DNA of 64,000 nt from Acinetobacter sp. ANC 4169. Lineage in GTDB: Bacteria; Pseudomonadota; Gammaproteobacteria; Pseudomonadales; Moraxellaceae. The notes beneath the pieces were generated by a model. It did not search any database. It was not told the origin of the DNA and saw nothing but the letters and a program-made list of their open reading frames with translations. Positions 1-64,000 of the stretch are shown here, in pieces. The first letter of the stretch is position 1. Each line of letters starts with the position of its first letter. The position numbers and the translations under genes were made by a program. The DNA lies in contig NZ_NEGE01000003.1 in NCBI RefSeq assembly GCF_002135355.1, positions 62,001-126,000 of the forward strand. Reading direction: 5' to 3'.

Positions 1-848
1 TTACGAAGACCATTTTTCACTTCACGTTCCATGTTTTTACGAACGTCAGCTTTTAATTTTTCAACGCCTTCTTCTTCAGTTAGACCGAAGATTTTAAGGA
101 ATTCAGCATCAATTTCTGGAAGCTTTTGTTTTTCAACTAATTTCACAGTGATTTTGAATTGAGCAGCTTTACCCGCTAAGTTTTCAGCTTGGTAGTCAGC
201 AGGGAAAGTAACATCAATTACTTTCTCTTCGCCTTTCTTCATACCAACGATGCCGTCTTCGAAGCCAGGGATCATACGACCTGAACCTAAAACAAGTTTG
301 AAGTCTTCAGCAGCGCCGCCTTCAAATTTCTCGCCGTCCACAGTACCTTCGAAATCGAAAGTTACTTGCATGTCTTTTTTAGCCATGCCTTTAGTTTCAG
401 TCCAAGAAGCACGTTGCTTTTGAAGGTTTTCGATCATTTGATCTACGTCTTTGTCGTTCACTTCAGTTGCTTTACGCTCAACTGCCAGACCGTCAAATTT
501 AACTTCAACTTCTGGATAAACTTCTACAGTTGCTTCATAAACAAGAGCGTCTTCTTTGTTTTCAACTTTTTCAATGTTTGGCATGCCAACAGCATTGATT
601 TTCTCTTGTTGAATTGCTTCAAATACTGTGTCACGAATTACATCGTTCACAACTTCTTGATAAATGCTTGCGCCATATTCACGACGTACTACATTTAAAG
701 GCACCTTACCTGGACGGAAGCCGTTGATCTTCACAGTTTTGGCAGTGCGTTTTAAACGAGCTTCAAATTGCTCGTTCACACGGCTCGTCGGTACAGATAC
801 ATTTAAACGACGGGCAACGCCCGAAACCGCTTCAGAAGTTACTTGCAT
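1..848 (-). CDS. tig: Trigger factor, 5' part (C-terminus outside window)
   Basis: Ribosome-bound chaperone and peptidyl-prolyl isomerase that meets nascent chains at the exit tunnel. The reading frame starts at the ATG at 848 and runs open to the window edge, giving about 282 residues, so the end of the protein is missing. The N-terminal ribosome-binding domain ([17 protein letters not shown]) carries the conserved signature [18 protein letters not shown] at about residues 43-60. An FKBP-type PPIase domain follows at about 155-245 ([29 protein letters not shown]). The start is supported by a well-placed promoter at 895-923. It is divergent from the receptor at 1473. Identification is secure. 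Confidence 0.95.
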
Positions 849-894
849 GGCTTCCTCGATATAGAAATAGTAATTGCAATTTTGAAAGTGCCAC

Positions 895-923
895 ATTATA
901 TGACAACATTGAAAGATATACAA
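895..923 (-). promoter_or_regulatory. Probable sigma70 promoter of tig
   Basis: On the minus strand TTGTAT (918-923) and TATAAT (895-900) are separated by exactly 17 bases, upstream of the tig ATG at 848. The -10 is a perfect consensus hexamer and the -35 matches four of six. The resulting leader would be about 40 nt. Confidence 0.6.
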
Positions 924-1421
924 AACAGGATGGCTTAACCATGTAATTTTACCCTTTTTAGATAAAATTCTGGCTTTATTGTTCTTTCATCCCATCTTTT
1001 TTAAAGATAACACCTTGCCGAATTTGTTCGTATTGCATTTGTGTGGTCTATTCTTCTCATTATTTTACTCGCTTCCTTTTGAAGGCTTATTCATAAACAG
1101 GGTTTTGCCTCCCCATTTCTACAACATCTCTGTATAAATACGGCATCAGCTTAAATGACTTAACTCATGTTTTAAAAAATACCCTTTTCACGAGATGAAA
1201 TATGCGTGGCTAAAATGCAAGAATTTGTTCTATCTCGGCGCTAAAAATGTTAAAAATTGATATCAATATTCACAATTAATAACAAATTCTTAATCGTTTT
1301 ATTTATTAACAATAATTATCAATAACTTAATTGAATATTAATACATTGTATCATTTATTAAAACACTTAATTAATTATTTTTAATTGCCAATTCCAATTC
1401 AACTTAATAGTGATATAAAAT

Positions 1422-1440
1422 AAGAATCATTATTATTCTC
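1422..1440 (+). promoter_or_regulatory. Fur-box-like operator upstream of receptor 1
   Basis: AAGAATCATTATTATTCTC has AGAAT/ATTCT arms (1423-1427 and 1435-1439) around a CATTATT core and resembles the 19-bp Fur consensus. It lies 32 bases before the receptor start, a usual place for iron repression. The match is good but not perfect. Confidence 0.65.
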
Positions 1441-1472
1441 ATACATTTTCACAATACCATATTGAGTTAAAA

Positions 1473-3782
1473 ATGGCCTTCATTAAAACACGCAAAAAAA
1501 TCGTATCTTCTGCGATTGTGTCATCACTTTCAATGATGGCAGCTAATGCAATTGCACAAGATCAGGTTGCTCAGCTTGACACGATTCATGCTCAAGCAGA
1601 AGCAGAAACAACTCAAGGTTTAAAAGTAGATAAATCTGCAAACTCCAAGTTCGTTGCTCCTTTGCTTGATACGCCTAAATCAGTTTCTGTTATTTCTAAA
1701 CAGCTGATTGCAGATACTCAAGTAACAACTTTAAGCGATGCTTTGCGTACAGTACCGGGGATTACTCTAGGTGCTGGTGAAGGTGGTAACCCGAATGGCG
1801 ACCGTCCATTTATTCGTGGTTATAACTCAGAAAGTTCGATGTATATAGACGGTGTACGCAATGCGACATCGCAAAACCGTGAAATGTTTGCAGTAGAACA
1901 GGTTGAAGTGACTAAAGGTTCTGCATCTGCAATGGGTGGTGCAGGTACTACTGGCGGTAGCATCAACATGATTTCTAAAGTTGCTAAAAAAGGCGACTCA
2001 TTAGAAGGTTCTATTGGCGCAGGTACAGACAATTACCAACGTATTACTTTAGATGGCAACAAAGATTTTGGTAACGGTATTGCTGCTCGTGTTGCAGTGA
2101 TGGGTCATCATAATGAAAAAGCCGGTCAGGCGGATGGCACTGAATACAAACGTGCCGGTATTGCACCAAGCATTACGTTTGGCCTAGACACCCCTACCCG
2201 TGCAACTTTAAGCTATTACTACTTAAAGACAGATGATATTCCAGATTCTGGTATTCCGTATAACAATCCTTTCACAGCAACCAATCAACCAGGGCGAATT
2301 GCTACAGAAAATGGTAACGGCAAGCCGATTGATGTTAAGCAAGGCATGTACTACGGCTGGAAAGACCGTGATTTCCAAAAGCAGGAAAACCAGTCTGGTG
2401 CCATTAAACTTGAACATGACCTGACTGAAAATCTAACCCTGAGCAATACAGCCGTTTATAGCAAGTCTAAAAATGATTATCTATGGACCAATCCAGACGA
2501 TTCTCGCGGTAATTTCTATCAACCTGGCGGTGCTTTAACCGGTAACGTTTGGGCACGTACCAACTCTCGTGTGGGCGATACCGATACCTTTACTGACCAG
2601 TTGGCTTTAACCGGTAAGTTTAATACGGGTTTCCTTAAGCATAGCTTTAACCTCGGTGCAGAATACTCAGATCAAGAAACTGACCGTACCCAATATATTA
2701 TCGATGGTCTGAACGCGACAGGTAATGCACATAATGCCTGTAATGCTGCCGATATTGCTTCGGGTTGGTGTACTTCGGTACAAAGTCCAAACCGAGGACC
2801 ATGGAACGGTTCTATTAGCACAGATGGTGCCGACCAATACAATATTCAAAGCAAATCAAAATCTGTTTATTTCTTGGATAGTATTGAATTTAATCCACAA
2901 TGGATTTTAGATTTGGGCGTGCGTTGGGATGATTACTCAACTGAGCAAACAATGGTTGCAGGTCGTTTTAATACTACGACTCCAGCAGGAACTATTGTCA
3001 AACTTGAAAATGATAAAGACTTTATCAACTATCAAGCTGGCATTACATTTAAACCGGTTGAAAACGGCAGTATCTATGCGAGCTATGCAACATCTGCAAA
3101 CCCAGTCGGTGTAGATGGTGGTGATGGTTCTGAAGGTATTACAGCTGCAATTCAGAATTTAAAACCTGAAGAAGTTCGTACCATGGAGTTAGGGACTAAA
3201 TGGGATGTCTTGAATGACAAACTTAACCTGACTGCAGCTATTTTCCGTACAGAAAAAACCAATACTCGTGCGACCGGAGATGACGGTACTACACGTAATA
3301 TTGGCGAAACTCGTGTTGATGGTATTGAGCTTGGTGCAAGCGGTAACATTACAGATAAATGGGCTGTATCTGCTGGTTATACCTACCTAGACAGCGAGTT
3401 GATCGATGGGGGTTTTGAAAACATCGGTACTACAGCTGCACCTATTTATATTGCAAACAGAAGTAATGGCAATCAAGTTCAAAACGTTGCGAAAAACAGC
3501 GCAACCCTTTGGACTACTTATCAAGTATTACCACAGTTAACATTGGGTGCTGGTGCAACTGCAATGGATAAAGTCTATGGTAATGCTACCAATACCAAGT
3601 TTGTTCCAGGTTATGTACGTTACGATGCCATGGCACGTTACAACGTCAACAAAAACGTTGATTTACAACTTAACCTAAACAACTTGTCTGATGAACGCTA
3701 TTTCACTAAAGCATATTCATCTCATTATGCAACTGAAGCTGAAGGTCGTAGCGCAGTATTGTCTCTGAACTTTAAATACTAA
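1473..3782 (+). CDS. TonB-dependent catecholate-type siderophore receptor (Fiu/PiuA family)
   Basis: Outer-membrane gated channel importing ferric siderophore with TonB-ExbBD energy. The 769-residue product begins with a signal peptide ending near ANAIAQ (about residue 29). A plug domain follows at about 55-170 (VAPLLDTPKSVSVIS, LSDALRTVPGITL, RPFIRGYNSESSMYIDGVR, VEQVEVTKGSASAMGG). The remainder is a 22-strand-type barrel ending in SLNFKY with a terminal aromatic residue, as outer-membrane proteins need. The PiuC-type dioxygenase downstream (3893) supports a Fiu/PiuA relative for monocatecholates. The ligand cannot be read from sequence. Probably Fur-repressed. It is separated from the next gene by two hairpins, so coupling may be partial. 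Confidence 0.88.
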   Translation: MAFIKTRKKIVSSAIVSSLSMMAANAIAQDQVAQLDTIHAQAEAETTQGLKVDKSANSKFVAPLLDTPKSVSVISKQLIADTQVTTLSDALRTVPGITLGAGEGGNPNGDRPFIRGYNSESSMYIDGVRNATSQNREMFAVEQVEVTKGSASAMGGAGTTGGSINMISKVAKKGDSLEGSIGAGTDNYQRITLDGNKDFGNGIAARVAVMGHHNEKAGQADGTEYKRAGIAPSITFGLDTPTRATLSYYYLKTDDIPDSGIPYNNPFTATNQPGRIATENGNGKPIDVKQGMYYGWKDRDFQKQENQSGAIKLEHDLTENLTLSNTAVYSKSKNDYLWTNPDDSRGNFYQPGGALTGNVWARTNSRVGDTDTFTDQLALTGKFNTGFLKHSFNLGAEYSDQETDRTQYIIDGLNATGNAHNACNAADIASGWCTSVQSPNRGPWNGSISTDGADQYNIQSKSKSVYFLDSIEFNPQWILDLGVRWDDYSTEQTMVAGRFNTTTPAGTIVKLENDKDFINYQAGITFKPVENGSIYASYATSANPVGVDGGDGSEGITAAIQNLKPEEVRTMELGTKWDVLNDKLNLTAAIFRTEKTNTRATGDDGTTRNIGETRVDGIELGASGNITDKWAVSAGYTYLDSELIDGGFENIGTTAAPIYIANRSNGNQVQNVAKNSATLWTTYQVLPQLTLGAGATAMDKVYGNATNTKFVPGYVRYDAMARYNVNKNVDLQLNLNNLSDERYFTKAYSSHYATEAEGRSAVLSLNFKY

Positions 3783-3793
3783 AATCGACTTAA

Positions 3794-3853
3794 AAAATCC
3801 CATAAATTTATTATGGGATTTAATTAAAAATAGCCTCATAATGAGGCTATTTT
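3794..3853 (+). terminator. Two consecutive terminator hairpins after receptor 1
   Basis: First hairpin: AAATCCCATA (3794-3803) with TATGGGATTT (3811-3820). Second: a perfect 13-bp stem, AAAAATAGCCTCA (3825-3837) and TGAGGCTATTTTT (3841-3853), with a 3-base loop. The second ends in a T-run and looks like a true bidirectional intrinsic terminator. Confidence 0.75.
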
Positions 3854-3892
3854 TATAGCTAAAAGAATTCATTCTTCCAAAGGTATATTGCC

Positions 3893-4576
3893 GTGATCCA
3901 TCATATTCCTAACGTCCTCACTAAAGAACAAGTTCAATATTTCCGTGAAGAAATGAATAAAATTGAATGGGTCAATGGCAAAGTGACCGCGGGTACACTT
4001 TCGGCCACGGTTAAACAAAATCAGCAACTGCCTGAAGATCACCCGCTCACTCACCACTTAAGTACCATCATTTTAGAATCATTGGGACAACATCCCTTAT
4101 TTTTATCTGCTGCCATTCCGCTCGATATTATTCCCCCAATCTTTAACCGTTATGAAAACAATGAAGCTTTTGGCTTTCATGTGGACAATTCCATCCGTCG
4201 GATACGCGGCAGCAATGAGCGCCTACGTACAGACTTGTCCTGCACGGTTTTTTTAAGCGAGCCGGAGGAATACGAAGGCGGTGACCTGGTGGTAGAAGAT
4301 ACCTATGGCTATCATGAAATTAAACTTCCCGCAGGCGATATGATTCTCTACCCTTCCACCAGTGTACATGAAGTCACGCCGGTGACCTCCGGTTGCCGTC
4401 TCGCTTCATTCTTTTGGGTACAAAGCATGATCCGTGATGATGCAGAACGCCACATGTTATTTAATCTGGATCAAACTACTCAAAATTTACGTATGCAGTT
4501 GGGTGATCAACACCAAGAAGTGATTAAATTAACCAATCTTTATCATAATTTAATTCGCAAATGGGCTGAACTTTAA
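3893..4576 (+). CDS. piuC: PKHD-type Fe(II)/2-oxoglutarate dioxygenase (PiuC/YbiX)
   Basis: A 227-residue cytoplasmic non-haem iron oxygenase of the PiuC/YbiX family, which is encoded next to catecholate receptors in many Proteobacteria; the substrate is not established. The iron triad is visible: His96 and Asp98 in GFHVDNS, and His159 in TSVHEVTP. A downstream Arg in GCRLASFF should bind 2-oxoglutarate. The start is GTG at 3893 (MIHHIPNVL), matching the length and N-terminus of the paralogue at 7288. It follows receptor 1 after about 110 bases that contain terminator hairpins, so it may rely on readthrough or its own promoter. Confidence 0.9.
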   Translation: MIHHIPNVLTKEQVQYFREEMNKIEWVNGKVTAGTLSATVKQNQQLPEDHPLTHHLSTIILESLGQHPLFLSAAIPLDIIPPIFNRYENNEAFGFHVDNSIRRIRGSNERLRTDLSCTVFLSEPEEYEGGDLVVEDTYGYHEIKLPAGDMILYPSTSVHEVTPVTSGCRLASFFWVQSMIRDDAERHMLFNLDQTTQNLRMQLGDQHQEVIKLTNLYHNLIRKWAEL

Positions 4577-4943
4577 TTTTTATAGTGCAAAAATAATAAT
4601 AGGCTGATGAAATCTTATATAAGTCAGCCTAATTTATTACATACAAACATTTGAATCTTTTATTATTTTAACTTTTAGTCAAACTCAACTTCAATAGTAT
4701 CGTTTTTCCCTTTAAGCATGATTGCTTTATCTAATTAACAAGTTTGAATTAAGTCATATTTCCATCCGTTTAAATGACAATTCGATATCAATCACTATTG
4801 CTAATGATAATAATTATCATTAGAATTCGCATCAATTGTTACAGGCCATAACAATATCTCCACTTTTGCTGCTATTTTGCCGATTTTAAAAGTCGCAGGC
4901 AGTAATGGAATTCTGTCACATACGATATTAGGGATTACCGACC
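4577..4943 (+). other. Intergenic region between the two receptor modules
   Basis: A 367-base gap. It begins with a terminator-like hairpin (TAGGCTGA ... TCAGCCTA, about 4599-4631) closing the first module, then AT-rich sequence. It ends with a Fur-controlled promoter (4798-4826) and about 115 bases of leader before the second receptor. No reading frame was supported. Confidence 0.6.
4798..4826 (+). promoter_or_regulatory. Promoter of receptor 2 with Fur box in its spacer
   Basis: TTGCTA (4798-4803) and TAGAAT (4821-4826) are exactly 17 bases apart. A perfect 23-bp palindrome, CTAATGATAAT and ATTATCATTAG around a central A (4801-4823), fills the spacer. It contains the GATAATNATTATC core of the Fur consensus. 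Fur bound here would exclude RNA polymerase completely, predicting strict iron repression. Confidence 0.8.
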
Positions 4944-7178
4944 ATGGCACAAATCAAAAGCCGTAAACACCACAGAAATGCTCAACTGGTTGCCTTAGCG
5001 GCTTCGTTCCCGCTCATGACTCATGCAGCAACCAGCAATAGTGTAACCCAGCTGCCAACCATTACCGTGGAATCTAAAGCGGAAAATAAATATAAAGCCG
5101 ATAGCGTCAGTTCCCCAAAGTATACTCAGCCACTGGTCGATACCCCCCAAACCATTTCAGTGATTAAAAAAGAACTATTAAAAGAACAAGGTGCAACGTC
5201 TTTGGTTGAAGCCTTAAGAAACACCCCGGGAATTACTCTGCAACTGGGTGAAAATGGCAATACCAGTGCCGGTGATGCCTTTCAAATGCGCGGCTTTTCG
5301 ACTCAAACCTCTACCTATGTCGATGGTATCCGCGATTTGGGTGCGGTCACCCGCGATGTTTTTAACCTGGAACAGATTGAAGTGGTCAAAGGCCCGTCTG
5401 GTGCGGAAGCAGGCCGTGGCGCGGCATCAGGGTATATCAACCTGGCCAGCAAACTGCCTCAGACTGAAAATAGCCGTGAAGTTTCTGCCACTTACAATAC
5501 TGCAGAACATGCTCGCCTGACTGCCGACATTAATCAGGTGATTAACGATAGCGTGGCGGTTCGCTTAAATGCCATGGGCCAAGACGGCGGCGTTGAAGGT
5601 CGCGATTTTATTGAAAATAACGGCTGGGCCATTGCACCCTCGATTGCCTTTGGCCTGGATAGCGATACCCGCCTGTATCTGTATTCACAGCATATCCGTC
5701 AACGTAACATTCCGGATGGCGGTATCCCGACCGTTGGCATGAAGGGTTTCTACAATGCCGATTCTGCTTTAGCTTCAGCGCCTAAAGTCAACCGTGAAAA
5801 TTATTATGGCCAGGCCAATGACCATGAAGATGTCGATGCAGACATGTACACGGCAAAAATTGAAAGTGATTTGGCTGAAAACGTCAAACTAACCAATATC
5901 ACCCGTTTGGGCAAAACCCAGATGCAGCGGGTATTAACCGGGATAAATAGCCTTACCAACGGTTCGACCAATCCAAATAACTGGACCGTAAGTCGCTCTC
6001 GCCAAGGGGTAGATCAGGAAAATAAGATTCTTGCCAACCAAACTACCCTGAACCTGAATTTAAAAACCGGTGCCATTGAACATGATGTGGTTGCAGGTCT
6101 GGAATTCCTGAAAGAACAGCAACACAACAAAACCATGGCGACGCAAATGCCGGGGCAAACCACCATTACTGCTACACCGGCGAATTTATACAATCCAGAT
6201 CGTAATCAGGCACTACCTGGCTTGATTTATACTGGGGGGTACACCCATGGCGAAACAGATACAGCTGCAGCCTATTTATTTGACACACTTAAGTTTGGCG
6301 AACGCTTCCAGCTGAATGGCGGAGTGCGGGTCGATTATTACGACACTGAATATGATGCCCTGAGTGTACCAACAGGAAGTAGCGTTTTGACGCCATCGAA
6401 TTTGGGTGCACACGATACCTTGTTCAGCTGGAAACTGGGTGGTTTGTTTAAGCCAACTACTTTTAGCAGTGTGTATGCGTCTTATGCCAAATCGTTAACA
6501 CCTCCGGGAAGTGCCAACTTTAGTTTGTCTGCAGACGGTATTAATAGTGCTGCAGCAAAACCGCAAGAAACCCATCATTATGAAATTGGCACAAAATGGG
6601 ACTTGCTGGAAGGTAAATTGGCACTGAATGCAGCTGCTTACCGCACCGAAAATGAAAATCAGTTTACTCAGGATGCAATTACACGTGAATCCATCCAAGA
6701 GGGTAAAACAACCGTTAAAGGGGTTGAACTCAGCGCAGTAGGACAGATTACCGATGCATGGAATGTGTCTGCCGGTGTTGCACATATGAAAACTGAACAA
6801 AAAGATCAGCTCAGCGTTAATGCAACCACTGGAGCAATTACCAATACCAACAATGTACGCTGGTCACCGGAATGGACAGCGAGTTTATGGTCGACCTATG
6901 ACATTGCCGGATTCAAACTTGGTTTGGGCGCACGTTATGTCGATGATCAAAAACGTGTCATCACTGATAGCACTGCGGCTACACCAATGCCAAGCATTCC
7001 AAGTTATGTGGTGTTTGATGCCATGGCAGGTTACAGCTTCAATAAAAATGCCTCGGTCAACTTAAATGTCTATAACCTGGCAGATAAGGAATACATCAGC
7101 ACTTTAAACAATGGTGGCGGTCGTGTGGTGTTAGGACAACCGCGTTCAGCAGCACTGACCTTTAATTATAAGTTTTAA
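4944..7178 (+). CDS. TonB-dependent siderophore receptor 2 (Fiu/PiuA family)
   Basis: A 744-residue outer-membrane receptor, related to but clearly diverged from the product of 1473-3782. The signal peptide ends near LMTHAA (about residue 29), followed by a TonB-box-like LPTITVES. The plug lies at about 60-165 (PLVDTPQTISVIKKELL, LVEALRNTPGITLQLG, FQMRGFSTQTSTYVDGIRD, LEQIEVVKGPSGAEAGRG). The barrel ends in ALTFNYKF with terminal Phe. Codon use is visibly more GC-rich than in receptor 1, arguing against recent tandem duplication. A strong Fur-overlapped promoter precedes it, and a PiuC paralogue and an FMN enzyme follow, suggesting an iron-regulated operon. Confidence 0.88.
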   Translation: MAQIKSRKHHRNAQLVALAASFPLMTHAATSNSVTQLPTITVESKAENKYKADSVSSPKYTQPLVDTPQTISVIKKELLKEQGATSLVEALRNTPGITLQLGENGNTSAGDAFQMRGFSTQTSTYVDGIRDLGAVTRDVFNLEQIEVVKGPSGAEAGRGAASGYINLASKLPQTENSREVSATYNTAEHARLTADINQVINDSVAVRLNAMGQDGGVEGRDFIENNGWAIAPSIAFGLDSDTRLYLYSQHIRQRNIPDGGIPTVGMKGFYNADSALASAPKVNRENYYGQANDHEDVDADMYTAKIESDLAENVKLTNITRLGKTQMQRVLTGINSLTNGSTNPNNWTVSRSRQGVDQENKILANQTTLNLNLKTGAIEHDVVAGLEFLKEQQHNKTMATQMPGQTTITATPANLYNPDRNQALPGLIYTGGYTHGETDTAAAYLFDTLKFGERFQLNGGVRVDYYDTEYDALSVPTGSSVLTPSNLGAHDTLFSWKLGGLFKPTTFSSVYASYAKSLTPPGSANFSLSADGINSAAAKPQETHHYEIGTKWDLLEGKLALNAAAYRTENENQFTQDAITRESIQEGKTTVKGVELSAVGQITDAWNVSAGVAHMKTEQKDQLSVNATTGAITNTNNVRWSPEWTASLWSTYDIAGFKLGLGARYVDDQKRVITDSTAATPMPSIPSYVVFDAMAGYSFNKNASVNLNVYNLADKEYISTLNNGGGRVVLGQPRSAALTFNYKF

Positions 7179-7212
7179 GTAATTCGCTAAGTCTTAGCAA
7201 ATTGAGTATAAA

Positions 7213-7250
7213 TGTAGTGTATTAGGTTTAATACACTACATTATTTATTT
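7213..7250 (+). terminator. Terminator-like hairpin after receptor 2
   Basis: Perfect 12-bp stem, TGTAGTGTATTA (7213-7224) and TAATACACTACA (7229-7240), with loop GGTT, followed by TTATTTATTTTT. It may attenuate rather than stop transcription, since a functionally linked gene begins 38 bases later. Confidence 0.6.
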
Positions 7251-7287
7251 TTGGGTTCCACCCACTCTAGGGATGCAGATCAAGCTG

Positions 7288-7971
7288 ATGATGTTACATA
7301 TTCCTGAAATTCTAAGCAAACAGCAGGTTGCTGAGCTACGCCAACAATTAGATAGCAGTCAGGCCTGGATTCAGGGTCAGCAAAGCGCCGGCTTTCAGGC
7401 ACAGAAAATTAAAAATAATCTGCAAATAGATCCAAACAGTATTGCTTATCAATCCTTTGCGGCCAAAATTCTCCACGCCTTGCAAAACAACATCCTGCTC
7501 AAATCGGCAGCATTGCCCAAACATATTCTTCCACCGTTATTTAACTGCTATCAGGATCAGGGGCATTATGGCAATCATGTCGACAATGCCGTGCAATATT
7601 CCAGCAGCATCGGACAAGCTATTCGTACTGACGTTTCCATTACCGTGTTTTTATCTGAACCGGATGAATATGTAGGTGGTGAACTGATTGTGGAAGACAA
7701 TTATGGCAGCCATGAAGTGAAGCTGGATGCCGGAGATGCCATACTCTACCCTGCGACCAGTTTACATCGGGTTGAAGCGGTGACCCAAGGCAAGCGGATT
7801 GCTGCATGCACTTGGATCCAAAGCATGGTCAAAGATGACTGGCAGCGTAGTATGCTGTTTAATCTGGATATGAACATTATTAAATTACGCCAGCAGATTG
7901 GTGACAGCGAAGAAATTCTGGGCTTGACCAGTCACTACCATAATTTACTGCGCCAATGGGGAGATCTATGA
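7288..7971 (+). CDS. piuC: Second PKHD-type Fe(II)/2-oxoglutarate dioxygenase (PiuC paralogue)
   Basis: A paralogue of the enzyme at 3893, also 227 residues from this start. The metal ligands are conserved: HVD in YGNHVDNA (about residues 96-98) and His in SLHRVEAV (about 159), with Arg in GKRIAACTW. An earlier ATG at 7273 would add five residues. I prefer 7288 because MMLHIPEIL aligns with MIHHIPNVL of the paralogue, although the Shine-Dalgarno sequence is weak for either start. The stop overlaps the next start as ATGA (7968-7971), so translation is probably coupled. Substrate unknown; an iron-regulated role in siderophore handling is inferred from context. Confidence 0.88.
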   Translation: MMLHIPEILSKQQVAELRQQLDSSQAWIQGQQSAGFQAQKIKNNLQIDPNSIAYQSFAAKILHALQNNILLKSAALPKHILPPLFNCYQDQGHYGNHVDNAVQYSSSIGQAIRTDVSITVFLSEPDEYVGGELIVEDNYGSHEVKLDAGDAILYPATSLHRVEAVTQGKRIAACTWIQSMVKDDWQRSMLFNLDMNIIKLRQQIGDSEEILGLTSHYHNLLRQWGDL

Positions 7972-9074
7972 AAGCCGTTGCACCAGTTGCCCCCCTCTCC
8001 CAGATTCCCGCCTATTTACAGACTGTTGCCGATTATGAAATTGAAGCACAAAAGCATCTGTCTGATATGGTGTGGCAATATCTGCAAGGCGGTTCCATGG
8101 ACGAAGTCAGCGTTCGCGACAATCTAGATCAGTTTCAGCAGATTCATTTATTGCCCCGCATGTTGCAAGACCTGACTCAAGGCCATACCCGCTGTACTAT
8201 TTTAGGACAGCACTATCCGCACCCGATTTTTCTGGCACCGATTGGACACCAGCAGCAGTTTCATCCTGAAGCTGAAGCAGCAACGGCACTGGCAGCCGAA
8301 GTGCTTGGCAGCAATATGGTACTCAGTACCTTCAGCAATACCGACATGCGTCAGCTGAAACAGGAAAACCCATATAAATGGTTTCAACTGTACTGGCAAG
8401 GCAACCGGGAAAAATCGCTGGCCTTGGTAAAACTGGCCGAACAACAAAATTTTAAAGCCTTGGTGATTACCGTGGATTCACCACATACTGGCATCCGTGA
8501 CCGTGAACGTCGGGTATTTTTCCATTTGCCTGAAGGTATGCAGCATCCCCATACACCGGCACATATTCCCTTGCCTGAATTGCAGGAAGGAGACCATCCC
8601 GTATTTAATGGCTTGATGAAAATTGCGCCTACCTGGGAGGATATTGCCTGGGTGGTTCAGCACACCTCATTACCGGTCATTTTAAAAGGGATCGTCAATC
8701 CGCAGGATGCCCTGCTTGCGATTCAGCATGGCGTACAAGGCTTGATTGTGTCGAATCATGGCGGTCGTGTGTTAGACACCTGCATTCCACCACTCACCGC
8801 ATTACAGCTGATTAAAAAAGTGGTACCGGCTGATTTTCCACTGCTATACGATGGCGGGATTCGTCGTGGCTCAGATGTGTTTAAAGCCATTGCACTGGGG
8901 GCTTCGGCGGTTTTCATCGGTCGTCCTTATATTTATGGACTGGCAACTGCCGGGGCACTGGGTGTAGCGCATGTGATTAAAATACTGAAGGAAGAGTTTG
9001 AGATTACCATGGCATTAATGGGAACAGCCACGCTAAAAGACATTAACAGTGATTATATTTTCCACAAAAAATAA
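7968..9074 (+). CDS. FMN-dependent alpha-hydroxy-acid dehydrogenase
   Basis: A 368-residue TIM-barrel flavoenzyme of the lactate dehydrogenase/glycolate oxidase family, oxidising a 2-hydroxy acid to the 2-oxo acid. Visible motifs: FLAPIGHQQ and STFSNT in the FMN pocket, FQLYWQG, ITVDSP, the Lys of VILKGIV, the catalytic His and Arg in SNHGGRVLD, and the phosphate-binding LYDGGIRRGSD and FIGRPY. Start 7968 is chosen over 7956 because it forms an ATGA overlap with the dioxygenase gene and has TGGGGAGA just upstream. The link with a 2-oxoglutarate-dependent oxygenase and a siderophore receptor suggests a pathway on a 2-hydroxy or 2-oxo acid; this is inference, and the substrate is unknown. Confidence 0.85.
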   Translation: MKAVAPVAPLSQIPAYLQTVADYEIEAQKHLSDMVWQYLQGGSMDEVSVRDNLDQFQQIHLLPRMLQDLTQGHTRCTILGQHYPHPIFLAPIGHQQQFHPEAEAATALAAEVLGSNMVLSTFSNTDMRQLKQENPYKWFQLYWQGNREKSLALVKLAEQQNFKALVITVDSPHTGIRDRERRVFFHLPEGMQHPHTPAHIPLPELQEGDHPVFNGLMKIAPTWEDIAWVVQHTSLPVILKGIVNPQDALLAIQHGVQGLIVSNHGGRVLDTCIPPLTALQLIKKVVPADFPLLYDGGIRRGSDVFKAIALGASAVFIGRPYIYGLATAGALGVAHVIKILKEEFEITMALMGTATLKDINSDYIFHKK

Positions 9075-9198
9075 AATTCATGAAAAATATTTTCTTAAGT
9101 CATCATTAGGATGCAAAAATAGAAAAATATTTTCGGAATAAATGGATTAATATTAAGTTATAGATTTACAAGGTCTGCGGTAAAACTAAATCATAATA

Positions 9199-9261
9199 AT
9201 GCATTGGTTTTATTACAACTTTCGACTAATGTCTGCCAGTGTCAGGCTTGTAAATTGCTAG
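9199..9261 (+). CDS. Possible 20-residue leader peptide upstream of leuA
   Basis: A short frame from ATG at 9199 to TAG at 9259-9261 encoding MHWFYYNFRLMSASVRLVNC. It is rich in aromatic residues and contains the usually rare codons CGA, CTA and AGG. It ends 21 bases before a large stem-loop that abuts the leuA ribosome-binding site. It is not a classic leucine-run leader and no strong Shine-Dalgarno sequence precedes it, so it could be chance. Its position suits a regulatory upstream reading frame. Confidence 0.35.
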   Translation: MHWFYYNFRLMSASVRLVNC

Positions 9262-9281
9262 AATAGACACAATCTATATAA

Positions 9282-9325
9282 GTAACAGGTTGCCGTTATC
9301 CACGACTTTAAGCAACCGATGTTAC
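9282..9325 (+). promoter_or_regulatory. Stem-loop in the leuA leader, next to its ribosome-binding site
   Basis: GTAAC (9282-9286) pairs with GTTAC (9321-9325), and GGTTGC (9288-9293) with GCAACC (9312-9317): 11 base pairs with a small internal loop and an 18-base apical loop. The AAGGAG of leuA (9328-9333) begins two bases after the stem. No T-run follows, so it is not an intrinsic terminator; a translational role is possible. Confidence 0.4.
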
Positions 9326-9340
9326 ACAAGGAGTTACCTC

Positions 9341-11038
9341 ATGATGTTGGCTGATCCAAGTAAAAAATATCGTCGCATGTACCAACGTGTAGACTTGCCA
9401 GACCGTCAATGGCCGAATAATGAAATTACCAAAGCGCCAATGTGGATGAGCACCGACCTTCGTGACGGTAACCAAGCCATTTTTGAACCGATGGATATGG
9501 ATCAAAAATTCAAGATGTTCCAGATGTTGGTGAAAATCGGTTTCAAGCACATTGAAATCGGTTTCCCGTCTGCGTCGCAAATTGACTTTGACTTCACCCG
9601 TAAATTGATTGAAGAAAACCATATTCCGGATGACGTATATATTGAAGTGTTGGTGCAGGCGCGTGATCACTTGATTCAGCGTACTTTCGAATCCTTGGTC
9701 GGTGCAAAACGTGCCATCGTGCATATTTACAACTCAAACTCTCCAACTTTCCGTCAAAAAGTCTTGAACGTGGATGTGGAAGGTGCACGTCAGTTAGCGA
9801 TTAATGCTGCACAAAAAGTGAAAGAATATGCAGCACAATATCCTGAAACTGAATTTATTTTTCAGTACAGCCCAGAATGTTTCTCCGCAACTGAATTAGA
9901 AGTGGCAAAAGCGGCCTGTGATGCCGTGACTGAAATCTGGGAAGCATCTCCTGAGAATAAAGTGATTTTGAACTTGCCAGCCACTGTTGAAGTTTCAGGT
10001 CCAAACGTTTATGCGGACCAGGTGGAATGGATGCACCGCAACATTGCCCGTCGTGATGGCGTGATTATTTCTGTGCACTGCCATAATGACCGTGGCTGCG
10101 GTATTGCAGCATCAGAATTGGCAATTATGGCCGGTGCTGACCGTGTCGAAGGCTGTGTGTTTGGTAATGGTGAACGTACCGGTAACGTCGATGTTGCAGC
10201 AATTGCCTTGAACATGTATACCCAAGGTGTTGCGCCTAACTTGGATTTCTCCAACATCAACGAAATTATTGCCACTGTTGAAGAATGTACAGGCTTGCCA
10301 GTGCACCCTCGCCATCCATATGCAGGTGACTTAGTGTTCACTGCATTCTCCGGTTCGCATCAGGATGCGATCAAGAAAGGTTTTGAATTCCAGAAAAACG
10401 AAGAAATCTGGGATATGCCTTACTTGCCAATCGACCCTAAAGACTTGGGCCGTGACTATGACGCGGTGATTCGCGTTAACTCGCAGTCAGGTAAAGGCGG
10501 TATTTCTTACTTGTTGGAATCGAACTACAACGTGGTATTGCCACGTCGTTTACAGATTGAATTCTCGCAAGTGGTTCAACAAGTCACGGATGAACAGGCG
10601 AAAGAAATTTCCGCTCAAGACATCTGGGCATTATTTAAAGACACGTATGTTGCAGTGAAAGATGCGCATTATTCTACCAAAAACTACAAATTGTCTGATG
10701 AAAATGGCAACCAGGTGATTGAGCTTGATATTGAAGTGGATGGTGAAACCCAACACTTGCGTGGTGAAGGAAACGGTCCGATCTCGGCGATCTTGAATGC
10801 ATTACAGTTGCCAATTGATGTGTTGAACTATGAAGAACGTAGTATCAGCTCGGGTGCGCATGCCAAAGCCTTGGCTTTGATTGAGCTTCAAGTGAAAGGT
10901 ACCGGTAAATCTGCATTCGGTGCCGGCGTTCACGACAACATCGTGACTGCTTCAATCGAAGCGATCATTGCATGTACCAATCGCTTGATTGAACAAGGTG
11001 TATTAAGTACCGATCAGGTGATTGCTGCTGCGGTATAA
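9341..11038 (+). CDS. leuA: 2-isopropylmalate synthase
   Basis: First committed step of leucine biosynthesis: acetyl-CoA plus 2-oxoisovalerate gives 2-isopropylmalate. The 565-residue product has the catalytic HMGL-like TIM barrel with LRDGNQAIFEPMD (metal/substrate site), HCHNDRGCGIAASE (metal-binding His pair) and GNGERTGNVD. The C-terminal leucine-sensing domain covers about 440-565 and ends in the conserved GVHDNIVTASIEAI stretch. The length fits the longer LeuA subfamily of pseudomonads rather than the 523-residue E. coli form. The start is set by AAGGAG at 9328-9333, seven bases before ATG 9341. The gene stands alone and ends in a strong terminator. Confidence 0.95.
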   Translation: MMLADPSKKYRRMYQRVDLPDRQWPNNEITKAPMWMSTDLRDGNQAIFEPMDMDQKFKMFQMLVKIGFKHIEIGFPSASQIDFDFTRKLIEENHIPDDVYIEVLVQARDHLIQRTFESLVGAKRAIVHIYNSNSPTFRQKVLNVDVEGARQLAINAAQKVKEYAAQYPETEFIFQYSPECFSATELEVAKAACDAVTEIWEASPENKVILNLPATVEVSGPNVYADQVEWMHRNIARRDGVIISVHCHNDRGCGIAASELAIMAGADRVEGCVFGNGERTGNVDVAAIALNMYTQGVAPNLDFSNINEIIATVEECTGLPVHPRHPYAGDLVFTAFSGSHQDAIKKGFEFQKNEEIWDMPYLPIDPKDLGRDYDAVIRVNSQSGKGGISYLLESNYNVVLPRRLQIEFSQVVQQVTDEQAKEISAQDIWALFKDTYVAVKDAHYSTKNYKLSDENGNQVIELDIEVDGETQHLRGEGNGPISAILNALQLPIDVLNYEERSISSGAHAKALALIELQVKGTGKSAFGAGVHDNIVTASIEAIIACTNRLIEQGVLSTDQVIAAAV

Positions 11039-11075
11039 GTATTAGCAATAATATTTAGCACTAAAATGACTTTAG

Positions 11076-11105
11076 AAGGATACCCGCTAGTGGTATCCTT
11101 TTATT
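11076..11105 (+). terminator. Intrinsic terminator of leuA
   Basis: AAGGATACC (11076-11084) and GGTATCCTT (11092-11100) form a 9-bp stem with a 7-base loop, followed by a TTATTT tract. Confidence 0.8.
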
Positions 11106-11139
11106 TATTGATCCTAAAGATTTAAGGCGAAAATTTCCT

Positions 11140-12300
11140 GTGTCTTTTCCAGCTGATTCAGTGGGCTTAGTTACCCCGCAAAAGTTTATTTTTGAAGAGC
11201 CGTTAGAGCTCGAATGTGATCGAATTCTTCCACGTTTTGAGCTCATGGTCGAAACTTATGGCGAACTCAATGCCGACAAATCCAATGCGATCCTGATTTG
11301 TCATGCGCTTTCAGGCCATCACCATGCAGCCGGTTATCATCATGAAGATGACCGCAAACCCGGTTGGTGGGATGCATGCATTGGACCAGGCAAAGCCATT
11401 GATACCTCTAAATTCTTTGTGGTTGCACTAAATAATATTGGCGGTTGTAGCGGTTCAACCGGACCAATTTCACCGAACCCTGAAAATGACAACCGTCCTT
11501 ATGGACCGGATTTTCCACTGGTGACAGTACGTGACTGGGTCAAAACCCAGACCCTGCTCTCTGACCGTATGGGCATTGATGTCTGGTATGCCGTGATTGG
11601 CGGTTCTCTGGGCGGCATGCAGGCTTTGCAATGGTCAGTCGATTATCCTGACCGTTTAAAAAAATGCGTGATTATTGCCAGCGCACCGAAACTATCGGCA
11701 CAGAATATTGCCTTTAACGAAGTGGCGCGTCAGTCGATTTTGTCTGATCCAGACTTCCATAATGGCCGTTATCTGGAAAATGACAGCTATCCGAAACGTG
11801 GCCTGATTTTGGCACGTATGGTGGGTCACATTACCTATCTGTCTGAAGAAGCCATGAAACAGAAATTTGGACGCGACTTGAAGTCTGGCAAATTTATGTA
11901 TGGTTTTGACGTTGAATTCCAGGTGGAAAGCTATTTGCGCTATCAAGGTGAACAGTTCAGCCGTAACTTTGATGCCAATACCTACCTGATTATGACCAAG
12001 GCGCTGGACTACTTTGATCCTGCACGTGAGTATGAACAATCACTGGTCAAGGCCATGTCGAATACCCAATGTAAATTCCTGGTGGTTTCATTTACCACGG
12101 ATTGGCGTTTCACTCCGCAACGTTCACAAGAAATAGTTGATGCATTAATCAGCAACCATAAACCGGTAAGCTATGTCGATATTGATGCAGAACAGGGTCA
12201 CGACTCATTCTTGTTCCCGATCCCGCTTTACGTTAAATCATTACGTGCATTTTTAGGTGGTGCAGAACACCTCGAAGCCACACCTAAGGAGACTGTGTAA
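11140..12300 (+). CDS. metX: Homoserine O-acetyltransferase
   Basis: Activates homoserine with acetyl-CoA for methionine biosynthesis. A 386-residue alpha/beta hydrolase. The nucleophile Ser is in [10 protein letters not shown], the oxyanion region includes [14 protein letters not shown], and the catalytic Asp and His lie near FTTDWRF and EQGHDSFLF. The start is GTG at 11140 with AAGGCGA at 11124-11130; [16 protein letters not shown] is a typical N-terminus. The stop overlaps the metW start by one base (TAATG), so the two are co-translated. Some homologues acylate with succinyl-CoA; that distinction cannot be settled here. Confidence 0.93.
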
Positions 12301-12893
12301 TGCGTATCGATCATCAACTGGCAGAAACATGGATTAAACCCGATTCCAGCGTATTGGATTTAGGTTGTGGCGATGGTGAATTGCTGGCTCACATGAGCAA
12401 AAAGCACAATATTCGTGCATATGGCTTAGAAATTGATCAGGAAAAGATTGCAATTGCGGTCAGTCGAGGGTTAAATATTATCCAACAAGACTTGAACCTC
12501 GGTTTAAGCCGCTTTGCAGACCAGTCATTTGACTATGTTGTCATGGCACAGGCTTTGCAAGCTGTAGATGCACCAGACCTATTATTACGTGACATGGTGC
12601 GTGTGGGGAAACAGGCCATTATTACCTTTCCTAACTTTGCCCATTGGAAGACCCGTTCTTTCTTGGCCTTAAAAGGAATGATGCCTGTTTCAGAAGCATT
12701 ACCGTATATGTGGTATAACACGCCAAATATTCATTTATGTACTTTCCGTGATTTTGAAGCGCTTTGCGCTGAAAATGATATCCGGATTATTAATCGACTC
12801 GCCGTGAATGGGGATCAACAAGGTAGTTTACTGAGTAAACATGTCCCGAATCTGTTTGGTGAGGTCGCTATTTATCGAGTGAGCGCATTATGA
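12300..12893 (+). CDS. metW: Methionine biosynthesis protein MetW (methyltransferase-like)
   Basis: A 197-residue class I SAM-binding fold with motif I at VLDLGCGDGELL (about residues 18-29) and the MetW-typical MAQALQAVDAPDLLLRDMVRVG and ITFPNFAHWKTR. MetW is nearly always encoded after metX and is known to support MetX activity in several Proteobacteria. It is joined to metX by TAATG and to the next gene by ATGA (12890-12893), giving a chain of translational coupling. Identification is firm, biochemical role less so. Confidence 0.92.
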   Translation: MRIDHQLAETWIKPDSSVLDLGCGDGELLAHMSKKHNIRAYGLEIDQEKIAIAVSRGLNIIQQDLNLGLSRFADQSFDYVVMAQALQAVDAPDLLLRDMVRVGKQAIITFPNFAHWKTRSFLALKGMMPVSEALPYMWYNTPNIHLCTFRDFEALCAENDIRIINRLAVNGDQQGSLLSKHVPNLFGEVAIYRVSAL

Positions 12894-13477
12894 AAAAAAT
12901 ATTATTAAGCACACTATTGGTTGGACTGTTTAGCATTCAAGCCCATGCAGAATATGTTGCCCCTACGGCTTCGGTTTCAAGCCAGGCTGCGCAATATTCG
13001 GTTATGGATATCAATAGCTTGACTAAAGCCGCTAAAGCCGGTCAACCCGCTGCACAATTTTATCTTGCCACCAAATATCAACAGGGTAAAGACGTTCAGA
13101 AAGATGAACAGCAAGCCTTTACCTGGTACAAAGCCGCTGCTGACAACGGCTTGACTGCTGCCCAGCTGAATGTGGGGCGTATGCTGGCTGATGGGATTGG
13201 CACCAAAAAAGATGAAGCTTTAGCACGTAAATATTTTGAAAAAGCAGCAAGCCGTGGTGATAACCGCGCCAGCTTTAATCTTGCCATGATGGAAGAGCAA
13301 AAGAAAAATTACATCGGTGCATACCAGTGGTATGAACTGTCTACCCGCGACGGCATGCTCGACAATAAAGTCATTTCCCTCTCTGAAGGCAAAAAAACTG
13401 CTTTGGCTGCGAACTTAAGCCAAGAACAAATTCGTCAAGCACGTGACCGTGCAGACAAGTGGATTCAGGCACAATAA
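12890..13477 (+). CDS. Exported Sel1-repeat protein
   Basis: A 195-residue protein with a signal peptide (MKKILLSTLLVGLFSIQAHA). Two to three Sel1-like TPR units lie at about 45-150: AGQPAAQFYLATKYQQGKDV, DNGLTAAQLNVGRMLADGIG, GDNRASFNLAMMEEQ. Such repeats form alpha-solenoids for protein-protein contact, probably periplasmic here. It overlaps metW by four bases and closes the operon before a terminator, although no link with methionine synthesis is apparent. Function unknown. Confidence 0.8.
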   Translation: MKKILLSTLLVGLFSIQAHAEYVAPTASVSSQAAQYSVMDINSLTKAAKAGQPAAQFYLATKYQQGKDVQKDEQQAFTWYKAAADNGLTAAQLNVGRMLADGIGTKKDEALARKYFEKAASRGDNRASFNLAMMEEQKKNYIGAYQWYELSTRDGMLDNKVISLSEGKKTALAANLSQEQIRQARDRADKWIQAQ

Positions 13478-13496
13478 GCTACAATCTCGAATAAAA

Positions 13497-13518
13497 AGCA
13501 CCTATGGGTGCTTTTTTA
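13497..13518. terminator. Bidirectional terminator between convergent genes
   Basis: AGCACC (13497-13502), loop TATG and GGTGCT (13507-13512), with an A-run before and T-run after. It serves the met operon and the GNAT gene converging from the other side. Confidence 0.75.
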
Positions 13519-13959
13519 TGCGCAGGATGATTTGAGCCGAAGCATTTTAATAAAGCGCAAACCGCCAAACTCACAGACATCTGAAATACATTGAAAACCA
13601 AATTTTTCATACACGGCAACAGCATTACAACTCGAATTTACACTCACTTGCTGAGGGTTGCCATCTTCCAGACTTTGCAGCAGATAATTCCATAATAATC
13701 GACCAATCCCCTGCCCCTGATCAGCCTGATCTACAAAAAAATGAACCAGATACGCTGGTTCTCTATAAGCGATTACACCCATTATTTTGCTTGCTCTTTC
13801 ATAAACAAAATAATGGACTTCGGTTTGTTGCAATAACTGTTCTAAAGCAAACTGGCTAAATTTCTGCTCGCCTTCTGCATGAATAGCAAAGTCAGAAATA
13901 TAGGGCTGAATCAGCTGCTGTATGTCTACACTATCTGACAACTCGGCAATTCTAATCAC
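13516..13959 (-). CDS. GNAT-family N-acetyltransferase
   Basis: A 147-residue acetyl-CoA-dependent acyltransferase. The acetyl-CoA-binding motif A is recognisable as VDQADQGQGIGRLLWNYLL (about 84-102), preceded by the strand AYLVHFFVD. Motif B, near VSVNSSCNAVAVYEKFGF, has the typical YEKxGF turn. The fold assignment is good but the substrate is unknown; the context gives no hint. It is convergent with the met operon and divergent from rdgB. Confidence 0.8.
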   Translation of the reverse strand: MIRIAELSDSVDIQQLIQPYISDFAIHAEGEQKFSQFALEQLLQQTEVHYFVYERASKIMGVIAYREPAYLVHFFVDQADQGQGIGRLLWNYLLQSLEDGNPQQVSVNSSCNAVAVYEKFGFQCISDVCEFGGLRFIKMLRLKSSCA

Positions 13960-14080
13960 AATTTATTTCCTTAATTTTCTTATTATTTAATTCAAATCTA
14001 CAATCAGCAGCGCTGAAGCAAATTAGGAACTAAAAATCCGTTAAAATAACACTATATTTATTGATACAAAGAGCACAACA

Positions 14081-14707
14081 ATGGCGTCTCAAGACTGGTT
14101 ATCTCAAGGAACCCTCGTTCTTGCAAGCAACAACAAAGGTAAAATTGCCGAATTTGAAAAAATGTTTGCCGAACTCAAGCTTCCTGTTGAAGTGATTCCC
14201 CAAGGCAAACTGAATATTGAAGATGCCATTGAAGATGGTTTGAGCTTTGTTGAAAATGCCATTATTAAAGCACGTCATGCCTCCAAGATTTCAGGAAAAC
14301 CCGCTATAGCCGATGATTCGGGTATTTGCGTTCCTGTACTGGGTGGTGCGCCGGGGATTTATTCTGCAAGATTTGCCGGTGAGCATGGCAATGATGCAGC
14401 CAATAATGAAAAGCTGTTAGCCCGACTTAAACCGCTTCGTAAAGAAGGCGAAGTGATTGAAGGCATGTTTGTCTGTGTTCTTGCACTGGTTCAACATGCA
14501 GAAGACCCACTGCCACATATTTTCCAGGGTATCTGGACGGGTGAAATACTAGAAGCAGCTCGCGGTGAAAATGGTTTCGGCTATGACCCATTGTTCTGGT
14601 TGCCTGAACTGAATGTATCCAGTGCAGAATTATCGAAAGAAGATAAAAATAAAATTAGTCACCGTGGTCAGGCGATGAAATTGTTTAAGGCGAGTTTAGA
14701 GAAGTAA
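14081..14707 (+). CDS. rdgB: XTP/dITP diphosphatase (non-canonical purine NTP pyrophosphatase)
   Basis: House-cleaning enzyme hydrolysing dITP, ITP and XTP to monophosphates and so preventing misincorporation. The 208-residue HAM1/RdgB fold shows LASNNKGKIAEFEKM at the N-terminus, the metal-binding Asp pair in IADDSGICV, PGIYSARFAGEH, GENGFGYDPLFW and the closing SHRGQAMK. Length and motifs are standard. A repetitive intergenic element follows immediately. Confidence 0.94.
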   Translation: MASQDWLSQGTLVLASNNKGKIAEFEKMFAELKLPVEVIPQGKLNIEDAIEDGLSFVENAIIKARHASKISGKPAIADDSGICVPVLGGAPGIYSARFAGEHGNDAANNEKLLARLKPLRKEGEVIEGMFVCVLALVQHAEDPLPHIFQGIWTGEILEAARGENGFGYDPLFWLPELNVSSAELSKEDKNKISHRGQAMKLFKASLEK

Positions 14708-14725
14708 TTTCCGCCTCTCATTACC

Positions 14726-14758
14726 CCCTCTCCCTTTGGGAGAGGGCTGGGGTGAGGG
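14726..14758 (+). repeat. REP-like palindromic element, copy 1a
   Basis: Perfect 9-bp stem CCCTCTCCC (14726-14734) / GGGAGAGGG (14738-14746), loop TTT, followed by CTGGGGTGAGGG. A related copy in reverse orientation sits 90 bases downstream; relatives occur at 21566 and 35502. The pattern is that of short extragenic palindromes. Confidence 0.7.
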
Positions 14759-14821
14759 ATTTTTAAAATACACCTCTCCTTATTAGGAAAGAAAAAAATT
14801 ATCTTTCTCTAAAGCTTTTAG

Positions 14822-14857
14822 ACCCTCTCTCTAACTCTCTCCCACAGGGAGAGAGGA
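14822..14857 (-). repeat. REP-like palindromic element, copy 1b (inverted)
   Basis: ACCCTCTCTCTAA followed by the stem CTCTCTCCC (14835-14843) / GGGAGAGAG (14847-14855), loop ACA. This is the layout of copy 1a read on the other strand, so the two form an inverted pair between the convergent genes rdgB and the AEC transporter. Confidence 0.65.
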
Positions 14858-14870
14858 CTTTTTTATATTT

Positions 14871-15752
14871 TTAAAGACCCGGCACCAACGCATGCAACAC
14901 TACCCCATAAATCCCGATCAATATCGCACTGGCCACAGTTCCCGACGCAATATATTTTGCTGAATGTCCTGTGCCCTGATAATGCGTTTCAAGCGCCACA
15001 ATATTAGCTGCGGGTGGAAGCAGGAAATACATCATCATAACAGCGTAAGTCAGTACTTGATGCGGAATGGGTAAAAACAAATAAGCTCCTGTTACCAAAC
15101 CTAAAGCGAGAATAAAACGACCGCTAATCAGCAGCAGGCTTCGCTTTAAATCGCTTAGTTGAATCCTGACTTTACTCAGCCACATGCCCAAAATACACAT
15201 CCCGGCAAAAGTCACCAGAACCTTATTGACCTGATAGCCCCACTGAATGACTGGGTGAGATTCATAAGCACTAAAATCCCAGAAGGATAGAATCCCGGCA
15301 ATCGTCAGTGCCATCACCGGCGGTGATTTCAGCATATTTTTAATAATAAATTTTGGATCCTGTTTATCAGGACTGACTGCCACGACCGCACTGACATTTC
15401 CAAATAGAGAACCACCAATATATAAGGCAATAATGGTATTTAAAGCTTCAGGACCAAACAATGCCAAAGCAAATGGGAAACCGAGCCAGACACCGTTTAA
15501 ATAACTAAAACACAGTGCACGTAATTTATCTCGGGAAAAAACATAGAACAGGCCAAACAGGATTAGCGAACTAAAAATACTAAAACCGATCAGCCACAAA
15601 CTCCCCTGCTTATAAAACACCATGTTGTAAATCACGATCAATGGGATCAGTAGACGAGCCAGCATAGCGGCCATCATCGGGCGAATCGGCTTTAATACAT
15701 TGACACCCAAATATCCAATAAGAAACGAGATGAGTGGAAGGATAAGTGCCAT
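14871..15752 (-). CDS. AEC-family (auxin efflux carrier-like) transporter
   Basis: Inner-membrane permease of about 293 residues with roughly ten hydrophobic segments, beginning MALILPLISFLIGYLGVNVL. The architecture (five-helix halves, polar breaks such as FGNVSAVVA and VMMMYFLLPPAANIVAL) matches the AEC family that exports organic anions such as malate in other bacteria. The start is uncertain: the frame opens at a GTG at 15794, which would add 14 residues, but neither site has a well-spaced Shine-Dalgarno. Substrate unknown. Confidence 0.78.
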   Translation of the reverse strand: MALILPLISFLIGYLGVNVLKPIRPMMAAMLARLLIPLIVIYNMVFYKQGSLWLIGFSIFSSLILFGLFYVFSRDKLRALCFSYLNGVWLGFPFALALFGPEALNTIIALYIGGSLFGNVSAVVAVSPDKQDPKFIIKNMLKSPPVMALTIAGILSFWDFSAYESHPVIQWGYQVNKVLVTFAGMCILGMWLSKVRIQLSDLKRSLLLISGRFILALGLVTGAYLFLPIPHQVLTYAVMMMYFLLPPAANIVALETHYQGTGHSAKYIASGTVASAILIGIYGVVLHALVPGL

Positions 15753-15937
15753 GGATTGCAAATTGAATTGAAGCAGAAGTTTAAATCCTAGCACAATCCT
15801 ATAAATAGCATGACCGGGTCTGCTTATTTTTCTGATTCCATCTCCATTGATGATTGTCTTTAAACTGAAATTTTTCAGTCACATTGCTGTCATGGCAACA
15901 TGTTCAGATGATCTTAAATAAAAAATGAGTAAAGAAC

Positions 15938-16171
15938 ATGGCAGGATTATCGATTTGGCACGTTGTGATTTTTGCAATTGTGGTGATTTTATTGTTTGGC
16001 ACATCCAAACTTAAAAACCTGGGTAAAGATGTCGGTGGCGCAGTCAAAGATTTTAAAAAGTCGATCAAGGAAGATGAAGCAGCCACTTCGTCATTAAATG
16101 AACCTAAAACCATTGAACATCAAGCTTCTCATTCGGATGTTAATTCCACGGTAAAAACCCATTCAGGCTAA
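15938..16171 (+). CDS. tatA: Twin-arginine translocase subunit TatA
   Basis: Forms the variable-size pore that lets folded proteins cross the inner membrane. 77 residues: a short N-terminal membrane helix ([20 protein letters not shown]), the hinge [24 protein letters not shown], an amphipathic helix and an acidic polar tail. Six bases separate it from tatB, so tatABC is one operon. Confidence 0.95.
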
Positions 16172-16177
16172 AACTTT

Positions 16178-16648
16178 ATGCTCAATATTGGTATGACTGA
16201 ACTGCTGGCTTTCGGCATCATTAGCTTATTGGTGCTTGGGCCTGACAAGCTTCCGGAAGCTGCACGTTTTGCCGGGAAATGGTACGGCAAACTCAAACGC
16301 ATGATCAGCAATGTACAGAATGATATTGACCGTGAACTGCGTTTGTCTGAATTACGTGAACAGATGCAAAATGAAATGCAAAGGATTCAGGCGCTAGAAC
16401 AAAAGATGCAAGCTCAGATGCATGAACTACAACAACAATCACAACCTGCAGCAGCAGAAGGACAATTACAAAATGCAGTGCCCGATAATAAAAATGCTCC
16501 CTTACTTTATGTTTTTTTAGAAAAACCTGTGTTTTTAACTATTTATTTAACAGCACCGAGTATTTGCGACAAAGAAATATTCAAAGAATCTTCAATAAAC
16601 ATAATGCCTGCAATTTCACTATTAAATGAATTCAAGGTGGCTGTATGA
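16178..16648 (+). CDS. tatB: Sec-independent translocase subunit TatB
   Basis: Receives twin-arginine signal peptides together with TatC. 156 residues with the typical MTELLAFGIISLLVLGPDKLPEAARFAGKW followed at about 40-95 by an amphipathic and coiled-coil region rich in Glu, Gln and Met. The last 45 residues are unusual, hydrophobic with few charges (LLYVFLEKPVFLTIYLTAP) and encoded by AT-rich DNA. The frame nevertheless ends in a clean ATGA overlap with tatC, so I do not call a frameshift. It ends NEFKVAV. Confidence 0.92.
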   Translation: MLNIGMTELLAFGIISLLVLGPDKLPEAARFAGKWYGKLKRMISNVQNDIDRELRLSELREQMQNEMQRIQALEQKMQAQMHELQQQSQPAAAEGQLQNAVPDNKNAPLLYVFLEKPVFLTIYLTAPSICDKEIFKESSINIMPAISLLNEFKVAV

Positions 16649-17430
16649 GTACACCTATAGAAAGCAAGTTACCTAATACCGGTGCAGATCAATACTCCCC
16701 TAATCTTGAAGAAATGCCGATTACCCGCCACCTGATGGTTTTGCGTCGGCATCTGTTTAAAATTGTAGGATTGCTGCTGATACTGTTTTTTTGCTTATTG
16801 CCTTTTGCCAATCAAACTTATCAACTTCTGTCTGAACCTTTACGTGCGCAGCTGCCGGTTAGTTCATCCATGATTGCCACCGATGTTACTGCTACATTCA
16901 TGGCACCATTTAAGCTGAATTTCTTTGTTGCCTTGATGTTAGCGATGCCCTATATCCTGTATCAGCTGTGGGCTTTTGTAAAACCTGCACTCTATGAAAA
17001 AGAAAAAAGTCTGGCTTTACCCTTACTGATTGGCAGCATCTGTCTATTTTATATCGGCATTAGTTTTGCCTATTTTGTTGCCTTGCCTTCCATTTTGCAT
17101 TTTTTCATTAGTGTTTCACCGGAAACGGTCGCACCAATGACCGACATTAACAGTTACTTAGCTTTCTGCTTAAAACTATTCCTGGTGTTTGGTTTTACCT
17201 TTGAAATTCCGATTATTACCTTAATCCTGATTTTAATCGGGCTGGTTTCTACCCAGCAATTGGTCGAAAAACGGCGTTTTATTGTGGTGGGCTGTTTCTT
17301 TGTGGCGATGTTTGTCACTCCACCTGACGCCCTTTCCATGATTATGCTGGCGATACCGATGTGGCTTTTATTTGAGATTGGTCTATTTTTTGGAAAACTG
17401 ATTGAACAAAAACGAGCTGCTGAAATCTAA
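16645..17430 (+). CDS. tatC: Sec-independent translocase subunit TatC
   Basis: Core receptor of the Tat machinery, binding the RR motif. 261 residues with six membrane segments. Family motifs are ITRHLMVLRRHLFK near the N-terminus, APFKLNFFVALMLAMPYILYQLWAF, the conserved PALYEKEKS loop, and FGFTFEIPIITL. The start overlaps the tatB stop (ATGA). A terminator at 17453 ends the operon, and a Tat substrate gene follows. Confidence 0.95.
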   Translation: MSTPIESKLPNTGADQYSPNLEEMPITRHLMVLRRHLFKIVGLLLILFFCLLPFANQTYQLLSEPLRAQLPVSSSMIATDVTATFMAPFKLNFFVALMLAMPYILYQLWAFVKPALYEKEKSLALPLLIGSICLFYIGISFAYFVALPSILHFFISVSPETVAPMTDINSYLAFCLKLFLVFGFTFEIPIITLILILIGLVSTQQLVEKRRFIVVGCFFVAMFVTPPDALSMIMLAIPMWLLFEIGLFFGKLIEQKRAAEI

Positions 17431-17452
17431 GCTACTGTATTTAAAAGAAATG

Positions 17453-17478
17453 AGCAGGAAATTTGCCTGCTTTTTTTA
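17453..17478 (+). terminator. Intrinsic terminator of tatABC
   Basis: AGCAGG (17453-17458) and CCTGCT (17466-17471) with a 7-base loop, followed by seven or more T. Confidence 0.75.
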
Positions 17479-17602
17479 TGGCTAAATGCGCCACTCATCA
17501 TTTCATATTTTTGACATATAAACTTCACTGCCCTGTCATATTGACTCTTTACCTTGTGAGTAACTTTATAAAAACGACCAAGCAAATACGCTAGGAAAAC
17601 TT

Positions 17603-19825
17603 ATGACTGAGCAAATGCCTTTTAACGATGATTATGATAGTAACAATTCGGGGAATGCTGAATTTTCAGAACTGTTTAATAAAAAAATTACACGTCGTGA
17701 TTTGATTACCAAAACTGCCGGAGGTGCTGCTGCGCTTACATTAGCAGCATCTTTGACTGGCTGTGGGGATAACAATAACGATGACCCAACATTAACACCC
17801 CCAACGACACCCGTCACACCCGATAAGAATCAAACCCCTACCTCGCTGCAATTCAAGGCTGTAAACAAAAACGTGTTGGATCAAGTCACGGTTCCTGAAG
17901 GCTATGAAGCACGTGTTCTCTATGCCCTGGGTGACCCAATCTCTGATGGACTCGCAGAATGGGACGAAAATAACATTCCAACAGGTGCTTCATTTGTTCG
18001 CCGTTCTGGTGAATGTCACGATGGTATGACTTTCTTTGGCATGACCAATAGCCGCTTTGATGCAAACCAGTCAGGTTCAGGTTTGTTGGTCATGAATCAC
18101 GAATATGTCGATGACAAAAAAATTCTACACCCTACCATCAATACAATTAGCGCAGCTGTTCGCTCAGAAGATGAAGCACTACGTGAAATTAACTGCCACG
18201 GCGTTTCAGTGATTGAACTGAAAAAAGACAGCAAAACGCAACTGGTAGGCATCAATAAAGCTTCAGTGTTTAACCGCCGTATCACCGCTGCTTCACGTAT
18301 TGAATTTACTGGCCCAGTGAAAGGTAGCAACCTAGTTAAAACCAAGTTCAGCCCAAATGGCGACTTCGGCTTAGGTACCATCAATAACTGTGGTAATGGC
18401 TATACCCCTTGGGGCACTTACTTAACGACAGAAGAAAACTTTAACCAGTATTTCTCTCGTGATGACATTGGTCGTGATGCAAATAGCATTGTAGCGTTGG
18501 ATCGCTACAAAATTCCTGCGGCAAGCTCATACAAATGGCATACGGTAAAAGCCACGGAAGACTCACGTACAGATGACATTAAAGACCTGAATATCCAGGA
18601 TATCTATGACCGTTGGCTAACCAAAGTATCGGGTGCTGAAGCAAAAGATGACTTCCGTAATACGACGAATACCTTTGGCTGGATTGTTGAGATTGATCCT
18701 TTTAATGGCAGTCACGCTCCTGTTAAACGTACTGCACTCGGTCGTTTTGCACACGAAGACTGTCGCGCAAGCCGTGCTATTGCAGGCCAACCACTCGCAT
18801 TCTATATGGGTGATGACTCTCAAGGCGAATACATCTATAAATTTGTTTCTGATGCGCTTTGGGATGCTAAAGATGTGAATGGCGGTTACAGCGCTGGTGA
18901 CAAATACATGAACAGCGGCAAACTGTATGTTGCTAAGTTTAACTTTGACACAGCGACACAAAAATCAACAGGCGAATGGGTTGAACTCAATATCAGTAAC
19001 CCCCTTATTTCAGCTTATGCAAAATACAAGTTTGCCGATCAAGCTGACGTCTTGGTGAATACGCGCCTTGCAGCAGATGCAGTGGGTGCAACCAAAATGG
19101 ACCGTCCAGAGTGGGTTGCAGTCAATCCAAAAAATGGTGAAGTTTATGTGACCTTAACTAATAATAGCCTTCGTGGTAGCACTCATCCACTTGACTCTGC
19201 AAACCCGCGTAACTATGCGGATGCCGACAAAGGCGGCAGCTCTAAAGGTAATATTAACGGTCACATCATCCGCTTCAAAGAAGCTGGAGATGTGGTTACT
19301 GCATCGACCTTTAGTTGGGACATTTTCCTGTTTGGTGCTGAACAAGACTCTGTTCAAGATGTTAACCTGTCAAAACTTGGTGCAGACAATGACTTTTCAA
19401 GCCCAGATGGCATGTGGTTTGACCCACGCGGTATGCTTTGGATTCAAACAGATGATAGTTCATATACAGATGAAACCAACTGTATGATGCTCGCAGCACT
19501 TCCAGGTCAAGTCGGCGATGGTCAGGTTAAAACCACAGCGGGTTTACCAACGCCTACAGGTGCGGAGCTAGACAACACCAAACTCCGTCGCTTCCTTACA
19601 GGCCCTGCAGGTTGTGAAATTACCGGTGTTACCATGACACCTGACTACAAAGCTATCTTTGTTAATATTCAGCACCCGGGTAATAGTTGGCCTGCGAACC
19701 ATCCATCTACATTGAATCTAAGCAAAGCAGTATTAGGCTCTCGCCCACGCTCTGCAACATTAGTGATTACCCGTGTAGATGGCGGTACAATTGCTGGTGA
19801 GGCATTGGAAAAGACCAAAGCTTAA
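17603..19825 (+). CDS. PhoX-type (DUF839) phosphatase, Tat-exported lipoprotein
   Basis: A 740-residue protein of the PhoX/DUF839 family, calcium- and iron-dependent alkaline phosphatases that release phosphate from organic esters. The N-terminus carries a twin-arginine motif (Arg31-Arg32 in KITRRDLITK), a hydrophobic stretch and a lipobox LTGC with Cys54. It should therefore be folded in the cytoplasm, exported by Tat and lipidated. Family motifs are SGECHDGMTFFGM, VMNHEYVD, NNCGNGYTPWGTYLTTEEN, FGWIVEIDPF, FAHEDCRAS and SSPDGMWFDPRGMLWIQTD. It lies directly after tatABC. No Pho box was recognised, so phosphate control is not shown; phosphatase activity is inferred from the family. Confidence 0.87.
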   Translation: MTEQMPFNDDYDSNNSGNAEFSELFNKKITRRDLITKTAGGAAALTLAASLTGCGDNNNDDPTLTPPTTPVTPDKNQTPTSLQFKAVNKNVLDQVTVPEGYEARVLYALGDPISDGLAEWDENNIPTGASFVRRSGECHDGMTFFGMTNSRFDANQSGSGLLVMNHEYVDDKKILHPTINTISAAVRSEDEALREINCHGVSVIELKKDSKTQLVGINKASVFNRRITAASRIEFTGPVKGSNLVKTKFSPNGDFGLGTINNCGNGYTPWGTYLTTEENFNQYFSRDDIGRDANSIVALDRYKIPAASSYKWHTVKATEDSRTDDIKDLNIQDIYDRWLTKVSGAEAKDDFRNTTNTFGWIVEIDPFNGSHAPVKRTALGRFAHEDCRASRAIAGQPLAFYMGDDSQGEYIYKFVSDALWDAKDVNGGYSAGDKYMNSGKLYVAKFNFDTATQKSTGEWVELNISNPLISAYAKYKFADQADVLVNTRLAADAVGATKMDRPEWVAVNPKNGEVYVTLTNNSLRGSTHPLDSANPRNYADADKGGSSKGNINGHIIRFKEAGDVVTASTFSWDIFLFGAEQDSVQDVNLSKLGADNDFSSPDGMWFDPRGMLWIQTDDSSYTDETNCMMLAALPGQVGDGQVKTTAGLPTPTGAELDNTKLRRFLTGPAGCEITGVTMTPDYKAIFVNIQHPGNSWPANHPSTLNLSKAVLGSRPRSATLVITRVDGGTIAGEALEKTKA

Positions 19826-19840
19826 GCATAACAATAAAGA

Positions 19841-19868
19841 AAATGCCGACTTTATGTCGGCATTTTTT
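19841..19868. terminator. Bidirectional terminator
   Basis: AAATGCCGAC (19841-19850), loop TTTAT, GTCGGCATTT (19856-19865) then more T. It lies between the convergent PhoX-type and NRDE genes. Confidence 0.8.
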
Positions 19869-20651
19869 TTATTCATTTAAAGGCAAATCGATCTGGATAA
19901 TATTGCCTTGGGTCTGCCCTTGCTGGGATTTTTCCTGCCATAGCCATGCATCATTTTTCAGCCTTAAAAAATTGGAACAACGCGTGCCATAAACGGGGCT
20001 TTGAATAAAGGTTGAAGAGAGCAACTCTTCCATCTCTAAACTAATGCCGGTTTGTGGCAAAAGTTCGGGAATAATTTTCCGTTCATCTTCCAGAATGTCC
20101 CACACCGTAAAATCAAGATCGACTTGGGGTATATCTACCTGTTGGAGCATGGGTAAAAATTCCTGAGTAAAACGCTTACGCAGGTGTTTGGTCTTTTCCC
20201 AATGCTCGGTCATTAAACCATTGGATACCACATACACGCCTTTGGCCAACACCTGCGGTGCTTCGCCGCGGTTACTCATATAAACCGCCTGATTTGAATC
20301 ACCTAAAAACAAGTTAAAACCGGCATAATCACACTGCTGTTTTTCCAATGCCTGGGCAAAGCGGATGGGAGCCAGATCGGATTCCAGAAAGGTCTGTATC
20401 AGATGACCACGTGAAGTTGGATATTGTGTCTTATCGCTAGCATCCCGGAAATTGGTCAGTACAGCCCAGCGACCGGAGGCGGTAATCCCCATCCATGTGC
20501 CACCCGACTGCAAGTCTTTTCCGGCAATAATCGGGCTGTTTTCCCAGTGTTGTAATGCCAAACTCGGACGCTGATAAAACTCATCCCGATTGGAAATAAG
20601 GCACAGCGGCGTATCATCCAGAACCTGCCAAGCTAAAGCTACAATACACAT
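19869..20651 (-). CDS. NRDE (TANGO2-like) family protein
   Basis: A 260-residue member of the NRDE family, named for the motif seen here at LISNRDEFYQRPS (about 18-30). It starts MCIVALAWQV, with Cys2 a potential N-terminal nucleophile after Met removal, and has the conserved AGKDLQSGGTWMGITASGRWAVLTNFRD cut into GGTWMG and LTNFRD blocks. The eukaryotic relative TANGO2 affects lipid and haem metabolism; the bacterial role is not established. Monocistronic, divergent from lgt. Confidence 0.82.
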   Translation of the reverse strand: MCIVALAWQVLDDTPLCLISNRDEFYQRPSLALQHWENSPIIAGKDLQSGGTWMGITASGRWAVLTNFRDASDKTQYPTSRGHLIQTFLESDLAPIRFAQALEKQQCDYAGFNLFLGDSNQAVYMSNRGEAPQVLAKGVYVVSNGLMTEHWEKTKHLRKRFTQEFLPMLQQVDIPQVDLDFTVWDILEDERKIIPELLPQTGISLEMEELLSSTFIQSPVYGTRCSNFLRLKNDAWLWQEKSQQGQTQGNIIQIDLPLNE

Positions 20652-20744
20652 AATTCATGCTCTTTATCTTTACACATTGAATGTACAACATTTTTCCTTG
20701 GTTTCAGCTAAAATCTGTGCAAAACATAATGACAAGGAACAGGA

Positions 20745-21557
20745 ATGCTGACCTATCCAAATATAGACCCGGTTGCTGTATCGCTGGGACCATTACAAGT
20801 CCACTGGTATGGACTGATGTATTTACTGGCATTTTTATTTGCCTGGGGACTGGCAACTTATAGAACCAAACAGCGTGATGGCTGGACACCCGAGATAGTG
20901 TCAGACCTGATCTTCTATGGCGCTTTAGGGGTCGTGGTGGGTGGTCGCGTAGGCTACGTATTCTTTTATGGCTTTGAACAGTTTCTGGCCAATCCGCTCT
21001 GGCTATTTCAGGTCTGGACCGGTGGCATGAGCTTCCATGGCGGCTTTCTGGGTGTGATGCTTGCCATGCTGTTCTGGTGCAAAAAATATCAGAAAACCTG
21101 GTTCCAGACTTTGGACTTCATTGCACCCTGCGTTCCGACTGGCCTGATGTTCGGTCGTATTGGCAACTTCATTGGCGGTGAACTGTATGGCCGTCCGGTC
21201 ACTGATCCTAACTTTGCACTTGGGATGATTTTTCCCAACGACCCGCTGCAACTGGTGCGTCACCCATCACAGCTTTATCAGGCCGTGGCTGAAGGGTTAA
21301 TCCTGTTTATTGTGTTGTGGTGGTTCAGCTCCAAACCGCGTCCACGTATGGCCGTTTCTGCCTTATTCCTGATTGGTTACGGGATTGCGCGATTTGTGGT
21401 GGAATTTTTCCGCGAACCGGACAATGGCCAGCTGTTCATTGGCTGGATGAGTAAAGGTCAATTCCTGACTGTACCAATGATTTTGATTGGCCTGTGGATG
21501 ATGTGGTATGCCTATCAGAAGAAAATCTATGATTGGGGCCCAAATAAAAATAGCTAA
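20745..21557 (+). CDS. lgt: Prolipoprotein diacylglyceryl transferase
   Basis: Inner-membrane enzyme attaching diacylglycerol to the lipobox cysteine of prelipoproteins, including several in this window (PhoX-type, BamB, PilF and the 47.6-kb lipoprotein). 270 residues with about seven membrane helices and the diagnostic signature FGRIGNFIGGELYGR (about 143-157). Also visible are VHWYGLMYLLAF, GGMSFHGGF and RHPSQLYQA. ATG 20745 follows AAGGAACAGG. Downstream is a REP-like element. Confidence 0.95.
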   Translation: MLTYPNIDPVAVSLGPLQVHWYGLMYLLAFLFAWGLATYRTKQRDGWTPEIVSDLIFYGALGVVVGGRVGYVFFYGFEQFLANPLWLFQVWTGGMSFHGGFLGVMLAMLFWCKKYQKTWFQTLDFIAPCVPTGLMFGRIGNFIGGELYGRPVTDPNFALGMIFPNDPLQLVRHPSQLYQAVAEGLILFIVLWWFSSKPRPRMAVSALFLIGYGIARFVVEFFREPDNGQLFIGWMSKGQFLTVPMILIGLWMMWYAYQKKIYDWGPNKNS

Positions 21558-21565
21558 ATAAAATT

Positions 21566-21600
21566 CCTTCTCCCTTTGGGAGAAGGTTAGGATGAGGGGA
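21566..21600 (+). repeat. REP-like palindromic element, copy 2
   Basis: Stem CCTTCTCCC (21566-21574) / GGGAGAAGG (21578-21586) with loop TTT, followed by TTAGGATGAGGGGA. Same layout as the element at 14726, with compensatory differences in the stem (T-A pairs in place of C-G). Confidence 0.68.
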
Positions 21601-21750
21601 GAGAAAAATGCCTCTTTTTTTTCATTTCTCTCCCTAGCTCTGAGCGCTTAAGAAAGAAATTTAAGACCACATACTGGCAGGCTGAATCTGTGCTTCCCTC
21701 TACCTCATATGCTAAAGTGCCATTAGCTCTCATTTATCTATCAGAACAAT

Positions 21751-22137
21751 ATGCTTGAATTTTGGTTTAATCCTAAAGTTTCCATCCTCCGTAAACTGCT
21801 GATCTTTGTGATCATCGCGATTGCAACAGGTGTGCTGTACTGGATGGAACCATTAAAACCGGATGCCATCCTGATGTTCATGGGTACAGGTATTATTTTC
21901 CTGATTTGCCGTTACTGCAAAATTCATTTTGCTGCAAAAAATCCGACCGGCCTGTTCTACCGGCTATTGATCTGGATTCCGATTGCCCTGTTACTGGCCC
22001 TGATTTTCATGCATATGCAGAATGGGGAAATTCTCATTCCGGGTGCTCAAGGCATTGGTTTTATGGCATTGGGCATTTGTCTGTTTTCGCCTTTATCTTT
22101 ACTGAATAAAAACGATCCTTTAGATGAGCAAAAATAA
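21751..22137 (+). CDS. Small membrane protein, paralogue A
   Basis: 128 residues, not recognised. It has three to four hydrophobic segments (about 14-31, 38-53, 65-87 and 98-117) and a soluble start MLEFWFNPKVS. It resembles the next product (MLEFWYSDKCS) in N-terminal motif, spacing of segments and the closing IGFxAxGxxL block, so the pair probably arose by tandem duplication. The stop overlaps the next start as TAATG (22135-22139). Function unknown, inner-membrane location likely. Confidence 0.65.
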   Translation: MLEFWFNPKVSILRKLLIFVIIAIATGVLYWMEPLKPDAILMFMGTGIIFLICRYCKIHFAAKNPTGLFYRLLIWIPIALLLALIFMHMQNGEILIPGAQGIGFMALGICLFSPLSLLNKNDPLDEQK

Positions 22138-22502
22138 TGCTGGAATTTTGGTATTCAGACAAATGTAGCCGTCAACTTAAACTGATGGTTTGCATTGCAA
22201 CTTGCGTGATCATTTATCTCTGCTCTACGGTACAGCCACTTTCAGCTGTATTTACCGGGATCAGTGTGGTGATTGGTATGGGTATTCATGGCTTAAGAGT
22301 ATTAGGCTTAAAAATAGCAGAAGATAATCCCTATAAAAAAGGTTTTGCAATTCTTATTTTGATCATGCCACTGATGGCCTTAATCACCTTGATTTCAGTA
22401 CTGCCAGCACAACATAAACTGATGCTTGCCATTCAGGCGATTGGCTTTGCTGCGATTGGTTTATTTTTATTATCGGGCTTTCCCAAACGCAGATTTGATT
22501 AA
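22137..22502 (+). CDS. Small membrane protein, paralogue B
   Basis: 121 residues with about four hydrophobic segments and the N-terminus MLEFWYSDKCSRQLKLMVC. It shares MLEFW, the mid-protein KIAxxNP/KFAxKNP region and AIQAIGFAAIGLFLL with the preceding gene. Translationally coupled to it. No domain recognised. It converges on rplT across a bidirectional terminator. Confidence 0.62.
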   Translation: MLEFWYSDKCSRQLKLMVCIATCVIIYLCSTVQPLSAVFTGISVVIGMGIHGLRVLGLKIAEDNPYKKGFAILILIMPLMALITLISVLPAQHKLMLAIQAIGFAAIGLFLLSGFPKRRFD

Positions 22503-22589
22503 AATAAATTGAGTGTACTGCACTATCCTATATTTTCCTCTCAAAATATCCCTGAATTAATGAAAGATATTTTTAAAGCCGAAAATAAA

Positions 22590-22616
22590 AAAGACCGCTA
22601 AAAGCGGTCTTTTTTA
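22590..22616. terminator. Bidirectional terminator, rplT / membrane protein pair
   Basis: AAAGACCGC (22590-22598) and GCGGTCTTT (22604-22612) with loop TAAAA, flanked by A- and T-runs. Confidence 0.8.
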
Positions 22617-22629
22617 AGTCTTAAAAGAC

Positions 22630-22989
22630 TTATGCAGCTAATGCATCTTTAGCTTTAGAAGCTAAAGCAGCAAATGCAACTGCGTCATGCATAGCGATGT
22701 CAGCAAGTACGCGACGGTCGATGATTACTTGAGCTTTTTTCAAGCCAGCAATCATACGGCTGTACGACAAACCATTTTGACGAGCACCGGCATTGATACG
22801 TGCAATCCACAAAGCGCGGAATTGACGTTTCTTTTGACGACGGTCACGGTAAGCGTATTGACCTGCTTTGATTACTGCTTGGAACGCTACGCGATATACG
22901 CGTGAACGAGCGCCATAGTAACCTTTAGCACGAGCAAGAATTTTTTTATGACGGCGATGAGCCTGTACACCACGTTTTACACGAGCCAT
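22630..22989 (-). CDS. rplT: 50S ribosomal protein L20
   Basis: 119-residue primary 23S rRNA-binding protein, essential for early large-subunit assembly and a translational repressor of its own operon in E. coli. The typical very basic N-terminal tail is [35 protein letters not shown] (split here as ARVKRGV and [14 protein letters not shown]). It lies 12 bases after rpmI. Unusually, infC is not next to it but about 5.2 kb upstream on the same strand. Confidence 0.97.
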
Positions 22990-23001
22990 TTATAAATCTC
23001 C

Positions 23002-23196
23002 TTAGATGTATGGGCACATACGGCGAACTGAAGCAACGTCACTTACGTGAACCATTACACAGCCGCGTAATTGACGAATACGCTTAGCAGATTTTTTGGT
23101 CAAAATGTGGCGTTTGAACGCTTGTTTACGCTTAAAACCGTTAGCAGTCGCTTTAAAGCGTTTAGCTGCACCACGGCGAGTTTTCATCTTAGGCAT
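23002..23196 (-). CDS. rpmI: 50S ribosomal protein L35
   Basis: 64-residue basic ribosomal protein ([38 protein letters not shown]). Forms a two-gene operon with rplT. In most Gammaproteobacteria infC lies immediately upstream; here the gene has its own upstream region with a plausible promoter at 23269-23297 and a structured leader. Confidence 0.97.
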
Positions 23197-23268
23197 AACA
23201 ACCTCTTTTGAACACCTGTTCGGCTCGTTTGCACCATTACAAAACGACCTGCAGGTAAGGGAGCCAGT
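23197..23268 (-). promoter_or_regulatory. Structured leader of rpmI-rplT, possible L20 target
   Basis: The roughly 70-nt leader on the minus strand can form an outer pairing GGCT/AGCC enclosing the palindrome ACCTGCAGGT and a hairpin CGTTT / AAACG, ending at AGAGG before the L35 start. L20 autoregulates this operon in E. coli and Bacillus through rRNA-like leader structures. This leader is a candidate for that role; the assignment is inference. Confidence 0.4.
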
Positions 23269-23297
23269 ATTCTAAAGCATCTTTGCTTAAAACAAAA
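23269..23297 (-). promoter_or_regulatory. Probable promoter of rpmI-rplT
   Basis: On the minus strand TAGAAT (23269-23274) is a good -10, with a weak -35 TTTTGT (23292-23297) at 17-base spacing. It supports rpmI-rplT being transcribed independently of infC. Confidence 0.45.
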
Positions 23298-23432
23298 GCA
23301 CATATGCTGAAAATAGCGCACCGATCATCGACTTCACTTAGACTTATTTTCACTATCCAAAGCGGGATGTTTTTATTAATAAATCAACTATTCGGCATTA
23401 TAATTATCACAACATAAGAATACTGGACTCCT

Positions 23433-24692
23433 ATGAACCCTGCACAGGATGCTTTTGCAGCCCTGCGTTATCGTGACTTTTCCATTGTGACGATTAACCA
23501 GTTCTGTCTCACCCTCGCTATTTTAATTCAAGAAATTATTGTCGCCTATTCGCTGTATCAGATTACCAAAGACCCTTTAACCCTCGGTTTAATTGGACTT
23601 GCCGAAGCGATTCCGTTTATTGCCTTGTCATTATGGGGCGGCTATTTTGCCGACCGCTTTAATAAACAGACCATCATGAAAATCTGTTTGTTTTTCGCCT
23701 TACCTCTACCTCTGATTTTATGGTGGCTTTTTCATGCTTACGGCTTGGCTCAAATTAGCGTAAATATCCTGTCTTGGGGAATTTATGCAGTTATTTTTGG
23801 CTTGGGCACCATTCGTGGTTTTTACAATCCATCTGCAACATCGCTCAAGCCTTTTCTGATTCCACGTGAGCTCTATGCCAATGGTGCAACCTGGACCACG
23901 ATTGGCTGGCAAAGTGGCGTGATTATTGGGCCGATGCTCGGCGGTTTTATGCTGGCATTTTTAGGTCGTGAAACCAGTTTACTTTCGGTAGCGGTACTCT
24001 TGGCCATCTGTTTTATCCTGATTAACCTGCTGCAAAAACGCAGTTTTCCCAAGATTGAAACAGACAATTTACTGGAAAGTTTGGGTGATGGTTTCCGCTT
24101 TATCTGGAAAACCAAAATTGTGCTCTGGGCCATTTCACTGGATCTGGTTTCAGTATTGTTCGGCGGCGTGATTGCCTTATTGCCAATTTTTGCTGAAGAC
24201 ATTTTAAAAGTCGGGCCTGAAGGTTTGGGTTATTTGCGTGCTGCTCCTTCCATTGGTGCACTCATCACCATGATCGCCTTAACCAGATTTCCACCGACCC
24301 AGAATGCCTGGCGCAATATGCTGCTTGCCGTGGCCGGGTTTGGCGTGTTTACCCTGCTATTTGCCTTCTCGAACAATATGTGGCTATCGCTGTTTGCCTT
24401 GGCCATGACTGGTGCCTGTGACAGTATTTCCGTGGTCATCCGACAAACCATTCTACAAATTTACCCGCCAGAAAACATGCGTGGTCGTGTCGCAGCAGTA
24501 AATGGCATGTTTGTATCATCCAGCAATGAGCTGGGCGCTTTTGAATCCGGTTTGGCGGCAAAATATATGGGCACCATTATGGCAACTGTATTTGGCGGCT
24601 GCATGACCATGGTGGTGGTGGCCATGAGCTGGGCAAAAACGCATGATTTATTTGGTGTCGATATTACTAAAGTGCATGATCATGAACATTAA
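23433..24692 (+). CDS. MFS transporter (EntS-like exporter family)
   Basis: 419-residue inner-membrane protein with 10-12 membrane segments. It has a short cytoplasmic N-terminus (NPAQDAFAALRYRDF), an MFS loop 2-3 motif at GGYFADRFNKQTIM (about 67-80), and the family feature GRVAAVNGMFVSSSNELGAFESG in the second half. The arrangement resembles the MFS_3/EntS group of exporters, which includes siderophore and drug exporters. Substrate unknown. It is inserted between rpmI and infC and reads opposite to both. Confidence 0.82.
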   Translation: MNPAQDAFAALRYRDFSIVTINQFCLTLAILIQEIIVAYSLYQITKDPLTLGLIGLAEAIPFIALSLWGGYFADRFNKQTIMKICLFFALPLPLILWWLFHAYGLAQISVNILSWGIYAVIFGLGTIRGFYNPSATSLKPFLIPRELYANGATWTTIGWQSGVIIGPMLGGFMLAFLGRETSLLSVAVLLAICFILINLLQKRSFPKIETDNLLESLGDGFRFIWKTKIVLWAISLDLVSVLFGGVIALLPIFAEDILKVGPEGLGYLRAAPSIGALITMIALTRFPPTQNAWRNMLLAVAGFGVFTLLFAFSNNMWLSLFALAMTGACDSISVVIRQTILQIYPPENMRGRVAAVNGMFVSSSNELGAFESGLAAKYMGTIMATVFGGCMTMVVVAMSWAKTHDLFGVDITKVHDHEH

Positions 24693-24795
24693 TTGAATTT
24701 TTAGACTTGCGAGTATTTCCAATTCAGGAAATACTTCGCACTAACAATACTCCACTCCTGCCGCACGATCTGGTTTGATTAAGAAATAAATATTT

Positions 24796-25542
24796 ATGAA
24801 ACAAATACTGTGTTTTTCTCTACTCTTGAGCCTCCCGTTCAGTACTGTCTATAGCGCTGCACCCAAAGCAGCAAAACAACTCGCCGTTCAGAAAAGTGCA
24901 GCCCTTCCCGCGCATTTGACTACCCGCGTTCAGTGGACCAAATTTCCGCGCCCCAACTACAAAAATGAAGATTTAAAAGACCAGAACCGCAGTGCCATTA
25001 TTCGTATTTATGCCGATGAAACTGGCAGTATTACCAAAGCCAGCGTACAAGAAAGTACCGGATTGGCACATCTGGATAACCTGTTAATGAATGCCGTGCG
25101 TGAAGCGCATGTCAAACCGCATATGGAAAATGATACGGCAACACCTCTCATTGGCTATCAAACCTTTAGTTTAAAATTAGGCCAGGAAGATGAGGATGCT
25201 GAAGCTTGTCCCTATCAGTTTGAATCGAAAAATTGGCAGGCTCAACAGCAGAACAGAAAAACACCTTTTTCATACCAAACCCAGCCTCAGCTAGACATCG
25301 ATTCTGAATTGCTCAACGGGCACAATCGTAGCGTTAAATTCACCTTTAAGGTCAATAAACACGGCGATGTGAAAAAAGTTAAAGTGAAACAGGGTTCGGG
25401 TATTTATGCTTTAGACCAAAAAGTTGTTCAAGCTGTATCAAATAGTCAAGTTACGGTAAAACGTACTGCCAAAACCTTATGGATGTATAAGAAATCCAGC
25501 TTTAAAGATGAGATTACGTTCGACTTAAATCACTGTGAATAA
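24796..25542 (+). CDS. Exported protein with two TonB C-terminal-like domains
   Basis: 248 residues with a signal peptide (MKQILCFSLLLSLPFSTVYS) and no membrane anchor or proline-rich spacer. Two TonB_C-like units are visible: about 45-130 (YKNEDLKDQNRSAIIRIYAD, GSITKASVQESTGLAHLDNLL) and about 165-245 (NRSVKFTFKVNKHGDVKKVKV, SGIYALDQKVVQAV). Both have the beta-alpha-beta pattern and the LD(x)xxxxAV helix. Cys at about 136 and near the C-terminus could form a disulfide. As it cannot anchor to ExbBD, it is not an ordinary TonB. A periplasmic TonB-dummy or scaffold role is inference. Confidence 0.72.
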   Translation: MKQILCFSLLLSLPFSTVYSAAPKAAKQLAVQKSAALPAHLTTRVQWTKFPRPNYKNEDLKDQNRSAIIRIYADETGSITKASVQESTGLAHLDNLLMNAVREAHVKPHMENDTATPLIGYQTFSLKLGQEDEDAEACPYQFESKNWQAQQQNRKTPFSYQTQPQLDIDSELLNGHNRSVKFTFKVNKHGDVKKVKVKQGSGIYALDQKVVQAVSNSQVTVKRTAKTLWMYKKSSFKDEITFDLNHCE

Positions 25543-25550
25543 GCAAAATA

Positions 25551-25580
25551 AAAAGAGAGATACTCAGGTATCTCTCTTTT
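25551..25580. terminator. Bidirectional terminator
   Basis: Perfect 13-bp stem AAAAGAGAGATAC (25551-25563) / GTATCTCTCTTTT (25568-25580) with loop TCAG, between the TonB-like gene and yqaA. Confidence 0.85.
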
Positions 25581-26004
25581 AAAATAAACTAAAAGCCAAA
25601 TAGATAAATAAATAGCGCCCTATTTTAGCAATCGAAACCATCATTAAAAATCGGACAAAATTTTCTTTCAGCAGACCGGCAATCAGGGTAATCGGATCAC
25701 CAATTATTGGCACCCAACTCAACAATAATGACCAGTAGCCATATTTGTGATATTTCGCCTGTGCTTTGAACATTTGCTGCTGCGACACCGGAAACCATTT
25801 TTTGTCTTTATAGTGTTCAATCTTAAAACCCAGCCACCAGTTCACACAGGATCCCAGAATATTTCCCAGACTGGCAACAGCAATTAACAGCCATGCCTCA
25901 TGCTGACCCTCGACCAGAAAAGTGAGCAGCACCGCTTCAGACTGTAACGGTAATAAGGTGGCCGCACCAAAAGCAGAAATAAACAGTAACAGGTAGGCCG
26001 GCAT
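25579..26004 (-). CDS. YqaA-type small DedA-like membrane protein
   Basis: 141-residue membrane protein of the SNARE-associated/DedA superfamily, YqaA branch. It shows LLFISAFGAATLLPLQSEAVL, GNILGSCVNWWLG, and the family loop SWVPIIGDPITLIAGLL (about 103-119) with the conserved GDP. DedA relatives affect membrane phospholipid flipping and envelope stress tolerance; the YqaA role is unproven. It lies 15 bases after a small membrane protein gene on the same strand. Confidence 0.82.
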   Translation of the reverse strand: MPAYLLLFISAFGAATLLPLQSEAVLLTFLVEGQHEAWLLIAVASLGNILGSCVNWWLGFKIEHYKDKKWFPVSQQQMFKAQAKYHKYGYWSLLLSWVPIIGDPITLIAGLLKENFVRFLMMVSIAKIGRYLFIYLAFSLF

Positions 26005-26019
26005 TAGGCCAATACCTGT

Positions 26020-26304
26020 TTAAAGCCCGAGTTTTTTCTTGGTCGAGATATATTCATAAACAGACCAAAGCACCGCTAAAATCAGAACCAGATAACGGCT
26101 ATAGCTATAGCGTTGCGTCAAAGGCTGGATGGCTGCGTATAATGCATTTTGATCCTGCGTATTTAAAGTTGCCATAAAATTCTGGATGTGCACGGCTTCT
26201 GCAATATAAAGGATTAGACAAGCCGCTATGCCAAAAATGATGCTCCAGTAGATTCTGGCATTTCGTTCAAGAATACGGGTTGAATTTAAAAAGAATGCTT
26301 TCAT
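26020..26304 (-). CDS. Small two-helix membrane protein, function unknown
   Basis: 94 residues beginning MKAFFLNSTRILERNARIYW. There are hydrophobic segments at about 20-38 and 70-87 and a lysine-rich end (STKKKLGL). An earlier in-frame start at 26370 is unlikely because it would put the N-terminus across the GST terminator hairpin at 26320-26345. No family recognised. Probably co-transcribed with yqaA downstream. Confidence 0.6.
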   Translation of the reverse strand: MKAFFLNSTRILERNARIYWSIIFGIAACLILYIAEAVHIQNFMATLNTQDQNALYAAIQPLTQRYSYSRYLVLILAVLWSVYEYISTKKKLGL

Positions 26305-26319
26305 AAGGTGCTGATCCAA

Positions 26320-26345
26320 TAAAAAACCACCGCTGGGGTGGTTTA
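26320..26345 (-). terminator. Terminator after the GST gene
   Basis: On the minus strand CCACC / GGTGG arms around CCAGC, followed by TTTTTT. Read on the plus strand, the A-run precedes the hairpin. It closes the glutathione transferase gene. Confidence 0.65.
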
Positions 26346-26379
26346 TTTTTCTATACCGCCATCTTAACACAATTGCGAT

Positions 26380-27009
26380 TCATACTAAGCTGTCTACCCG
26401 AATCGACAATGCTTTCTGCACAGCTGGACGTGCAGTTAAACGCTCAACATACTCTTTGACCAGAGGATAGTCTTCGAGCTGAATTTGCTGCCATTCATGG
26501 CGTAAAATCCACGGTAAAATGGCCATATCAGCAATCGAATATTCCCCGGCCACATACTTCTGACCAATCAGCTGCTTATTCAGCACGCCATATAAACGTT
26601 TAGTCTCGGCTACATAACGCTCAATTGCATAGGGAATTTTTTCAGCTGCAAAACGACCAAAATGATGGTTCTGCCCCAGCATCGGCCCCAAACCCCCCAT
26701 TTGCCACATCAGCCATTGCTCGACTTCAACGCGCTGCTGTTCATCGGTAGGATAATACAGCCCGGTTTTACGGCCCAAATACTGCAAAATGGCACCAGAC
26801 TCAAACACGGAAATCGCATCGCCATTTGGACCATCCTGATCCACAATGGCTGGAATTTTATTGTTAGGAGAAATACGTAAAAAGTCAGGTTGAAACTGAT
26901 CATTTTCTAAAATATTGATGGGAAAAATTTGATAATCCAAACCCATTTCTTCTAATGCTATTGTAATTTTATGACCATTGGGCGTTCCCCAATAATAGAG
27001 ATCAATCAT
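26380..27009 (-). CDS. Glutathione S-transferase family protein
   Basis: 209 residues with an N-terminal thioredoxin-like domain (MIDLYYWGTPNGHKITIALEE, with the SNAIL/TRAIL-type region NNKIPAIVD and the glutathione-contacting VFESGAILQYL at about 68-78). An all-helical C-terminal domain follows (SIADMAILPWILRH). The start MIDLYYWGTPNGHK resembles YghU/YfcG-type nu-class enzymes that use the disulfide of glutathione. The substrate cannot be assigned. Monocistronic, divergent from the small heat-shock gene. Confidence 0.85.
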   Translation of the reverse strand: MIDLYYWGTPNGHKITIALEEMGLDYQIFPINILENDQFQPDFLRISPNNKIPAIVDQDGPNGDAISVFESGAILQYLGRKTGLYYPTDEQQRVEVEQWLMWQMGGLGPMLGQNHHFGRFAAEKIPYAIERYVAETKRLYGVLNKQLIGQKYVAGEYSIADMAILPWILRHEWQQIQLEDYPLVKEYVERLTARPAVQKALSIRVDSLV

Positions 27010-27195
27010 GTTTCTTACCTTTTGCCTTTTTCGTTTTACATCACATTATTGAACGATATGCTTAGTTATAGCATGTTTTTTATGAATAAATCTTAATCTT
27101 AGCTTAAGCTTAAAAGCCCAAATACCTATCTAAATAATGATTTTAATTCGGCATTATTCATTTTTTCATGCTTTAAAAACATTTTATTGCAATGA

Positions 27196-27225
27196 TTGAA
27201 AATACCCAAAACAGTCTTATATAAA
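27196..27225 (+). promoter_or_regulatory. Candidate promoter of the small heat-shock gene
   Basis: TTGAAA (27196-27201) with TATATA (27218-27223, 16-base spacing) or TATAAA (27220-27225, 18-base spacing). TTGAAA also matches the -35 of heat-shock sigma32 promoters, but no CCCCAT-type -10 is present. Confidence 0.4.
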
Positions 27226-27267
27226 AAATAGAGCAATGATCTTTTCCAAGATTGCTTCAAATACTAT

Positions 27268-27333
27268 GGCTGCAATAACAAACAGCCTTTTATCTTGTTT
27301 ATAAAACTTCGTGATCCTCAGGAGGTTCTATCA
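27268..27333 (+). promoter_or_regulatory. Candidate RNA thermometer in the heat-shock gene leader
   Basis: A first hairpin GGCTG (27268-27272) / CAGCC (27283-27287) is followed by a weak one that captures the ribosome-binding site AGGAGG (27320-27325): TGAT (27312-27315) with ATCA (27330-27333), and CCT (27316-27318) with AGG (27323-27325). The weak, bulged stem over the Shine-Dalgarno resembles ROSE-type thermometers of ibpA genes. Confidence 0.4.
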
Positions 27334-27795
27334 ATGAGCAGTTTCAGTCTTAGTCCCCTATTTCGCCGAAGCATTGGCTTTGACCGTTTAAATGATCTAT
27401 TCGATTATGCCATGCAAAGTGATACGCCCAATTACCCCCACTATAACATTGAAAAAACAGGCGACAATAATTACCGCATTGTTGTTGCCACTGCCGGATT
27501 TAATCAGGATCAACTAGAGATTAATATCGAAAATCAAGTACTCACCATCACAGGTAAAGCAGTTGATGAGTCTTCAGACACAACGGTTGAGTTTCTGCAT
27601 AAAGGTATTGCCAGCCGTTCCTTTAAACTGTCGCTACGCCTGGATGAACATATAGAGGTACAACAAGCCGATTATGAAAATGGTTTATTGAAAATAGACT
27701 TACAACGTTCTGTGCCTGAAGAGGCCCTGCCACGCCAAATTCCAATTGGAGGCAAAGCCACTGAACAGCTCGCTTCACCCGAAAAGGACAAATGA
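27334..27795 (+). CDS. Small heat-shock protein (Hsp20/IbpA family)
   Basis: 153-residue holdase chaperone that coats unfolding proteins for later refolding. The alpha-crystallin domain spans about 38-130 with NYRIVVATAGFNQDQLEINIENQVLTITGK cut into VVATAGF and the LTITGK strand, KGIASRSFKLSLRLDEHI and NGLLKIDLQR. The N-terminus LSPLFRRSIGFDRLNDLFD is IbpA-like. The C-terminal anchoring motif is likely RQIPI (IxI). Start 27334 is fixed by AGGAGG at 27320-27325; a more upstream in-frame ATG is not needed. The leader may act as a thermosensor. Confidence 0.92.
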   Translation: MSSFSLSPLFRRSIGFDRLNDLFDYAMQSDTPNYPHYNIEKTGDNNYRIVVATAGFNQDQLEINIENQVLTITGKAVDESSDTTVEFLHKGIASRSFKLSLRLDEHIEVQQADYENGLLKIDLQRSVPEEALPRQIPIGGKATEQLASPEKDK

Positions 27796-27800
27796 AAGAT

Positions 27801-27830
27801 AAAAAGACCCGCCAATAACGGGTCTTTTTT
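27801..27830 (+). terminator. Terminator of the heat-shock gene
   Basis: AAAAAGACCCG (27801-27811) and CGGGTCTTTTTT (27819-27830), loop CCAATAA. Confidence 0.8.
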
Positions 27831-27934
27831 ATAACCATCCTAAGATCATCAAACACACTGGATTGTCTTTGCCATATACTGACTAAAAAGCGCTTAAAAA
27901 CTCAAAACAATAGTTTAAATAAAACAGGTCTATC

Positions 27935-28330
27935 ATGAACTATACAAGACAGCCTCAGCTTAACCCCATCAGCTTATTTATTATCTTATTCTTTTCCCTG
28001 CTATTGGTGCTTCTTTTGCTGTTCGGCTGGCCACATTATAAAGTGTGGAAACAAGGCATGGACGGCCAAGCTGCGCTAGCAGAAGCGGAACAATCCAAAA
28101 TGATTCAAGTGCAAGTCGCTAAAGCAGAACTGGAAAGCGCCAAGCTTCGTGCTGAAGCGATTAAATTGGTCGGACAAGCGGCTAAAGATTATCCTGAATA
28201 CCGTAAACAGGAATTCATTGGTGCCTTTGGTGAAGCATTACGCGATGGGCGGATTCAACAAATCATCTACGTCCCGACTGAAGCCAACATTCCCATTGTT
28301 GAAGCAGGCAAGCAGAGTGCTGCGCAATAA
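27935..28330 (+). CDS. Single-span membrane protein resembling the end of a Band-7/SPFH protein
   Basis: 131 residues: a strong N-terminal membrane helix (about 12-31, ISLFIILFFSLLLVLLLLFG), then a charged helical stretch (AEAEQSKMIQVQVAKAELES, AEAIKLVGQAAKDYPEYRKQ) and QIIYVPTEANIPIVEA. The Ala/Glu-rich helix and the YVPTEANIPI block resemble the C-terminal part of stomatin/prohibitin-like proteins, but the SPFH beta domain is absent. It is either a reduced family member or an independent small protein. The gene looks intact, with its own terminator. Confidence 0.65.
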   Translation: MNYTRQPQLNPISLFIILFFSLLLVLLLLFGWPHYKVWKQGMDGQAALAEAEQSKMIQVQVAKAELESAKLRAEAIKLVGQAAKDYPEYRKQEFIGAFGEALRDGRIQQIIYVPTEANIPIVEAGKQSAAQ

Positions 28331-28384
28331 GGCACATATCTAGGTAATAAGAATTTTAGTATTTCTCACAAAAATCAGCCATAA

Positions 28385-28410
28385 AAAAGCACTGCCATTG
28401 CAGTGCTTTT
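28385..28410. terminator. Bidirectional terminator downstream of infC
   Basis: AAAAGCACTG (28385-28394), loop CCATTG, CAGTGCTTTT (28401-28410). It separates the thrS-infC operon from the convergent Band-7-like gene. Confidence 0.85.
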
Positions 28411-28425
28411 CTAATCAATGAGTGC

Positions 28426-28977
28426 TTACTTTTTACGTTTTGGTCCAAGTAGCATACCCATTTGACGGCCTTCCATTTTTGGTGTTTGTTCAACTACACC
28501 GAATTCAGCTACATCTGCTTCAACTTTTTGCAATTGAGCAAGACCGAGTTGTTGGTGAGCCATTTCACGACCACGGAAGCGTAGAGTGATTTTTACCTTG
28601 TTGCCTTCTTCAAGGAACTTGATAATGGCACGTAATTTTACGTTGTAATCACCAACATCAGTCGCAGGGCGTAGCTTGATTTCTTTCACCTGTACTTGAT
28701 GCTGTTTTTTCTTCGCTTCTTTCTGCTTTTGCTTAAGATCAAACAAATGCTTGTTGAAGTCCATGATTTTACAAACAGGTGGCTCAGCATTTGCTACGAT
28801 CTCTACAAGATCAAGCTCAACGCTTTCTGCAGCACGCAAGGCATCAGCCAAGCTTACAATACCTTTTTGCTCGCCATTTTCGTCTACAAGACGGACTTCT
28901 TTTGCACGAATTTCATCATTCAAGGCAGGACGGTTTGATTTGTTACCGCCCTGTTGATTACGGTCAGGCTGTTTAAT
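28426..28977 (-). CDS. infC: Translation initiation factor IF-3 with AUU start codon
   Basis: 183-residue factor that keeps ribosomal subunits apart and proofreads the start codon. The first domain includes [21 protein letters not shown], then a lysine-rich linker ([13 protein letters not shown]). The second domain has [17 protein letters not shown] and ends LLGPKRKK. The start is ATT at 28977, giving [19 protein letters not shown] before LNDEIRA. A TTG 18 codons downstream would truncate the usual N-terminal tail. GGAG in the end of thrS is correctly spaced to the ATT, five bases after the thrS stop. A non-AUG start makes infC self-limiting, as known in E. coli. Confidence 0.93.
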
Positions 28978-28982
28978 CGCTG

Positions 28983-30905
28983 TTACTCCACAATGTACCG
29001 GCCGCGTTCGGCAACGGCTGCTTTCACTAGGTCAACGAAGGCATCGATTGACATAGTACCTAAATTTTTTCCTGAGCGGGTACGCACGTTCACTGTACCT
29101 TCCTCAACTTCACGGTCCCCTAGAACCAGTAAGTAAGGAATACGCTCTAAAGTACGTTCACGAATCTTAAAGCCGATTTTCTCATTTCTCAAGTCAGAAA
29201 TTGCTCGAATACCGCTTTCTTTAAGTTTAGCGACGACTGACTCACATGCTTCAGCTTGCGAATCGGTAATGTTCATCACACACGCTTGAACTGGCGACAA
29301 CCAAGGTGGCATAAAGCCTGCGTAGTGTTCAATCAGTATACCAATAAAACGCTCAAAACTGCCAAGAATTGCACGATGTAACATAACCGGCTGATCACGG
29401 TCGTTATCTTCTGTTACATAAGAGGCATCTAAACGCTCAGGCAAGTTAAAGTCGCACTGAATAGTACCACATTGCCAGATACGGCCTAAGCAGTCTTTCA
29501 ATGAGAATTCAATTTTCGGACCGTAGAATGCACCTTCACCCGGTTGAAGATCCCACGCAAGACCTGCAGCATCTAAAGCATCTGCCAAAGATTTTTCTGC
29601 CATATCCCAAAGTTTGTCATCACCTACACGTTTTTCTGGACGTGTCGACAATTTCATTTGCACTTCTTCAAAGCCAAAGTCTTTGTAGACATCAAGGGTT
29701 AACTTGATGAAGTCCGCAACTTCTTGACCAATTTGTTCTTTAGTACAGAAAATGTGTGCATCATCTTGAGTAAAGCCACGTACACGCATAATACCGTGCA
29801 ATGAACCTGATGGCTCGTTACGGTGACATGAACCAAATTCTGCAAGACGTACAGGTAAGTCACGGTACGATTTTAAACCTTGGTTGAACACTTGTACGTG
29901 ACAAGGACAGTTCATCGGTTTTACCGCATAGTTGCGGTTTTCAGAATGCGTGGTAAACATGTTGTCTGCATAGTTTGCAGCATGTCCTGATTTTTCCCAA
30001 AGGGTGAAATCAACCACTTGCGGAGTACGGATTTCAAGGTAACCGTTGGCTTGCTGAACTTTACGCATGTACTGTTCAAGTACCTGATAAATAGTCCAGC
30101 CATTTGGATGCCAGAACACCATACCCGGTGCTTCTTCCTGCATATGGAACAAGTCAAGCGCTTTACCGATTTTACGGTGATCGCGTTTTTCAGCTTCTTC
30201 AATACGTTTGATATAAGCTGCTAACTGTTTTTTGTCTGCCCAAGCTGTACCGTAGATACGTTGCAGCTGTTCATTTTTCGCATCACCGCGCCAGTAAGCG
30301 CCAGAGATTTTAGTCAGCTTGAACGATTTTAAGAATTTGGTATTCGGTACGTGCGGACCACGGCACATATCCAAATAATCTTGATGGTAGTACAAGCCCA
30401 TTTGTGTTTCTTCAGGCATGTCTTCAATCAAGCGGAGTTTGTATTCTTCGCCACGTGCTGTGAATTCTTTAATCACTTCATCACGCGGTGTCATTTTTTT
30501 GATGACATCATAGTCTTGGTCGATGAGCTTTTTCATACGCTCTTCGATGGCTGCCATGTCGTCTAAAGTAAATGGACGCGGCATCCAGATGTCATAGTAG
30601 AAACCTTCTTCAATGACTGGGCCAATAACCATTTTTGCTTCTGGGAACAATTGCTTAACCGCATGGCCGACCAAGTGTGCACAAGAGTGACGAATGATAT
30701 GAATACCATCTTCATCTTTAGGCGTGATAATTTGTAGGGTTGCATCTTCGGTGATGAGATCAGACGCATCAACCAAACGATCGTTTACACGACCAGCAAC
30801 TGTATTTTTTGCAAGACCGGGACCAATGCTAAGTGCAACGTCCATCACAGATACGGCTTGATCAAATTGTTTTTGATCGCCATTTGGCAAAGTGATAATT
30901 GGCAT
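28983..30905 (-). CDS. thrS: Threonyl-tRNA synthetase
   Basis: 640-residue class II synthetase charging tRNA-Thr. It has an N-terminal TGS domain ([15 protein letters not shown]), the editing domain with zinc-type HxxxH in [11 protein letters not shown], and the catalytic core ([72 protein letters not shown]). The anticodon-binding domain ([27 protein letters not shown]) completes it; motif blocks are given in pieces. It is first gene of an operon with infC. The leader carries a hairpin imitating the tRNA-Thr anticodon arm at 30922-30950, pointing to translational autoregulation. Confidence 0.97.
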
Positions 30906-30921
30906 AAAAAATCCTTAAGGA

Positions 30922-30950
30922 GTGATGCCCCGTACCATAGGGCATGTCAC
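30922..30950 (-). promoter_or_regulatory. thrS operator: hairpin imitating the tRNA-Thr(GGU) anticodon arm
   Basis: On the minus strand, GUGA..UGCCCU pairs with GGGGCA..UCAC (a two-base CA bulge on the 5' side) around a 7-base loop AUGGUAC. Read as an anticodon loop, it has U33, anticodon GGU at 34-36 and A37, as in tRNA-Thr(GGU). The hairpin ends 17 bases before the thrS ATG and directly abuts UCCUUAAGGA, which contains the ribosome-binding site. E. coli ThrRS represses its own mRNA by binding such a mimic; here the same is inferred. Confidence 0.7.
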
Positions 30951-31138
30951 CGCGAGATTATGATCGAGGCAGAACCTCAAAAGATAAAAACGGTGGATAA
31001 ATAAAAATCGCCTAGAATTTTACACGTCTTATCCACAGGATTAAACCTTTTCACCTAGAAAATTCGCGATTTGGCTGATTTTGAATTTATTTGCCAATGT
31101 GCTGCTATCCTCCTAATTAGGCATTGCGGCTGTCATTT

Positions 31139-32293
31139 TTATTCTCTAAAGCTATCCCATGCTTCGAATTTACCCTGTGCATAGGCATAGAGCTGAGCAA
31201 ATTGCGGGATAATCGCTTCACTCTGGGTTGGCCTTAAAAACACATAATCATCCCGCTCAATCTCACAGGATTTTGGCACCAGCAGCATTTCCTGATTGCT
31301 ACTGCGCCCATACAAGCGATGCAGCTTGCTTTTTTCAGGATAAATATAAGCGGCCTGCCAATAGCCACCGTACACAAACAGGGCTTTATATTGATGTGGA
31401 AAATGATTCAGCAGTTCCAGACCCGGCAATTGGCTATGGCGCAAAACTTTTAAGACTGGCGTGGCAATCCATAAGGCACATTTTAAAGCAGATAAAGTGT
31501 CCAGATCAAAATCACTCGGCTTGAGCAGCATGGAACCAAAAGCCAGATCATTACAGACACTTTGCTGGCAATGCTGCATAAAGGTCGGACTGCCGCCACC
31601 GTTAAAACATAAGTTTTCATGCCATAAATTGGGAAATTGCTGCCGAATGATGTCTTGGTACTGTTGATAACTTTGCTGCGATTGTTGATAACTCTTTTCG
31701 GCAGACTTTAAAACTTTCGGCAATTTGGCGACATGAGCGTCATAGCCCATTAAACCGGTGAATTTAAGATGAGCCGAATGTTGCTGGATCAGCTTGAGTA
31801 AAGCCCGAAATTGCTGTGGATTTTGTACTCCACCCCGATGCAGTCCCACATCAATTTCAATATTCACATTCAAGCGGATGTTAAACCATTGCGCCAGCTG
31901 CAAATATTGTTGCAAGCGCCCCAGATCATCAATCAGCCATTGAATATTAAGTTGCTGATCAGGTATAGCCTGATAAAACCGTTCCACTGCGTGTATGGGC
32001 ATGGGTTTACCCAGCAAGATATCGGCCTGTGGAAATGCTGCGCTAATGGTAGAAATATGTGGAAGATGGAACAGCATAAAACGCTGGGTATGCAGTTTTT
32101 CACTGGCCAGTTTCAGCAGCGGCAGACTGGCGAGGGATTTCACCACCAGGCGCGGGTTTAATTGCGCAGGCAGCTGTGACTGGACATAGCCCAGATTATG
32201 TTGATATTGCGCAAAATCCAGAATCAGCTGTGGTGTTCCGGTACCGTGCTGGTTTAAATCCTGCGTCAGTTGCTGAAAGTAGTTTGATTGCAT
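31139..32293 (-). CDS. DSD1/D-threonine-aldolase-like PLP enzyme
   Basis: 384-residue fold-type III (alanine-racemase-like) PLP enzyme. The likely Schiff-base Lys is in PRLVVKSLASLPLLKLA (about residue 53). Also seen are VNIEIDVGLHRGGV, FTGLMGYDAHVA, FNGGGSPTF (phosphate-binding glycines), and near the C-terminus CEIERDDYVFLRPTQSE, where family members bind a divalent metal. Related enzymes are D-threonine aldolase and D-serine dehydratase; the actual substrate is unknown. ATG 32293 follows GAGGAG; a GTG three bases upstream is less well spaced. It lies 15 bases after a lactone-oxidase gene, probably one operon. Confidence 0.8.
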   Translation of the reverse strand: MQSNYFQQLTQDLNQHGTGTPQLILDFAQYQHNLGYVQSQLPAQLNPRLVVKSLASLPLLKLASEKLHTQRFMLFHLPHISTISAAFPQADILLGKPMPIHAVERFYQAIPDQQLNIQWLIDDLGRLQQYLQLAQWFNIRLNVNIEIDVGLHRGGVQNPQQFRALLKLIQQHSAHLKFTGLMGYDAHVAKLPKVLKSAEKSYQQSQQSYQQYQDIIRQQFPNLWHENLCFNGGGSPTFMQHCQQSVCNDLAFGSMLLKPSDFDLDTLSALKCALWIATPVLKVLRHSQLPGLELLNHFPHQYKALFVYGGYWQAAYIYPEKSKLHRLYGRSSNQEMLLVPKSCEIERDDYVFLRPTQSEAIIPQFAQLYAYAQGKFEAWDSFRE

Positions 32294-32308
32294 CACCCTC
32301 TCCTCATG

Positions 32309-33589
32309 TCAGAGCAGAAATAATTGCTTTAGATAGGGATTCAGCCATTTTTGCTGAGGGTCCAATTGCTGACGCAGGGCCATAAAATCGTCCCATTTCG
32401 GGTAGAGATCGCGCAGCGAGGCTGCGGTCATGGAATGCAATTTCCCCCAATGTGGTCTGCCCTGATATTTCTGCAATATGGGTTCGACCAAATCAAATAT
32501 CGCGTGATAATCCTGTTTATAAAACTGATGTATGGAAATGGACACTGAATCACGCTGATAAAAAGGACTTAACCAGATATCATCACCTTTGACATAACGG
32601 AATTCGATCGGGAAAAACATCGGCACATTCTGCTTCCTTAAGGTGGCTAAAACCTCCTCCAGACATTGCAGACCGAGTGACACCGGAAGCTGATATTCCA
32701 TTTCATTGAACCTGGTATTGCGGGGTGTGGGAAAAATACGGTTTGACCAATCCACATAACAACTCGGTTTGACAAAGACACTGAGCAGTTTTTGCAGATA
32801 AGGATTAGATGCAGGAAGAACCCGGGTCAATTCAGAACACATCGTTAATAAGGCATCTTCCGAAGGCCATGAATCTTGTCGCGGCTGAATGGTTTCATCC
32901 GTTTCATCCAGAGTTTTTAACATCACCTGATCCGAATGGATGAAAGCCCAAAATTCAATATGCCGGTGCTGGTTTTTCCATTGATCGATATGTGTAAATA
33001 CGTCCTGAATTGGACATAAGCGAATCTGCTCTTTTAATTTATAGCGGGGCCGATTTTGCAGGGTAATTTTGGTTAATATCCCCAGACTGCCCAGAGCAAC
33101 ACGTCCGGCCTGAAAGATATCGGTATTTTGCCAATCATCACATTGCAACAGCTCACCCTCTGTAGTTAGCAATTCAAAACCTTTAACGAAGGCAGATAAA
33201 CAGGGTAAACCTATGCCCGTGCCATGCGTACCGGTAGAGATCGCGCCCGCCAGACTTTGCTGATCAATATCACCCTGATTCAGCAGTGCCTGATTGATTG
33301 GAGCAAGATATTCGCCTAAATCTTCCAGGCGTATGCCCGCTTGCACTGTGCATTGCATTTTCACTTCATCAAAGGCAACTACGCCCTTTAAATGATCAAG
33401 ATTAAGCAGCACCTCATCGGTCTTAGCCAAAGCACTAAACGAATGCCCGGCGCCTACTGCACGAATCCTTGCATGCGATTTCACCAGTTGCTGGAGTTCA
33501 TTCAGCTGTCGAGGTTGAATAATTTCAGGATCAGCTTGCTGGCTTCCAGACCAGTTGTGCCATCCTTTATCCGCCTGTTGTATTTTCAT
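32309..33589 (-). CDS. D-arabinono-1,4-lactone oxidase-like FAD enzyme
   Basis: 426-residue vanillyl-alcohol-oxidase-type flavoprotein. The FAD-binding PCMH domain spans about 18-185 (IRAVGAGHSFSAL, AGIRLEDLGEYL, GAISTGTHGTG, ALGSLGILTKITL). The C-terminal ALO domain ends with the substrate motif RPHWGKLHS (about 393-401), followed by YPKWDDFMALRQQLDPQQKWLNPY. Family members oxidise aldonolactones or alditols with oxygen. The partner gene 15 bases downstream encodes a DSD1-type PLP enzyme, an unusual pair whose joint pathway is not known to me. Confidence 0.84.
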   Translation of the reverse strand: MKIQQADKGWHNWSGSQQADPEIIQPRQLNELQQLVKSHARIRAVGAGHSFSALAKTDEVLLNLDHLKGVVAFDEVKMQCTVQAGIRLEDLGEYLAPINQALLNQGDIDQQSLAGAISTGTHGTGIGLPCLSAFVKGFELLTTEGELLQCDDWQNTDIFQAGRVALGSLGILTKITLQNRPRYKLKEQIRLCPIQDVFTHIDQWKNQHRHIEFWAFIHSDQVMLKTLDETDETIQPRQDSWPSEDALLTMCSELTRVLPASNPYLQKLLSVFVKPSCYVDWSNRIFPTPRNTRFNEMEYQLPVSLGLQCLEEVLATLRKQNVPMFFPIEFRYVKGDDIWLSPFYQRDSVSISIHQFYKQDYHAIFDLVEPILQKYQGRPHWGKLHSMTAASLRDLYPKWDDFMALRQQLDPQQKWLNPYLKQLFLL

Positions 33590-33823
33590 TATTATTCCTT
33601 GGCTGATACTATTTTAATTGCCCAGTTAGAGTAAAATACCTAAAAAAGCAAATATGGGAACCCATGCGTTCAAAAAAAATCAGTGCTACAAAATATTTTA
33701 TTTATTTTTCAATATGTTAAAAATCTTTAAATAGTACTCGACTAAAGCATAAATGCAAGATTCTCAAGAAGTGCATATCTTTTTCAACAGGATATGAAAA
33801 CAAATATATAACGGAGTTTTAAA

Positions 33824-35464
33824 ATGGTTAGCGCATACGATGAATTACCGCGTACCCCCGCAAATTTTGTAGCGTTGTCACCTTTGCGCTATCTGGATCG
33901 TGCGGCTTATATCTATCCAAATCAAAATGCGATTATTCACGGTAAGCGCCGTATTACCTGGCGTGAAAAATATAATCGCTGCCGTCAGTTTGCGAACCAA
34001 CTTCAAAAATTAGGCATCGGTAAAAATGACACCGTTTCTGTACTGCTGCCTAACGTTCCTGCCATGATTGAAGCGCATTTTGCCGTACCTATGGCAGGTG
34101 CCGTACTGAATACCTTAAATACCCGTCTAGATGCCAAAACACTGGCTTTCATGCTGGAACATGCTGAAACCAAAGTGTTACTGATTGATCCTGAATTTAC
34201 CGCAGTAGCCAAAGAGGCACTGGCACTGGTTCCTCAAGAAATTTACATCATTGATGTGGCCGACGAAGAGTTTGAAGGTGAAGACACCCGTATTGGGAAA
34301 ATTGAATATGAAGACTGGATTGCTCAAGGTGATGCAAACTTTGAATGGCATTTACCCCAAGATGAATGGGATGCAATCAGCTTAAGTTACACTTCTGGAA
34401 CCACAGGTAATCCTAAAGGTGTGGTCTATCATCACCGTGGTGCCTACATTAATGCAGCCAGTAACATCATTGCCTGCGGCATGATGCCTCGTGCCACCTA
34501 TTTATGGACCCTGCCATTATTCCACTGTAATGGCTGGTGTTTTGCCTGGACCATGGCAGCAAATGGCGGCACCAACGTCTGCTTGCGTAAAGTTGATGCT
34601 GAACTGATCTTCAAATTAATTGCTGAACATAAAGTGGATTATTTCTGTGGTGCGCCTATTGTACTGTCGATGCTGATCAACACACCTGAAGAGAAAAAGG
34701 CCAAGATTGATCATCGTGTCGAAGTGATGGTTGCGGGTGCAGCACCTCCAGCTGCAATTATTGAAGGCATGCGTAATATCGGCATTAACGTGACTCATGT
34801 TTATGGCTTGACGGAAACCTATGGTCCTTCGGCACTCTGTGCATCACAGGCTGGCTGGAGTGACCTGTCAATTCAGGAACAAGCCCAATTGCACTCTCGT
34901 CAAGGGGTTCCGTATCCACTACAAGATGGCATGAAAGTACTTGATCCAGACACCATGCAAGAGGTTCCGCATGATGGCAAGACCATGGGTGAGATTATGT
35001 TCCGCGGTAACATTGTGATGAAGGGTTATTTAAAAAATCCCGAAGCGACCGCAGAAGCCTTTGCCGGCGGCTGGTTCCATACTGGCGATTTGGCGGTTTG
35101 CCAACCAGATGGCTATGCAAAAATTACTGATCGTTCCAAAGATGTGATTATTTCAGGCGGTGAAAATATTTCCTCGCTAGAAGTAGAAGAAGTGCTGTAT
35201 CAGCACCCTGCAGTGCTTACTGCAGCCGTGGTGGCAAAACCTGACCCACGCTGGCAGGAAGTGCCATGTGCCTTTGTGGAACTGAAACAAGGGTCAACAG
35301 CAACAGCTGAAGAACTGATTGAATTCTGCAAACAACACTTAGCACGCTTTAAAGTACCTAAAGATTTGGTGATTACCGAAATTCCAAAAACATCTACCGG
35401 AAAACTGCAAAAATTTATCCTGCGTGACTGGGCCAAAGAACGTGCCACAGGTGAGTTTCATTAA
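33824..35464 (+). CDS. AMP-forming acyl-CoA synthetase (medium/long-chain, AlkK-like)
   Basis: 546-residue adenylate-forming ligase that activates a fatty acid to acyl-AMP and then acyl-CoA. The P-loop-like A3 motif is ISLSYTSGTTGNPKGVVYHH (about 184-203). A5 is YGLTETYGP; A7 GWFHTGDLA; A8 DRSKDVIISGGENISS; the catalytic Lys of A10 is in PKTSTGKLQKF. The fatty-acid-type linker and the HCNGWCFAW stretch match the AlkK/DmdB-like group. ATG 33824 follows ACGGAG. Monocistronic, with a REP-like element downstream. Chain-length preference cannot be read. Confidence 0.9.
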   Translation: MVSAYDELPRTPANFVALSPLRYLDRAAYIYPNQNAIIHGKRRITWREKYNRCRQFANQLQKLGIGKNDTVSVLLPNVPAMIEAHFAVPMAGAVLNTLNTRLDAKTLAFMLEHAETKVLLIDPEFTAVAKEALALVPQEIYIIDVADEEFEGEDTRIGKIEYEDWIAQGDANFEWHLPQDEWDAISLSYTSGTTGNPKGVVYHHRGAYINAASNIIACGMMPRATYLWTLPLFHCNGWCFAWTMAANGGTNVCLRKVDAELIFKLIAEHKVDYFCGAPIVLSMLINTPEEKKAKIDHRVEVMVAGAAPPAAIIEGMRNIGINVTHVYGLTETYGPSALCASQAGWSDLSIQEQAQLHSRQGVPYPLQDGMKVLDPDTMQEVPHDGKTMGEIMFRGNIVMKGYLKNPEATAEAFAGGWFHTGDLAVCQPDGYAKITDRSKDVIISGGENISSLEVEEVLYQHPAVLTAAVVAKPDPRWQEVPCAFVELKQGSTATAEELIEFCKQHLARFKVPKDLVITEIPKTSTGKLQKFILRDWAKERATGEFH

Positions 35465-35489
35465 TTTTTTCTGAATAATATCTCAATAA

Positions 35490-35527
35490 CCTCCATCCCA
35501 ACCTTCCTCCTACAAGGAGGAAGGAGA
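35490..35527 (-). repeat. REP-like palindromic element, copy 3
   Basis: CTCCATCCCAA then the stem CCTTCCTCCT (35502-35511) / AGGAGGAAGG (35515-35524), loop ACA. Layout and orientation match copy 1b at 14822; the stem sequence has drifted with pairing preserved. Confidence 0.6.
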
Positions 35528-35562
35528 ACCTGGAATCTACAAAGAGAAAATTATTAAGGTAT

Positions 35563-35593
35563 AAAAAAAGCGACTCAATCGAGCCGCTTTTTT
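35563..35593. terminator. Bidirectional terminator
   Basis: GCGACTC, loop AATC, GAGCCGC (one A-C mismatch) between an A-run and a T-run. Between the acyl-CoA synthetase and darP. Confidence 0.75.
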
Positions 35594-35616
35594 AGTTTTA
35601 GGATATAACCTAGAAA

Positions 35617-36153
35617 TCAGTTGTCTGAAATCAAAGCCACTTGCTGAATATAGTTAAACAATTTTAACTTCGACGCGGCCAACTCTTCTTCAGATACTTG
35701 TTTGGCCATATCACGATGAATACGCAAAATATGCTGACGAATAGGATGATGCTCCGCCGCATTATGCGCTTTCATGAATTCTTTAATCACCGGATCACCT
35801 TGAGCGATCATGCGATCGACCCAACGCTGTAATTGGGCTGTTTTCTTTGCTCCTTGCTGCGGTGTTAAATAAGACAAAATCATTGCCTCATCTTCATTAC
35901 GCAACAATTTACCAATCCGTAAAAACTGGCGACGACGTGCCTCACCTGAAGTAATACTACGCACATCAAGCAAAGCATCAATTAAACGTTCTTCCACAGG
36001 GAGTTTCTGAATCTGTTTAAGGCTCAATTCAGCCAGTTGTTCACCTAAAGCAGCCATACGCTGAACTGCTTTTTTTTGTTCGGTTTTGCTTGCACGTCCT
36101 TCTAAAGTCTCAAAGTCATCTTCAGTAAAACGCTGTTGCGGTCGACGTGCCAC
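35617..36153 (-). CDS. darP: Ribosome-associated protein DarP/YjgA (DUF615)
   Basis: 178-residue, mainly helical protein acting in late maturation of the 50S subunit peptidyl-transferase centre. The family features are the basic N-terminus MARRPQQRFTEDDFE, LPVEERLIDALLDVRSITSGEARRRQ (split as ERLIDALLDVR and GEARRRQFLRIGKLLR) and HPIRQHILRIHRDMA. Two bases separate it from npr, making it the last gene of the rapZ-npr-darP operon. Confidence 0.9.
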   Translation of the reverse strand: MARRPQQRFTEDDFETLEGRASKTEQKKAVQRMAALGEQLAELSLKQIQKLPVEERLIDALLDVRSITSGEARRRQFLRIGKLLRNEDEAMILSYLTPQQGAKKTAQLQRWVDRMIAQGDPVIKEFMKAHNAAEHHPIRQHILRIHRDMAKQVSEEELAASKLKLFNYIQQVALISDN

Positions 36154-36155
36154 GA

Positions 36156-36425
36156 TTAATCTGCCTCGTAAAATTTTGCTGCAAAGAGTGCCTGAATTTC
36201 AGATAAAGCTTGTTCTTCATCTGCGCCTTCAAGCACTAAACGTAAAGTTGTGCCCTTGCCTGCACCCAGCATGAGCAAGGACATAATATTTTTTGCATCT
36301 ACTAATTTGCTACCTTTACCAATTTGAATCGATGAACGAAATTTGGTGGTCACTTCAATTAGCTTTCCAGACGCACGCGCATGTAAACCTAGTTTATTAA
36401 TTACGTCAACAGTTGTGTCAATCAT
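36156..36425 (-). CDS. ptsO: HPr-like phosphocarrier (NPr, nitrogen PTS)
   Basis: 89-residue phosphocarrier of the PTS-Ntr relay between EI-Ntr and EIIA-Ntr. The phosphorylated His15 is in [13 protein letters not shown]; the second conserved block is [20 protein letters not shown] around residues 40-58. The start at 36425 forms an ATGA overlap with the rapZ stop. The frame opens further upstream at 36467, but that would add 14 unrelated residues. Location after rapZ is typical of npr. The gene lies away from rpoN. Confidence 0.9.
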
Positions 36426-37273
36426 GACCAGTGCTTCATTTCTCTGTGTAGGACTTGGATAGACCATTTTTCCTCAAGGGCTTTTTTGAGTCTATCGACG
36501 ATATATACTGAACGGTGCTGCCCGCCGGTACAGCCAATGGATACCGTCATATAGTGACGGTGCCCTTCTGCAAATGCAGGCAACCACTTATCTAAAAAGT
36601 GATAAATGTCTTGGAACATTTCATTGGTTTGTTCACTTTGCAGCAAAAACTGTTGCACAGGCAAATCTAAACCTGAATATTTTCGCAATTCCAGATCCCA
36701 ATGTGGATTAGGCAAATGACGCACGTCAAAAACATAATCGGCATCAAGCGGAATACCGTGTTTATAACCAAATGATTGTAAAATTAAAATGAGGTTATCT
36801 GATTGACCAAGTTTAGACAATAAGGTGTGCTTCAAATCATGCACACTTTTATCCGTGGTATCAATATGTACCGTGGAACGCAATTGTATGGGAAGTAATA
36901 AGGTTTTTTCTTCCTGTATACACTCATTCAAACTTTTAAAACGACTGGCTAAAGGATGTGGACGCCGCGATGCACTGAAACGAGAAATCAGTTCTTGATC
37001 TTGTGTGGTCAAATAAATGATATCCACCGACCCATATTTCTGTAATTGTTCAAAAACATGGTCAAACTCTTGCAAATCTGCGCGGGTACTGCGTACATCC
37101 ACGCCTAGTGCCAGTTGTTCTAAATTATTGTCACGATCGAGCTTTTCCACAATTTCCGGCAGCAATGCCAGCGGTAAATTATCAATACAGTAATAGCCCA
37201 AATCTTCAAGCACCTGCAGGGCAGATGATTTTCCTGATCCGGATTGTCCCGTAACAATTAAAATACGCTTCAT
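36422..37273 (-). CDS. rapZ: RNase adapter protein RapZ (nucleotide-binding)
   Basis: 283 residues. Walker A at [28 protein letters not shown], cut here as GQSGSGKS (about 8-15), with the C-terminal domain [16 protein letters not shown] (about 243-258) that binds small RNAs or a metabolite. In E. coli RapZ presents the sRNA GlmZ to RNase E and so controls glucosamine-6-phosphate synthase; whether the same circuit exists here is unknown. First gene of rapZ-npr-darP, 27 bases after panC on the same strand. Confidence 0.94.
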
Positions 37274-37300
37274 GGCAAGGCTGTCCTTTATAGCAAAAAT

Positions 37301-38146
37301 CTATGCAGTATGCTTAACCTGCAAGTTATCAATCAGACGGGTTGTACCTAATTTAGCAGCAACAAACAGCACCACGTCCTGATTAAATGCTTCTATTTTT
37401 TGTAATTCTGGAGTACGCGCTTCCACATAATCCACAATAAAACCAGCTTGTGTCAACTTTTGCTTTATATTTTCTAACACTTCCGCAAGGCTGACACCAC
37501 TGTGCAATTGCTGTTCGGCAGCAGTTAAACTTTGGTAAATGGTCGGCGCAATAGCACGATTTTCTTCACTCAAATAACCATTACGTGAACTGAGGGCCAA
37601 ACCATCTTCGGCACGGGCAATTGGCACTCCAATCACTTCCAGCGGAATATTCAGGTCACGTACAAACTGACGAATCACTGCCAGTTGCTGATAGTCCTTT
37701 TGTCCAAAGAAGGCAAAATTCGGCTGCACGATATTAAACAGTTTAGTGACCACCACCGCTACGCCATCAAAATGACCCGGACGCTGTAAACCACATAAGT
37801 CATTGGTAATATCAGACACGCTAATATTGGTTAAACGTGGCTTATTGCCATACATTTGCTCAACGCTAGGCGCAAAAATAATGTCACAGCCGACATCGGC
37901 CAACAAATGGCTATCCCGCTCCAAAGTACGCGGATAACTATCAAAGTCTTCGTTTGGCCCAAATTGAATCGGGTTGACAAAAATGCTGACTACCACAACA
38001 TCACAGAGTTTTTTTGCTTCACGAACCAGGTTTAAATGCCCTTCGTGCAAATTGCCCATGGTTGGGACAAAACCAATAATTTTTCGTGCCGATCGAGCTG
38101 GACTCAGTGAAGCGCTTAATCCCTGAATGGTCGTTTCTGTTTTCAT
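37301..38146 (-). CDS. panC: Pantothenate synthetase
   Basis: ATP-dependent condensation of pantoate and beta-alanine to pantothenate, a coenzyme A precursor. 281 residues with the HIGH-type motif [17 protein letters not shown] (about 26-42), [25 protein letters not shown] and [10 protein letters not shown] (KMSKS-like loop). Two bases separate it from panB upstream, so translation is coupled. All active-site blocks are present. Confidence 0.96.
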
Positions 38147-38148
38147 GT

Positions 38149-38958
38149 TTACAGCTCAACTTGAAAAGTTTGTTCTTTGGCAGGGAATGAACCCTCTTGG
38201 ACTGCCGTATGGTACGCCTTAAAGGCATCCAGAATTGCAGTTTCCCCTGCTTGTTCTTTCATAAAATTACGGACAAATTTAGCCACATGACCACCGGTCA
38301 ATCCAAGCATATCTTGCACGACAAGCACCTGACCGTCAGTATCTGCGCCCGCGCCAATGCCAATGACAGGAGTATGGGGAAACAATTCACTAATTTCCTT
38401 ACCCACCTGTGCCGGAACGCATTCCAGTAGCAGGACTGCAGCCCCAGCTTCCACCACAGCCTTACAGTCGGCAATCAGCTGATCGGCAGCTTCACGGGTA
38501 CGCGCCTGAACTTTATAGCCGCCAAACACATGCACAGATTGTGGGGTTAAACCCAAGTGTACACACACAGGAATACCATTACGGGTTAACACCTGAACCA
38601 TTTCGGCCAGCCATGCACCACCTTCAATTTTCACCATGTGCGCGCCAGCTTGCATCACTTGTTTGGCACTGATAAGTGCATCATTCAGTGTGGCATAACT
38701 CATAAACGGCAAATCAGTCAAAATAAACGCATGCTGGTTGCCACGGCGAACCGCTGCCGTGTGATAAGCCATATCTGCGACAGTCACAGGTAAGGTAGAA
38801 TCACAACCCTGAATGGTCATCCCTAAAGAATCACCAACCAAAATTGTATCAATTTCAGCAATTTCCATTGCTTTCGCCATACTCGCATCATAGCAAGTCA
38901 GGCAGGAGAATTTGCGGCCTTGCGCTTTAAATTTTCTTAAGTCACTTAGACTAATCAT
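38149..38958 (-). CDS. panB: 3-methyl-2-oxobutanoate hydroxymethyltransferase
   Basis: First step of pantothenate synthesis: transfers a hydroxymethyl group from methylene-tetrahydrofolate to 2-oxoisovalerate. 269-residue TIM barrel with [26 protein letters not shown] (blocks CYDASMAK and VGDSLGM), [18 protein letters not shown] and ECVPAQV, and the catalytic Glu near LLLECVP. 2-Oxoisovalerate is also the LeuA substrate elsewhere in the window. Operon pcnB-folK-panB-panC. Confidence 0.96.
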
Positions 38959-39005
38959 CCAGATATTCCTCTTATGACGACTTTCTCAAGCGGTCATTCA
39001 AAAAA

Positions 39006-39494
39006 TTAAATATTTGCCCAATTTTCTTCATCCAGCACGGTAAGCGACGGATGTTGCAATAGCGGTAAATCTTTTAATAATTGGCCTTTGAGTTGAAAAT
39101 TTTCATCCAAATCAAGCAATGGCATCAATACAAAATCACGCTCCATGACACCTACATGCGGCACAGTCAAGCGCTCATTATGAATCTGTTGTTCGCCATA
39201 AATGAGCAGATCCAGATCCAAAGTCCTTTCGCCCCAATGACGCAGTCGAACTCGACCTGATTCTTGTTCAAAACGCTGCAATTCATCCAGCAATGCAATA
39301 GGTTCCAAGTCTGTAATCAGCTGTACAGCCGCATTTAAGTAATTGGGCTGATCTTGAGGCCCCATAGGAGGACTTTGATACAATCTGGAGGTTTTCACTG
39401 TTCCCAATGTCGCCAGCTTCTGCACTGCTTCGATCAGAATTTGACGCGAATCACCCAGGTTACTGCCTAAGCCAATATAGGTTACTGTCATCAT
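39006..39494 (-). CDS. folK: HPPK, 2-amino-4-hydroxy-6-hydroxymethyldihydropteridine diphosphokinase
   Basis: 162-residue enzyme pyrophosphorylating the pterin in folate synthesis. It shows YIGLGSNLGDSRQIL near the N-terminus, SPPMGPQDQPNYLNA, and the signature RHWGERTLDLDLLIYG (about 81-96) with the magnesium-binding Asp pair. Two adjacent ATG codons (39494 and 39491) overlap the pcnB stop. The folate product feeds PanB chemistry, consistent with the operon. Confidence 0.94.
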   Translation of the reverse strand: MMTVTYIGLGSNLGDSRQILIEAVQKLATLGTVKTSRLYQSPPMGPQDQPNYLNAAVQLITDLEPIALLDELQRFEQESGRVRLRHWGERTLDLDLLIYGEQQIHNERLTVPHVGVMERDFVLMPLLDLDENFQLKGQLLKDLPLLQHPSLTVLDEENWANI

Positions 39495-40945
39495 TGTGTC
39501 GGTCCAAAAACAACCTGACTTAAATCACGCTTTACCCGTTTGCGTTTTAAAATTGGATGATCGTAGCCAATTTCGGAGCCATTTGACGAAGCAGACTGAA
39601 CTGGTCTTTCAGGTTTTGTCCGGCTCTTGCGTTCACGGCGGCTACGAGGTTCAGGTTCGTTCACCAAAGGCTCAATCTCAGCAGCCACCAATTTAGTTTC
39701 TACCACATCTTCTGTTGCAGTTTTACGACGGCTTTTTGCACGTTGACGGTTGTATTGACTAATGGCGCGTTCTTTTTCGTCCGTCGTCATCTGTTGATAC
39801 GCATCCCACCACACGCCCATGCCCTGGGTAGTGTCGTCGCCCGATTTCTCACGCAGCAACAGAAAGTCAAACCCGGCACGGAAACGCGCATGGGTTGATA
39901 AAGCCTGAATTTGTTGTGGCTTCGGATTGAGCAAACGGGTTTGCATTTCCCACACTTCACGAATAAAGGTTTCGGCAAAACGTGGAATAATGGTACGGGT
40001 GGCCTGACGTTTTAAAACATCCAAACCCGCCTGCGCTCTTGCCTCTGCAGGAACAACACCTTTACTTAAATAAAAGTTGCAACGCTCTAAGAACGGTTTC
40101 CACAACAATACCGCATAAAAGAATGCCGGGTTGATGGTCTTGCCAATTTGAATACGCTGATCGGTATTAATGGCAGCACGTTCAATAAAGGTCGAGATAT
40201 CCGGGCTGATGTCTGCAAACAGCTGACGCCAAATATCAAAATCAATCAGCATCGGCAGCACACGATTCAAATGCCCCATGGTGAACAACTTCTGTGATTC
40301 ATCATATAAGCGGTGCGGAGAGATATCACGCAGCAACTGGGTCATTTCAGGCGTAAAAATCTCTAAAATTTCAGGGGCGATACTAAAATTTAATTTTGCA
40401 GCGAACCGCAAAGTTCGGAGCATCCGTACCGGGTCTTCTTCAAAACGTAAGGTTGGATCGCCCAATAAACGTAAGGTTTTATTTTTTATATCATCAATGG
40501 CATGACAGAAATCGAGCACAATACCTTTACGCGGCTGGTAATACATCGCGTTAATGGAAAAATCACGGCGGGCAAAATCCTGTTCAATTGTGCCCCAATT
40601 ATTGTCACGTAAAATCATGCCTGAGGCAGAAGTGACTGCCTTTTTAGGCGGTGCACGGAAAGTGGCAACTTCGATCAGCTCGCGACCGGCATAGACATGA
40701 GCCAGCTCAAAACGTCGTCCGATAATCCGGCAACGTCGTCCGAAGACTTCTTTCACCTGAGCCGGAGTTGCATTGGTCACCGCATCAAAATCTTTAGGAT
40801 TTAGCCCTAAGATCAAGTCACGGACACCACCACCGACGATATAAGCTTCATAGCCAGCCTTGGTTAAAGCATCGATAACATCTAATATGGAAGAAGGTAA
40901 TTGAGCGGTTGATAAACCACATTTTGACGCGCGCAAAGTTTGCAA
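39491..40945 (-). CDS. pcnB: Poly(A) polymerase I
   Basis: 484-residue nucleotidyltransferase adding 3' poly(A) tails that mark RNAs for decay. The active site is AYIVGGGVRDLILGLNPKDFDAVT, cut here as VGGGVRD and KDFDAVT, followed by RRCRIIGRRFELAHVY and the RNA-binding LRTLRFAAKLNF. The C-terminal 90 residues are strongly basic (RRERKSRTKPERPVQ). The start is TTG at 40945 with AGGAGA ten bases upstream. PcnB is distinguished from CCA-adding enzyme by the basic C-terminus and the folK/panBC neighbourhood. Confidence 0.92.
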   Translation of the reverse strand: MQTLRASKCGLSTAQLPSSILDVIDALTKAGYEAYIVGGGVRDLILGLNPKDFDAVTNATPAQVKEVFGRRCRIIGRRFELAHVYAGRELIEVATFRAPPKKAVTSASGMILRDNNWGTIEQDFARRDFSINAMYYQPRKGIVLDFCHAIDDIKNKTLRLLGDPTLRFEEDPVRMLRTLRFAAKLNFSIAPEILEIFTPEMTQLLRDISPHRLYDESQKLFTMGHLNRVLPMLIDFDIWRQLFADISPDISTFIERAAINTDQRIQIGKTINPAFFYAVLLWKPFLERCNFYLSKGVVPAEARAQAGLDVLKRQATRTIIPRFAETFIREVWEMQTRLLNPKPQQIQALSTHARFRAGFDFLLLREKSGDDTTQGMGVWWDAYQQMTTDEKERAISQYNRQRAKSRRKTATEDVVETKLVAAEIEPLVNEPEPRSRRERKSRTKPERPVQSASSNGSEIGYDHPILKRKRVKRDLSQVVFGPTQ

Positions 40946-41080
40946 AAGACGCTGTCTCCTACGTCTGAACGTAAAATATCTAAGATGACGCTAATCATAT
41001 CTCTAACACAATCAAAGGGCAATTTGATTATCTCAATGCTCAATACTTTGTTCGATATTCTAAGCGTCTATCACCGTCCA

Positions 41081-41488
41081 CTATAGGCCTAAGCGATCTT
41101 TATTCTTGCTAAAGAGTGCAGGCCCAATGCCCTTGACCTGTTGCAATTCTTCAATATTTTTAAATTTTCCATTTTTTTGCCGATAGGCAATAATCGCTTC
41201 AGCTTTCTTTTGACCTACCCCGGACAGTTCTTGTAGCTGTTCAGCATTGGCCTGATTCAAACTGATTTTAGTTGCCGAACTGGCAGGATTTAAAGCAGGC
41301 TTAGCCAGATAGTGCTCTCGTGTTGAGACCCGTGGTATTTTCAAGCGTGCATCATGGGCCTGCTGTTCAGCCTTCCATTTTAAATATTGCTGGTCAAACT
41401 GTTGAGCATAACTATTGGATACACTCAACAAAGACAGCAAACCAAAAATATAAGAAATCCCCTTCAGGATAGGTATTATTTTTTTCAT
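41081..41488 (-). CDS. ComEA-like exported helix-hairpin-helix protein
   Basis: 135 residues with a signal peptide (FGLLSLLSVSNSYAQ) and a C-terminal double HhH domain: ISLNQANAEQLQELSGVGQKKAEAIIAYR and NGKFKNIEELQQVKGIGPALF (given in part: ELSGVGQKKAEAI and QVKGIGP). ComEA relatives bind double-stranded DNA in the periplasm during natural transformation, a common trait in Acinetobacter. The start at 41488 is preferred over 41530, which would overlap mazG and spoil the signal peptide. The role in uptake is inferred. Confidence 0.85.
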   Translation of the reverse strand: MKKIIPILKGISYIFGLLSLLSVSNSYAQQFDQQYLKWKAEQQAHDARLKIPRVSTREHYLAKPALNPASSATKISLNQANAEQLQELSGVGQKKAEAIIAYRQKNGKFKNIEELQQVKGIGPALFSKNKDRLGL

Positions 41489-41499
41489 TGGCAAACCTA

Positions 41500-42261
41500 T
41501 TATTTTAATTGTTTTTTCGCCTGCTCCCAAAGTAGATCCATTTCTTCTAATGATAGGGCTTCAATATTTTTATGTTGTTGTTGAGCCTGATCTTCAATGA
41601 AAGCAAAACGTGTTCTAAATTTATGAATGGTACTTAACAGTGCCATTTCACTAGAAAGCCCTAGTTTACGTCCAACATTAATCAGTGAAAATAAACAATC
41701 GCCAAATTCGTCGAATATTTCGTCGGAATTTTGCTTTTGCATGGCTTGTTGCAATTCGCCTAATTCTTCATTCAGTTTGCCATAAGCACCTGCCACATCA
41801 GGAAAATCAAAGCCAATTTGCGCAGCATTTTTTTGAATTTCATGAGCTTGCTGGATAGCAGGTCCATGCTTTATCTCATCTAAACGTGATTGTGCTTTGC
41901 CCTGTTTTTCCTGTTGTTTAATTTGCTGCCAAAGTATCGATACATCTTCTGCACTCAATTGTGAATATTGCTGTGCCTGAAATACATGAGGATGACGGCG
42001 AATCAATTTCTCGGTAATGGCATTCACCACATCATTAAAATCAAAAGCACCTTGTTCGCTGTACATTTGTGCCTGAAACACCACTTGCAGAAGTAAATCT
42101 CCAAGCTCATCGCGTACTTCCTCTGGCTTGCCCTGCCGTACCGCCGCTTCGACCTCATAGGCTTCCTCTATGGCATATCGGGTCAGGCTTTGCGGTGTTT
42201 GCTGCTGATCCCATGGACATTTTTCACGTAGCTCTCGCATTACTGTCAATAATTGATCCAT
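41500..42261 (-). CDS. mazG: Nucleoside triphosphate pyrophosphohydrolase MazG
   Basis: 253 residues with two MazG all-alpha modules. The N-terminal one has CPWDQQQTPQSLTRYAIEEAYEVEAAV (block CPWDQQQT and the EEAYE metal-binding helix) and RDELGDLLLQVVFQA. The C-terminal one has KLNEELGELQQA and FDEFGDCLFSLINVGRKLG. It hydrolyses (d)NTPs to monophosphates and can lower ppGpp in some bacteria. Twelve bases separate its end from the ComEA-like start, so they are probably one operon. Confidence 0.93.
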   Translation of the reverse strand: MDQLLTVMRELREKCPWDQQQTPQSLTRYAIEEAYEVEAAVRQGKPEEVRDELGDLLLQVVFQAQMYSEQGAFDFNDVVNAITEKLIRRHPHVFQAQQYSQLSAEDVSILWQQIKQQEKQGKAQSRLDEIKHGPAIQQAHEIQKNAAQIGFDFPDVAGAYGKLNEELGELQQAMQKQNSDEIFDEFGDCLFSLINVGRKLGLSSEMALLSTIHKFRTRFAFIEDQAQQQHKNIEALSLEEMDLLWEQAKKQLK

Positions 42262-42653
42262 GTTGTTCTCACTCCCATCATTTCAGACACACGACCATTT
42301 TCATTATCCATCCTGCTGATGCTGAACTTAAACTCATAAAAAATGCAGCACAGCAAACACAATTGAAAGGAAAATCAGTTGCACAGTATAGGGATTAGTG
42401 GTTCTGTACAAGGCATTACGCTTTCTTCCATATCTGTTGTTCATGGACAGCTAGATTGAGCTTCATGTTCAGCTAGTAACTTTTACTCAGAAACCTAACT
42501 AAGGCTTGGATATGCAAAGGTAAAACGGCAATAAGAAAATAAGTCATGTAATAGAAAAAGAGCCGGATTATCCGGCTCTTTCTTACGGTGAAAAGTATTC
42601 AATGAGTGCTAAAAAATTTTAATCTATTTTAAAACTCAGACTTCAATGAACTT
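42262..42653. other. Intergenic region upstream of mazG
   Basis: A 392-base gap between two same-strand (minus) transcription units. Apart from the terminator at 42561-42584 and the presumed mazG promoter, I see no gene. A plus-strand open frame entering from mazG (to about 42398) is an antisense shadow. Confidence 0.5.
42561..42584 (-). terminator. Terminator of the three-gene exported-protein operon
   Basis: AGCCGGAT / ATCCGGCT palindrome (42561-42577 region) with an AAAAAG tract on its left, read as T-rich on the minus strand. It follows the last operon gene (42654) by about 70 bases. Confidence 0.7.
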
Positions 42654-43346
42654 TTAAATATCATCAAGCACTTTTGGTTTTTCTGCAGAACTTGCAGGTA
42701 CTTTAAATTCAATACCGGCTTTTTTAAACAGTTTAGGATATTCCACCAAAGCCATACTTGAGTTTTTTGCAATTCCCGAAATGTCACCCATAACATTTTT
42801 GGCATCTACTAAAGACAGTCCTGTATTGGTTAAACTGCCTGGATTTGCCATCATGCTCATACTGACTTGTTTAGCGCCTAAAGCCAAATCACGTGCGGTT
42901 AAACTTGCAATCACAAAGTTTGTTGCAGAATCTAAAAGCAATTTCTTTTGTTTAGTATCTAGTGCTGAAAGCATTGCCACTGTCGCTGCTTCATCTTTTT
43001 TAGATGCTTCTAGAACCGCATTTGACATCGCGATAATTTCTTTTTGAATTGCTTCTTTTTCTTTCAGATCAGAAGTCGTTTTCAAGCTTTTTTGTTTTGC
43101 TTTTAATTCATCTGAATCTTTCTTGCTTGCCAGCAATGAAGCTAAAGCACTACGGCTCTGAATAAACATAGCATTGGTTGCTTTAGCTTGAGTAAAGAAA
43201 CCATTCAGATCCATATTTGAAGATGATACACCAGTCGCAGATTCTGTTAAGGTCGAAGCCAGACTACTGAGTGACCCAAAACCAGCATAGACGCTTGAAG
43301 CCCCCATAGATGCCGATACAGCTAAAACTATTGCAATCTTTTTCAT
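42654..43346 (-). CDS. Exported helical protein, third gene of a FlgT-like operon
   Basis: 230 residues, not recognised. It has a signal peptide (MKKIAIVLAVSASMGASSVYA) and a mature part that is Ala/Ser/Lys-rich and almost entirely helical (LDTKQKKLLLDSATNFVIAS, ALASLLASKKDSDELKAKQK). There is no lipobox or membrane helix, so it should be periplasmic or secreted. Its start is 12 bases after the preceding stop, and a terminator follows. Its constant association with the two FlgT-like genes upstream suggests a partner or chaperone; that is inference. Confidence 0.6.
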   Translation of the reverse strand: MKKIAIVLAVSASMGASSVYAGFGSLSSLASTLTESATGVSSSNMDLNGFFTQAKATNAMFIQSRSALASLLASKKDSDELKAKQKSLKTTSDLKEKEAIQKEIIAMSNAVLEASKKDEAATVAMLSALDTKQKKLLLDSATNFVIASLTARDLALGAKQVSMSMMANPGSLTNTGLSLVDAKNVMGDISGIAKNSSMALVEYPKLFKKAGIEFKVPASSAEKPKVLDDI

Positions 43347-43358
43347 ATCTTGTTACCC

Positions 43359-45419
43359 CTATTGTGTAGAATCGGCTTTTTGCACGATTTGATTTAAAAT
43401 TTTTGGTAAAGCTTCAAACATTTGAATGTTGTACATTTCCTGACGATGCAGGTGAGCAATGCCCTTTAAGCCAATTTCTTGCTGCAAACCATAAGCGCCA
43501 ACTTTTTCAGCTTTGGCATTAAATCTGCGAGCACCACTTGCCATGATTAATGTGGCATCGCAATTAGATTTATCGGCATTACATTTCACCGAGTTTTCTT
43601 TGACTTCAATCTTAAATACCGGCTGTAAACATTCATCTTTCGGAACATAAAAATTTGCATCCAGATTCTTTTTAAAACCTGAATTCTCGGTCATACGAAT
43701 GACCGCATCTTTGAGTAAGGTTTGCCCTTTAAAGCCAGCACCAGTGGCATAAAATGGTCGTTTCGACTGACTGCTAAACGCGTGATAAATGAGCGGACCA
43801 AAACCATAAAATGGAATTTCGCCGACTTGGTCGGTATGCAAGCCCGGGCACAAGACACGTGCCTGTTTTGAATCGCCAACTGGAGCAGAACTATCAATCA
43901 AAATACGGTCACCCGAACGTACCGGTAAACGATCACTGCTGCTTATCGGGAAATCTAACTGAGCGCTCACTTTTGTACCTTGGCGTTCAACAATGGTTGC
44001 TTCCCACGTCGGAATCAGGATATTGCGCTGCGCAGCTTTGTCCTGATGATAGACATGCACTTTCATGCCTGCACTTAATCGCTCACCAGCATCATCAATT
44101 GTGATACTTTGTCCGCTAGAACCAGAGACTTTTAAATCTGCACGAGTAAACTGAAGACCTTTCTGGAACTTTTGCCCCAATTGAAGCAATGCATTTTTTA
44201 ACGCAACTTCTTTACGTGCTTCTAAAGAAAAACCCATACCTTCAGAAACAATATCTTTAATATCATCCGTCGCATGTGCTGAATAAATGACCCGACCGGA
44301 ACGATCAATCATTTCTGCAAACACTTCGCTATGAAAAACTTGCTGCTGCGTCATCTTGCCAATCTGCTGCTGATAGGCAATCACAGGAATAACATTAATA
44401 CGAATAAAAAATTCTGGCAGATCACGCTGATTGATATCTTTACTTTGTGCCAACGATGTCTGTTCGCTGATGCTTTGTGCCATGGCACTATAACGTCGGT
44501 TGACTGGCGTAAGTGAAAAGGAAGCCTGCTCACCTACGGCATCGGAGAAGATCTGTTCAATGAGATCTTTTGATTCACCTTGATAGGTTAAGACATCAAC
44601 CACTAAAGCCTTGGGCTTGTTCATTGCCTGACGGGTATTGGTGGATATCTTGCTAAATTGTTTGGCATTGCCTTGCATTAATACCGGTAATGCAACGGCA
44701 TAGTCGCTGTCAGCATGCACAATCCGGATTAAATCACCTTCTGCCGAACTCAATTCATCCTGTGCTGCAATGCCCTGATTAAAACCTTTATCTAAGACCA
44801 GATAAGATTTCCACTGATCAATGACTTTGGTCTCGATTTCCGCAACATTTAATTTAGATTTTAATCCCTGTGCCACTTGCTGGGTCAAGGTCAGCAAGGT
44901 ACTTTGAAATTTCTGCTTAATTGCAGCTTTGGTTGCTGCTGATTCAAGTTCGCTGCTCAGCACCTGAATCGGTTGAGACAAAGTTGCACTGTCACTATAA
45001 ATGACTTCGCCAGACAATATATTGGTGAGTTTCAAACTCAGGGTCACAGGCAGAAAAATTTCGGCCGTTGAATCTTTTTTAACAACGTATTCACTTGCAC
45101 GGAGTACTTCTAAGGATGCCACATAAGTACGATGCTTGTTCTTTTGTGAAATAGTGGCAACCACCTGATCGCCAAAATTTTGCTTCAAACTTTGCAGAAA
45201 AATTTGCTCAGCCTGCTGACGTGTAGAGTCATTGTCTATTGCTTGACTGAAATCACACACAATTGAAGAACCATTGGCTTCATATGTATTCGGATCAGCA
45301 CGACAACCCTGTTCTAAGCCAAAAATCCCTTTGGAAGGATAAATTTCAATATCTGCATGTGCCCATACAGTGAATAGCATAGGCAGCGCCAAACTTAGAG
45401 CCTTAAGTTTTATTTGCAT
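43359..45419 (-). CDS. Large exported protein with FlgT-like middle and C-terminal modules
   Basis: 686 residues with a signal peptide (MQIKLKALSLALPMLFTVWAHA). The N-terminal third has an even Cys pair and mixed alpha/beta structure. A small beta-barrel-like unit is at about 205-245 (YLVLDKGFNQGIAAQDEL, GDLIRIVHA). A TolB/FlgT-M-like domain begins at about 270 (KALVVDVLTYQGESKDLIEQ), and a second barrel-like unit is at about 430-510 (GQSITIDDAGERLSAGMKVHVY, LPVRSGDRILID). The C-terminal 150 residues are Cys-containing. Start ATG 45419 overlaps the preceding stop by ten bases. Periplasmic or outer-membrane-associated; function unknown. Confidence 0.6.
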   Translation of the reverse strand: MQIKLKALSLALPMLFTVWAHADIEIYPSKGIFGLEQGCRADPNTYEANGSSIVCDFSQAIDNDSTRQQAEQIFLQSLKQNFGDQVVATISQKNKHRTYVASLEVLRASEYVVKKDSTAEIFLPVTLSLKLTNILSGEVIYSDSATLSQPIQVLSSELESAATKAAIKQKFQSTLLTLTQQVAQGLKSKLNVAEIETKVIDQWKSYLVLDKGFNQGIAAQDELSSAEGDLIRIVHADSDYAVALPVLMQGNAKQFSKISTNTRQAMNKPKALVVDVLTYQGESKDLIEQIFSDAVGEQASFSLTPVNRRYSAMAQSISEQTSLAQSKDINQRDLPEFFIRINVIPVIAYQQQIGKMTQQQVFHSEVFAEMIDRSGRVIYSAHATDDIKDIVSEGMGFSLEARKEVALKNALLQLGQKFQKGLQFTRADLKVSGSSGQSITIDDAGERLSAGMKVHVYHQDKAAQRNILIPTWEATIVERQGTKVSAQLDFPISSSDRLPVRSGDRILIDSSAPVGDSKQARVLCPGLHTDQVGEIPFYGFGPLIYHAFSSQSKRPFYATGAGFKGQTLLKDAVIRMTENSGFKKNLDANFYVPKDECLQPVFKIEVKENSVKCNADKSNCDATLIMASGARRFNAKAEKVGAYGLQQEIGLKGIAHLHRQEMYNIQMFEALPKILNQIVQKADSTQ

Positions 45420-46918
45420 TGCGTGCCACCAATGCAAAGGGTAATGGTGTTACCGGCTTGCAAGCGTTCAGCATTCGACAGCGTTGGATTGACTTTACGT
45501 AATGCTTTGGCCAATTCAGCAGAGATAGGCTTTGCACTCTTGTAGGTCATAGTCATTTCAACCAGTTTGCCATCTTGAGTACGAATATCCACATTTTCCG
45601 CACCGTCCATCTCATCCAGAGCTATATATAAATCATCGCCTAAACGCGAAGAAACATTCCCCGAAACGCTTTTCACAAAAATGGTAATTTCCTTACCGTA
45701 CATCGAACGATTTTTTGCATAACCTAAAATCTGTGGACCAATCCGGCCAATTGTCAATTCACCTAGCTTATTCGCTACATTGGTTCGACATGTATCAGTC
45801 GTTGCGCCAGTTGCTGATTCAGTACGCGTTTCGCCGCCCATTAAGGTTGAATCATCGACTGAATAAATTTTAAAGCTTACTGCACCATCACATACAAATT
45901 GACCGGTAGCCTGTGAACGGCCACGATCATAAATATATGAACTTCCCGCCATAAACCAGTCAGCTTTTTCTTTGCGTGCGGCTGTTACCAGTTTATTCAA
46001 CTCTACATCGCTCGTTAATTGCTGAATAGTCATACTACGACCATTCAAATACTGGCTTTTAAAACGGTCGGAATCGAGTAAGCGCAAATCATAACGAGAG
46101 GCTGAATCCGCTATTGCATTTAAAGTCTGGTTATCTCGTTCAGCTTTGGTGCTTGGGGTCTGATATTCCACATACTTCACAAAACTCTGAATATCATTTT
46201 GACGTTCTGACTGGCTGTATTTGGCTGACTCACTGGCATTATAGCTACTTGAAGAAGCCGACTTACCCGAGTTGTTATGACTTGCTGAGCGTGCAGAAAC
46301 CCCTACACCTGCACCATAATAATTATCATAGGCATAACCAGATGCGGCAGCTGAACGTCCTTTTGATGAATAAGAATCGGAGGCACTGGCTTTGGCACTT
46401 TCACTGGCTTTATAACTGGCATCTTCATCATAGCTATAGCTACGATCTGAAAAATAAGAGGTAAATTCTTTGACCGGTTTGGAATTATCTTTAGGAACGC
46501 CAAAATACTCATCCATCACGATCATAATCGGGCTGGTGCGGCTATTTTTTTTCGCCAGTCCAAGATCGTTTAAAATCGAACGAAACTCTTGATCATCCAT
46601 TTCTAGGCTGACTTGTGTCACCAATTCATTATTGCCTTGGGTTGAGCTGCCACGGTTAATAATGTAAGTAGAGTCAACTTGCTTCACTATGTCATCTAGA
46701 TACTGCTGTGCTTCCCCCATTGCTTGTGGACCATTTATTTTTTTGATCATGGCAATGACAGCATCTGTTTTCGCATTGTTGAATGCTTGATTACGCGTAG
46801 CGTTTGGATCTTTTTTTATAATGGCTGCTTTACCTTCGCCATTCACTTTAATGATTTCCGCATTGGAGACTTGAACCGAACCCAAACACATGAGTGCCAA
46901 TATGGTTTTTTTCATCAT
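45410..46918 (-). CDS. Exported FlgT_N/LPP20-like protein with Ser/Ala-rich linker
   Basis: 502 residues with a signal peptide (MMKKTILALMCLGSVQVSNA). Residues about 21-120 resemble the FlgT N-terminal/LPP20 fold: KVNGEGKAAIIKKDPNATRN, AFNNAKTDAVIAMIKK, VDSTYIINRG. A low-complexity stretch at about 160-240 is dominated by Ser, Ala, Tyr and Lys. A C-terminal domain follows with CsgG/TolB-like alternation (ADWFMAGSSYIYDRG, TGQFVCDGAVSFKIYSVDD, GGETRTESATGATTDTCRTN). There are Cys pairs near 350, 390 and the C-terminus. SD AAAAGGG precedes ATG 46918. First gene of the operon. Homology is by eye only. Confidence 0.62.
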   Translation of the reverse strand: MMKKTILALMCLGSVQVSNAEIIKVNGEGKAAIIKKDPNATRNQAFNNAKTDAVIAMIKKINGPQAMGEAQQYLDDIVKQVDSTYIINRGSSTQGNNELVTQVSLEMDDQEFRSILNDLGLAKKNSRTSPIMIVMDEYFGVPKDNSKPVKEFTSYFSDRSYSYDEDASYKASESAKASASDSYSSKGRSAAASGYAYDNYYGAGVGVSARSASHNNSGKSASSSSYNASESAKYSQSERQNDIQSFVKYVEYQTPSTKAERDNQTLNAIADSASRYDLRLLDSDRFKSQYLNGRSMTIQQLTSDVELNKLVTAARKEKADWFMAGSSYIYDRGRSQATGQFVCDGAVSFKIYSVDDSTLMGGETRTESATGATTDTCRTNVANKLGELTIGRIGPQILGYAKNRSMYGKEITIFVKSVSGNVSSRLGDDLYIALDEMDGAENVDIRTQDGKLVEMTMTYKSAKPISAELAKALRKVNPTLSNAERLQAGNTITLCIGGTQCK

Positions 46919-47623
46919 TCATACCCTTTTCACTAAAGTTTTTATCTATTAATAAGTAAAATTTATAGACTTTTAACGTGATTTTTATAAAATACAAAAA
47001 ACATACAAATTATAACAAATTTAAATATCAACACCATCACATAATTTTATTTTTTATTGATTTCTTATGCCAATTGATTAATAAATTGATTTGCCTTGTA
47101 AAATTATTAACAAATTAAACTCCCATAGAATTTTATCAATTTATTCTTCTAGTTAACTTTGAGTACATATTTTAAAAACTTCGACAAATTTCACTCAAGG
47201 AAACATAAATAGAAAAGGAAACCAATGTATTAAAGAATGATTATTACGGATATTATTATTTAAATTACCCCTAACAATTGTATGCAATTTCAGATGAAAG
47301 AGCTGGTATTTACCCCCAAACCTACAAATGCAGACCGGTAAAAAACTAAATTTGGTTTAATCCATCAAAGAAGTCTAGCCATAGTTGATTCGCCGCATTG
47401 AGAATAGGCTTGAAGAAGAAGGCAAAATAGCAATTTCTAAAAAAATAGAACCTCTATTCTTTCATCTACTTTAGAAACAACCTCAGGCTGCAAGAATTGG
47501 AGTAGAATAGTGAAGTACCATTTACCCATAACAATTGGTAAAACTTTACTTAAAAAACACCTATGGGCATTGTCTAATTTTGACTAAAATTATTTTTACC
47601 CCCTTTTCAATAAGGCGATAATA
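46919..47623. other. Long AT-rich non-coding region with a 16-bp direct repeat
   Basis: 705 bases between divergent genes with no supported reading frame. A near-perfect direct repeat occurs: TTACCCCTAACAATTG (47265-47280) and TTACCCATAACAATTG (47522-47537), one mismatch, 257 bases apart. The DNA between them is less AT-rich than its flanks and could be a decayed insertion. The left part must hold the promoter of the FlgT-like operon; the right part that of the lipoprotein gene. Confidence 0.5.
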
Positions 47624-48052
47624 ATGAAAAATTCTCTTCTTATTTTAATCAGCAGCTTAAGTTTAATGGCATGTACCACTATGCCACATTCATCCGATAA
47701 AAATACTTTTCAGAATAACTCAATAAATTCGGCACCGAATGGTAATGCCACCAAAGAGGTTTCTGTCGATGGCAGTTATACGGGTGAAATTGTAGGTGAT
47801 TATAAAAATTCTAAATTTTCCCAGTTAAAAATTGGGATGTCACAACGTCAGGTAGAAGATCTAGTGGGTGCTTCAACAGACCAAAGAAGCTATCAAACCG
47901 CCAAAGCCTGGATACCTGTTGCAGGTGCTTTTTCTAAAGATCAATTCCGTATCGAAGCCTATTATCCTGGCGCAGGCCGCTTACTTTATGCAAATAATGG
48001 AACGAAGTTATATCGAATTGAAGTAGATCGTAGCGAAGATGGCCTTCAATAA
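47624..48052 (+). CDS. BamE/SmpA-like lipoprotein
   Basis: 142 residues with a lipoprotein signal peptide and lipobox LMAC (Cys17). A Ser/Asn-rich linker is followed by a domain at about 62-140 containing FSQLKIGMSQRQVEDLVGAS, the GMSxxQVxxLxG pattern of the SmpA/OmlA/BamE fold, and RIEAYYPGAGRLLYAN with a YRIEVDR strand. It is a small outer-membrane-anchored lipoprotein, not the core BamE itself. It has its own terminator at 48112. Function unknown. Confidence 0.75.
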   Translation: MKNSLLILISSLSLMACTTMPHSSDKNTFQNNSINSAPNGNATKEVSVDGSYTGEIVGDYKNSKFSQLKIGMSQRQVEDLVGASTDQRSYQTAKAWIPVAGAFSKDQFRIEAYYPGAGRLLYANNGTKLYRIEVDRSEDGLQ

Positions 48053-48111
48053 TCCTTGCATCTTTCATCAACGATCTGCTCTAGTCCTATCTTAAATATC
48101 TCTCCATTAAA

Positions 48112-48140
48112 AACGAGTTATACCCTTAACTCGTTTTTTT
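48112..48140 (+). terminator. Terminator of the lipoprotein gene
   Basis: AACGAGTTA (48112-48120) and TAACTCGTT (48127-48135) with loop TACCCT, followed by T-run. Confidence 0.8.
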
Positions 48141-48236
48141 GTTCTAAATTTTCTCTTTGTTGATCTGCCATTTACTCAGATTAATTTTTTATTCTTTATA
48201 TCTTATTTTTCATTCCGTTATACAAAAAAGCATATT

Positions 48237-48884
48237 TTAAGATGACAAAAAGATTTTTATTTCAGGAAAAGCAAAACCCTTACAGGAAGTTTCTGATCGC
48301 CAGGCAACCGTGAGCATGACCTTGCCCAAATGAAAGTTTTGATAGGCAAATGTTCCAATTAAAGGATGACTGCACAATCCCCCATCATGCAGCGGATGAA
48401 CGTGGGTATCCAGCTCATTTAAGTTTAACCGTACTCCCAGTCCGGCAGCTTTCAATACTGCTTCCTTGGTGGTCCAGACTTTAAACCAATACTCTGCATC
48501 CTGCTCCAATTCATTCCAGTATTTTAATTCATGAGGATGAAAGGCATGATTCGCCAAGGCTTCAAATCTGACCTTACGATCCAGGTCTTCAATATCCACC
48601 CCGAGATCCGGCATATTGCTACTGGTCGCCAAAGCATAATTTTTTTGGCTATGACTATGATTAAAATAAAATTTTGGAAAATTAATTAAATAAGGTTTGC
48701 CATATTCAGTGGTTGCCAACTGCTGCTGCTGAATTGTGGTCTGTAACTGCTCTGAGAGTAATTGATTGCGGTAATGATAGATTTGCTGTTTTTGCAGCTG
48801 AATTTTAGCTTTACGATCTAATTCATGAGACAGCGTCACTATACGTTCAAGCGCATTCACATCTACCCGTATCCATCTACTCAC
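48237..48884 (-). CDS. 4'-phosphopantetheinyl transferase superfamily protein
   Basis: 215-residue Sfp-like enzyme transferring phosphopantetheine from CoA to carrier-protein serines. The metal-binding GVDIEDLDR (about 104-112) and the WTTKEAVLKAAGLG motif (about 146-159) are intact. HPHEL precedes them as usual. The start is GTG at 48884. No polyketide or peptide synthetase is nearby, so it may serve fatty-acid ACP or a distant siderophore/acinetin-type cluster; this is open. Confidence 0.86.
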   Translation of the reverse strand: MSRWIRVDVNALERIVTLSHELDRKAKIQLQKQQIYHYRNQLLSEQLQTTIQQQQLATTEYGKPYLINFPKFYFNHSHSQKNYALATSSNMPDLGVDIEDLDRKVRFEALANHAFHPHELKYWNELEQDAEYWFKVWTTKEAVLKAAGLGVRLNLNELDTHVHPLHDGGLCSHPLIGTFAYQNFHLGKVMLTVAWRSETSCKGFAFPEIKIFLSS

Positions 48885-48929
48885 TTAAGATCGTCCTCTC
48901 AAAAACACAGTTACATCTTAAAAGAAAAA

Positions 48930-48953
48930 AGCCCAAAGATCACTTTGGGCTTT
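48930..48953 (-). terminator. Terminator after der
   Basis: GCCCAAAG / CTTTGGGC arms with a short loop (GATCA), A-run on the left giving T-run on the minus strand. Confidence 0.75.
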
Positions 48954-48976
48954 TAAAGAAACAGCACATTTGAAAA

Positions 48977-50386
48977 TTAACGTTTAAATTTCTTTTCAGC
49001 TTTCTTGAACTTCTGTACATAACGACGCTTACGTGCTGCCGTGCGTTCATCAATTTGTGACTTACGCCCTTCAAACGGGTTTTCAGAGGTTCTAAATTCG
49101 ATTTTTACCGGCGTACCTTCAAGTTTGTACACTTTACGGAATACGTTTTCTAAATAGCGACGGTAATCTGCCGGAGTTTTATCCACCTTGTTACCGTGAA
49201 TCACGATAGTCGGTGGATTTTGTCCGCCCATGTGCGCATAACGCATTTTAATACGGCGACCTTGTACCATCGGCGGCTGATGCGCATCAGTGGCATCATT
49301 CAAAATTTGGGTAATTTTGGCCGGTGAAACTTTTAAATGCGATGAATCATAAGCACGGTGAATTGAAGGATATAAATCACCTACCCCTGTACCATGCAGT
49401 GCAGAGATTAAATGAATTTTTGCCCAAGGAATAAAGTCAAAACGACGGTCGACATCCAGCTTGCATTGCTTACGATCATACTCAGACATGTTGTCCCATT
49501 TGTTGATCGCAATCACCATGGCACGACCTGCTTCCAGCGCGTAACCAATTAAATGCAAGTCCTGCTCAACAATACCATCGCGTGCATCGACCACAATGAC
49601 CACCACATGCGCATCTTTCATCGCTTGCAGGGTTTTTACAATCGAGAATTTCTCGATCATTTCATCGACTTTACCTTTACGGCGTACACCGGCAGTGTCA
49701 ATTAAAGTGTATTTACGGCCATCGCGTTCAAATGGAATATAAACCGAATCACGAGTGGTACCCGGTTGGTCAAATGCTACGACACGGTCTTCACCCAAGA
49801 GGCGATTGACCAAAGTCGATTTACCCACATTCGGACGACCAATAATCGCTAAACGCAAACCGGTATCTTTATCATGCAGCTCCGGGTTTTCATCTTCAGG
49901 AACATCGGCAAGCACATCTTCAAGCATTTGCTGCACACCACGACCATGGCTGGCAGCAACTTGTAACGGTTCACCCATCCCCAGTTTGTAAAATTCAACC
50001 AGTGCAGCTTCAGCATGTACGCCATCCACCTTGTTGGCAACCAGGAATACTTTTTTACCCAGGGTACGCAGGTCACGTGCAATCTGTTCATCAGATGCAA
50101 GTAGTCCGGCACGTGCATCTACTACAAAGATGATCATGTCGGCTTCGTGAATGGCTGTTTTTGATTGTTCAGCCATGTAGGAGTCAATCCCACCTTCAGT
50201 TTCGCCAATACCGCCAGTATCGACAACGATGAATGATTTATTTTGATAAGTCGCGTCGCCATACTTACGGTCACGGGTAAGACCGGCAAAGTCAGCAACA
50301 AGCGCATCACGGCTCTTGGTAATCTGGTTAAATAACGTTGATTTTCCGACGTTCGGACGACCAATGAGCGCAATTACGGGTTTCAT
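48977..50386 (-). CDS. der: Ribosome-associated GTPase Der (EngA)
   Basis: 469-residue double-GTPase required for 50S assembly. Two G1 loops [12 protein letters not shown] (about 8-19) and [12 protein letters not shown] (about 183-194). G3 motifs DTGGIGE and DTAGVRR, G4 NKVD and NKWD, and a C-terminal KH-like domain with [26 protein letters not shown]. It ends in a lysine-rich tail. A long hairpin at 50474-50505 separates it from bamB, so der may have its own promoter in the 160-base gap. Confidence 0.96.
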
Positions 50387-50473
50387 AAATTAACCTTTAT
50401 TCAAGATCAGCCAGTAGGTCTGGTCTGAACAAGCAGAAACAATGGAAGAAATAATGGGCCAAAAATAAATAAA

Positions 50474-50505
50474 ACACGGGGCATTGAATACTCAATCCCC
50501 CGTGT
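50474..50505 (-). terminator. Long hairpin between bamB and der
   Basis: ACACGGGG (50474-50481) pairs CCCCGTGT (50498-50505), and after one C-C mismatch ATTGA pairs TCAAT, loop ATAC. On the minus strand it is followed by TTTTATTTATTT. It reads as a terminator for the rlmN-to-bamB unit. Confidence 0.7.
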
Positions 50506-50548
50506 AAAAAAATACGGTTAGCTTAGTTTAACATAAGGCTGAAAAAAA

Positions 50549-51700
50549 TTAACGATTCTGCCAGATGCTTAAAGCACCCTTACGGGTCGCCACATAAAGT
50601 TGATTGTCAATCACACGCAGTGTACGTACTTCACCACTGGTTTTTGAACGACCAATCAGCTGGCCTGTTGCCGGATCAATTAAATGCAATACGCCATCCA
50701 AATCACCTACCACCAGATCTTGGCCCAAGATCACCGGATTACTGAGTTGGCGATTCAGCAGGCTGTCGTTTTGCCATAATTGCTGACCTGTGGTCAGTGC
50801 ATAGGCCGTGATTTTTCCATCAGCCTGAACAACGTAGACGGTATTATTAAAGACTTCAGGACGCTGGATACTGCTGGCATCTTCGCTCCACACAATTTGT
50901 TGTGCAGCCAGATCCATTACCGTCACCTGTCCCTGGAAACTGGTGGTTACCAGGAATTGCCCAGCAACAACAGGGTCACCATCCAGATCATTCAGACGCT
51001 GAATATCCGAACGCCCCTCGCTGACAGCAACACGACGCTGAATACGCGGCACGCCACTGATAATATCTAAAGCATAAATATAGGCATTGGATGAAGCAAT
51101 CAGGACGGTACGTGGGTCAAGTGCCACTGGTGTAGCAACACCACGCAAGCTGAACTGTACATTCGGCAGGTTATAGGTCCAGACTTGCTGACCTGTAGCA
51201 AGATCATGCGCATAGACCGTATCATCATTGCTAATGGTAATGACACGACCGGACTGAATGAGTGATGCAGATAAAATGGCGCCTGACAACTGCGCAGTCC
51301 ATTTTTGCTCACCTGTGGCCTGATCCAGAGCAAACAATTGACCTTTTTTATTACCAACCACCACAATGCCTTCACCGGCCTCTATACCCGCACTTAAACC
51401 CTGCTTGGAAACTTTTTGTTTCCATACGCGTTGTTTACCTTGATAGGCAGCCACTTCACCATTTGGATCGACGGCAAAAACCACGCCATTATCGGCATCT
51501 AAGCGCAGACGTAACGGGTCTGCTTTACTGGTCGAAGAAACACTTTGAGAAAATACAGGAACAAGATTTTTTGCTTGCACCAATTTAGGCAATGGATTCG
51601 GCTTAACCTCTTCCACCTTGATTTTATTGGTAGAACAACCGGCAAGTGCAAATGTTAAAATTGTTAGTGCAAACGGTATTTTGTATTTTCTATCCATCAC
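50549..51700 (-). CDS. bamB: Outer-membrane assembly lipoprotein BamB
   Basis: 383-residue eight-bladed beta-propeller of the BAM complex that inserts outer-membrane proteins such as the TonB receptors and usher here. Lipobox ALAGC (Cys22). Repeated propeller motifs include GQLFALDQATGEQKWTAQL, TVYAHDLATGQQVWTYNL, VTVMDLAAQQIVWSED and ITAYALTTGQQLWQND. The start overlaps the yfgM stop (ATGA, 51697-51700). Standard length. Confidence 0.94.
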   Translation of the reverse strand: MMDRKYKIPFALTILTFALAGCSTNKIKVEEVKPNPLPKLVQAKNLVPVFSQSVSSTSKADPLRLRLDADNGVVFAVDPNGEVAAYQGKQRVWKQKVSKQGLSAGIEAGEGIVVVGNKKGQLFALDQATGEQKWTAQLSGAILSASLIQSGRVITISNDDTVYAHDLATGQQVWTYNLPNVQFSLRGVATPVALDPRTVLIASSNAYIYALDIISGVPRIQRRVAVSEGRSDIQRLNDLDGDPVVAGQFLVTTSFQGQVTVMDLAAQQIVWSEDASSIQRPEVFNNTVYVVQADGKITAYALTTGQQLWQNDSLLNRQLSNPVILGQDLVVGDLDGVLHLIDPATGQLIGRSKTSGEVRTLRVIDNQLYVATRKGALSIWQNR

Positions 51701-52398
51701 GACTCATCCACTTGTGTTTCTAAAATTGGGCGTTCCACATCAGGATCATCAACTAAAACGCCAACACTTTCGAGTTTAATTTGTAAAATTTGACGTTCTT
51801 GCTTACGTTCAAGCAACGCATCCCATGCGCTCATATACGATTTTTTAGCATTTTCGATATCATTTTTAGCCACATAGACATCACCACGTGCTTCATCAGC
51901 AGTTGCCTTAAAGGCAGGATCGGTCACCGCAGCCAATGTTTTAATTGCATCGTCATATTTCTTTTGTGCCAGCTGAGCATAGGCTAAACGAAGCTTAACC
52001 ACTTGCACTAAACCGGCATCATCCAGTTTGGAATTTTCAACTTTCTTCAAGGCACGTTCTGCATGTGCATAATCGGCTTTGTCATAAGCCAGCTTAGCCA
52101 TCAACAATTGAGTTTGAATGGCCTGGACAGAATCTGGAGCTTCTTTAACAATTTTGTCCGCAGTTGCAGATAAGGCATTAAAGGCATTGCTATCGCTTTG
52201 TGCACTTTTTGCATCATCCATCAACTGTTGAACCTTGGCTGTTTGCTTTTGAGACTCAGCCAAGTTCTTCTTCTGCCAATATTCCCAGCCAAAAAAGGCA
52301 ATCAACGCAATTAAAATTCCACTAATCATGGCAGAACCATATTTTTTAGTGAAAGATTTTAAGTTATCAAGTTGTTCTTCATCACTCAATGCGTTCAT
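51697..52398 (-). CDS. yfgM: YfgM-like periplasmic TPR membrane protein
   Basis: 233 residues: a short cytoplasmic part (LSDEEQLDNLKSFTKKYG), one membrane helix (MISGILIALIAFFGWEYW, about 23-40) and a periplasmic TPR domain (LLMAKLAYDKADYAHAERAL, LAYAQLAQKKYDDAIKTL). YfgM associates with SecYEG and periplasmic chaperones in E. coli. Gene order hisS-yfgM-bamB-der is the common arrangement. Translationally coupled to bamB. Confidence 0.9.
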   Translation of the reverse strand: MNALSDEEQLDNLKSFTKKYGSAMISGILIALIAFFGWEYWQKKNLAESQKQTAKVQQLMDDAKSAQSDSNAFNALSATADKIVKEAPDSVQAIQTQLLMAKLAYDKADYAHAERALKKVENSKLDDAGLVQVVKLRLAYAQLAQKKYDDAIKTLAAVTDPAFKATADEARGDVYVAKNDIENAKKSYMSAWDALLERKQERQILQIKLESVGVLVDDPDVERPILETQVDES

Positions 52399-52427
52399 GG
52401 GATTACCTTTTCCTTATGTTATTTGGC

Positions 52428-53723
52428 TTATTTTGAAGAAAATTTTTCGATGATAAATGGCACAAAATCAGCCACTGCAATTTCAGTCTGTTCTGCTGTT
52501 GCCAGCTCCTTGACCAGAATTTGCTGAGCTTCGGCCTCACGATCACCAAAGATTAAAGCATAAACGGCACCGGCCTGATCGGCTTTTTTCATTTGGCTCT
52601 TCATTGAACCTTGTGAACCGGTTTTCAAACGGATTGTGCTATTGGCTGCTTCAAGCTGGTCACGAATCTGCTCGGCAAGAACCAAAGCTTTGGCCTGAGA
52701 TGCTGGATCTGAAACCAGGAACATTTCACAATCACGAACAGGTGTGTTGTCTTCCACTTGTTCAAGCAGAAGCAACAGACGTTCCATACCCATGGCAAAA
52801 CCAACAGCGGGTACAGACTGATCTGCTTTGCCTTTAAGCTGACCCACCAAACCATCATAACGGCCACCGGCACACACGGTACCTTGTGAACCTAAATGTG
52901 TCGTGGTCCATTCAAATACAGTTTTGTTGTAATAGTCCAGACCACGAACCAGTTTTTGGTTAATCACAAACTCAATGCCGGCATCAGTCAAATATTGTTG
53001 CAATTGAGCAAAATGCGCCAAGGTTTCTTCACCCATAAAGTCATGAAGTTTCGGTGCATTTTCTAAAATCGACTGAGTTTTTGTATCTTTAGAATCTAAA
53101 ATACGCAGCGGATTGGTGGTTAAACGGCGCTGTGAGTCTTCATCTAAATCAGCTTTATGTGATTCTAAAAACTCAACCAATGCAGCACGGTATTCTGCAC
53201 GCTCGTCAGACTCACCCAATGTATTCAATTCAAGCTGTACTTTATCGGCCACACCCATGCGTTTCCACAAACGTGCCGTCATCAGAATCAATTCTGCGTC
53301 CTGGTCTGGTGTTGCCACACCAAAAGTTTCTACACCAAATTGGTGGAATTGGCGGTAGCGACCTTTTTGCGGTTTTTCATAACGGAACATCGGCCCGATA
53401 TACCACACGCGCGGAGTGGCACCACGAAGCAGGTTATGCTCCAGCATGGCACGTACACAGCCTGCTGTCCCTTCAGGACGTAAAGTCAAAGACTCAGGCG
53501 GATTACCTTTATCCAGAAAGGTGTACATTTCTTTTTCGACGATATCGGTTGCATCACCAATTGAACGCTTGAACAGATTGGTCTGCTCAACCATCGGCAA
53601 ACGGATTTGCTGGTAACCATAAGCATCCATAAGTGATGCTAAATGTTGCTCAAGACGTCTCCACGCGGGGGTTTGCGTTGGAAGAATGTCATTAAAACCT
53701 TTGATTGCGACAATTGAACTCAT
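52428..53723 (-). CDS. hisS: Histidyl-tRNA synthetase
   Basis: 431-residue class II synthetase. Motif 1 near [23 protein letters not shown], motif 2 at [20 protein letters not shown], histidine motifs [15 protein letters not shown] (hisA) and CAGGRYDGL (hisB), motif 3 at [15 protein letters not shown]; longer motifs are cited for position only. The C-terminal anticodon domain follows from about 335. Three bases separate it from ispG. No His-specific leader was seen within the operon. Confidence 0.96.
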
Positions 53724-53726
53724 GAT

Positions 53727-54848
53727 TTACTCAGAAAAACCTGTGCGAATGATCTCTTTAGATTTAGCTTCTTCAAGCTCGGAAACACGTTGACGAACCA
53801 TAGTTTCGATTTCATCAACCAATTGATTGGTATCGATTAAATGGCTTTTCTCGCCATTACGATACACCAGTGAACGCGGACTTGCACCTACTACGCCAAT
53901 ATCGGCTTCTTTGGCTTCGCCCGGGCCATTCACTTTACACCCAATCACGGACACATCCATAGGGGTACGAATATCTTCTAAACGCTCTTCCAGTGCCTGC
54001 ATCACTTTAATCACGTTAAATTCCTGGCGTGAACAGCTTGGGCAGGCAATGAAGTTAATGCCGTTCGAACGAAGTCCTAATGATTTTAAAATATCAAAAC
54101 CAATTTTCACTTCTTCTTCAGGTTCAGCAGCCAAGGAAATACGCATGGTATCGCCAATGCCTTCCATCAGCAAACCACCGAGCGCAATTGCTGATTTCAC
54201 CGAACCAGTACGGTAAATACCCGCTTCGGTCACACCTAAATGTAATGGATTATCAATCTGCTGCGACAACAGACGATACGCATCCATGGTTAAGAACACA
54301 TTCGACGCTTTCACCGAAATTTTAAATTCCTGGAAATTTAAACGATCTAGAATGTCAATGTGACGCATCGCGGATTCAAGCAAGGCCTGACCAGTCGGTT
54401 CGCCATATTTTTTCTGAATGTCTTTTTCCAATGAACCGGCATTCACCCCGATACGCATGGAAATGTCATGATGTTTTGCTGCTGCCACCACTTCACGAAT
54501 TTTCGCTTCTGAACCAATATTGCCCGGGTTAATACGCAAACAGTCTGCACCGAGGTCAGCAACGGCTAAGGCAATTTTATAGTCGAAGTGAATATCGGCA
54601 ACCAGGGGAACATTCACCTGCTTGCGGATTTCACCAAATGCGGCTGCTGCTTCCATACTTGGCACGGAAACACGCATGATATCGGCACCAGCATCTGCAC
54701 AACGCTGAATCTGCGCAACGGTTGCTGCCACATCACAGGTTTCAGTATTGGTCATACTCTGGATGCTGATTGGCGCATCACCACCCACATACACAGAACC
54801 AACACGAATTTTACGAGTAGGACGGCGCTTAATCGGATTTTCAATCAT
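53727..54848 (-). CDS. ispG: 4-hydroxy-3-methylbut-2-enyl-diphosphate synthase
   Basis: 373-residue iron-sulfur enzyme of the MEP isoprenoid pathway. The N-terminal TIM barrel includes [19 protein letters not shown] and RINPGNIG. The [4Fe-4S] ligands are Cys in CPSCSRQEF and [10 protein letters not shown] near residues 270-315. ATG 54848 lies 24 bases after rodZ. It depends on flavodoxin or ferredoxin electron supply and an iron-sulfur assembly system (IscX is encoded at 58375). Confidence 0.96.
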
Positions 54849-54872
54849 GGATATCGCTCTATTCTTGACCCA

Positions 54873-55661
54873 TTAACGTGACAAACGGAAATCTGCTTTT
54901 CCGTTCACGGTATAAGATGACAATGCAATATTTTCATTGTTCAAGGTTAAAGTCACCGCTGATGCATCATCCAGACGAATTTGGAACGGTGTTTCACCAT
55001 TCAGCTTCAAGCTAGATGACTGACGGCCAGTTGCCAGCACTTTACCGGTTGCATCAACAATATGCACAGAAGTTGGATGACTGAATGCAAGTTCAAGCTG
55101 ATCTCCCGACACTGCAGCCGAATTATCCAGATTCAATACCTGAACATCAGATTCAGCTGGAGCAACTTCCTGACTGTCATCTTGATTGGATGACCAGTTT
55201 TGCAGAGCCATCCCCGCAACCACCAATGCGATCAAAACTGCTAGTGCAATAAGAATTCGTTTTAACCATTTCTTATTACGGTCGCTATTGGAACCCGGCA
55301 ACTTACCCATAATTTTAATGGGTGAATTGTTTAAGGCATGATTTGGCAATAATCCAGTATCATTTTGATAAATCTCATCAAAACGTTGAATAATAGAACT
55401 TGCATCCACCTTCAGGTATTTCGCATAGGTACGATAATAACCCTTAATAAAGGTGGCTTCAGGCAAAGCCTTATAATCATCTTGTTCTAATGCCGTCAAA
55501 GTTTTCACAGGGATGTTTAAATCTTTGACAACTTCAGTTAATTCACGCTTTTGTGCAATTCGAATTTGACGTAAGTACTCGCCTGGACGCTGAACATTTC
55601 CTAATGCAGTGGGTACTACGCTTGAACCATTCGATTGCGGTGAATTAGGATTTACTTCCAT
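54873..55661 (-). CDS. rodZ: RodZ-like cell-shape protein
   Basis: 262 residues: an N-terminal HTH_25 domain (GEYLRQIRIAQKRELTEVVK, IPVKTLTALEQDDYKALPE, FIKGYYRTYAKYL; about 25-95), a single membrane helix at about 135-155 (ILIALAVLIALVVAGMALQ), and a periplasmic DUF4115 domain (LELAFSHPTSVHIVDATGK, PFQIRLDDASAVTL). RodZ ties MreB filaments to the elongation machinery. The start overlaps the end of pilF by ten bases. Standard place between pilF and ispG. Confidence 0.92.
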   Translation of the reverse strand: MEVNPNSPQSNGSSVVPTALGNVQRPGEYLRQIRIAQKRELTEVVKDLNIPVKTLTALEQDDYKALPEATFIKGYYRTYAKYLKVDASSIIQRFDEIYQNDTGLLPNHALNNSPIKIMGKLPGSNSDRNKKWLKRILIALAVLIALVVAGMALQNWSSNQDDSQEVAPAESDVQVLNLDNSAAVSGDQLELAFSHPTSVHIVDATGKVLATGRQSSSLKLNGETPFQIRLDDASAVTLTLNNENIALSSYTVNGKADFRLSR

Positions 55662-56458
55662 ACGGCCTCAGTACTGTACTGTAATTGCAGATAACGTTGG
55701 TATTCCGGACTCTCAGGGAACAGTGCACGCAATTGGTTAACCAGGACCTGCGTTCCCATTGTGTCACTATTTGCCCGTGCAATTCGGATACCAATCCAAA
55801 GCGCACGTGCACCTTGATTCTTTTGACCGACACTACGCACAAACTGTTCATACAATTGTGTTGCAGGAGCGGTCTGCTGTTTTGCATAAAAAATTTCTGA
55901 CAACTCTAACATTGAAACATAAGAGTCACGATTGACTTGCAGGGCCTGTTTGAATGTTTTTTCAGCATTCGAAACATCACCGAGTTTTAAGTAAATTCGT
56001 CCTGCATTTTCCAATGCTCTGTAGCGTTGATCATAGCCTAATGTAGCGCCTGCCACATTGAGCTGATCAAGCGCGTCATTATAACGCTCAATTTGATACA
56101 AATAAGTACCGTAGTTGTTACGCGCTTGTGCATTTTTCGGGTCGGCAGAAATAGCCCGCTTAAAATATGATTCAGCCTTATCCATGCTGATTTTACTGCC
56201 TTCTTGCTGCAGTAAAACGCCCATCATCATATTTACCGTTGAATCACGTGAATCAACCTCAAGCGCTTGATCTAAAGCACGTTTTGCTGAATCCAGGTCA
56301 CCCGATTTAATATATTCTGCCGCCAATTGAGTGCGAACTTTCACTGCCTTTTCAGGATCTTTTTTTCCTATTGTTGCTGGTGTTTGACACGCAGTAACAA
56401 AAATAGCAGACATACAAATTGTTGTAATAAAAGCTAATTTATATGCGGGCTTTCTCAA
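55652..56458 (-). CDS. pilF: Type IV pilus biogenesis lipoprotein PilF/PilW
   Basis: 268-residue pilotin-type TPR lipoprotein that helps assemble the PilQ secretin. Lipobox FVTAC at about residues 20-24. TPR units are visible: LAAEYIKSGDLDSAKRALDQ, SYFKRAISADPKNAQARNNYG, and YLKLGDVSNAEKTFKQAL. I choose TTG at 56458, six bases after AAGGGGA, because it gives a compact basic signal peptide (LRKPAYKLAFITTICMSA). An ATG at 56500 would overlap rlmN and place 14 odd residues before it. Supports twitching and DNA uptake. Confidence 0.9.
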   Translation of the reverse strand: MRKPAYKLAFITTICMSAIFVTACQTPATIGKKDPEKAVKVRTQLAAEYIKSGDLDSAKRALDQALEVDSRDSTVNMMMGVLLQQEGSKISMDKAESYFKRAISADPKNAQARNNYGTYLYQIERYNDALDQLNVAGATLGYDQRYRALENAGRIYLKLGDVSNAEKTFKQALQVNRDSYVSMLELSEIFYAKQQTAPATQLYEQFVRSVGQKNQGARALWIGIRIARANSDTMGTQVLVNQLRALFPESPEYQRYLQLQYSTEAVWK

Positions 56459-56474
56459 TTGGCATCCCCTTTTA

Positions 56475-57710
56475 TTATCCTTGAGTGCGCAGAATCTCAT
56501 TTTGCTGCGCTACTTTCTTTTTCCACTGTTCCGCACGACGGGTACGGTCAGCAACTTGACCCACTAACTGTCCGCACGCAGCATCAATATCATCGCCACG
56601 TGTCTGACGAATCGTACACACAAAACCGGCATCAGACAAAGTTTTTTGGAAAGAAATAATCCGGTTACGACTTGAACGCCCATATGGCGCATGCGGGAAT
56701 GGGTTAAATGGAATCAAATTGATTTTGCTAGGCAAGTTTTTAAGAAGCTTAATCATTTGTTGTGCATGTTCAGGATGATCATTCACACCATCTAACATTA
56801 CATATTCAATGGTCACATGCTTACGCGAACTTTCGTTACCGTCTTTGGCGATATAACGCTGACACGCCGCAATCAATTGTTCTAACGGATATTTTTTATT
56901 GATTGGCACAAGTTCGTTGCGCAGCTCATCGTTTGGCGCATGCAATGAAATCGCCAAAGCCACATCAATGTCTTTCACCATTTGATCGATTTTCGGTACC
57001 ACACCTGAAGTCGACAAAGTTACACGGCGTTTCGACATGCCGTATGCAAAGTCATCCAGCATGATGCGCATTGAATTTAAAACAGCGTCATAGTTGAGCA
57101 GCGGTTCGCCCATGCCCATCATCACGACGTTGGTCACTGAACGTTCACGCTCAGCCACAGGCACATCTTCCATATAAGAGAAGTTTGCCATCCATAACTG
57201 ACCAATAATTTCAGCCTGGCTTAAATCGCGTTGGAAACCCTGTTTACCGGTTGAACAAAATGAACAATCGAGCGCACAACCGACTTGTGAAGAAATACAC
57301 AAGGTTCGACGTAAGCCGCTACGGTGTTCAGCAGGAATCAATACGGTTTCGACTAATGAGCCATCACCATCGCCAACTCGGAATACCCATTTACGGGTAC
57401 CATCTTTAGAATAATTTTTATGCACCACTTCGGGCGCTTTAATTTCACAAATACGTTCCAGTTTTTCACGCAGTTTGCCCGAGATATTGGTCATTTCGGC
57501 AAAATCAGTCACGAAAAATTGGTGAATCCATTTCATCACCTGCCCTGCACGGAACTTCTTCTCACCCATATCTTCGAAGAATTTTTCCATTTGCGGACGC
57601 GACATGCCAAGTAAGTTCACTTTCTCGACAGCCTTTTGCTGTGCTGGAGCGGATGGAGTGTGTTGCTGTGCCTCAGAAACTGCTGATACAGCGACTGCTT
57701 CAGTACTCAT
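56475..57710 (-). CDS. rlmN: 23S rRNA/tRNA A2 methyltransferase RlmN (radical SAM)
   Basis: 411-residue dual-specificity enzyme methylating A2503 of 23S rRNA and A37 of some tRNAs. The radical-SAM cluster motif is [15 protein letters not shown] (CxxxCxxC at about 140). The SAM region includes [13 protein letters not shown], and the resolving Cys near the C-terminus is in [20 protein letters not shown]. An N-terminal Ala/Gln-rich extension (about 25 residues) precedes [15 protein letters not shown]. First gene of the rlmN-to-bamB unit. Confidence 0.95.
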
Positions 57711-57789
57711 GTGTATTACCTAAACCATGTCTAAAGATGAAAGGAGAAGCTCAATATGTGAGCAAAGAATTATTCAGGGAATAAAAAAA

Positions 57790-57817
57790 CCAGATAAGTA
57801 TAATAACACTTATCTGG
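57790..57817 (-). terminator. Terminator of ndk
   Basis: Stem CCAGATAAGT / ACTTATCTGG-type arms (57790-57817) followed on the minus strand by TTTTTTTA. It isolates ndk from rlmN. Confidence 0.8.
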
Positions 57818-57832
57818 CTTGAATACTTCGAA

Positions 57833-58264
57833 TTAACGAGTACGTGGAGCAATCTCAGTTTGAGCGAAGAAGTAGTTAACTTCACGATCAGCAGATGCTA
57901 CAGAGTCAGAACCGTGAGCAGCATTTTCGTCGATGCTTACAGCGAAATCTGCACGGATAGTACCAGGAGCAGCTTCTTTAGGGTTAGTCGCGCCAAGGAT
58001 GTCACGGTGAGCAAGAACTGCGTTTTCGCCTTCAAGAACTGAAACAACAACTGGACCAGAAGTCATGAACGCAACGAGGTCAGCAAAGAAACCACGTTCT
58101 TTGTGCTCAGCGTAGAAGCCTTCAGCTTCAGCTTGAGTCAAGTGTTTCATTTTAGTTGCAACGATTTTAAGACCCGCTTTTTCGAAACGAGCAAAGATGT
58201 CGCCGATGTGGTTTTTAGCAACTGCGTCTGGTTTTACGATAGATAAAGTACGTTCGATAGCCAT
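57833..58264 (-). CDS. ndk: Nucleoside diphosphate kinase
   Basis: 143-residue enzyme balancing NTP pools by phosphate transfer through a phosphohistidine. The signature [12 protein letters not shown] (catalytic His at about 117) is intact, with [18 protein letters not shown] at the N-terminus and RADFAV before it. AAGGAG precedes the ATG at proper spacing. Own terminator, so monocistronic. Confidence 0.97.
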
Positions 58265-58374
58265 GATAGGCTCCTTAAGTCAATTGTTGACATGAAAATT
58301 TGGCGCATTATACCGAGATAATGCGTATTTTTCTGCTTTTCATCTGTAAAAAAATACTTTTTTAAGATGAGTGC

Positions 58375-58575
58375 TTAACGTGCTTCGTCAATCCAGGCCA
58401 TTTGAATCCCTTCCAGCAAACCCTCGGTAGATTTAGTCGGATCATCACTAAAGTCTGGTAACGCACAAACCCAGGCATGTAAATCGGTAAAACGAATCCA
58501 TTGTGGATCCACATCTGGATGTGCTTCAGAAAGCTCAATCGCAATATCAATAGTATCTGTCCAACGCAAACCCAT
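58375..58575 (-). CDS. iscX: Fe-S cluster assembly protein IscX
   Basis: 66-residue acidic protein starting MGLRWTDTIDIAIELSEA, with the family blocks RFTDLHAWVCALPDF and GLLEGIQMAWIDEA. IscX binds IscS and iron and tunes cluster assembly. Start 58575 follows AGGAATAGCT; an in-frame ATG 21 bases upstream is weaker. In enterobacteria iscX ends the isc operon; here it stands alone next to ndk. Confidence 0.93.
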   Translation of the reverse strand: MGLRWTDTIDIAIELSEAHPDVDPQWIRFTDLHAWVCALPDFSDDPTKSTEGLLEGIQMAWIDEAR

Positions 58576-58664
58576 AGCTATTCCTAATATATTCAAATCA
58601 GTTGCGGTACTTTAGCAAATTTTAGAAAAACCGCGTGAATTTCCTGATTTATCGACACGCATTT

Positions 58665-59216
58665 TTATAACATGATATTAAAAAAAGGCGCACTCACAAT
58701 AATTCCACTGGCAACCACTGCACCAATCAATGCGCCCACCACGACATCACTAGGATAATGTAGACCTAATACCATCCGTGATATAGCTACCAAAATGGTA
58801 AATGGCAACATCAGAACAAGTAATACCGGCTGGATATATCCCAATACCGTACTTGCCATAACGGCATGTAAAGTATGACCAGAAGGAAAACTAAAATGAT
58901 CCAGCGGCGGTTCCTGCAATCGAATGACCTGATGCACTTGATACGGGCGTGGGCGTACAGTTTTATCTTTTAATATTTTATAAATAGCCGTACCTACAAG
59001 CCCACTAATCAGTAAATATAACAACTGTACTATATATACTGCTCCTTCGAGCACCCACAAACTTGCCAACATAATTAGCCAAAATAAACCATTGCCAAAA
59101 CGGCTGATCATTTTAAAAAAGTAGGCAACAGCTTGTGAATGTGAAAAATGATTCAGATACAAACAACCTTTTAAATCCAGATCCAACATCGTTATTTTTG
59201 CTTTTTTTAAATTCAT
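58665..59216 (-). CDS. PAP2-family membrane phosphatase
   Basis: 183 residues with about five membrane helices. The three acid-phosphatase motifs are complete: KDKTVRPRPYQ (KxxxxxxRP, about 80-90), FSFPSGHTLHA (PSGH, about 108-118) and SRMVLGLHYPSDVVVG (SRxxxxxHxxxD, about 145-160). The active site faces the periplasm in such enzymes; substrates include undecaprenyl and phosphatidyl phosphates. It is 31 bases after a GT4 gene on the same strand, suggesting a joint envelope-lipid role. Confidence 0.88.
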   Translation of the reverse strand: MNLKKAKITMLDLDLKGCLYLNHFSHSQAVAYFFKMISRFGNGLFWLIMLASLWVLEGAVYIVQLLYLLISGLVGTAIYKILKDKTVRPRPYQVHQVIRLQEPPLDHFSFPSGHTLHAVMASTVLGYIQPVLLVLMLPFTILVAISRMVLGLHYPSDVVVGALIGAVVASGIIVSAPFFNIML

Positions 59217-59247
59217 GATGATGCTCCTTTAAGCTGCTGCTTAAAAT

Positions 59248-60531
59248 TTAGGATGTCATTTCCATCTCCATCGCTACCCGATACAGTGCTTGCTCAAACT
59301 GTTGTACCGGGTATTGCCAGCCGATGTGCTGCACAGCTTTTCGGGCTTCCAGCCCCATATATTTCAATTGTTGGTTACTCGGCAACTGATAAATTGACTG
59401 CATAAAACCTGTCATATCTCCCAATGAGCTTAACCAACCTGTCTCGCCATGTTTGACATGTAAATGTGCACTGGCATAATTATAGGCAATGACGGGCAAA
59501 CCACTGGCCATTGCCTCAAGCACTACATTGCCAAAGGTTTCAACCTGACTAGCAAACACAAAAACATTTGCACTTGCATAGGCTTGAGCCAATTTTAAAC
59601 CCGATAGATTTCCGGTAAAAATAACATCATGACCTTGGCACAACAGCTCTAATCGCGCACGATCTGGTCCCTCACCCACAATGACCAGCTTGATATCCTG
59701 CTGGGTATTTTTCTTCATTGCGACATAGGCTTGAATCAGAACCTCAATTTCCTTTTCAGGAGATAAGCGTCCTACATACAGCATGACCTGAGTGCTAGAT
59801 GTGGCCTGCCATTGTTGGCGCAAAATCTCTGAGTAATGGTGTGGAGAAAAACACATCACATCTACACCACGACCCACCACCTCCAAAGGGCAATCAATGC
59901 CAAATTCTCTTAAAATATATTCCGTATCTTTACTGGGAATACAGGTCAGTTGTGTATTGTTATGAAACCAACGTAAATAACGCTGAATCGGCTTAATTAA
60001 AAAGGCCAAATCGAAGTAGCGACTAAATTCCTGAAAAGGTGAATGGAAACCGCTCGAAACAGGAATACCCTTACTTTTAGCAGCTTGCAACACACTAAGT
60101 CCCAATGGTCCTTCGGTCACAATATGCACCACATTAGGTGCAAATTGATCCAATGCATTGGCGACTTTTAAAAACTGTGGCCAGCCAAATTGCAGACTTG
60201 GATATCGGGGAATAGCTTGGGCTTTGACTAAACACTCCCGGTTGGGTAAAAATTCACCACAAGTCAGCTTTTGTTCTGGTCGAATCAGTAAAATTTTATG
60301 TCCTTGCTTTTGTAGCCCCTTACACAACTGTAATAAGGAAAGTGCTACCCCATTAATTTCTGGCGGCCAGGTTTCTGTCACAATCGCAATTTTCAGCCGC
60401 GGGCGAATTAAATCATTGAGTATTGCGATATCATTACAAATGCGGTCTTGCTTATTTTTTTTAAAATAAAATTGGAAATTTTCTGGAAAATTTTGTTGTT
60501 TTAGCAGGCTGGTCGCATACAAAGTTGCCAT
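59248..60531 (-). CDS. GT4-family glycosyltransferase (MgtA/PimB-like)
   Basis: 427 residues. GT-B fold with the acceptor-side start RLKIAIVTETWPPEINGVAL (about 44-63), HIVTEGPLGLSVLQAAKSKG, and the nucleotide-sugar domain VMLYVGRLSPEKEIEVLI, VIVGEGPDRARLE, and the EX7E-type VETFGNVVLEAMASGLPVIAY; blocks cited in part. The pattern matches GDP-mannose-dependent glycolipid mannosyltransferases. About 40 N-terminal residues precede the usual family start. It is followed by a PAP2 phosphatase. Donor and acceptor remain to be shown. Confidence 0.85.
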   Translation of the reverse strand: MATLYATSLLKQQNFPENFQFYFKKNKQDRICNDIAILNDLIRPRLKIAIVTETWPPEINGVALSLLQLCKGLQKQGHKILLIRPEQKLTCGEFLPNRECLVKAQAIPRYPSLQFGWPQFLKVANALDQFAPNVVHIVTEGPLGLSVLQAAKSKGIPVSSGFHSPFQEFSRYFDLAFLIKPIQRYLRWFHNNTQLTCIPSKDTEYILREFGIDCPLEVVGRGVDVMCFSPHHYSEILRQQWQATSSTQVMLYVGRLSPEKEIEVLIQAYVAMKKNTQQDIKLVIVGEGPDRARLELLCQGHDVIFTGNLSGLKLAQAYASANVFVFASQVETFGNVVLEAMASGLPVIAYNYASAHLHVKHGETGWLSSLGDMTGFMQSIYQLPSNQQLKYMGLEARKAVQHIGWQYPVQQFEQALYRVAMEMEMTS

Positions 60532-60735
60532 ACAACACCTATATCGTTATTTTAGATTTAGCTTAGATGTTATTTCTTTCAGTTTGATGATCTTTAGATG
60601 ACCGTTTATTGAAACAATGTATAGCCCTAACAATCAATAAAGACAGACCATCACCTGCTAAACCCAACTATTTTAAGCAGCTCTTTTTAGTTCTATTTTT
60701 AATTACAGACAAGCTTTCACTGACATACAAAGTAA

Positions 60736-61149
60736 TTAAAATAATAGGTTTACGTATATTACATCGCTATATATACCAACTGGGGTACGTATAGAAGGCT
60801 GTTCTTCCAATCGTACCGCAATGACATATTTACTATCTTTTGAATTTTTAGATTGGGACAGAGGAACATTCCATTGATTTCTTACCGGACCCGAAATACT
60901 CATTCTAGTTTTTAAGCGATAAGCACCATTGGATATATAACTTGAACCATCCGAACTACGCAAATTTTGACTGCTAAATTTGATTGCATAAGATTGGTCG
61001 CAAAAAACTCTAAAAGAAGTTGCAGCAAAACTATGATAATAATCTGCCAAATGCATTACGGGTTCAGATATAGCATTTAAATAACATTGTCCCGCATTCA
61101 CTAAGGCACTATTTGCATACAATAAAGTCACTATTATAATTTTTTTCAT
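60736..61149 (-). CDS. Short SCPU (spore-coat-U-like) pilus subunit
   Basis: 137 residues with a signal peptide (MKKIIIVTLLYANSALVNA) then CYLNAISEPVMHLADYYHS and a second Cys in FRVFCDQSYAIKF. It ends in the SCPU donor-strand pattern TPVGIYSDVIYVNLLF. In archaic (Csu-type) pili the gene after the usher encodes the tip adhesin, normally a two-domain protein of over 300 residues. This one has only a single domain. The gene is AT-rich like its neighbours. It may be a minor subunit or a reduced tip. Confidence 0.72.
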   Translation of the reverse strand: MKKIIIVTLLYANSALVNAGQCYLNAISEPVMHLADYYHSFAATSFRVFCDQSYAIKFSSQNLRSSDGSSYISNGAYRLKTRMSISGPVRNQWNVPLSQSKNSKDSKYVIAVRLEEQPSIRTPVGIYSDVIYVNLLF

Positions 61150-61162
61150 TGTAATACCCTCT

Positions 61163-63502
61163 CTAGCGACAAATTACATCCATAACGGACTGATCTACCG
61201 CTTTTTGGTTTTGATTTGACACTTCAAAAGCACCCTGACATGTCTGACCGCCCTTGGTTTTAGCTAATAACCTATATTTATTCGGTTTTAATCCATATAA
61301 ATACACTCTACCCTGGGCGTCTACAGGGAAGTACTGACTGTCTTCCTCATTGATATAAACTTCGCTTGCACGAGGCATAAGTTGATTGCTTTTATCTAAT
61401 AAACGCAAAACTACTTGTTGGGTGTGATATACAGGAAAATTTAGAATATAACCTCGTTGATTTAAGCCAATCATTTTTTGACTCGAATAATCAAAAGCAT
61501 CTTCAATCGCTAACTGATTTTGATCGAATGAAATATCGTAAGGAATATAAGGAATAATATTATGTACAAACAAATAACCATTTTTATTGGTGCTGCCTAC
61601 AGGCGACAATGACCTTGTAACATCAATCTCTGGAGAATCCTCAACTTTAACCAAAGCAAATGCATTATCAACAGATTTTGTTAATGCCACTTTCCCACCT
61701 AGCCAAACAATCGCCCCACGATAAATCACCTGATTGTTTTCATACTCATCAGATTGATCCAATTGAACACGTAAATCGCCTATACTTGATTTCAATAAAC
61801 CAGAAGCTTGATAAGCTAAATTTCCACGACGCTGATTTGCACCCAAAACATAATCAAATCCAGTTTGCGCTGGTGATGCTTTAACAAATTGCACCCTTGT
61901 TTCATTATCAGTTGAGTGTGAAAAATAAGCATTCTTATTATTCCCTAGACTATAATTTAAAGATAAATATCCACCAGAATCTTGTTCACCTTCAAATTCT
62001 TTAAAAAATGAAACACTTAATGAAAGATTTGGGTGTAGCATTCTAGAAATACCAATATTTAATATACGACTATCTGAAATATTAAAATTATTACCCTCAT
62101 AATAACTTCGCTCCAAATAATTTAAATTAAAATTATTTATTATTGGCAAATCATACATACTGAAATAAAAAATATAATCATATTTTGGAATAAGCACTTC
62201 ATTATCATAACCCAAAGTTTTATAATTATCAGTAGAATACTGCCCACTAAAACCTAAATAAATATTATTTATATTTCTACTAATTGAACCACCAACTGAA
62301 TAACCAGACCCATTATTACTATCACTTCCTGCAATAAATGTATCTAATAATGCATATTTACTAATTGCTTGAGTCCATAATAAACCTAAATTTTTTACTT
62401 CTTCACTATATGCAGCATTTAAGCCCAATGTCGTTAAGTTACCTACACCTCGTCTAAAATAAACATTAGAAAAAAACTCCCTATAATCATTATTTTGAAG
62501 ATCATAATTATATCTAATTTTACCTAACGAAATATTATATTCATTTAACTTGGGTTTAAGAAGTTTGTTATTTATATATACAGGAAAACTTTGAACAGTT
62601 TTATTTCCCAAAATATCTTCAACAATGACCTGAGCATCTCCAGATTGTTGAATCAATGCTCCAGGTTGTAAAGTATAACTCCCGGGAGTAATTCTCTGTT
62701 GAGAAATACTTACACCATTAATATACAAATCAACTGTTGAGGGTAAAACAGCACTTCCTTTTAAAGTCGGCATATTCCAATAAATATAATCAGGCCGAGC
62801 TGTAAAATTTGTTCCAAAACTTACCCCTCCATAACGTACTGAATTAACAAAAGGGTTGGATATAGTGGTAGTATCACCAATTGTTAAACTTAAAAACTTA
62901 TCGGGAAAATCTAAATCAAAAGCTGATCTTAGACGAACTACGTTTTCTTCCTTTACTTCTTCTAGTGCAAGAGTTGGTTCTTCTTCATTCTCATCTAAAC
63001 CTCGCACAAGTATGGAATTTTGAAACAGCCAATAATCTTTAAAAATCCCTAATTCTGCTAATGAATTAAAATCTTCATCCTGTGAAGTCTGCCCATAAAA
63101 CAGATCATAATTTAGAAACGCACCAAAAGCCGCCCTGTCAGGCATAATTAATTGTTCTTGGTCTATTTTTTTGACCTGAAAGTATTCAGCGGGTACCGTT
63201 ATTTTCACAGACTGTACATGTGGATCTATTTCAGCAAGAACTGGATTCATTGAAATTAAACAAAAATCTTGTTTGATTGGATGTTTAGGAAAAAACTCAC
63301 CCCTCAATTCCAAGGTATTTAAAGCTTGGCACTCTATGTATATTTTTTTATCTTCTTCAAATATAAGTGTTTCTAAATTTTTATCTATACCATTTAACCA
63401 GACACTACTAAAAACAACATTGTTCTCCTCCGCATTTACCTGTTGAACAGGCAGGACTATATTTAAAAATATGCATGGCAAAAACAATATAATTTTTTGC
63501 AT
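61163..63502 (-). CDS. Fimbrial outer-membrane usher (archaic/Csu-type)
   Basis: 779-residue outer-membrane channel that accepts chaperone-subunit complexes and assembles the pilus. Signal peptide MQKIILFLPCIFLNIVLPVQ; N-terminal domain at about 25-120; barrel from about 130 with FGAFLNYDLFYGQ and SLTIGDTTTISNPFVNSVRYGG. The plug is near 240-320 (STVDLYINGVSISQQ, PGSYTLQPGALIQQSGDAQV). C-terminal domains with FPVDAQGRVYLYGL and TCQGAFEV, Cys-paired. Six bases separate it from the chaperone gene. The DNA is unusually AT-rich, suggesting lateral acquisition. Confidence 0.88.
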   Translation of the reverse strand: MQKIILFLPCIFLNIVLPVQQVNAEENNVVFSSVWLNGIDKNLETLIFEEDKKIYIECQALNTLELRGEFFPKHPIKQDFCLISMNPVLAEIDPHVQSVKITVPAEYFQVKKIDQEQLIMPDRAAFGAFLNYDLFYGQTSQDEDFNSLAELGIFKDYWLFQNSILVRGLDENEEEPTLALEEVKEENVVRLRSAFDLDFPDKFLSLTIGDTTTISNPFVNSVRYGGVSFGTNFTARPDYIYWNMPTLKGSAVLPSTVDLYINGVSISQQRITPGSYTLQPGALIQQSGDAQVIVEDILGNKTVQSFPVYINNKLLKPKLNEYNISLGKIRYNYDLQNNDYREFFSNVYFRRGVGNLTTLGLNAAYSEEVKNLGLLWTQAISKYALLDTFIAGSDSNNGSGYSVGGSISRNINNIYLGFSGQYSTDNYKTLGYDNEVLIPKYDYIFYFSMYDLPIINNFNLNYLERSYYEGNNFNISDSRILNIGISRMLHPNLSLSVSFFKEFEGEQDSGGYLSLNYSLGNNKNAYFSHSTDNETRVQFVKASPAQTGFDYVLGANQRRGNLAYQASGLLKSSIGDLRVQLDQSDEYENNQVIYRGAIVWLGGKVALTKSVDNAFALVKVEDSPEIDVTRSLSPVGSTNKNGYLFVHNIIPYIPYDISFDQNQLAIEDAFDYSSQKMIGLNQRGYILNFPVYHTQQVVLRLLDKSNQLMPRASEVYINEEDSQYFPVDAQGRVYLYGLKPNKYRLLAKTKGGQTCQGAFEVSNQNQKAVDQSVMDVICR

Positions 63503-63508
63503 AATCCA

Positions 63509-64000
63509 TCACCCTGACAAATTAAATTCCATCGGCAATTCACTTCTATCTGTTTCAATGATTAATTTATATTTATGAAAATCCCCCAATTTAATCTCAC
63601 CAAAATTAAAATTTTGTTGCTGATTATTAAGTAAATATTTCATGTCCGTCGTGACTGCAATTTCTTTTTTATTGTCGTCGAGAATGGTTATTTTTTTAAT
63701 TTGGACATGCGTATTGGTATCATTTTTCACATTTAATGAAAGCTGTGATCCGTTGTATACTGGATTAAAATTTAGTTTAACCTTTTCTTGTATCCCAACG
63801 AAGAGGGGCATAGAAATATTAAATAGGAAATTGACCTTAGATTCTTTTACAGTTGGGGCAATTTCATTAAAAATGATTCGCCAAGTTTCTTCTTTTTTTT
63901 GGGGTTGCATTTGAGTAAAACCCACCCGAACAATCTGCTTACTATTGGGCTGTAATACAAAGTTTTTAGGATTGATCACCACAGAAGTATCAGGTTCCAA
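63509..64000 (-). CDS. PapD-like fimbrial chaperone, 5' end outside window
   Basis: At least 163 C-terminal residues of a periplasmic pilus chaperone. The first domain ends with strands NSKQIVRVGFTQMQP (G1-type donor-strand region is VVINPKNFVLQP) and EETWRIIFNEI (F1), then domain 2 with VKLNFNPVYNGSQLSLNVKN and NFGEIKLGDFHKYKLIIETD. The frame stays open to base 64000, so the apparent first residue is not the real start. Part of an AT-rich chaperone-usher operon whose earlier genes lie beyond the window. Confidence 0.85.
   Translation of the reverse strand: MEPDTSVVINPKNFVLQPNSKQIVRVGFTQMQPQKKEETWRIIFNEIAPTVKESKVNFLFNISMPLFVGIQEKVKLNFNPVYNGSQLSLNVKNDTNTHVQIKKITILDDNKKEIAVTTDMKYLLNNQQQNFNFGEIKLGDFHKYKLIIETDRSELPMEFNLSG

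Follow-up and report, generated by a model that had tools for sequence, protein, structure and literature searches.

Three adjacent genes of Acinetobacter sp. ANC 4169, here termed A, B and C, transfer horizontally as a unit of about 4.4 kb, and in one mobile branch this cassette has defence genes as neighbours. The trio is rare yet kept together. These observations go beyond the original prediction, which was made from the 64,000-nucleotide stretch that we call the window and which proposed an operon of exported proteins with FlgT-like domains; taken as a whole, that interpretation is partly supported. We observed a packed gene unit with export-type starts (judged by eye), a partial resemblance to FlgT, conservation, transfer as a cassette, and absence of FlgI in 15 carriers. 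Our explanation, plausible and tentatively held, is that A, B and C may be one transcriptional and functional unit forming a horizontally spread periplasmic scaffold, with FlgT-type domains re-used outside flagella.

Gene unit and domain content

The trio lies on the minus strand of the window, and the coordinates expected for three packed signal-peptide genes were confirmed.

45410..46918, minus strand: gene A, 502 aa, ATG start, exported (signal-peptide-like start, by eye)
43359..45419, minus strand: gene B, 686 aa from ATG, exported (signal-peptide-like start, by eye)
42654..43346, minus strand: gene C, 230 aa, exported (signal-peptide-like start, by eye), no family
42555..42583, minus strand: terminator hairpin 3' of C, 13 pairs followed by U's, -19.4 kcal/mol, z -6.4
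46919..47063, minus strand: upstream block of about 145 nt, common to most mobile copies, probable promoter region

Ten bases (45410-45419) are shared by A and B, and a gap of 12 (43347-43358) lies between B and C. An alternative in-frame TTG of B at 45437 would give 692 aa. The terminator that had been placed at the end of the trio was missed by a simple terminator scan and revealed by strand folding, 71 bases beyond the stop of C. Purifying selection acts on the genes: dN/dS is 0.03-0.12 across the 6 comparisons that include the window and 0.05-0.39 across the 12 that do not.

The neighbours of the trio in the window are ordinary in kind. One flank holds what we take, from sequence, to be MazG- and ComEA-like genes, and the other presumably a small lipoprotein, a phosphopantetheinyl transferase, Der and BamB. 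The transferase was confirmed by Pfam, while the lipoprotein has a sub-threshold BamE match.

The three proteins had been called unrecognised, and this held: Pfam, NCBIfam, PADLOC and PHROGs gave no description of A, B or C, with all library matches below cut-off. By the curated Pfam cut-offs none of them belongs to FlgT, LPP20, CsgG or TolB. For C there was nothing substantial in Pfam or NCBIfam. PADLOC returned nothing beyond chance for the trio (best E 0.0035) and PHROGs no convincing family (best E 0.0079, for B). Sequences of solved structures gave no significant match to A or B, either as single sequences (best E 0.41) or as profiles. AlphaFold models of the two proteins, built from five rows (the window and L014-L017), were unusable, with mean pLDDT of 35.7 and 34.6. 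In the titles and abstract openings of literature on FlgT, CsgG, LPP20, TolB, LpoB/DUF1425 and FlgT in Acinetobacter, no such trio is described. Among the plasmid records discussed below, 3 of the 5 annotate the genes as “hypothetical protein” and the other 2 have no gene table.

Families of A, B and C were compared with FlgT, LPP20 and CsgG by hhalign, against 25 column-shuffled copies per target. The FlgT rows, all 8 of them kept, were drawn from the 8 genomes with FlgT among 56 in the window's order. LPP20 loci were 20 of the 34 matches listed and CsgG loci 20 of the 20 listed; we excluded those whose frames looked wrong (L056 and L058, 2 of 20, for LPP20; L081, L083 and L084, 3 of 19, for CsgG), and L086 gave no frame. 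The first run used 10, 9 and 8 rows for A, B and C, and the second 19 per gene. The third used sub-alignments lacking the signal peptide, with 19 B rows and 18 A rows (L022 in the B rows only). L037 is among the second-run profile rows, absent from the residue-conservation alignments of A, B and C, and left out of the count of A insert lengths.

46697..46861, minus strand: FlgT_N-like stretch of A, residues 20-74, hhalign probability 85.9%, score 43.7 against 15.4 for the best of 25 shuffles
46184..46507, minus strand: Ser/Ala/Gly/Tyr-rich insert of A, residues 138-245, bounds from the search pattern
45923..45967, minus strand: weakly CsgG-like strand of A, residues 318-332, 2.1%, score 23.9 against best shuffle 16.8
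44979..45047, minus strand: weakly CsgG-like strand of B, residues 125-147, 41.2%, score 36.5 against best shuffle 15.7, 23 columns
43884..44162, minus strand: putative FlgT_C-like barrel of B, residues 420-512, 29.0%, score 30.2 against best shuffle 16.4

The shuffle control is lenient. A trivial match of B to LPP20 over 17 columns beats it (20.2 against 13.2), and so does C against LPP20 over 7 signal-peptide columns only (18.8 against 10.5), so beating the shuffles is insufficient by itself. With this in mind, the profile-profile check that had been proposed leaves the likeness of A to FlgT_N clear and well supported, that of B to FlgT_C moderate, and the LPP20- and CsgG/TolB-like readings weak.

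Protein A had been expected to start with a FlgT_N-like domain, and in three runs the probability against FlgT was 88.7, 85.0 and 85.9%. The sole Pfam match of A is also to FlgT_N, below cut-off (E 0.015, 16.2 bits against a gathering score of 28.8), and 3 of the 10 A rows have such a sub-threshold match (E up to 1). The LPP20-like reading of the same start is present in the alignments and weak: from about residue 25, over 95 columns, the score is 24.0 against a best shuffle of 10.4, with a probability of 7.2% in that run and 7-25% across runs, and Pfam LPP20 does not match A.

The Ser/Ala-rich linker foreseen in A corresponds to the insert listed above, which is 108 aa long in each of the 15 Moraxellaceae copies measured, against 145, 145 and 156 aa in three alpha- and betaproteobacterial ones. 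As for the CsgG/TolB-like end of A, a weak CsgG-like strand exists (about 1-2% across runs), but it lies in the middle of the protein rather than at its end. The middle scores 19.5 against FlgT (best shuffle 17.5), and the C-terminal part 16.7 (best shuffle 18.9); the last ~100 residues match no family tested by hhalign.

For B, TolB/FlgT-M-like and small-barrel modules had been predicted. The barrel stands as a moderately supported FlgT_C-like domain (24-37%): the probability against FlgT was 36.8, 23.9 and 29.0% in the three runs, the last value being for residues 420-512 against the final ~90 columns of FlgT. With whole B, in the second run, the match spans 96 columns, starting at the helix that precedes the final FlgT domain and reaching the FlgT terminus. 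The CsgG/TolB-like piece is weak, with a range of 12-41% across runs; its highest value comes from residues 20-264 against CsgG. Residues 190-264 score 24.0 against FlgT (best shuffle 17.2, 7.5%), and residues 265-520 score 17.2 against CsgG (best shuffle 16.2). Neither A nor B has a Pfam CsgG match.

An internal duplication of B was unsupported (halves 19.2 against best shuffle 19.9; barrels 11.4 against 14.5), and so was kinship between A and B (middle of A against B, 14.0 and 14.1, with best shuffles of 19.2 and 22.3).

All 18 aligned rows of A keep cysteines 343, 377 and 495, and all 19 of B keep cysteines 524 and 597, which would fit periplasmic disulphides. C scores 16.5 against FlgT (best shuffle 16.6) and 16.3 against CsgG (12.2). 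Its C-terminal tail is conserved, with P217 and S219 nearly invariant.

Distribution and horizontal transfer

Gene A is present in 13 of 175 congeneric genomes, and in a first congener sample it was found in 0 of 24 genomes besides the window's own. For gene B, overlapping samples gave 2 carriers among 293 genomes from the order, 2 among 61 from the family (a sample built around a carrier), and none besides the window's genome among 398 from the phylum or 369 from the class. The trio is also found in 5 of 72,556 plasmid records, from Psychrobacter urativorans, two Cupriavidus, Caballeronia grimmiae and Novosphingobium humi. No phage record matched A or B, and the 26 and 38 pattern-matching stretches in viral contigs encoded no relative, so a phage origin is unsupported.

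The genes stay together in relatives, which supports the original prediction. A, B and C occur in the same order at 20/20 distinct loci, in gamma-, beta- and alphaproteobacteria. This count consists of 19 loci (the window counted once) and L022, added by eye, where a frame break divides A in two; every locus was found via A or B. The surroundings vary. The MazG-Der site is shared by the window, L027, L036 and L037, with a shift of one gene in L029 and L030. A second site is used by L028, L031 and L034, and L033 and L040 have sites of their own. Accessory sites hold L032, L035, L038, L039 and the plasmid L018, and the beta- and alphaproteobacterial records lie elsewhere.

In the trees, the Psychrobacter plasmid groups with genomes G723, G127, G135 and G146 in a mobile branch (support 96/94 for B, 95/99 for A). 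When the window's DNA is matched with these five mobile copies, similarity starts 144-145 nt before A in four of them and 30 nt before it in L018; beyond C it lasts for 2 nt in four of them and for 33 nt in L038. The remaining pairs vary: upstream, their match ends anywhere between a point inside A and about 160 nt, and downstream between 1 and about 160 nt.

Comparison with BamB separates transfer from descent. G723, from another Moraxellaceae genus, is 34% identical to the window in BamB, 90% in A and 84% in B. In G127, G135 and G146, BamB is 77-78% identical, A 90-91% and B 84%. In these four genomes A and B are above BamB in identity, which indicates transfer. On the other hand, A tracks BamB in G046, G175 and G176 (BamB 90-91%, A 88-92%), in G078 and G084 (77% and 80%) and in G047, G115 and G144 (67-68% and 66-68%, with B at 52-53%), which is consistent with descent.

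Possible roles

In the tentative scaffold explanation, co-transcribed A, B and C would act together. A and B would re-use blocks of the H-ring protein FlgT, namely the FlgT_N-like domain in A and the FlgT_C-like barrel and CsgG/TolB-like piece in B, and would together build a scaffold on the periplasmic side of the outer membrane, possibly stabilised by disulphides. The 108-residue Ser/Ala/Tyr-rich loop of A could serve as a flexible arm, and C could be a periplasmic partner that docks via its conserved tail. In Moraxellaceae this assembly would be unconnected with flagella, and the cell might benefit from envelope reinforcement, from transport, or from a barrier to phage or plasmids.

The lack of flagella had been part of the original argument. 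The flagellar P-ring gene FlgI, used as a single marker, was found in 0 of 15 Moraxellaceae carriers, plasmid hosts aside, and in both positive controls. Several points speak against the scaffold. Only the FlgT_N match is strong, the library matches are below cut-off, the first barrel-like region of B (residues 151-249) is akin to MreC, C is unexplained, and the beta- and alphaproteobacterial hosts may be flagellated. Cupriavidus and Caballeronia usually are.

A curli/CsgG-like secretion device, with A and B as exporter and C as cargo or chaperone, would also account for the CsgG-like strands in both A and B and for C being small, exported and conserved in its tail. The pore-constriction loop of CsgG sits after the first strand of its TolB-like part, and the insert of A follows the apparent first strand of such a part, in the matching place. 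We nevertheless consider this reading unlikely: the CsgG matches span just 15 and 23 columns, Pfam CsgG recognises neither protein, A and B of the window have no lipobox and A has no CsgG-like membrane hairpins (by eye), and other CsgG-family genes exist in the genome, at 2 places.

The neighbours of the mobile branch raise the question of defence. HsdR lies 0.65 kb (L039) and 0.76 kb (L032) upstream of A, and in L038 an hsdM-S-R set begins 0.3 kb past C. Type I restriction genes are thus within 0.8 kb of the trio in 3 of the 5 mobile copies, a raw count from one branch. The best HsdR models differ (PDLC03048 in L032, PDLC03040 in L039), and the restriction associations therefore look separate. 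On plasmid L018, a HsdM-type methylase and an annotated HsdS are about 10 kb from the trio. In L035, A has next to it a HipA-like gene with a small partner gene that looks HipB-like by eye, and in L040, outside the mobile branch, a HipA-like gene is about 2 kb from A. Two PADLOC candidates, PDC-S26 and PDC-S18, are also present in L032, together with a gene that weakly matches viperin (3.8e-8). These defence scans covered chosen neighbours (10 + 10 proteins).

Together with the patchy, moving distribution of the trio, such neighbours would suit a defence-island system that acts at the envelope to defend against, or exclude, phages or conjugative elements. This is improbable in our judgement, since the trio itself has no PADLOC match beyond chance, the window and 9 other non-mobile Acinetobacter copies have no obvious defence neighbour (judged from gene order alone), and the counts are raw ones from five mobile copies that form a single branch. 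The more specific idea of a transferable envelope machine unrelated to flagella, made of a split FlgT and the new protein C, which would spread alongside restriction systems and shield the outer membrane by excluding phages or plasmids, is equally doubtful.

Lastly, a peptidoglycan-synthesis accessory complex akin to the LpoB/DUF1425/CsgG-like cluster is the least probable of these accounts. In its favour, G864 has a DUF1425 gene (E 6.5e-16) on the strand of A, 120 nt upstream of that gene, and at another place (G000:C3) the window genome groups LpoB and DUF1425 with a TPR protein and a CsgG/FlgT_M-like protein. Against it, DUF1425 adjoins the trio at 1 of 20 loci (upstream genes scanned at part of the loci) and A and B match the CsgG/FlgT_M-like protein poorly (A 24.5 against best shuffle 17.5, probability 1.0%; B 27.7 against 28.7). 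For the start of A against this family, the score was 18.7 (best shuffle 14.6, 0.6%), and kinship was judged unconvincing. In L020 and L021 the gene before A is small and TPR-like; like the DUF1425 neighbour, it is not universal.

If the scaffold explanation is true, ring-type periplasmic domains have a second use, in bacteria without flagella. The cassette within Moraxellaceae, with relatives in Burkholderiaceae and Sphingomonadaceae, offers a compact three-gene system on which this second use of FlgT-type domains can be tested.

Comparison with known systems

The G000:C3 cluster resembles the trio in its periplasmic domain types and in that DUF1425 adjoins the trio in one genus, while its gene content is different and convincing homology to A or B is lacking. 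Likeness to the MreC barrel (PF04085, PRK13922) concerns residues 151-249 of B (NCBIfam E 4e-4), at 19.5 bits against a cut-off of 243; the Pfam MreC match is also below cut-off (E 0.033, 14.4 against 28 bits), though a sub-threshold match is found in 5 of 9 B rows, and no mre genes adjoin the trio. With the CsgG/TolB_N-type alpha/beta domain, A and B share single strands, whereas membrane hairpins, a lipobox (both by eye) and a Pfam match are missing. To the LPP20/FlgP-type domain (PF02169), A aligns with a low score; it differs in being unrecognised by Pfam and, in the window copy, in having no lipobox (by eye).

The closest comparison is with FlgT. Excerpts of PMC7990780 and PMC6375700 place it in the periplasm, as a constituent of the Vibrio H-ring alongside the lipoproteins FlgO and FlgP, and PMC4446572, in the part consulted, describes its C-domain as a six-stranded barrel topped by a helix. 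According to an excerpt of PMC4960245, flgT is reported in the non-motile Aeromonas salmonicida, and so loss of motility alone is no proof of a new use. Among the FlgT-bearing genomes we compared, 6 of 8 have an LPP20 gene within 0.6 kb upstream. The whole window genome has no LPP20/FlgP-type gene, and thus the usual ring partner is missing. The 15 trio carriers surveyed also differ in having no P-ring gene, and the trio proteins remain below the Pfam cut-off. What the trio shares with FlgT (PF16548 FlgT_N, PF16539 FlgT_M, FlgT_C) is the FlgT_N-like start of A, the helix and putative FlgT_C-like barrel of B, and export-type starts. Instead of FlgT_N, FlgT_M and FlgT_C within one protein, the trio splits the N-like part (A) and the C-like part (B) over two larger proteins with extra parts.

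Genes next to gene A

In the window, the neighbour divergent from A is a BamE-like lipoprotein gene, and gene-order comparison found no such gene next to the trio at the other loci compared. Different genes lie upstream of A in relatives.

window 47624-48052, gene for the BamE-like lipoprotein, oriented away from A
L040 (G864, another genus of the family) 6743-7174, DUF1425 gene, 120 nt upstream of A
L020 (Caballeronia) 5845-6342, small TPR-like gene, directly upstream of A
L021 (Novosphingobium) 5830-6180, small TPR-like gene, directly upstream of A

By eye, both TPR-like genes are lipoprotein-like.

The trio in plasmid records

By annotation, the Caballeronia trio is flanked by a TerD/TerY-type cluster on one side and a site-specific integrase on the other, both within 8 kb. 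In Cupriavidus sp. EM10, either a lesion or a sequencing error divides gene A between two reading frames; B and C appear intact there.

L020 12665-17477, TerD/TerY-type gene cluster (annotation)
L022 (Cupriavidus sp. EM10) about 4054-5861, gene A in two reading frames

Related loci in the same genome

Two further loci were found in the window's own genome, G000.

L090 (contig C28) 6514-8786, second CsgG-family gene with its neighbours
L089 (contig C3) 7435-10873, cluster of TPR protein, DUF1425, LpoB and CsgG/FlgT_M-like protein

In L090 the CsgG-family gene lies beside genes for a small exported protein and for a secreted protein in which 'TSAIGAVNTGSI'-like motifs recur; this may be a curli- or holdfast-like export locus. 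The CsgG/FlgT_M-like protein of L089 matches Pfam CsgG (4.6e-9), with FlgT_M below cut-off (6.1e-6). Its family ends in TPGSS[ED]KP in 4/5 rows, a C-terminus reminiscent of the protein C tail.
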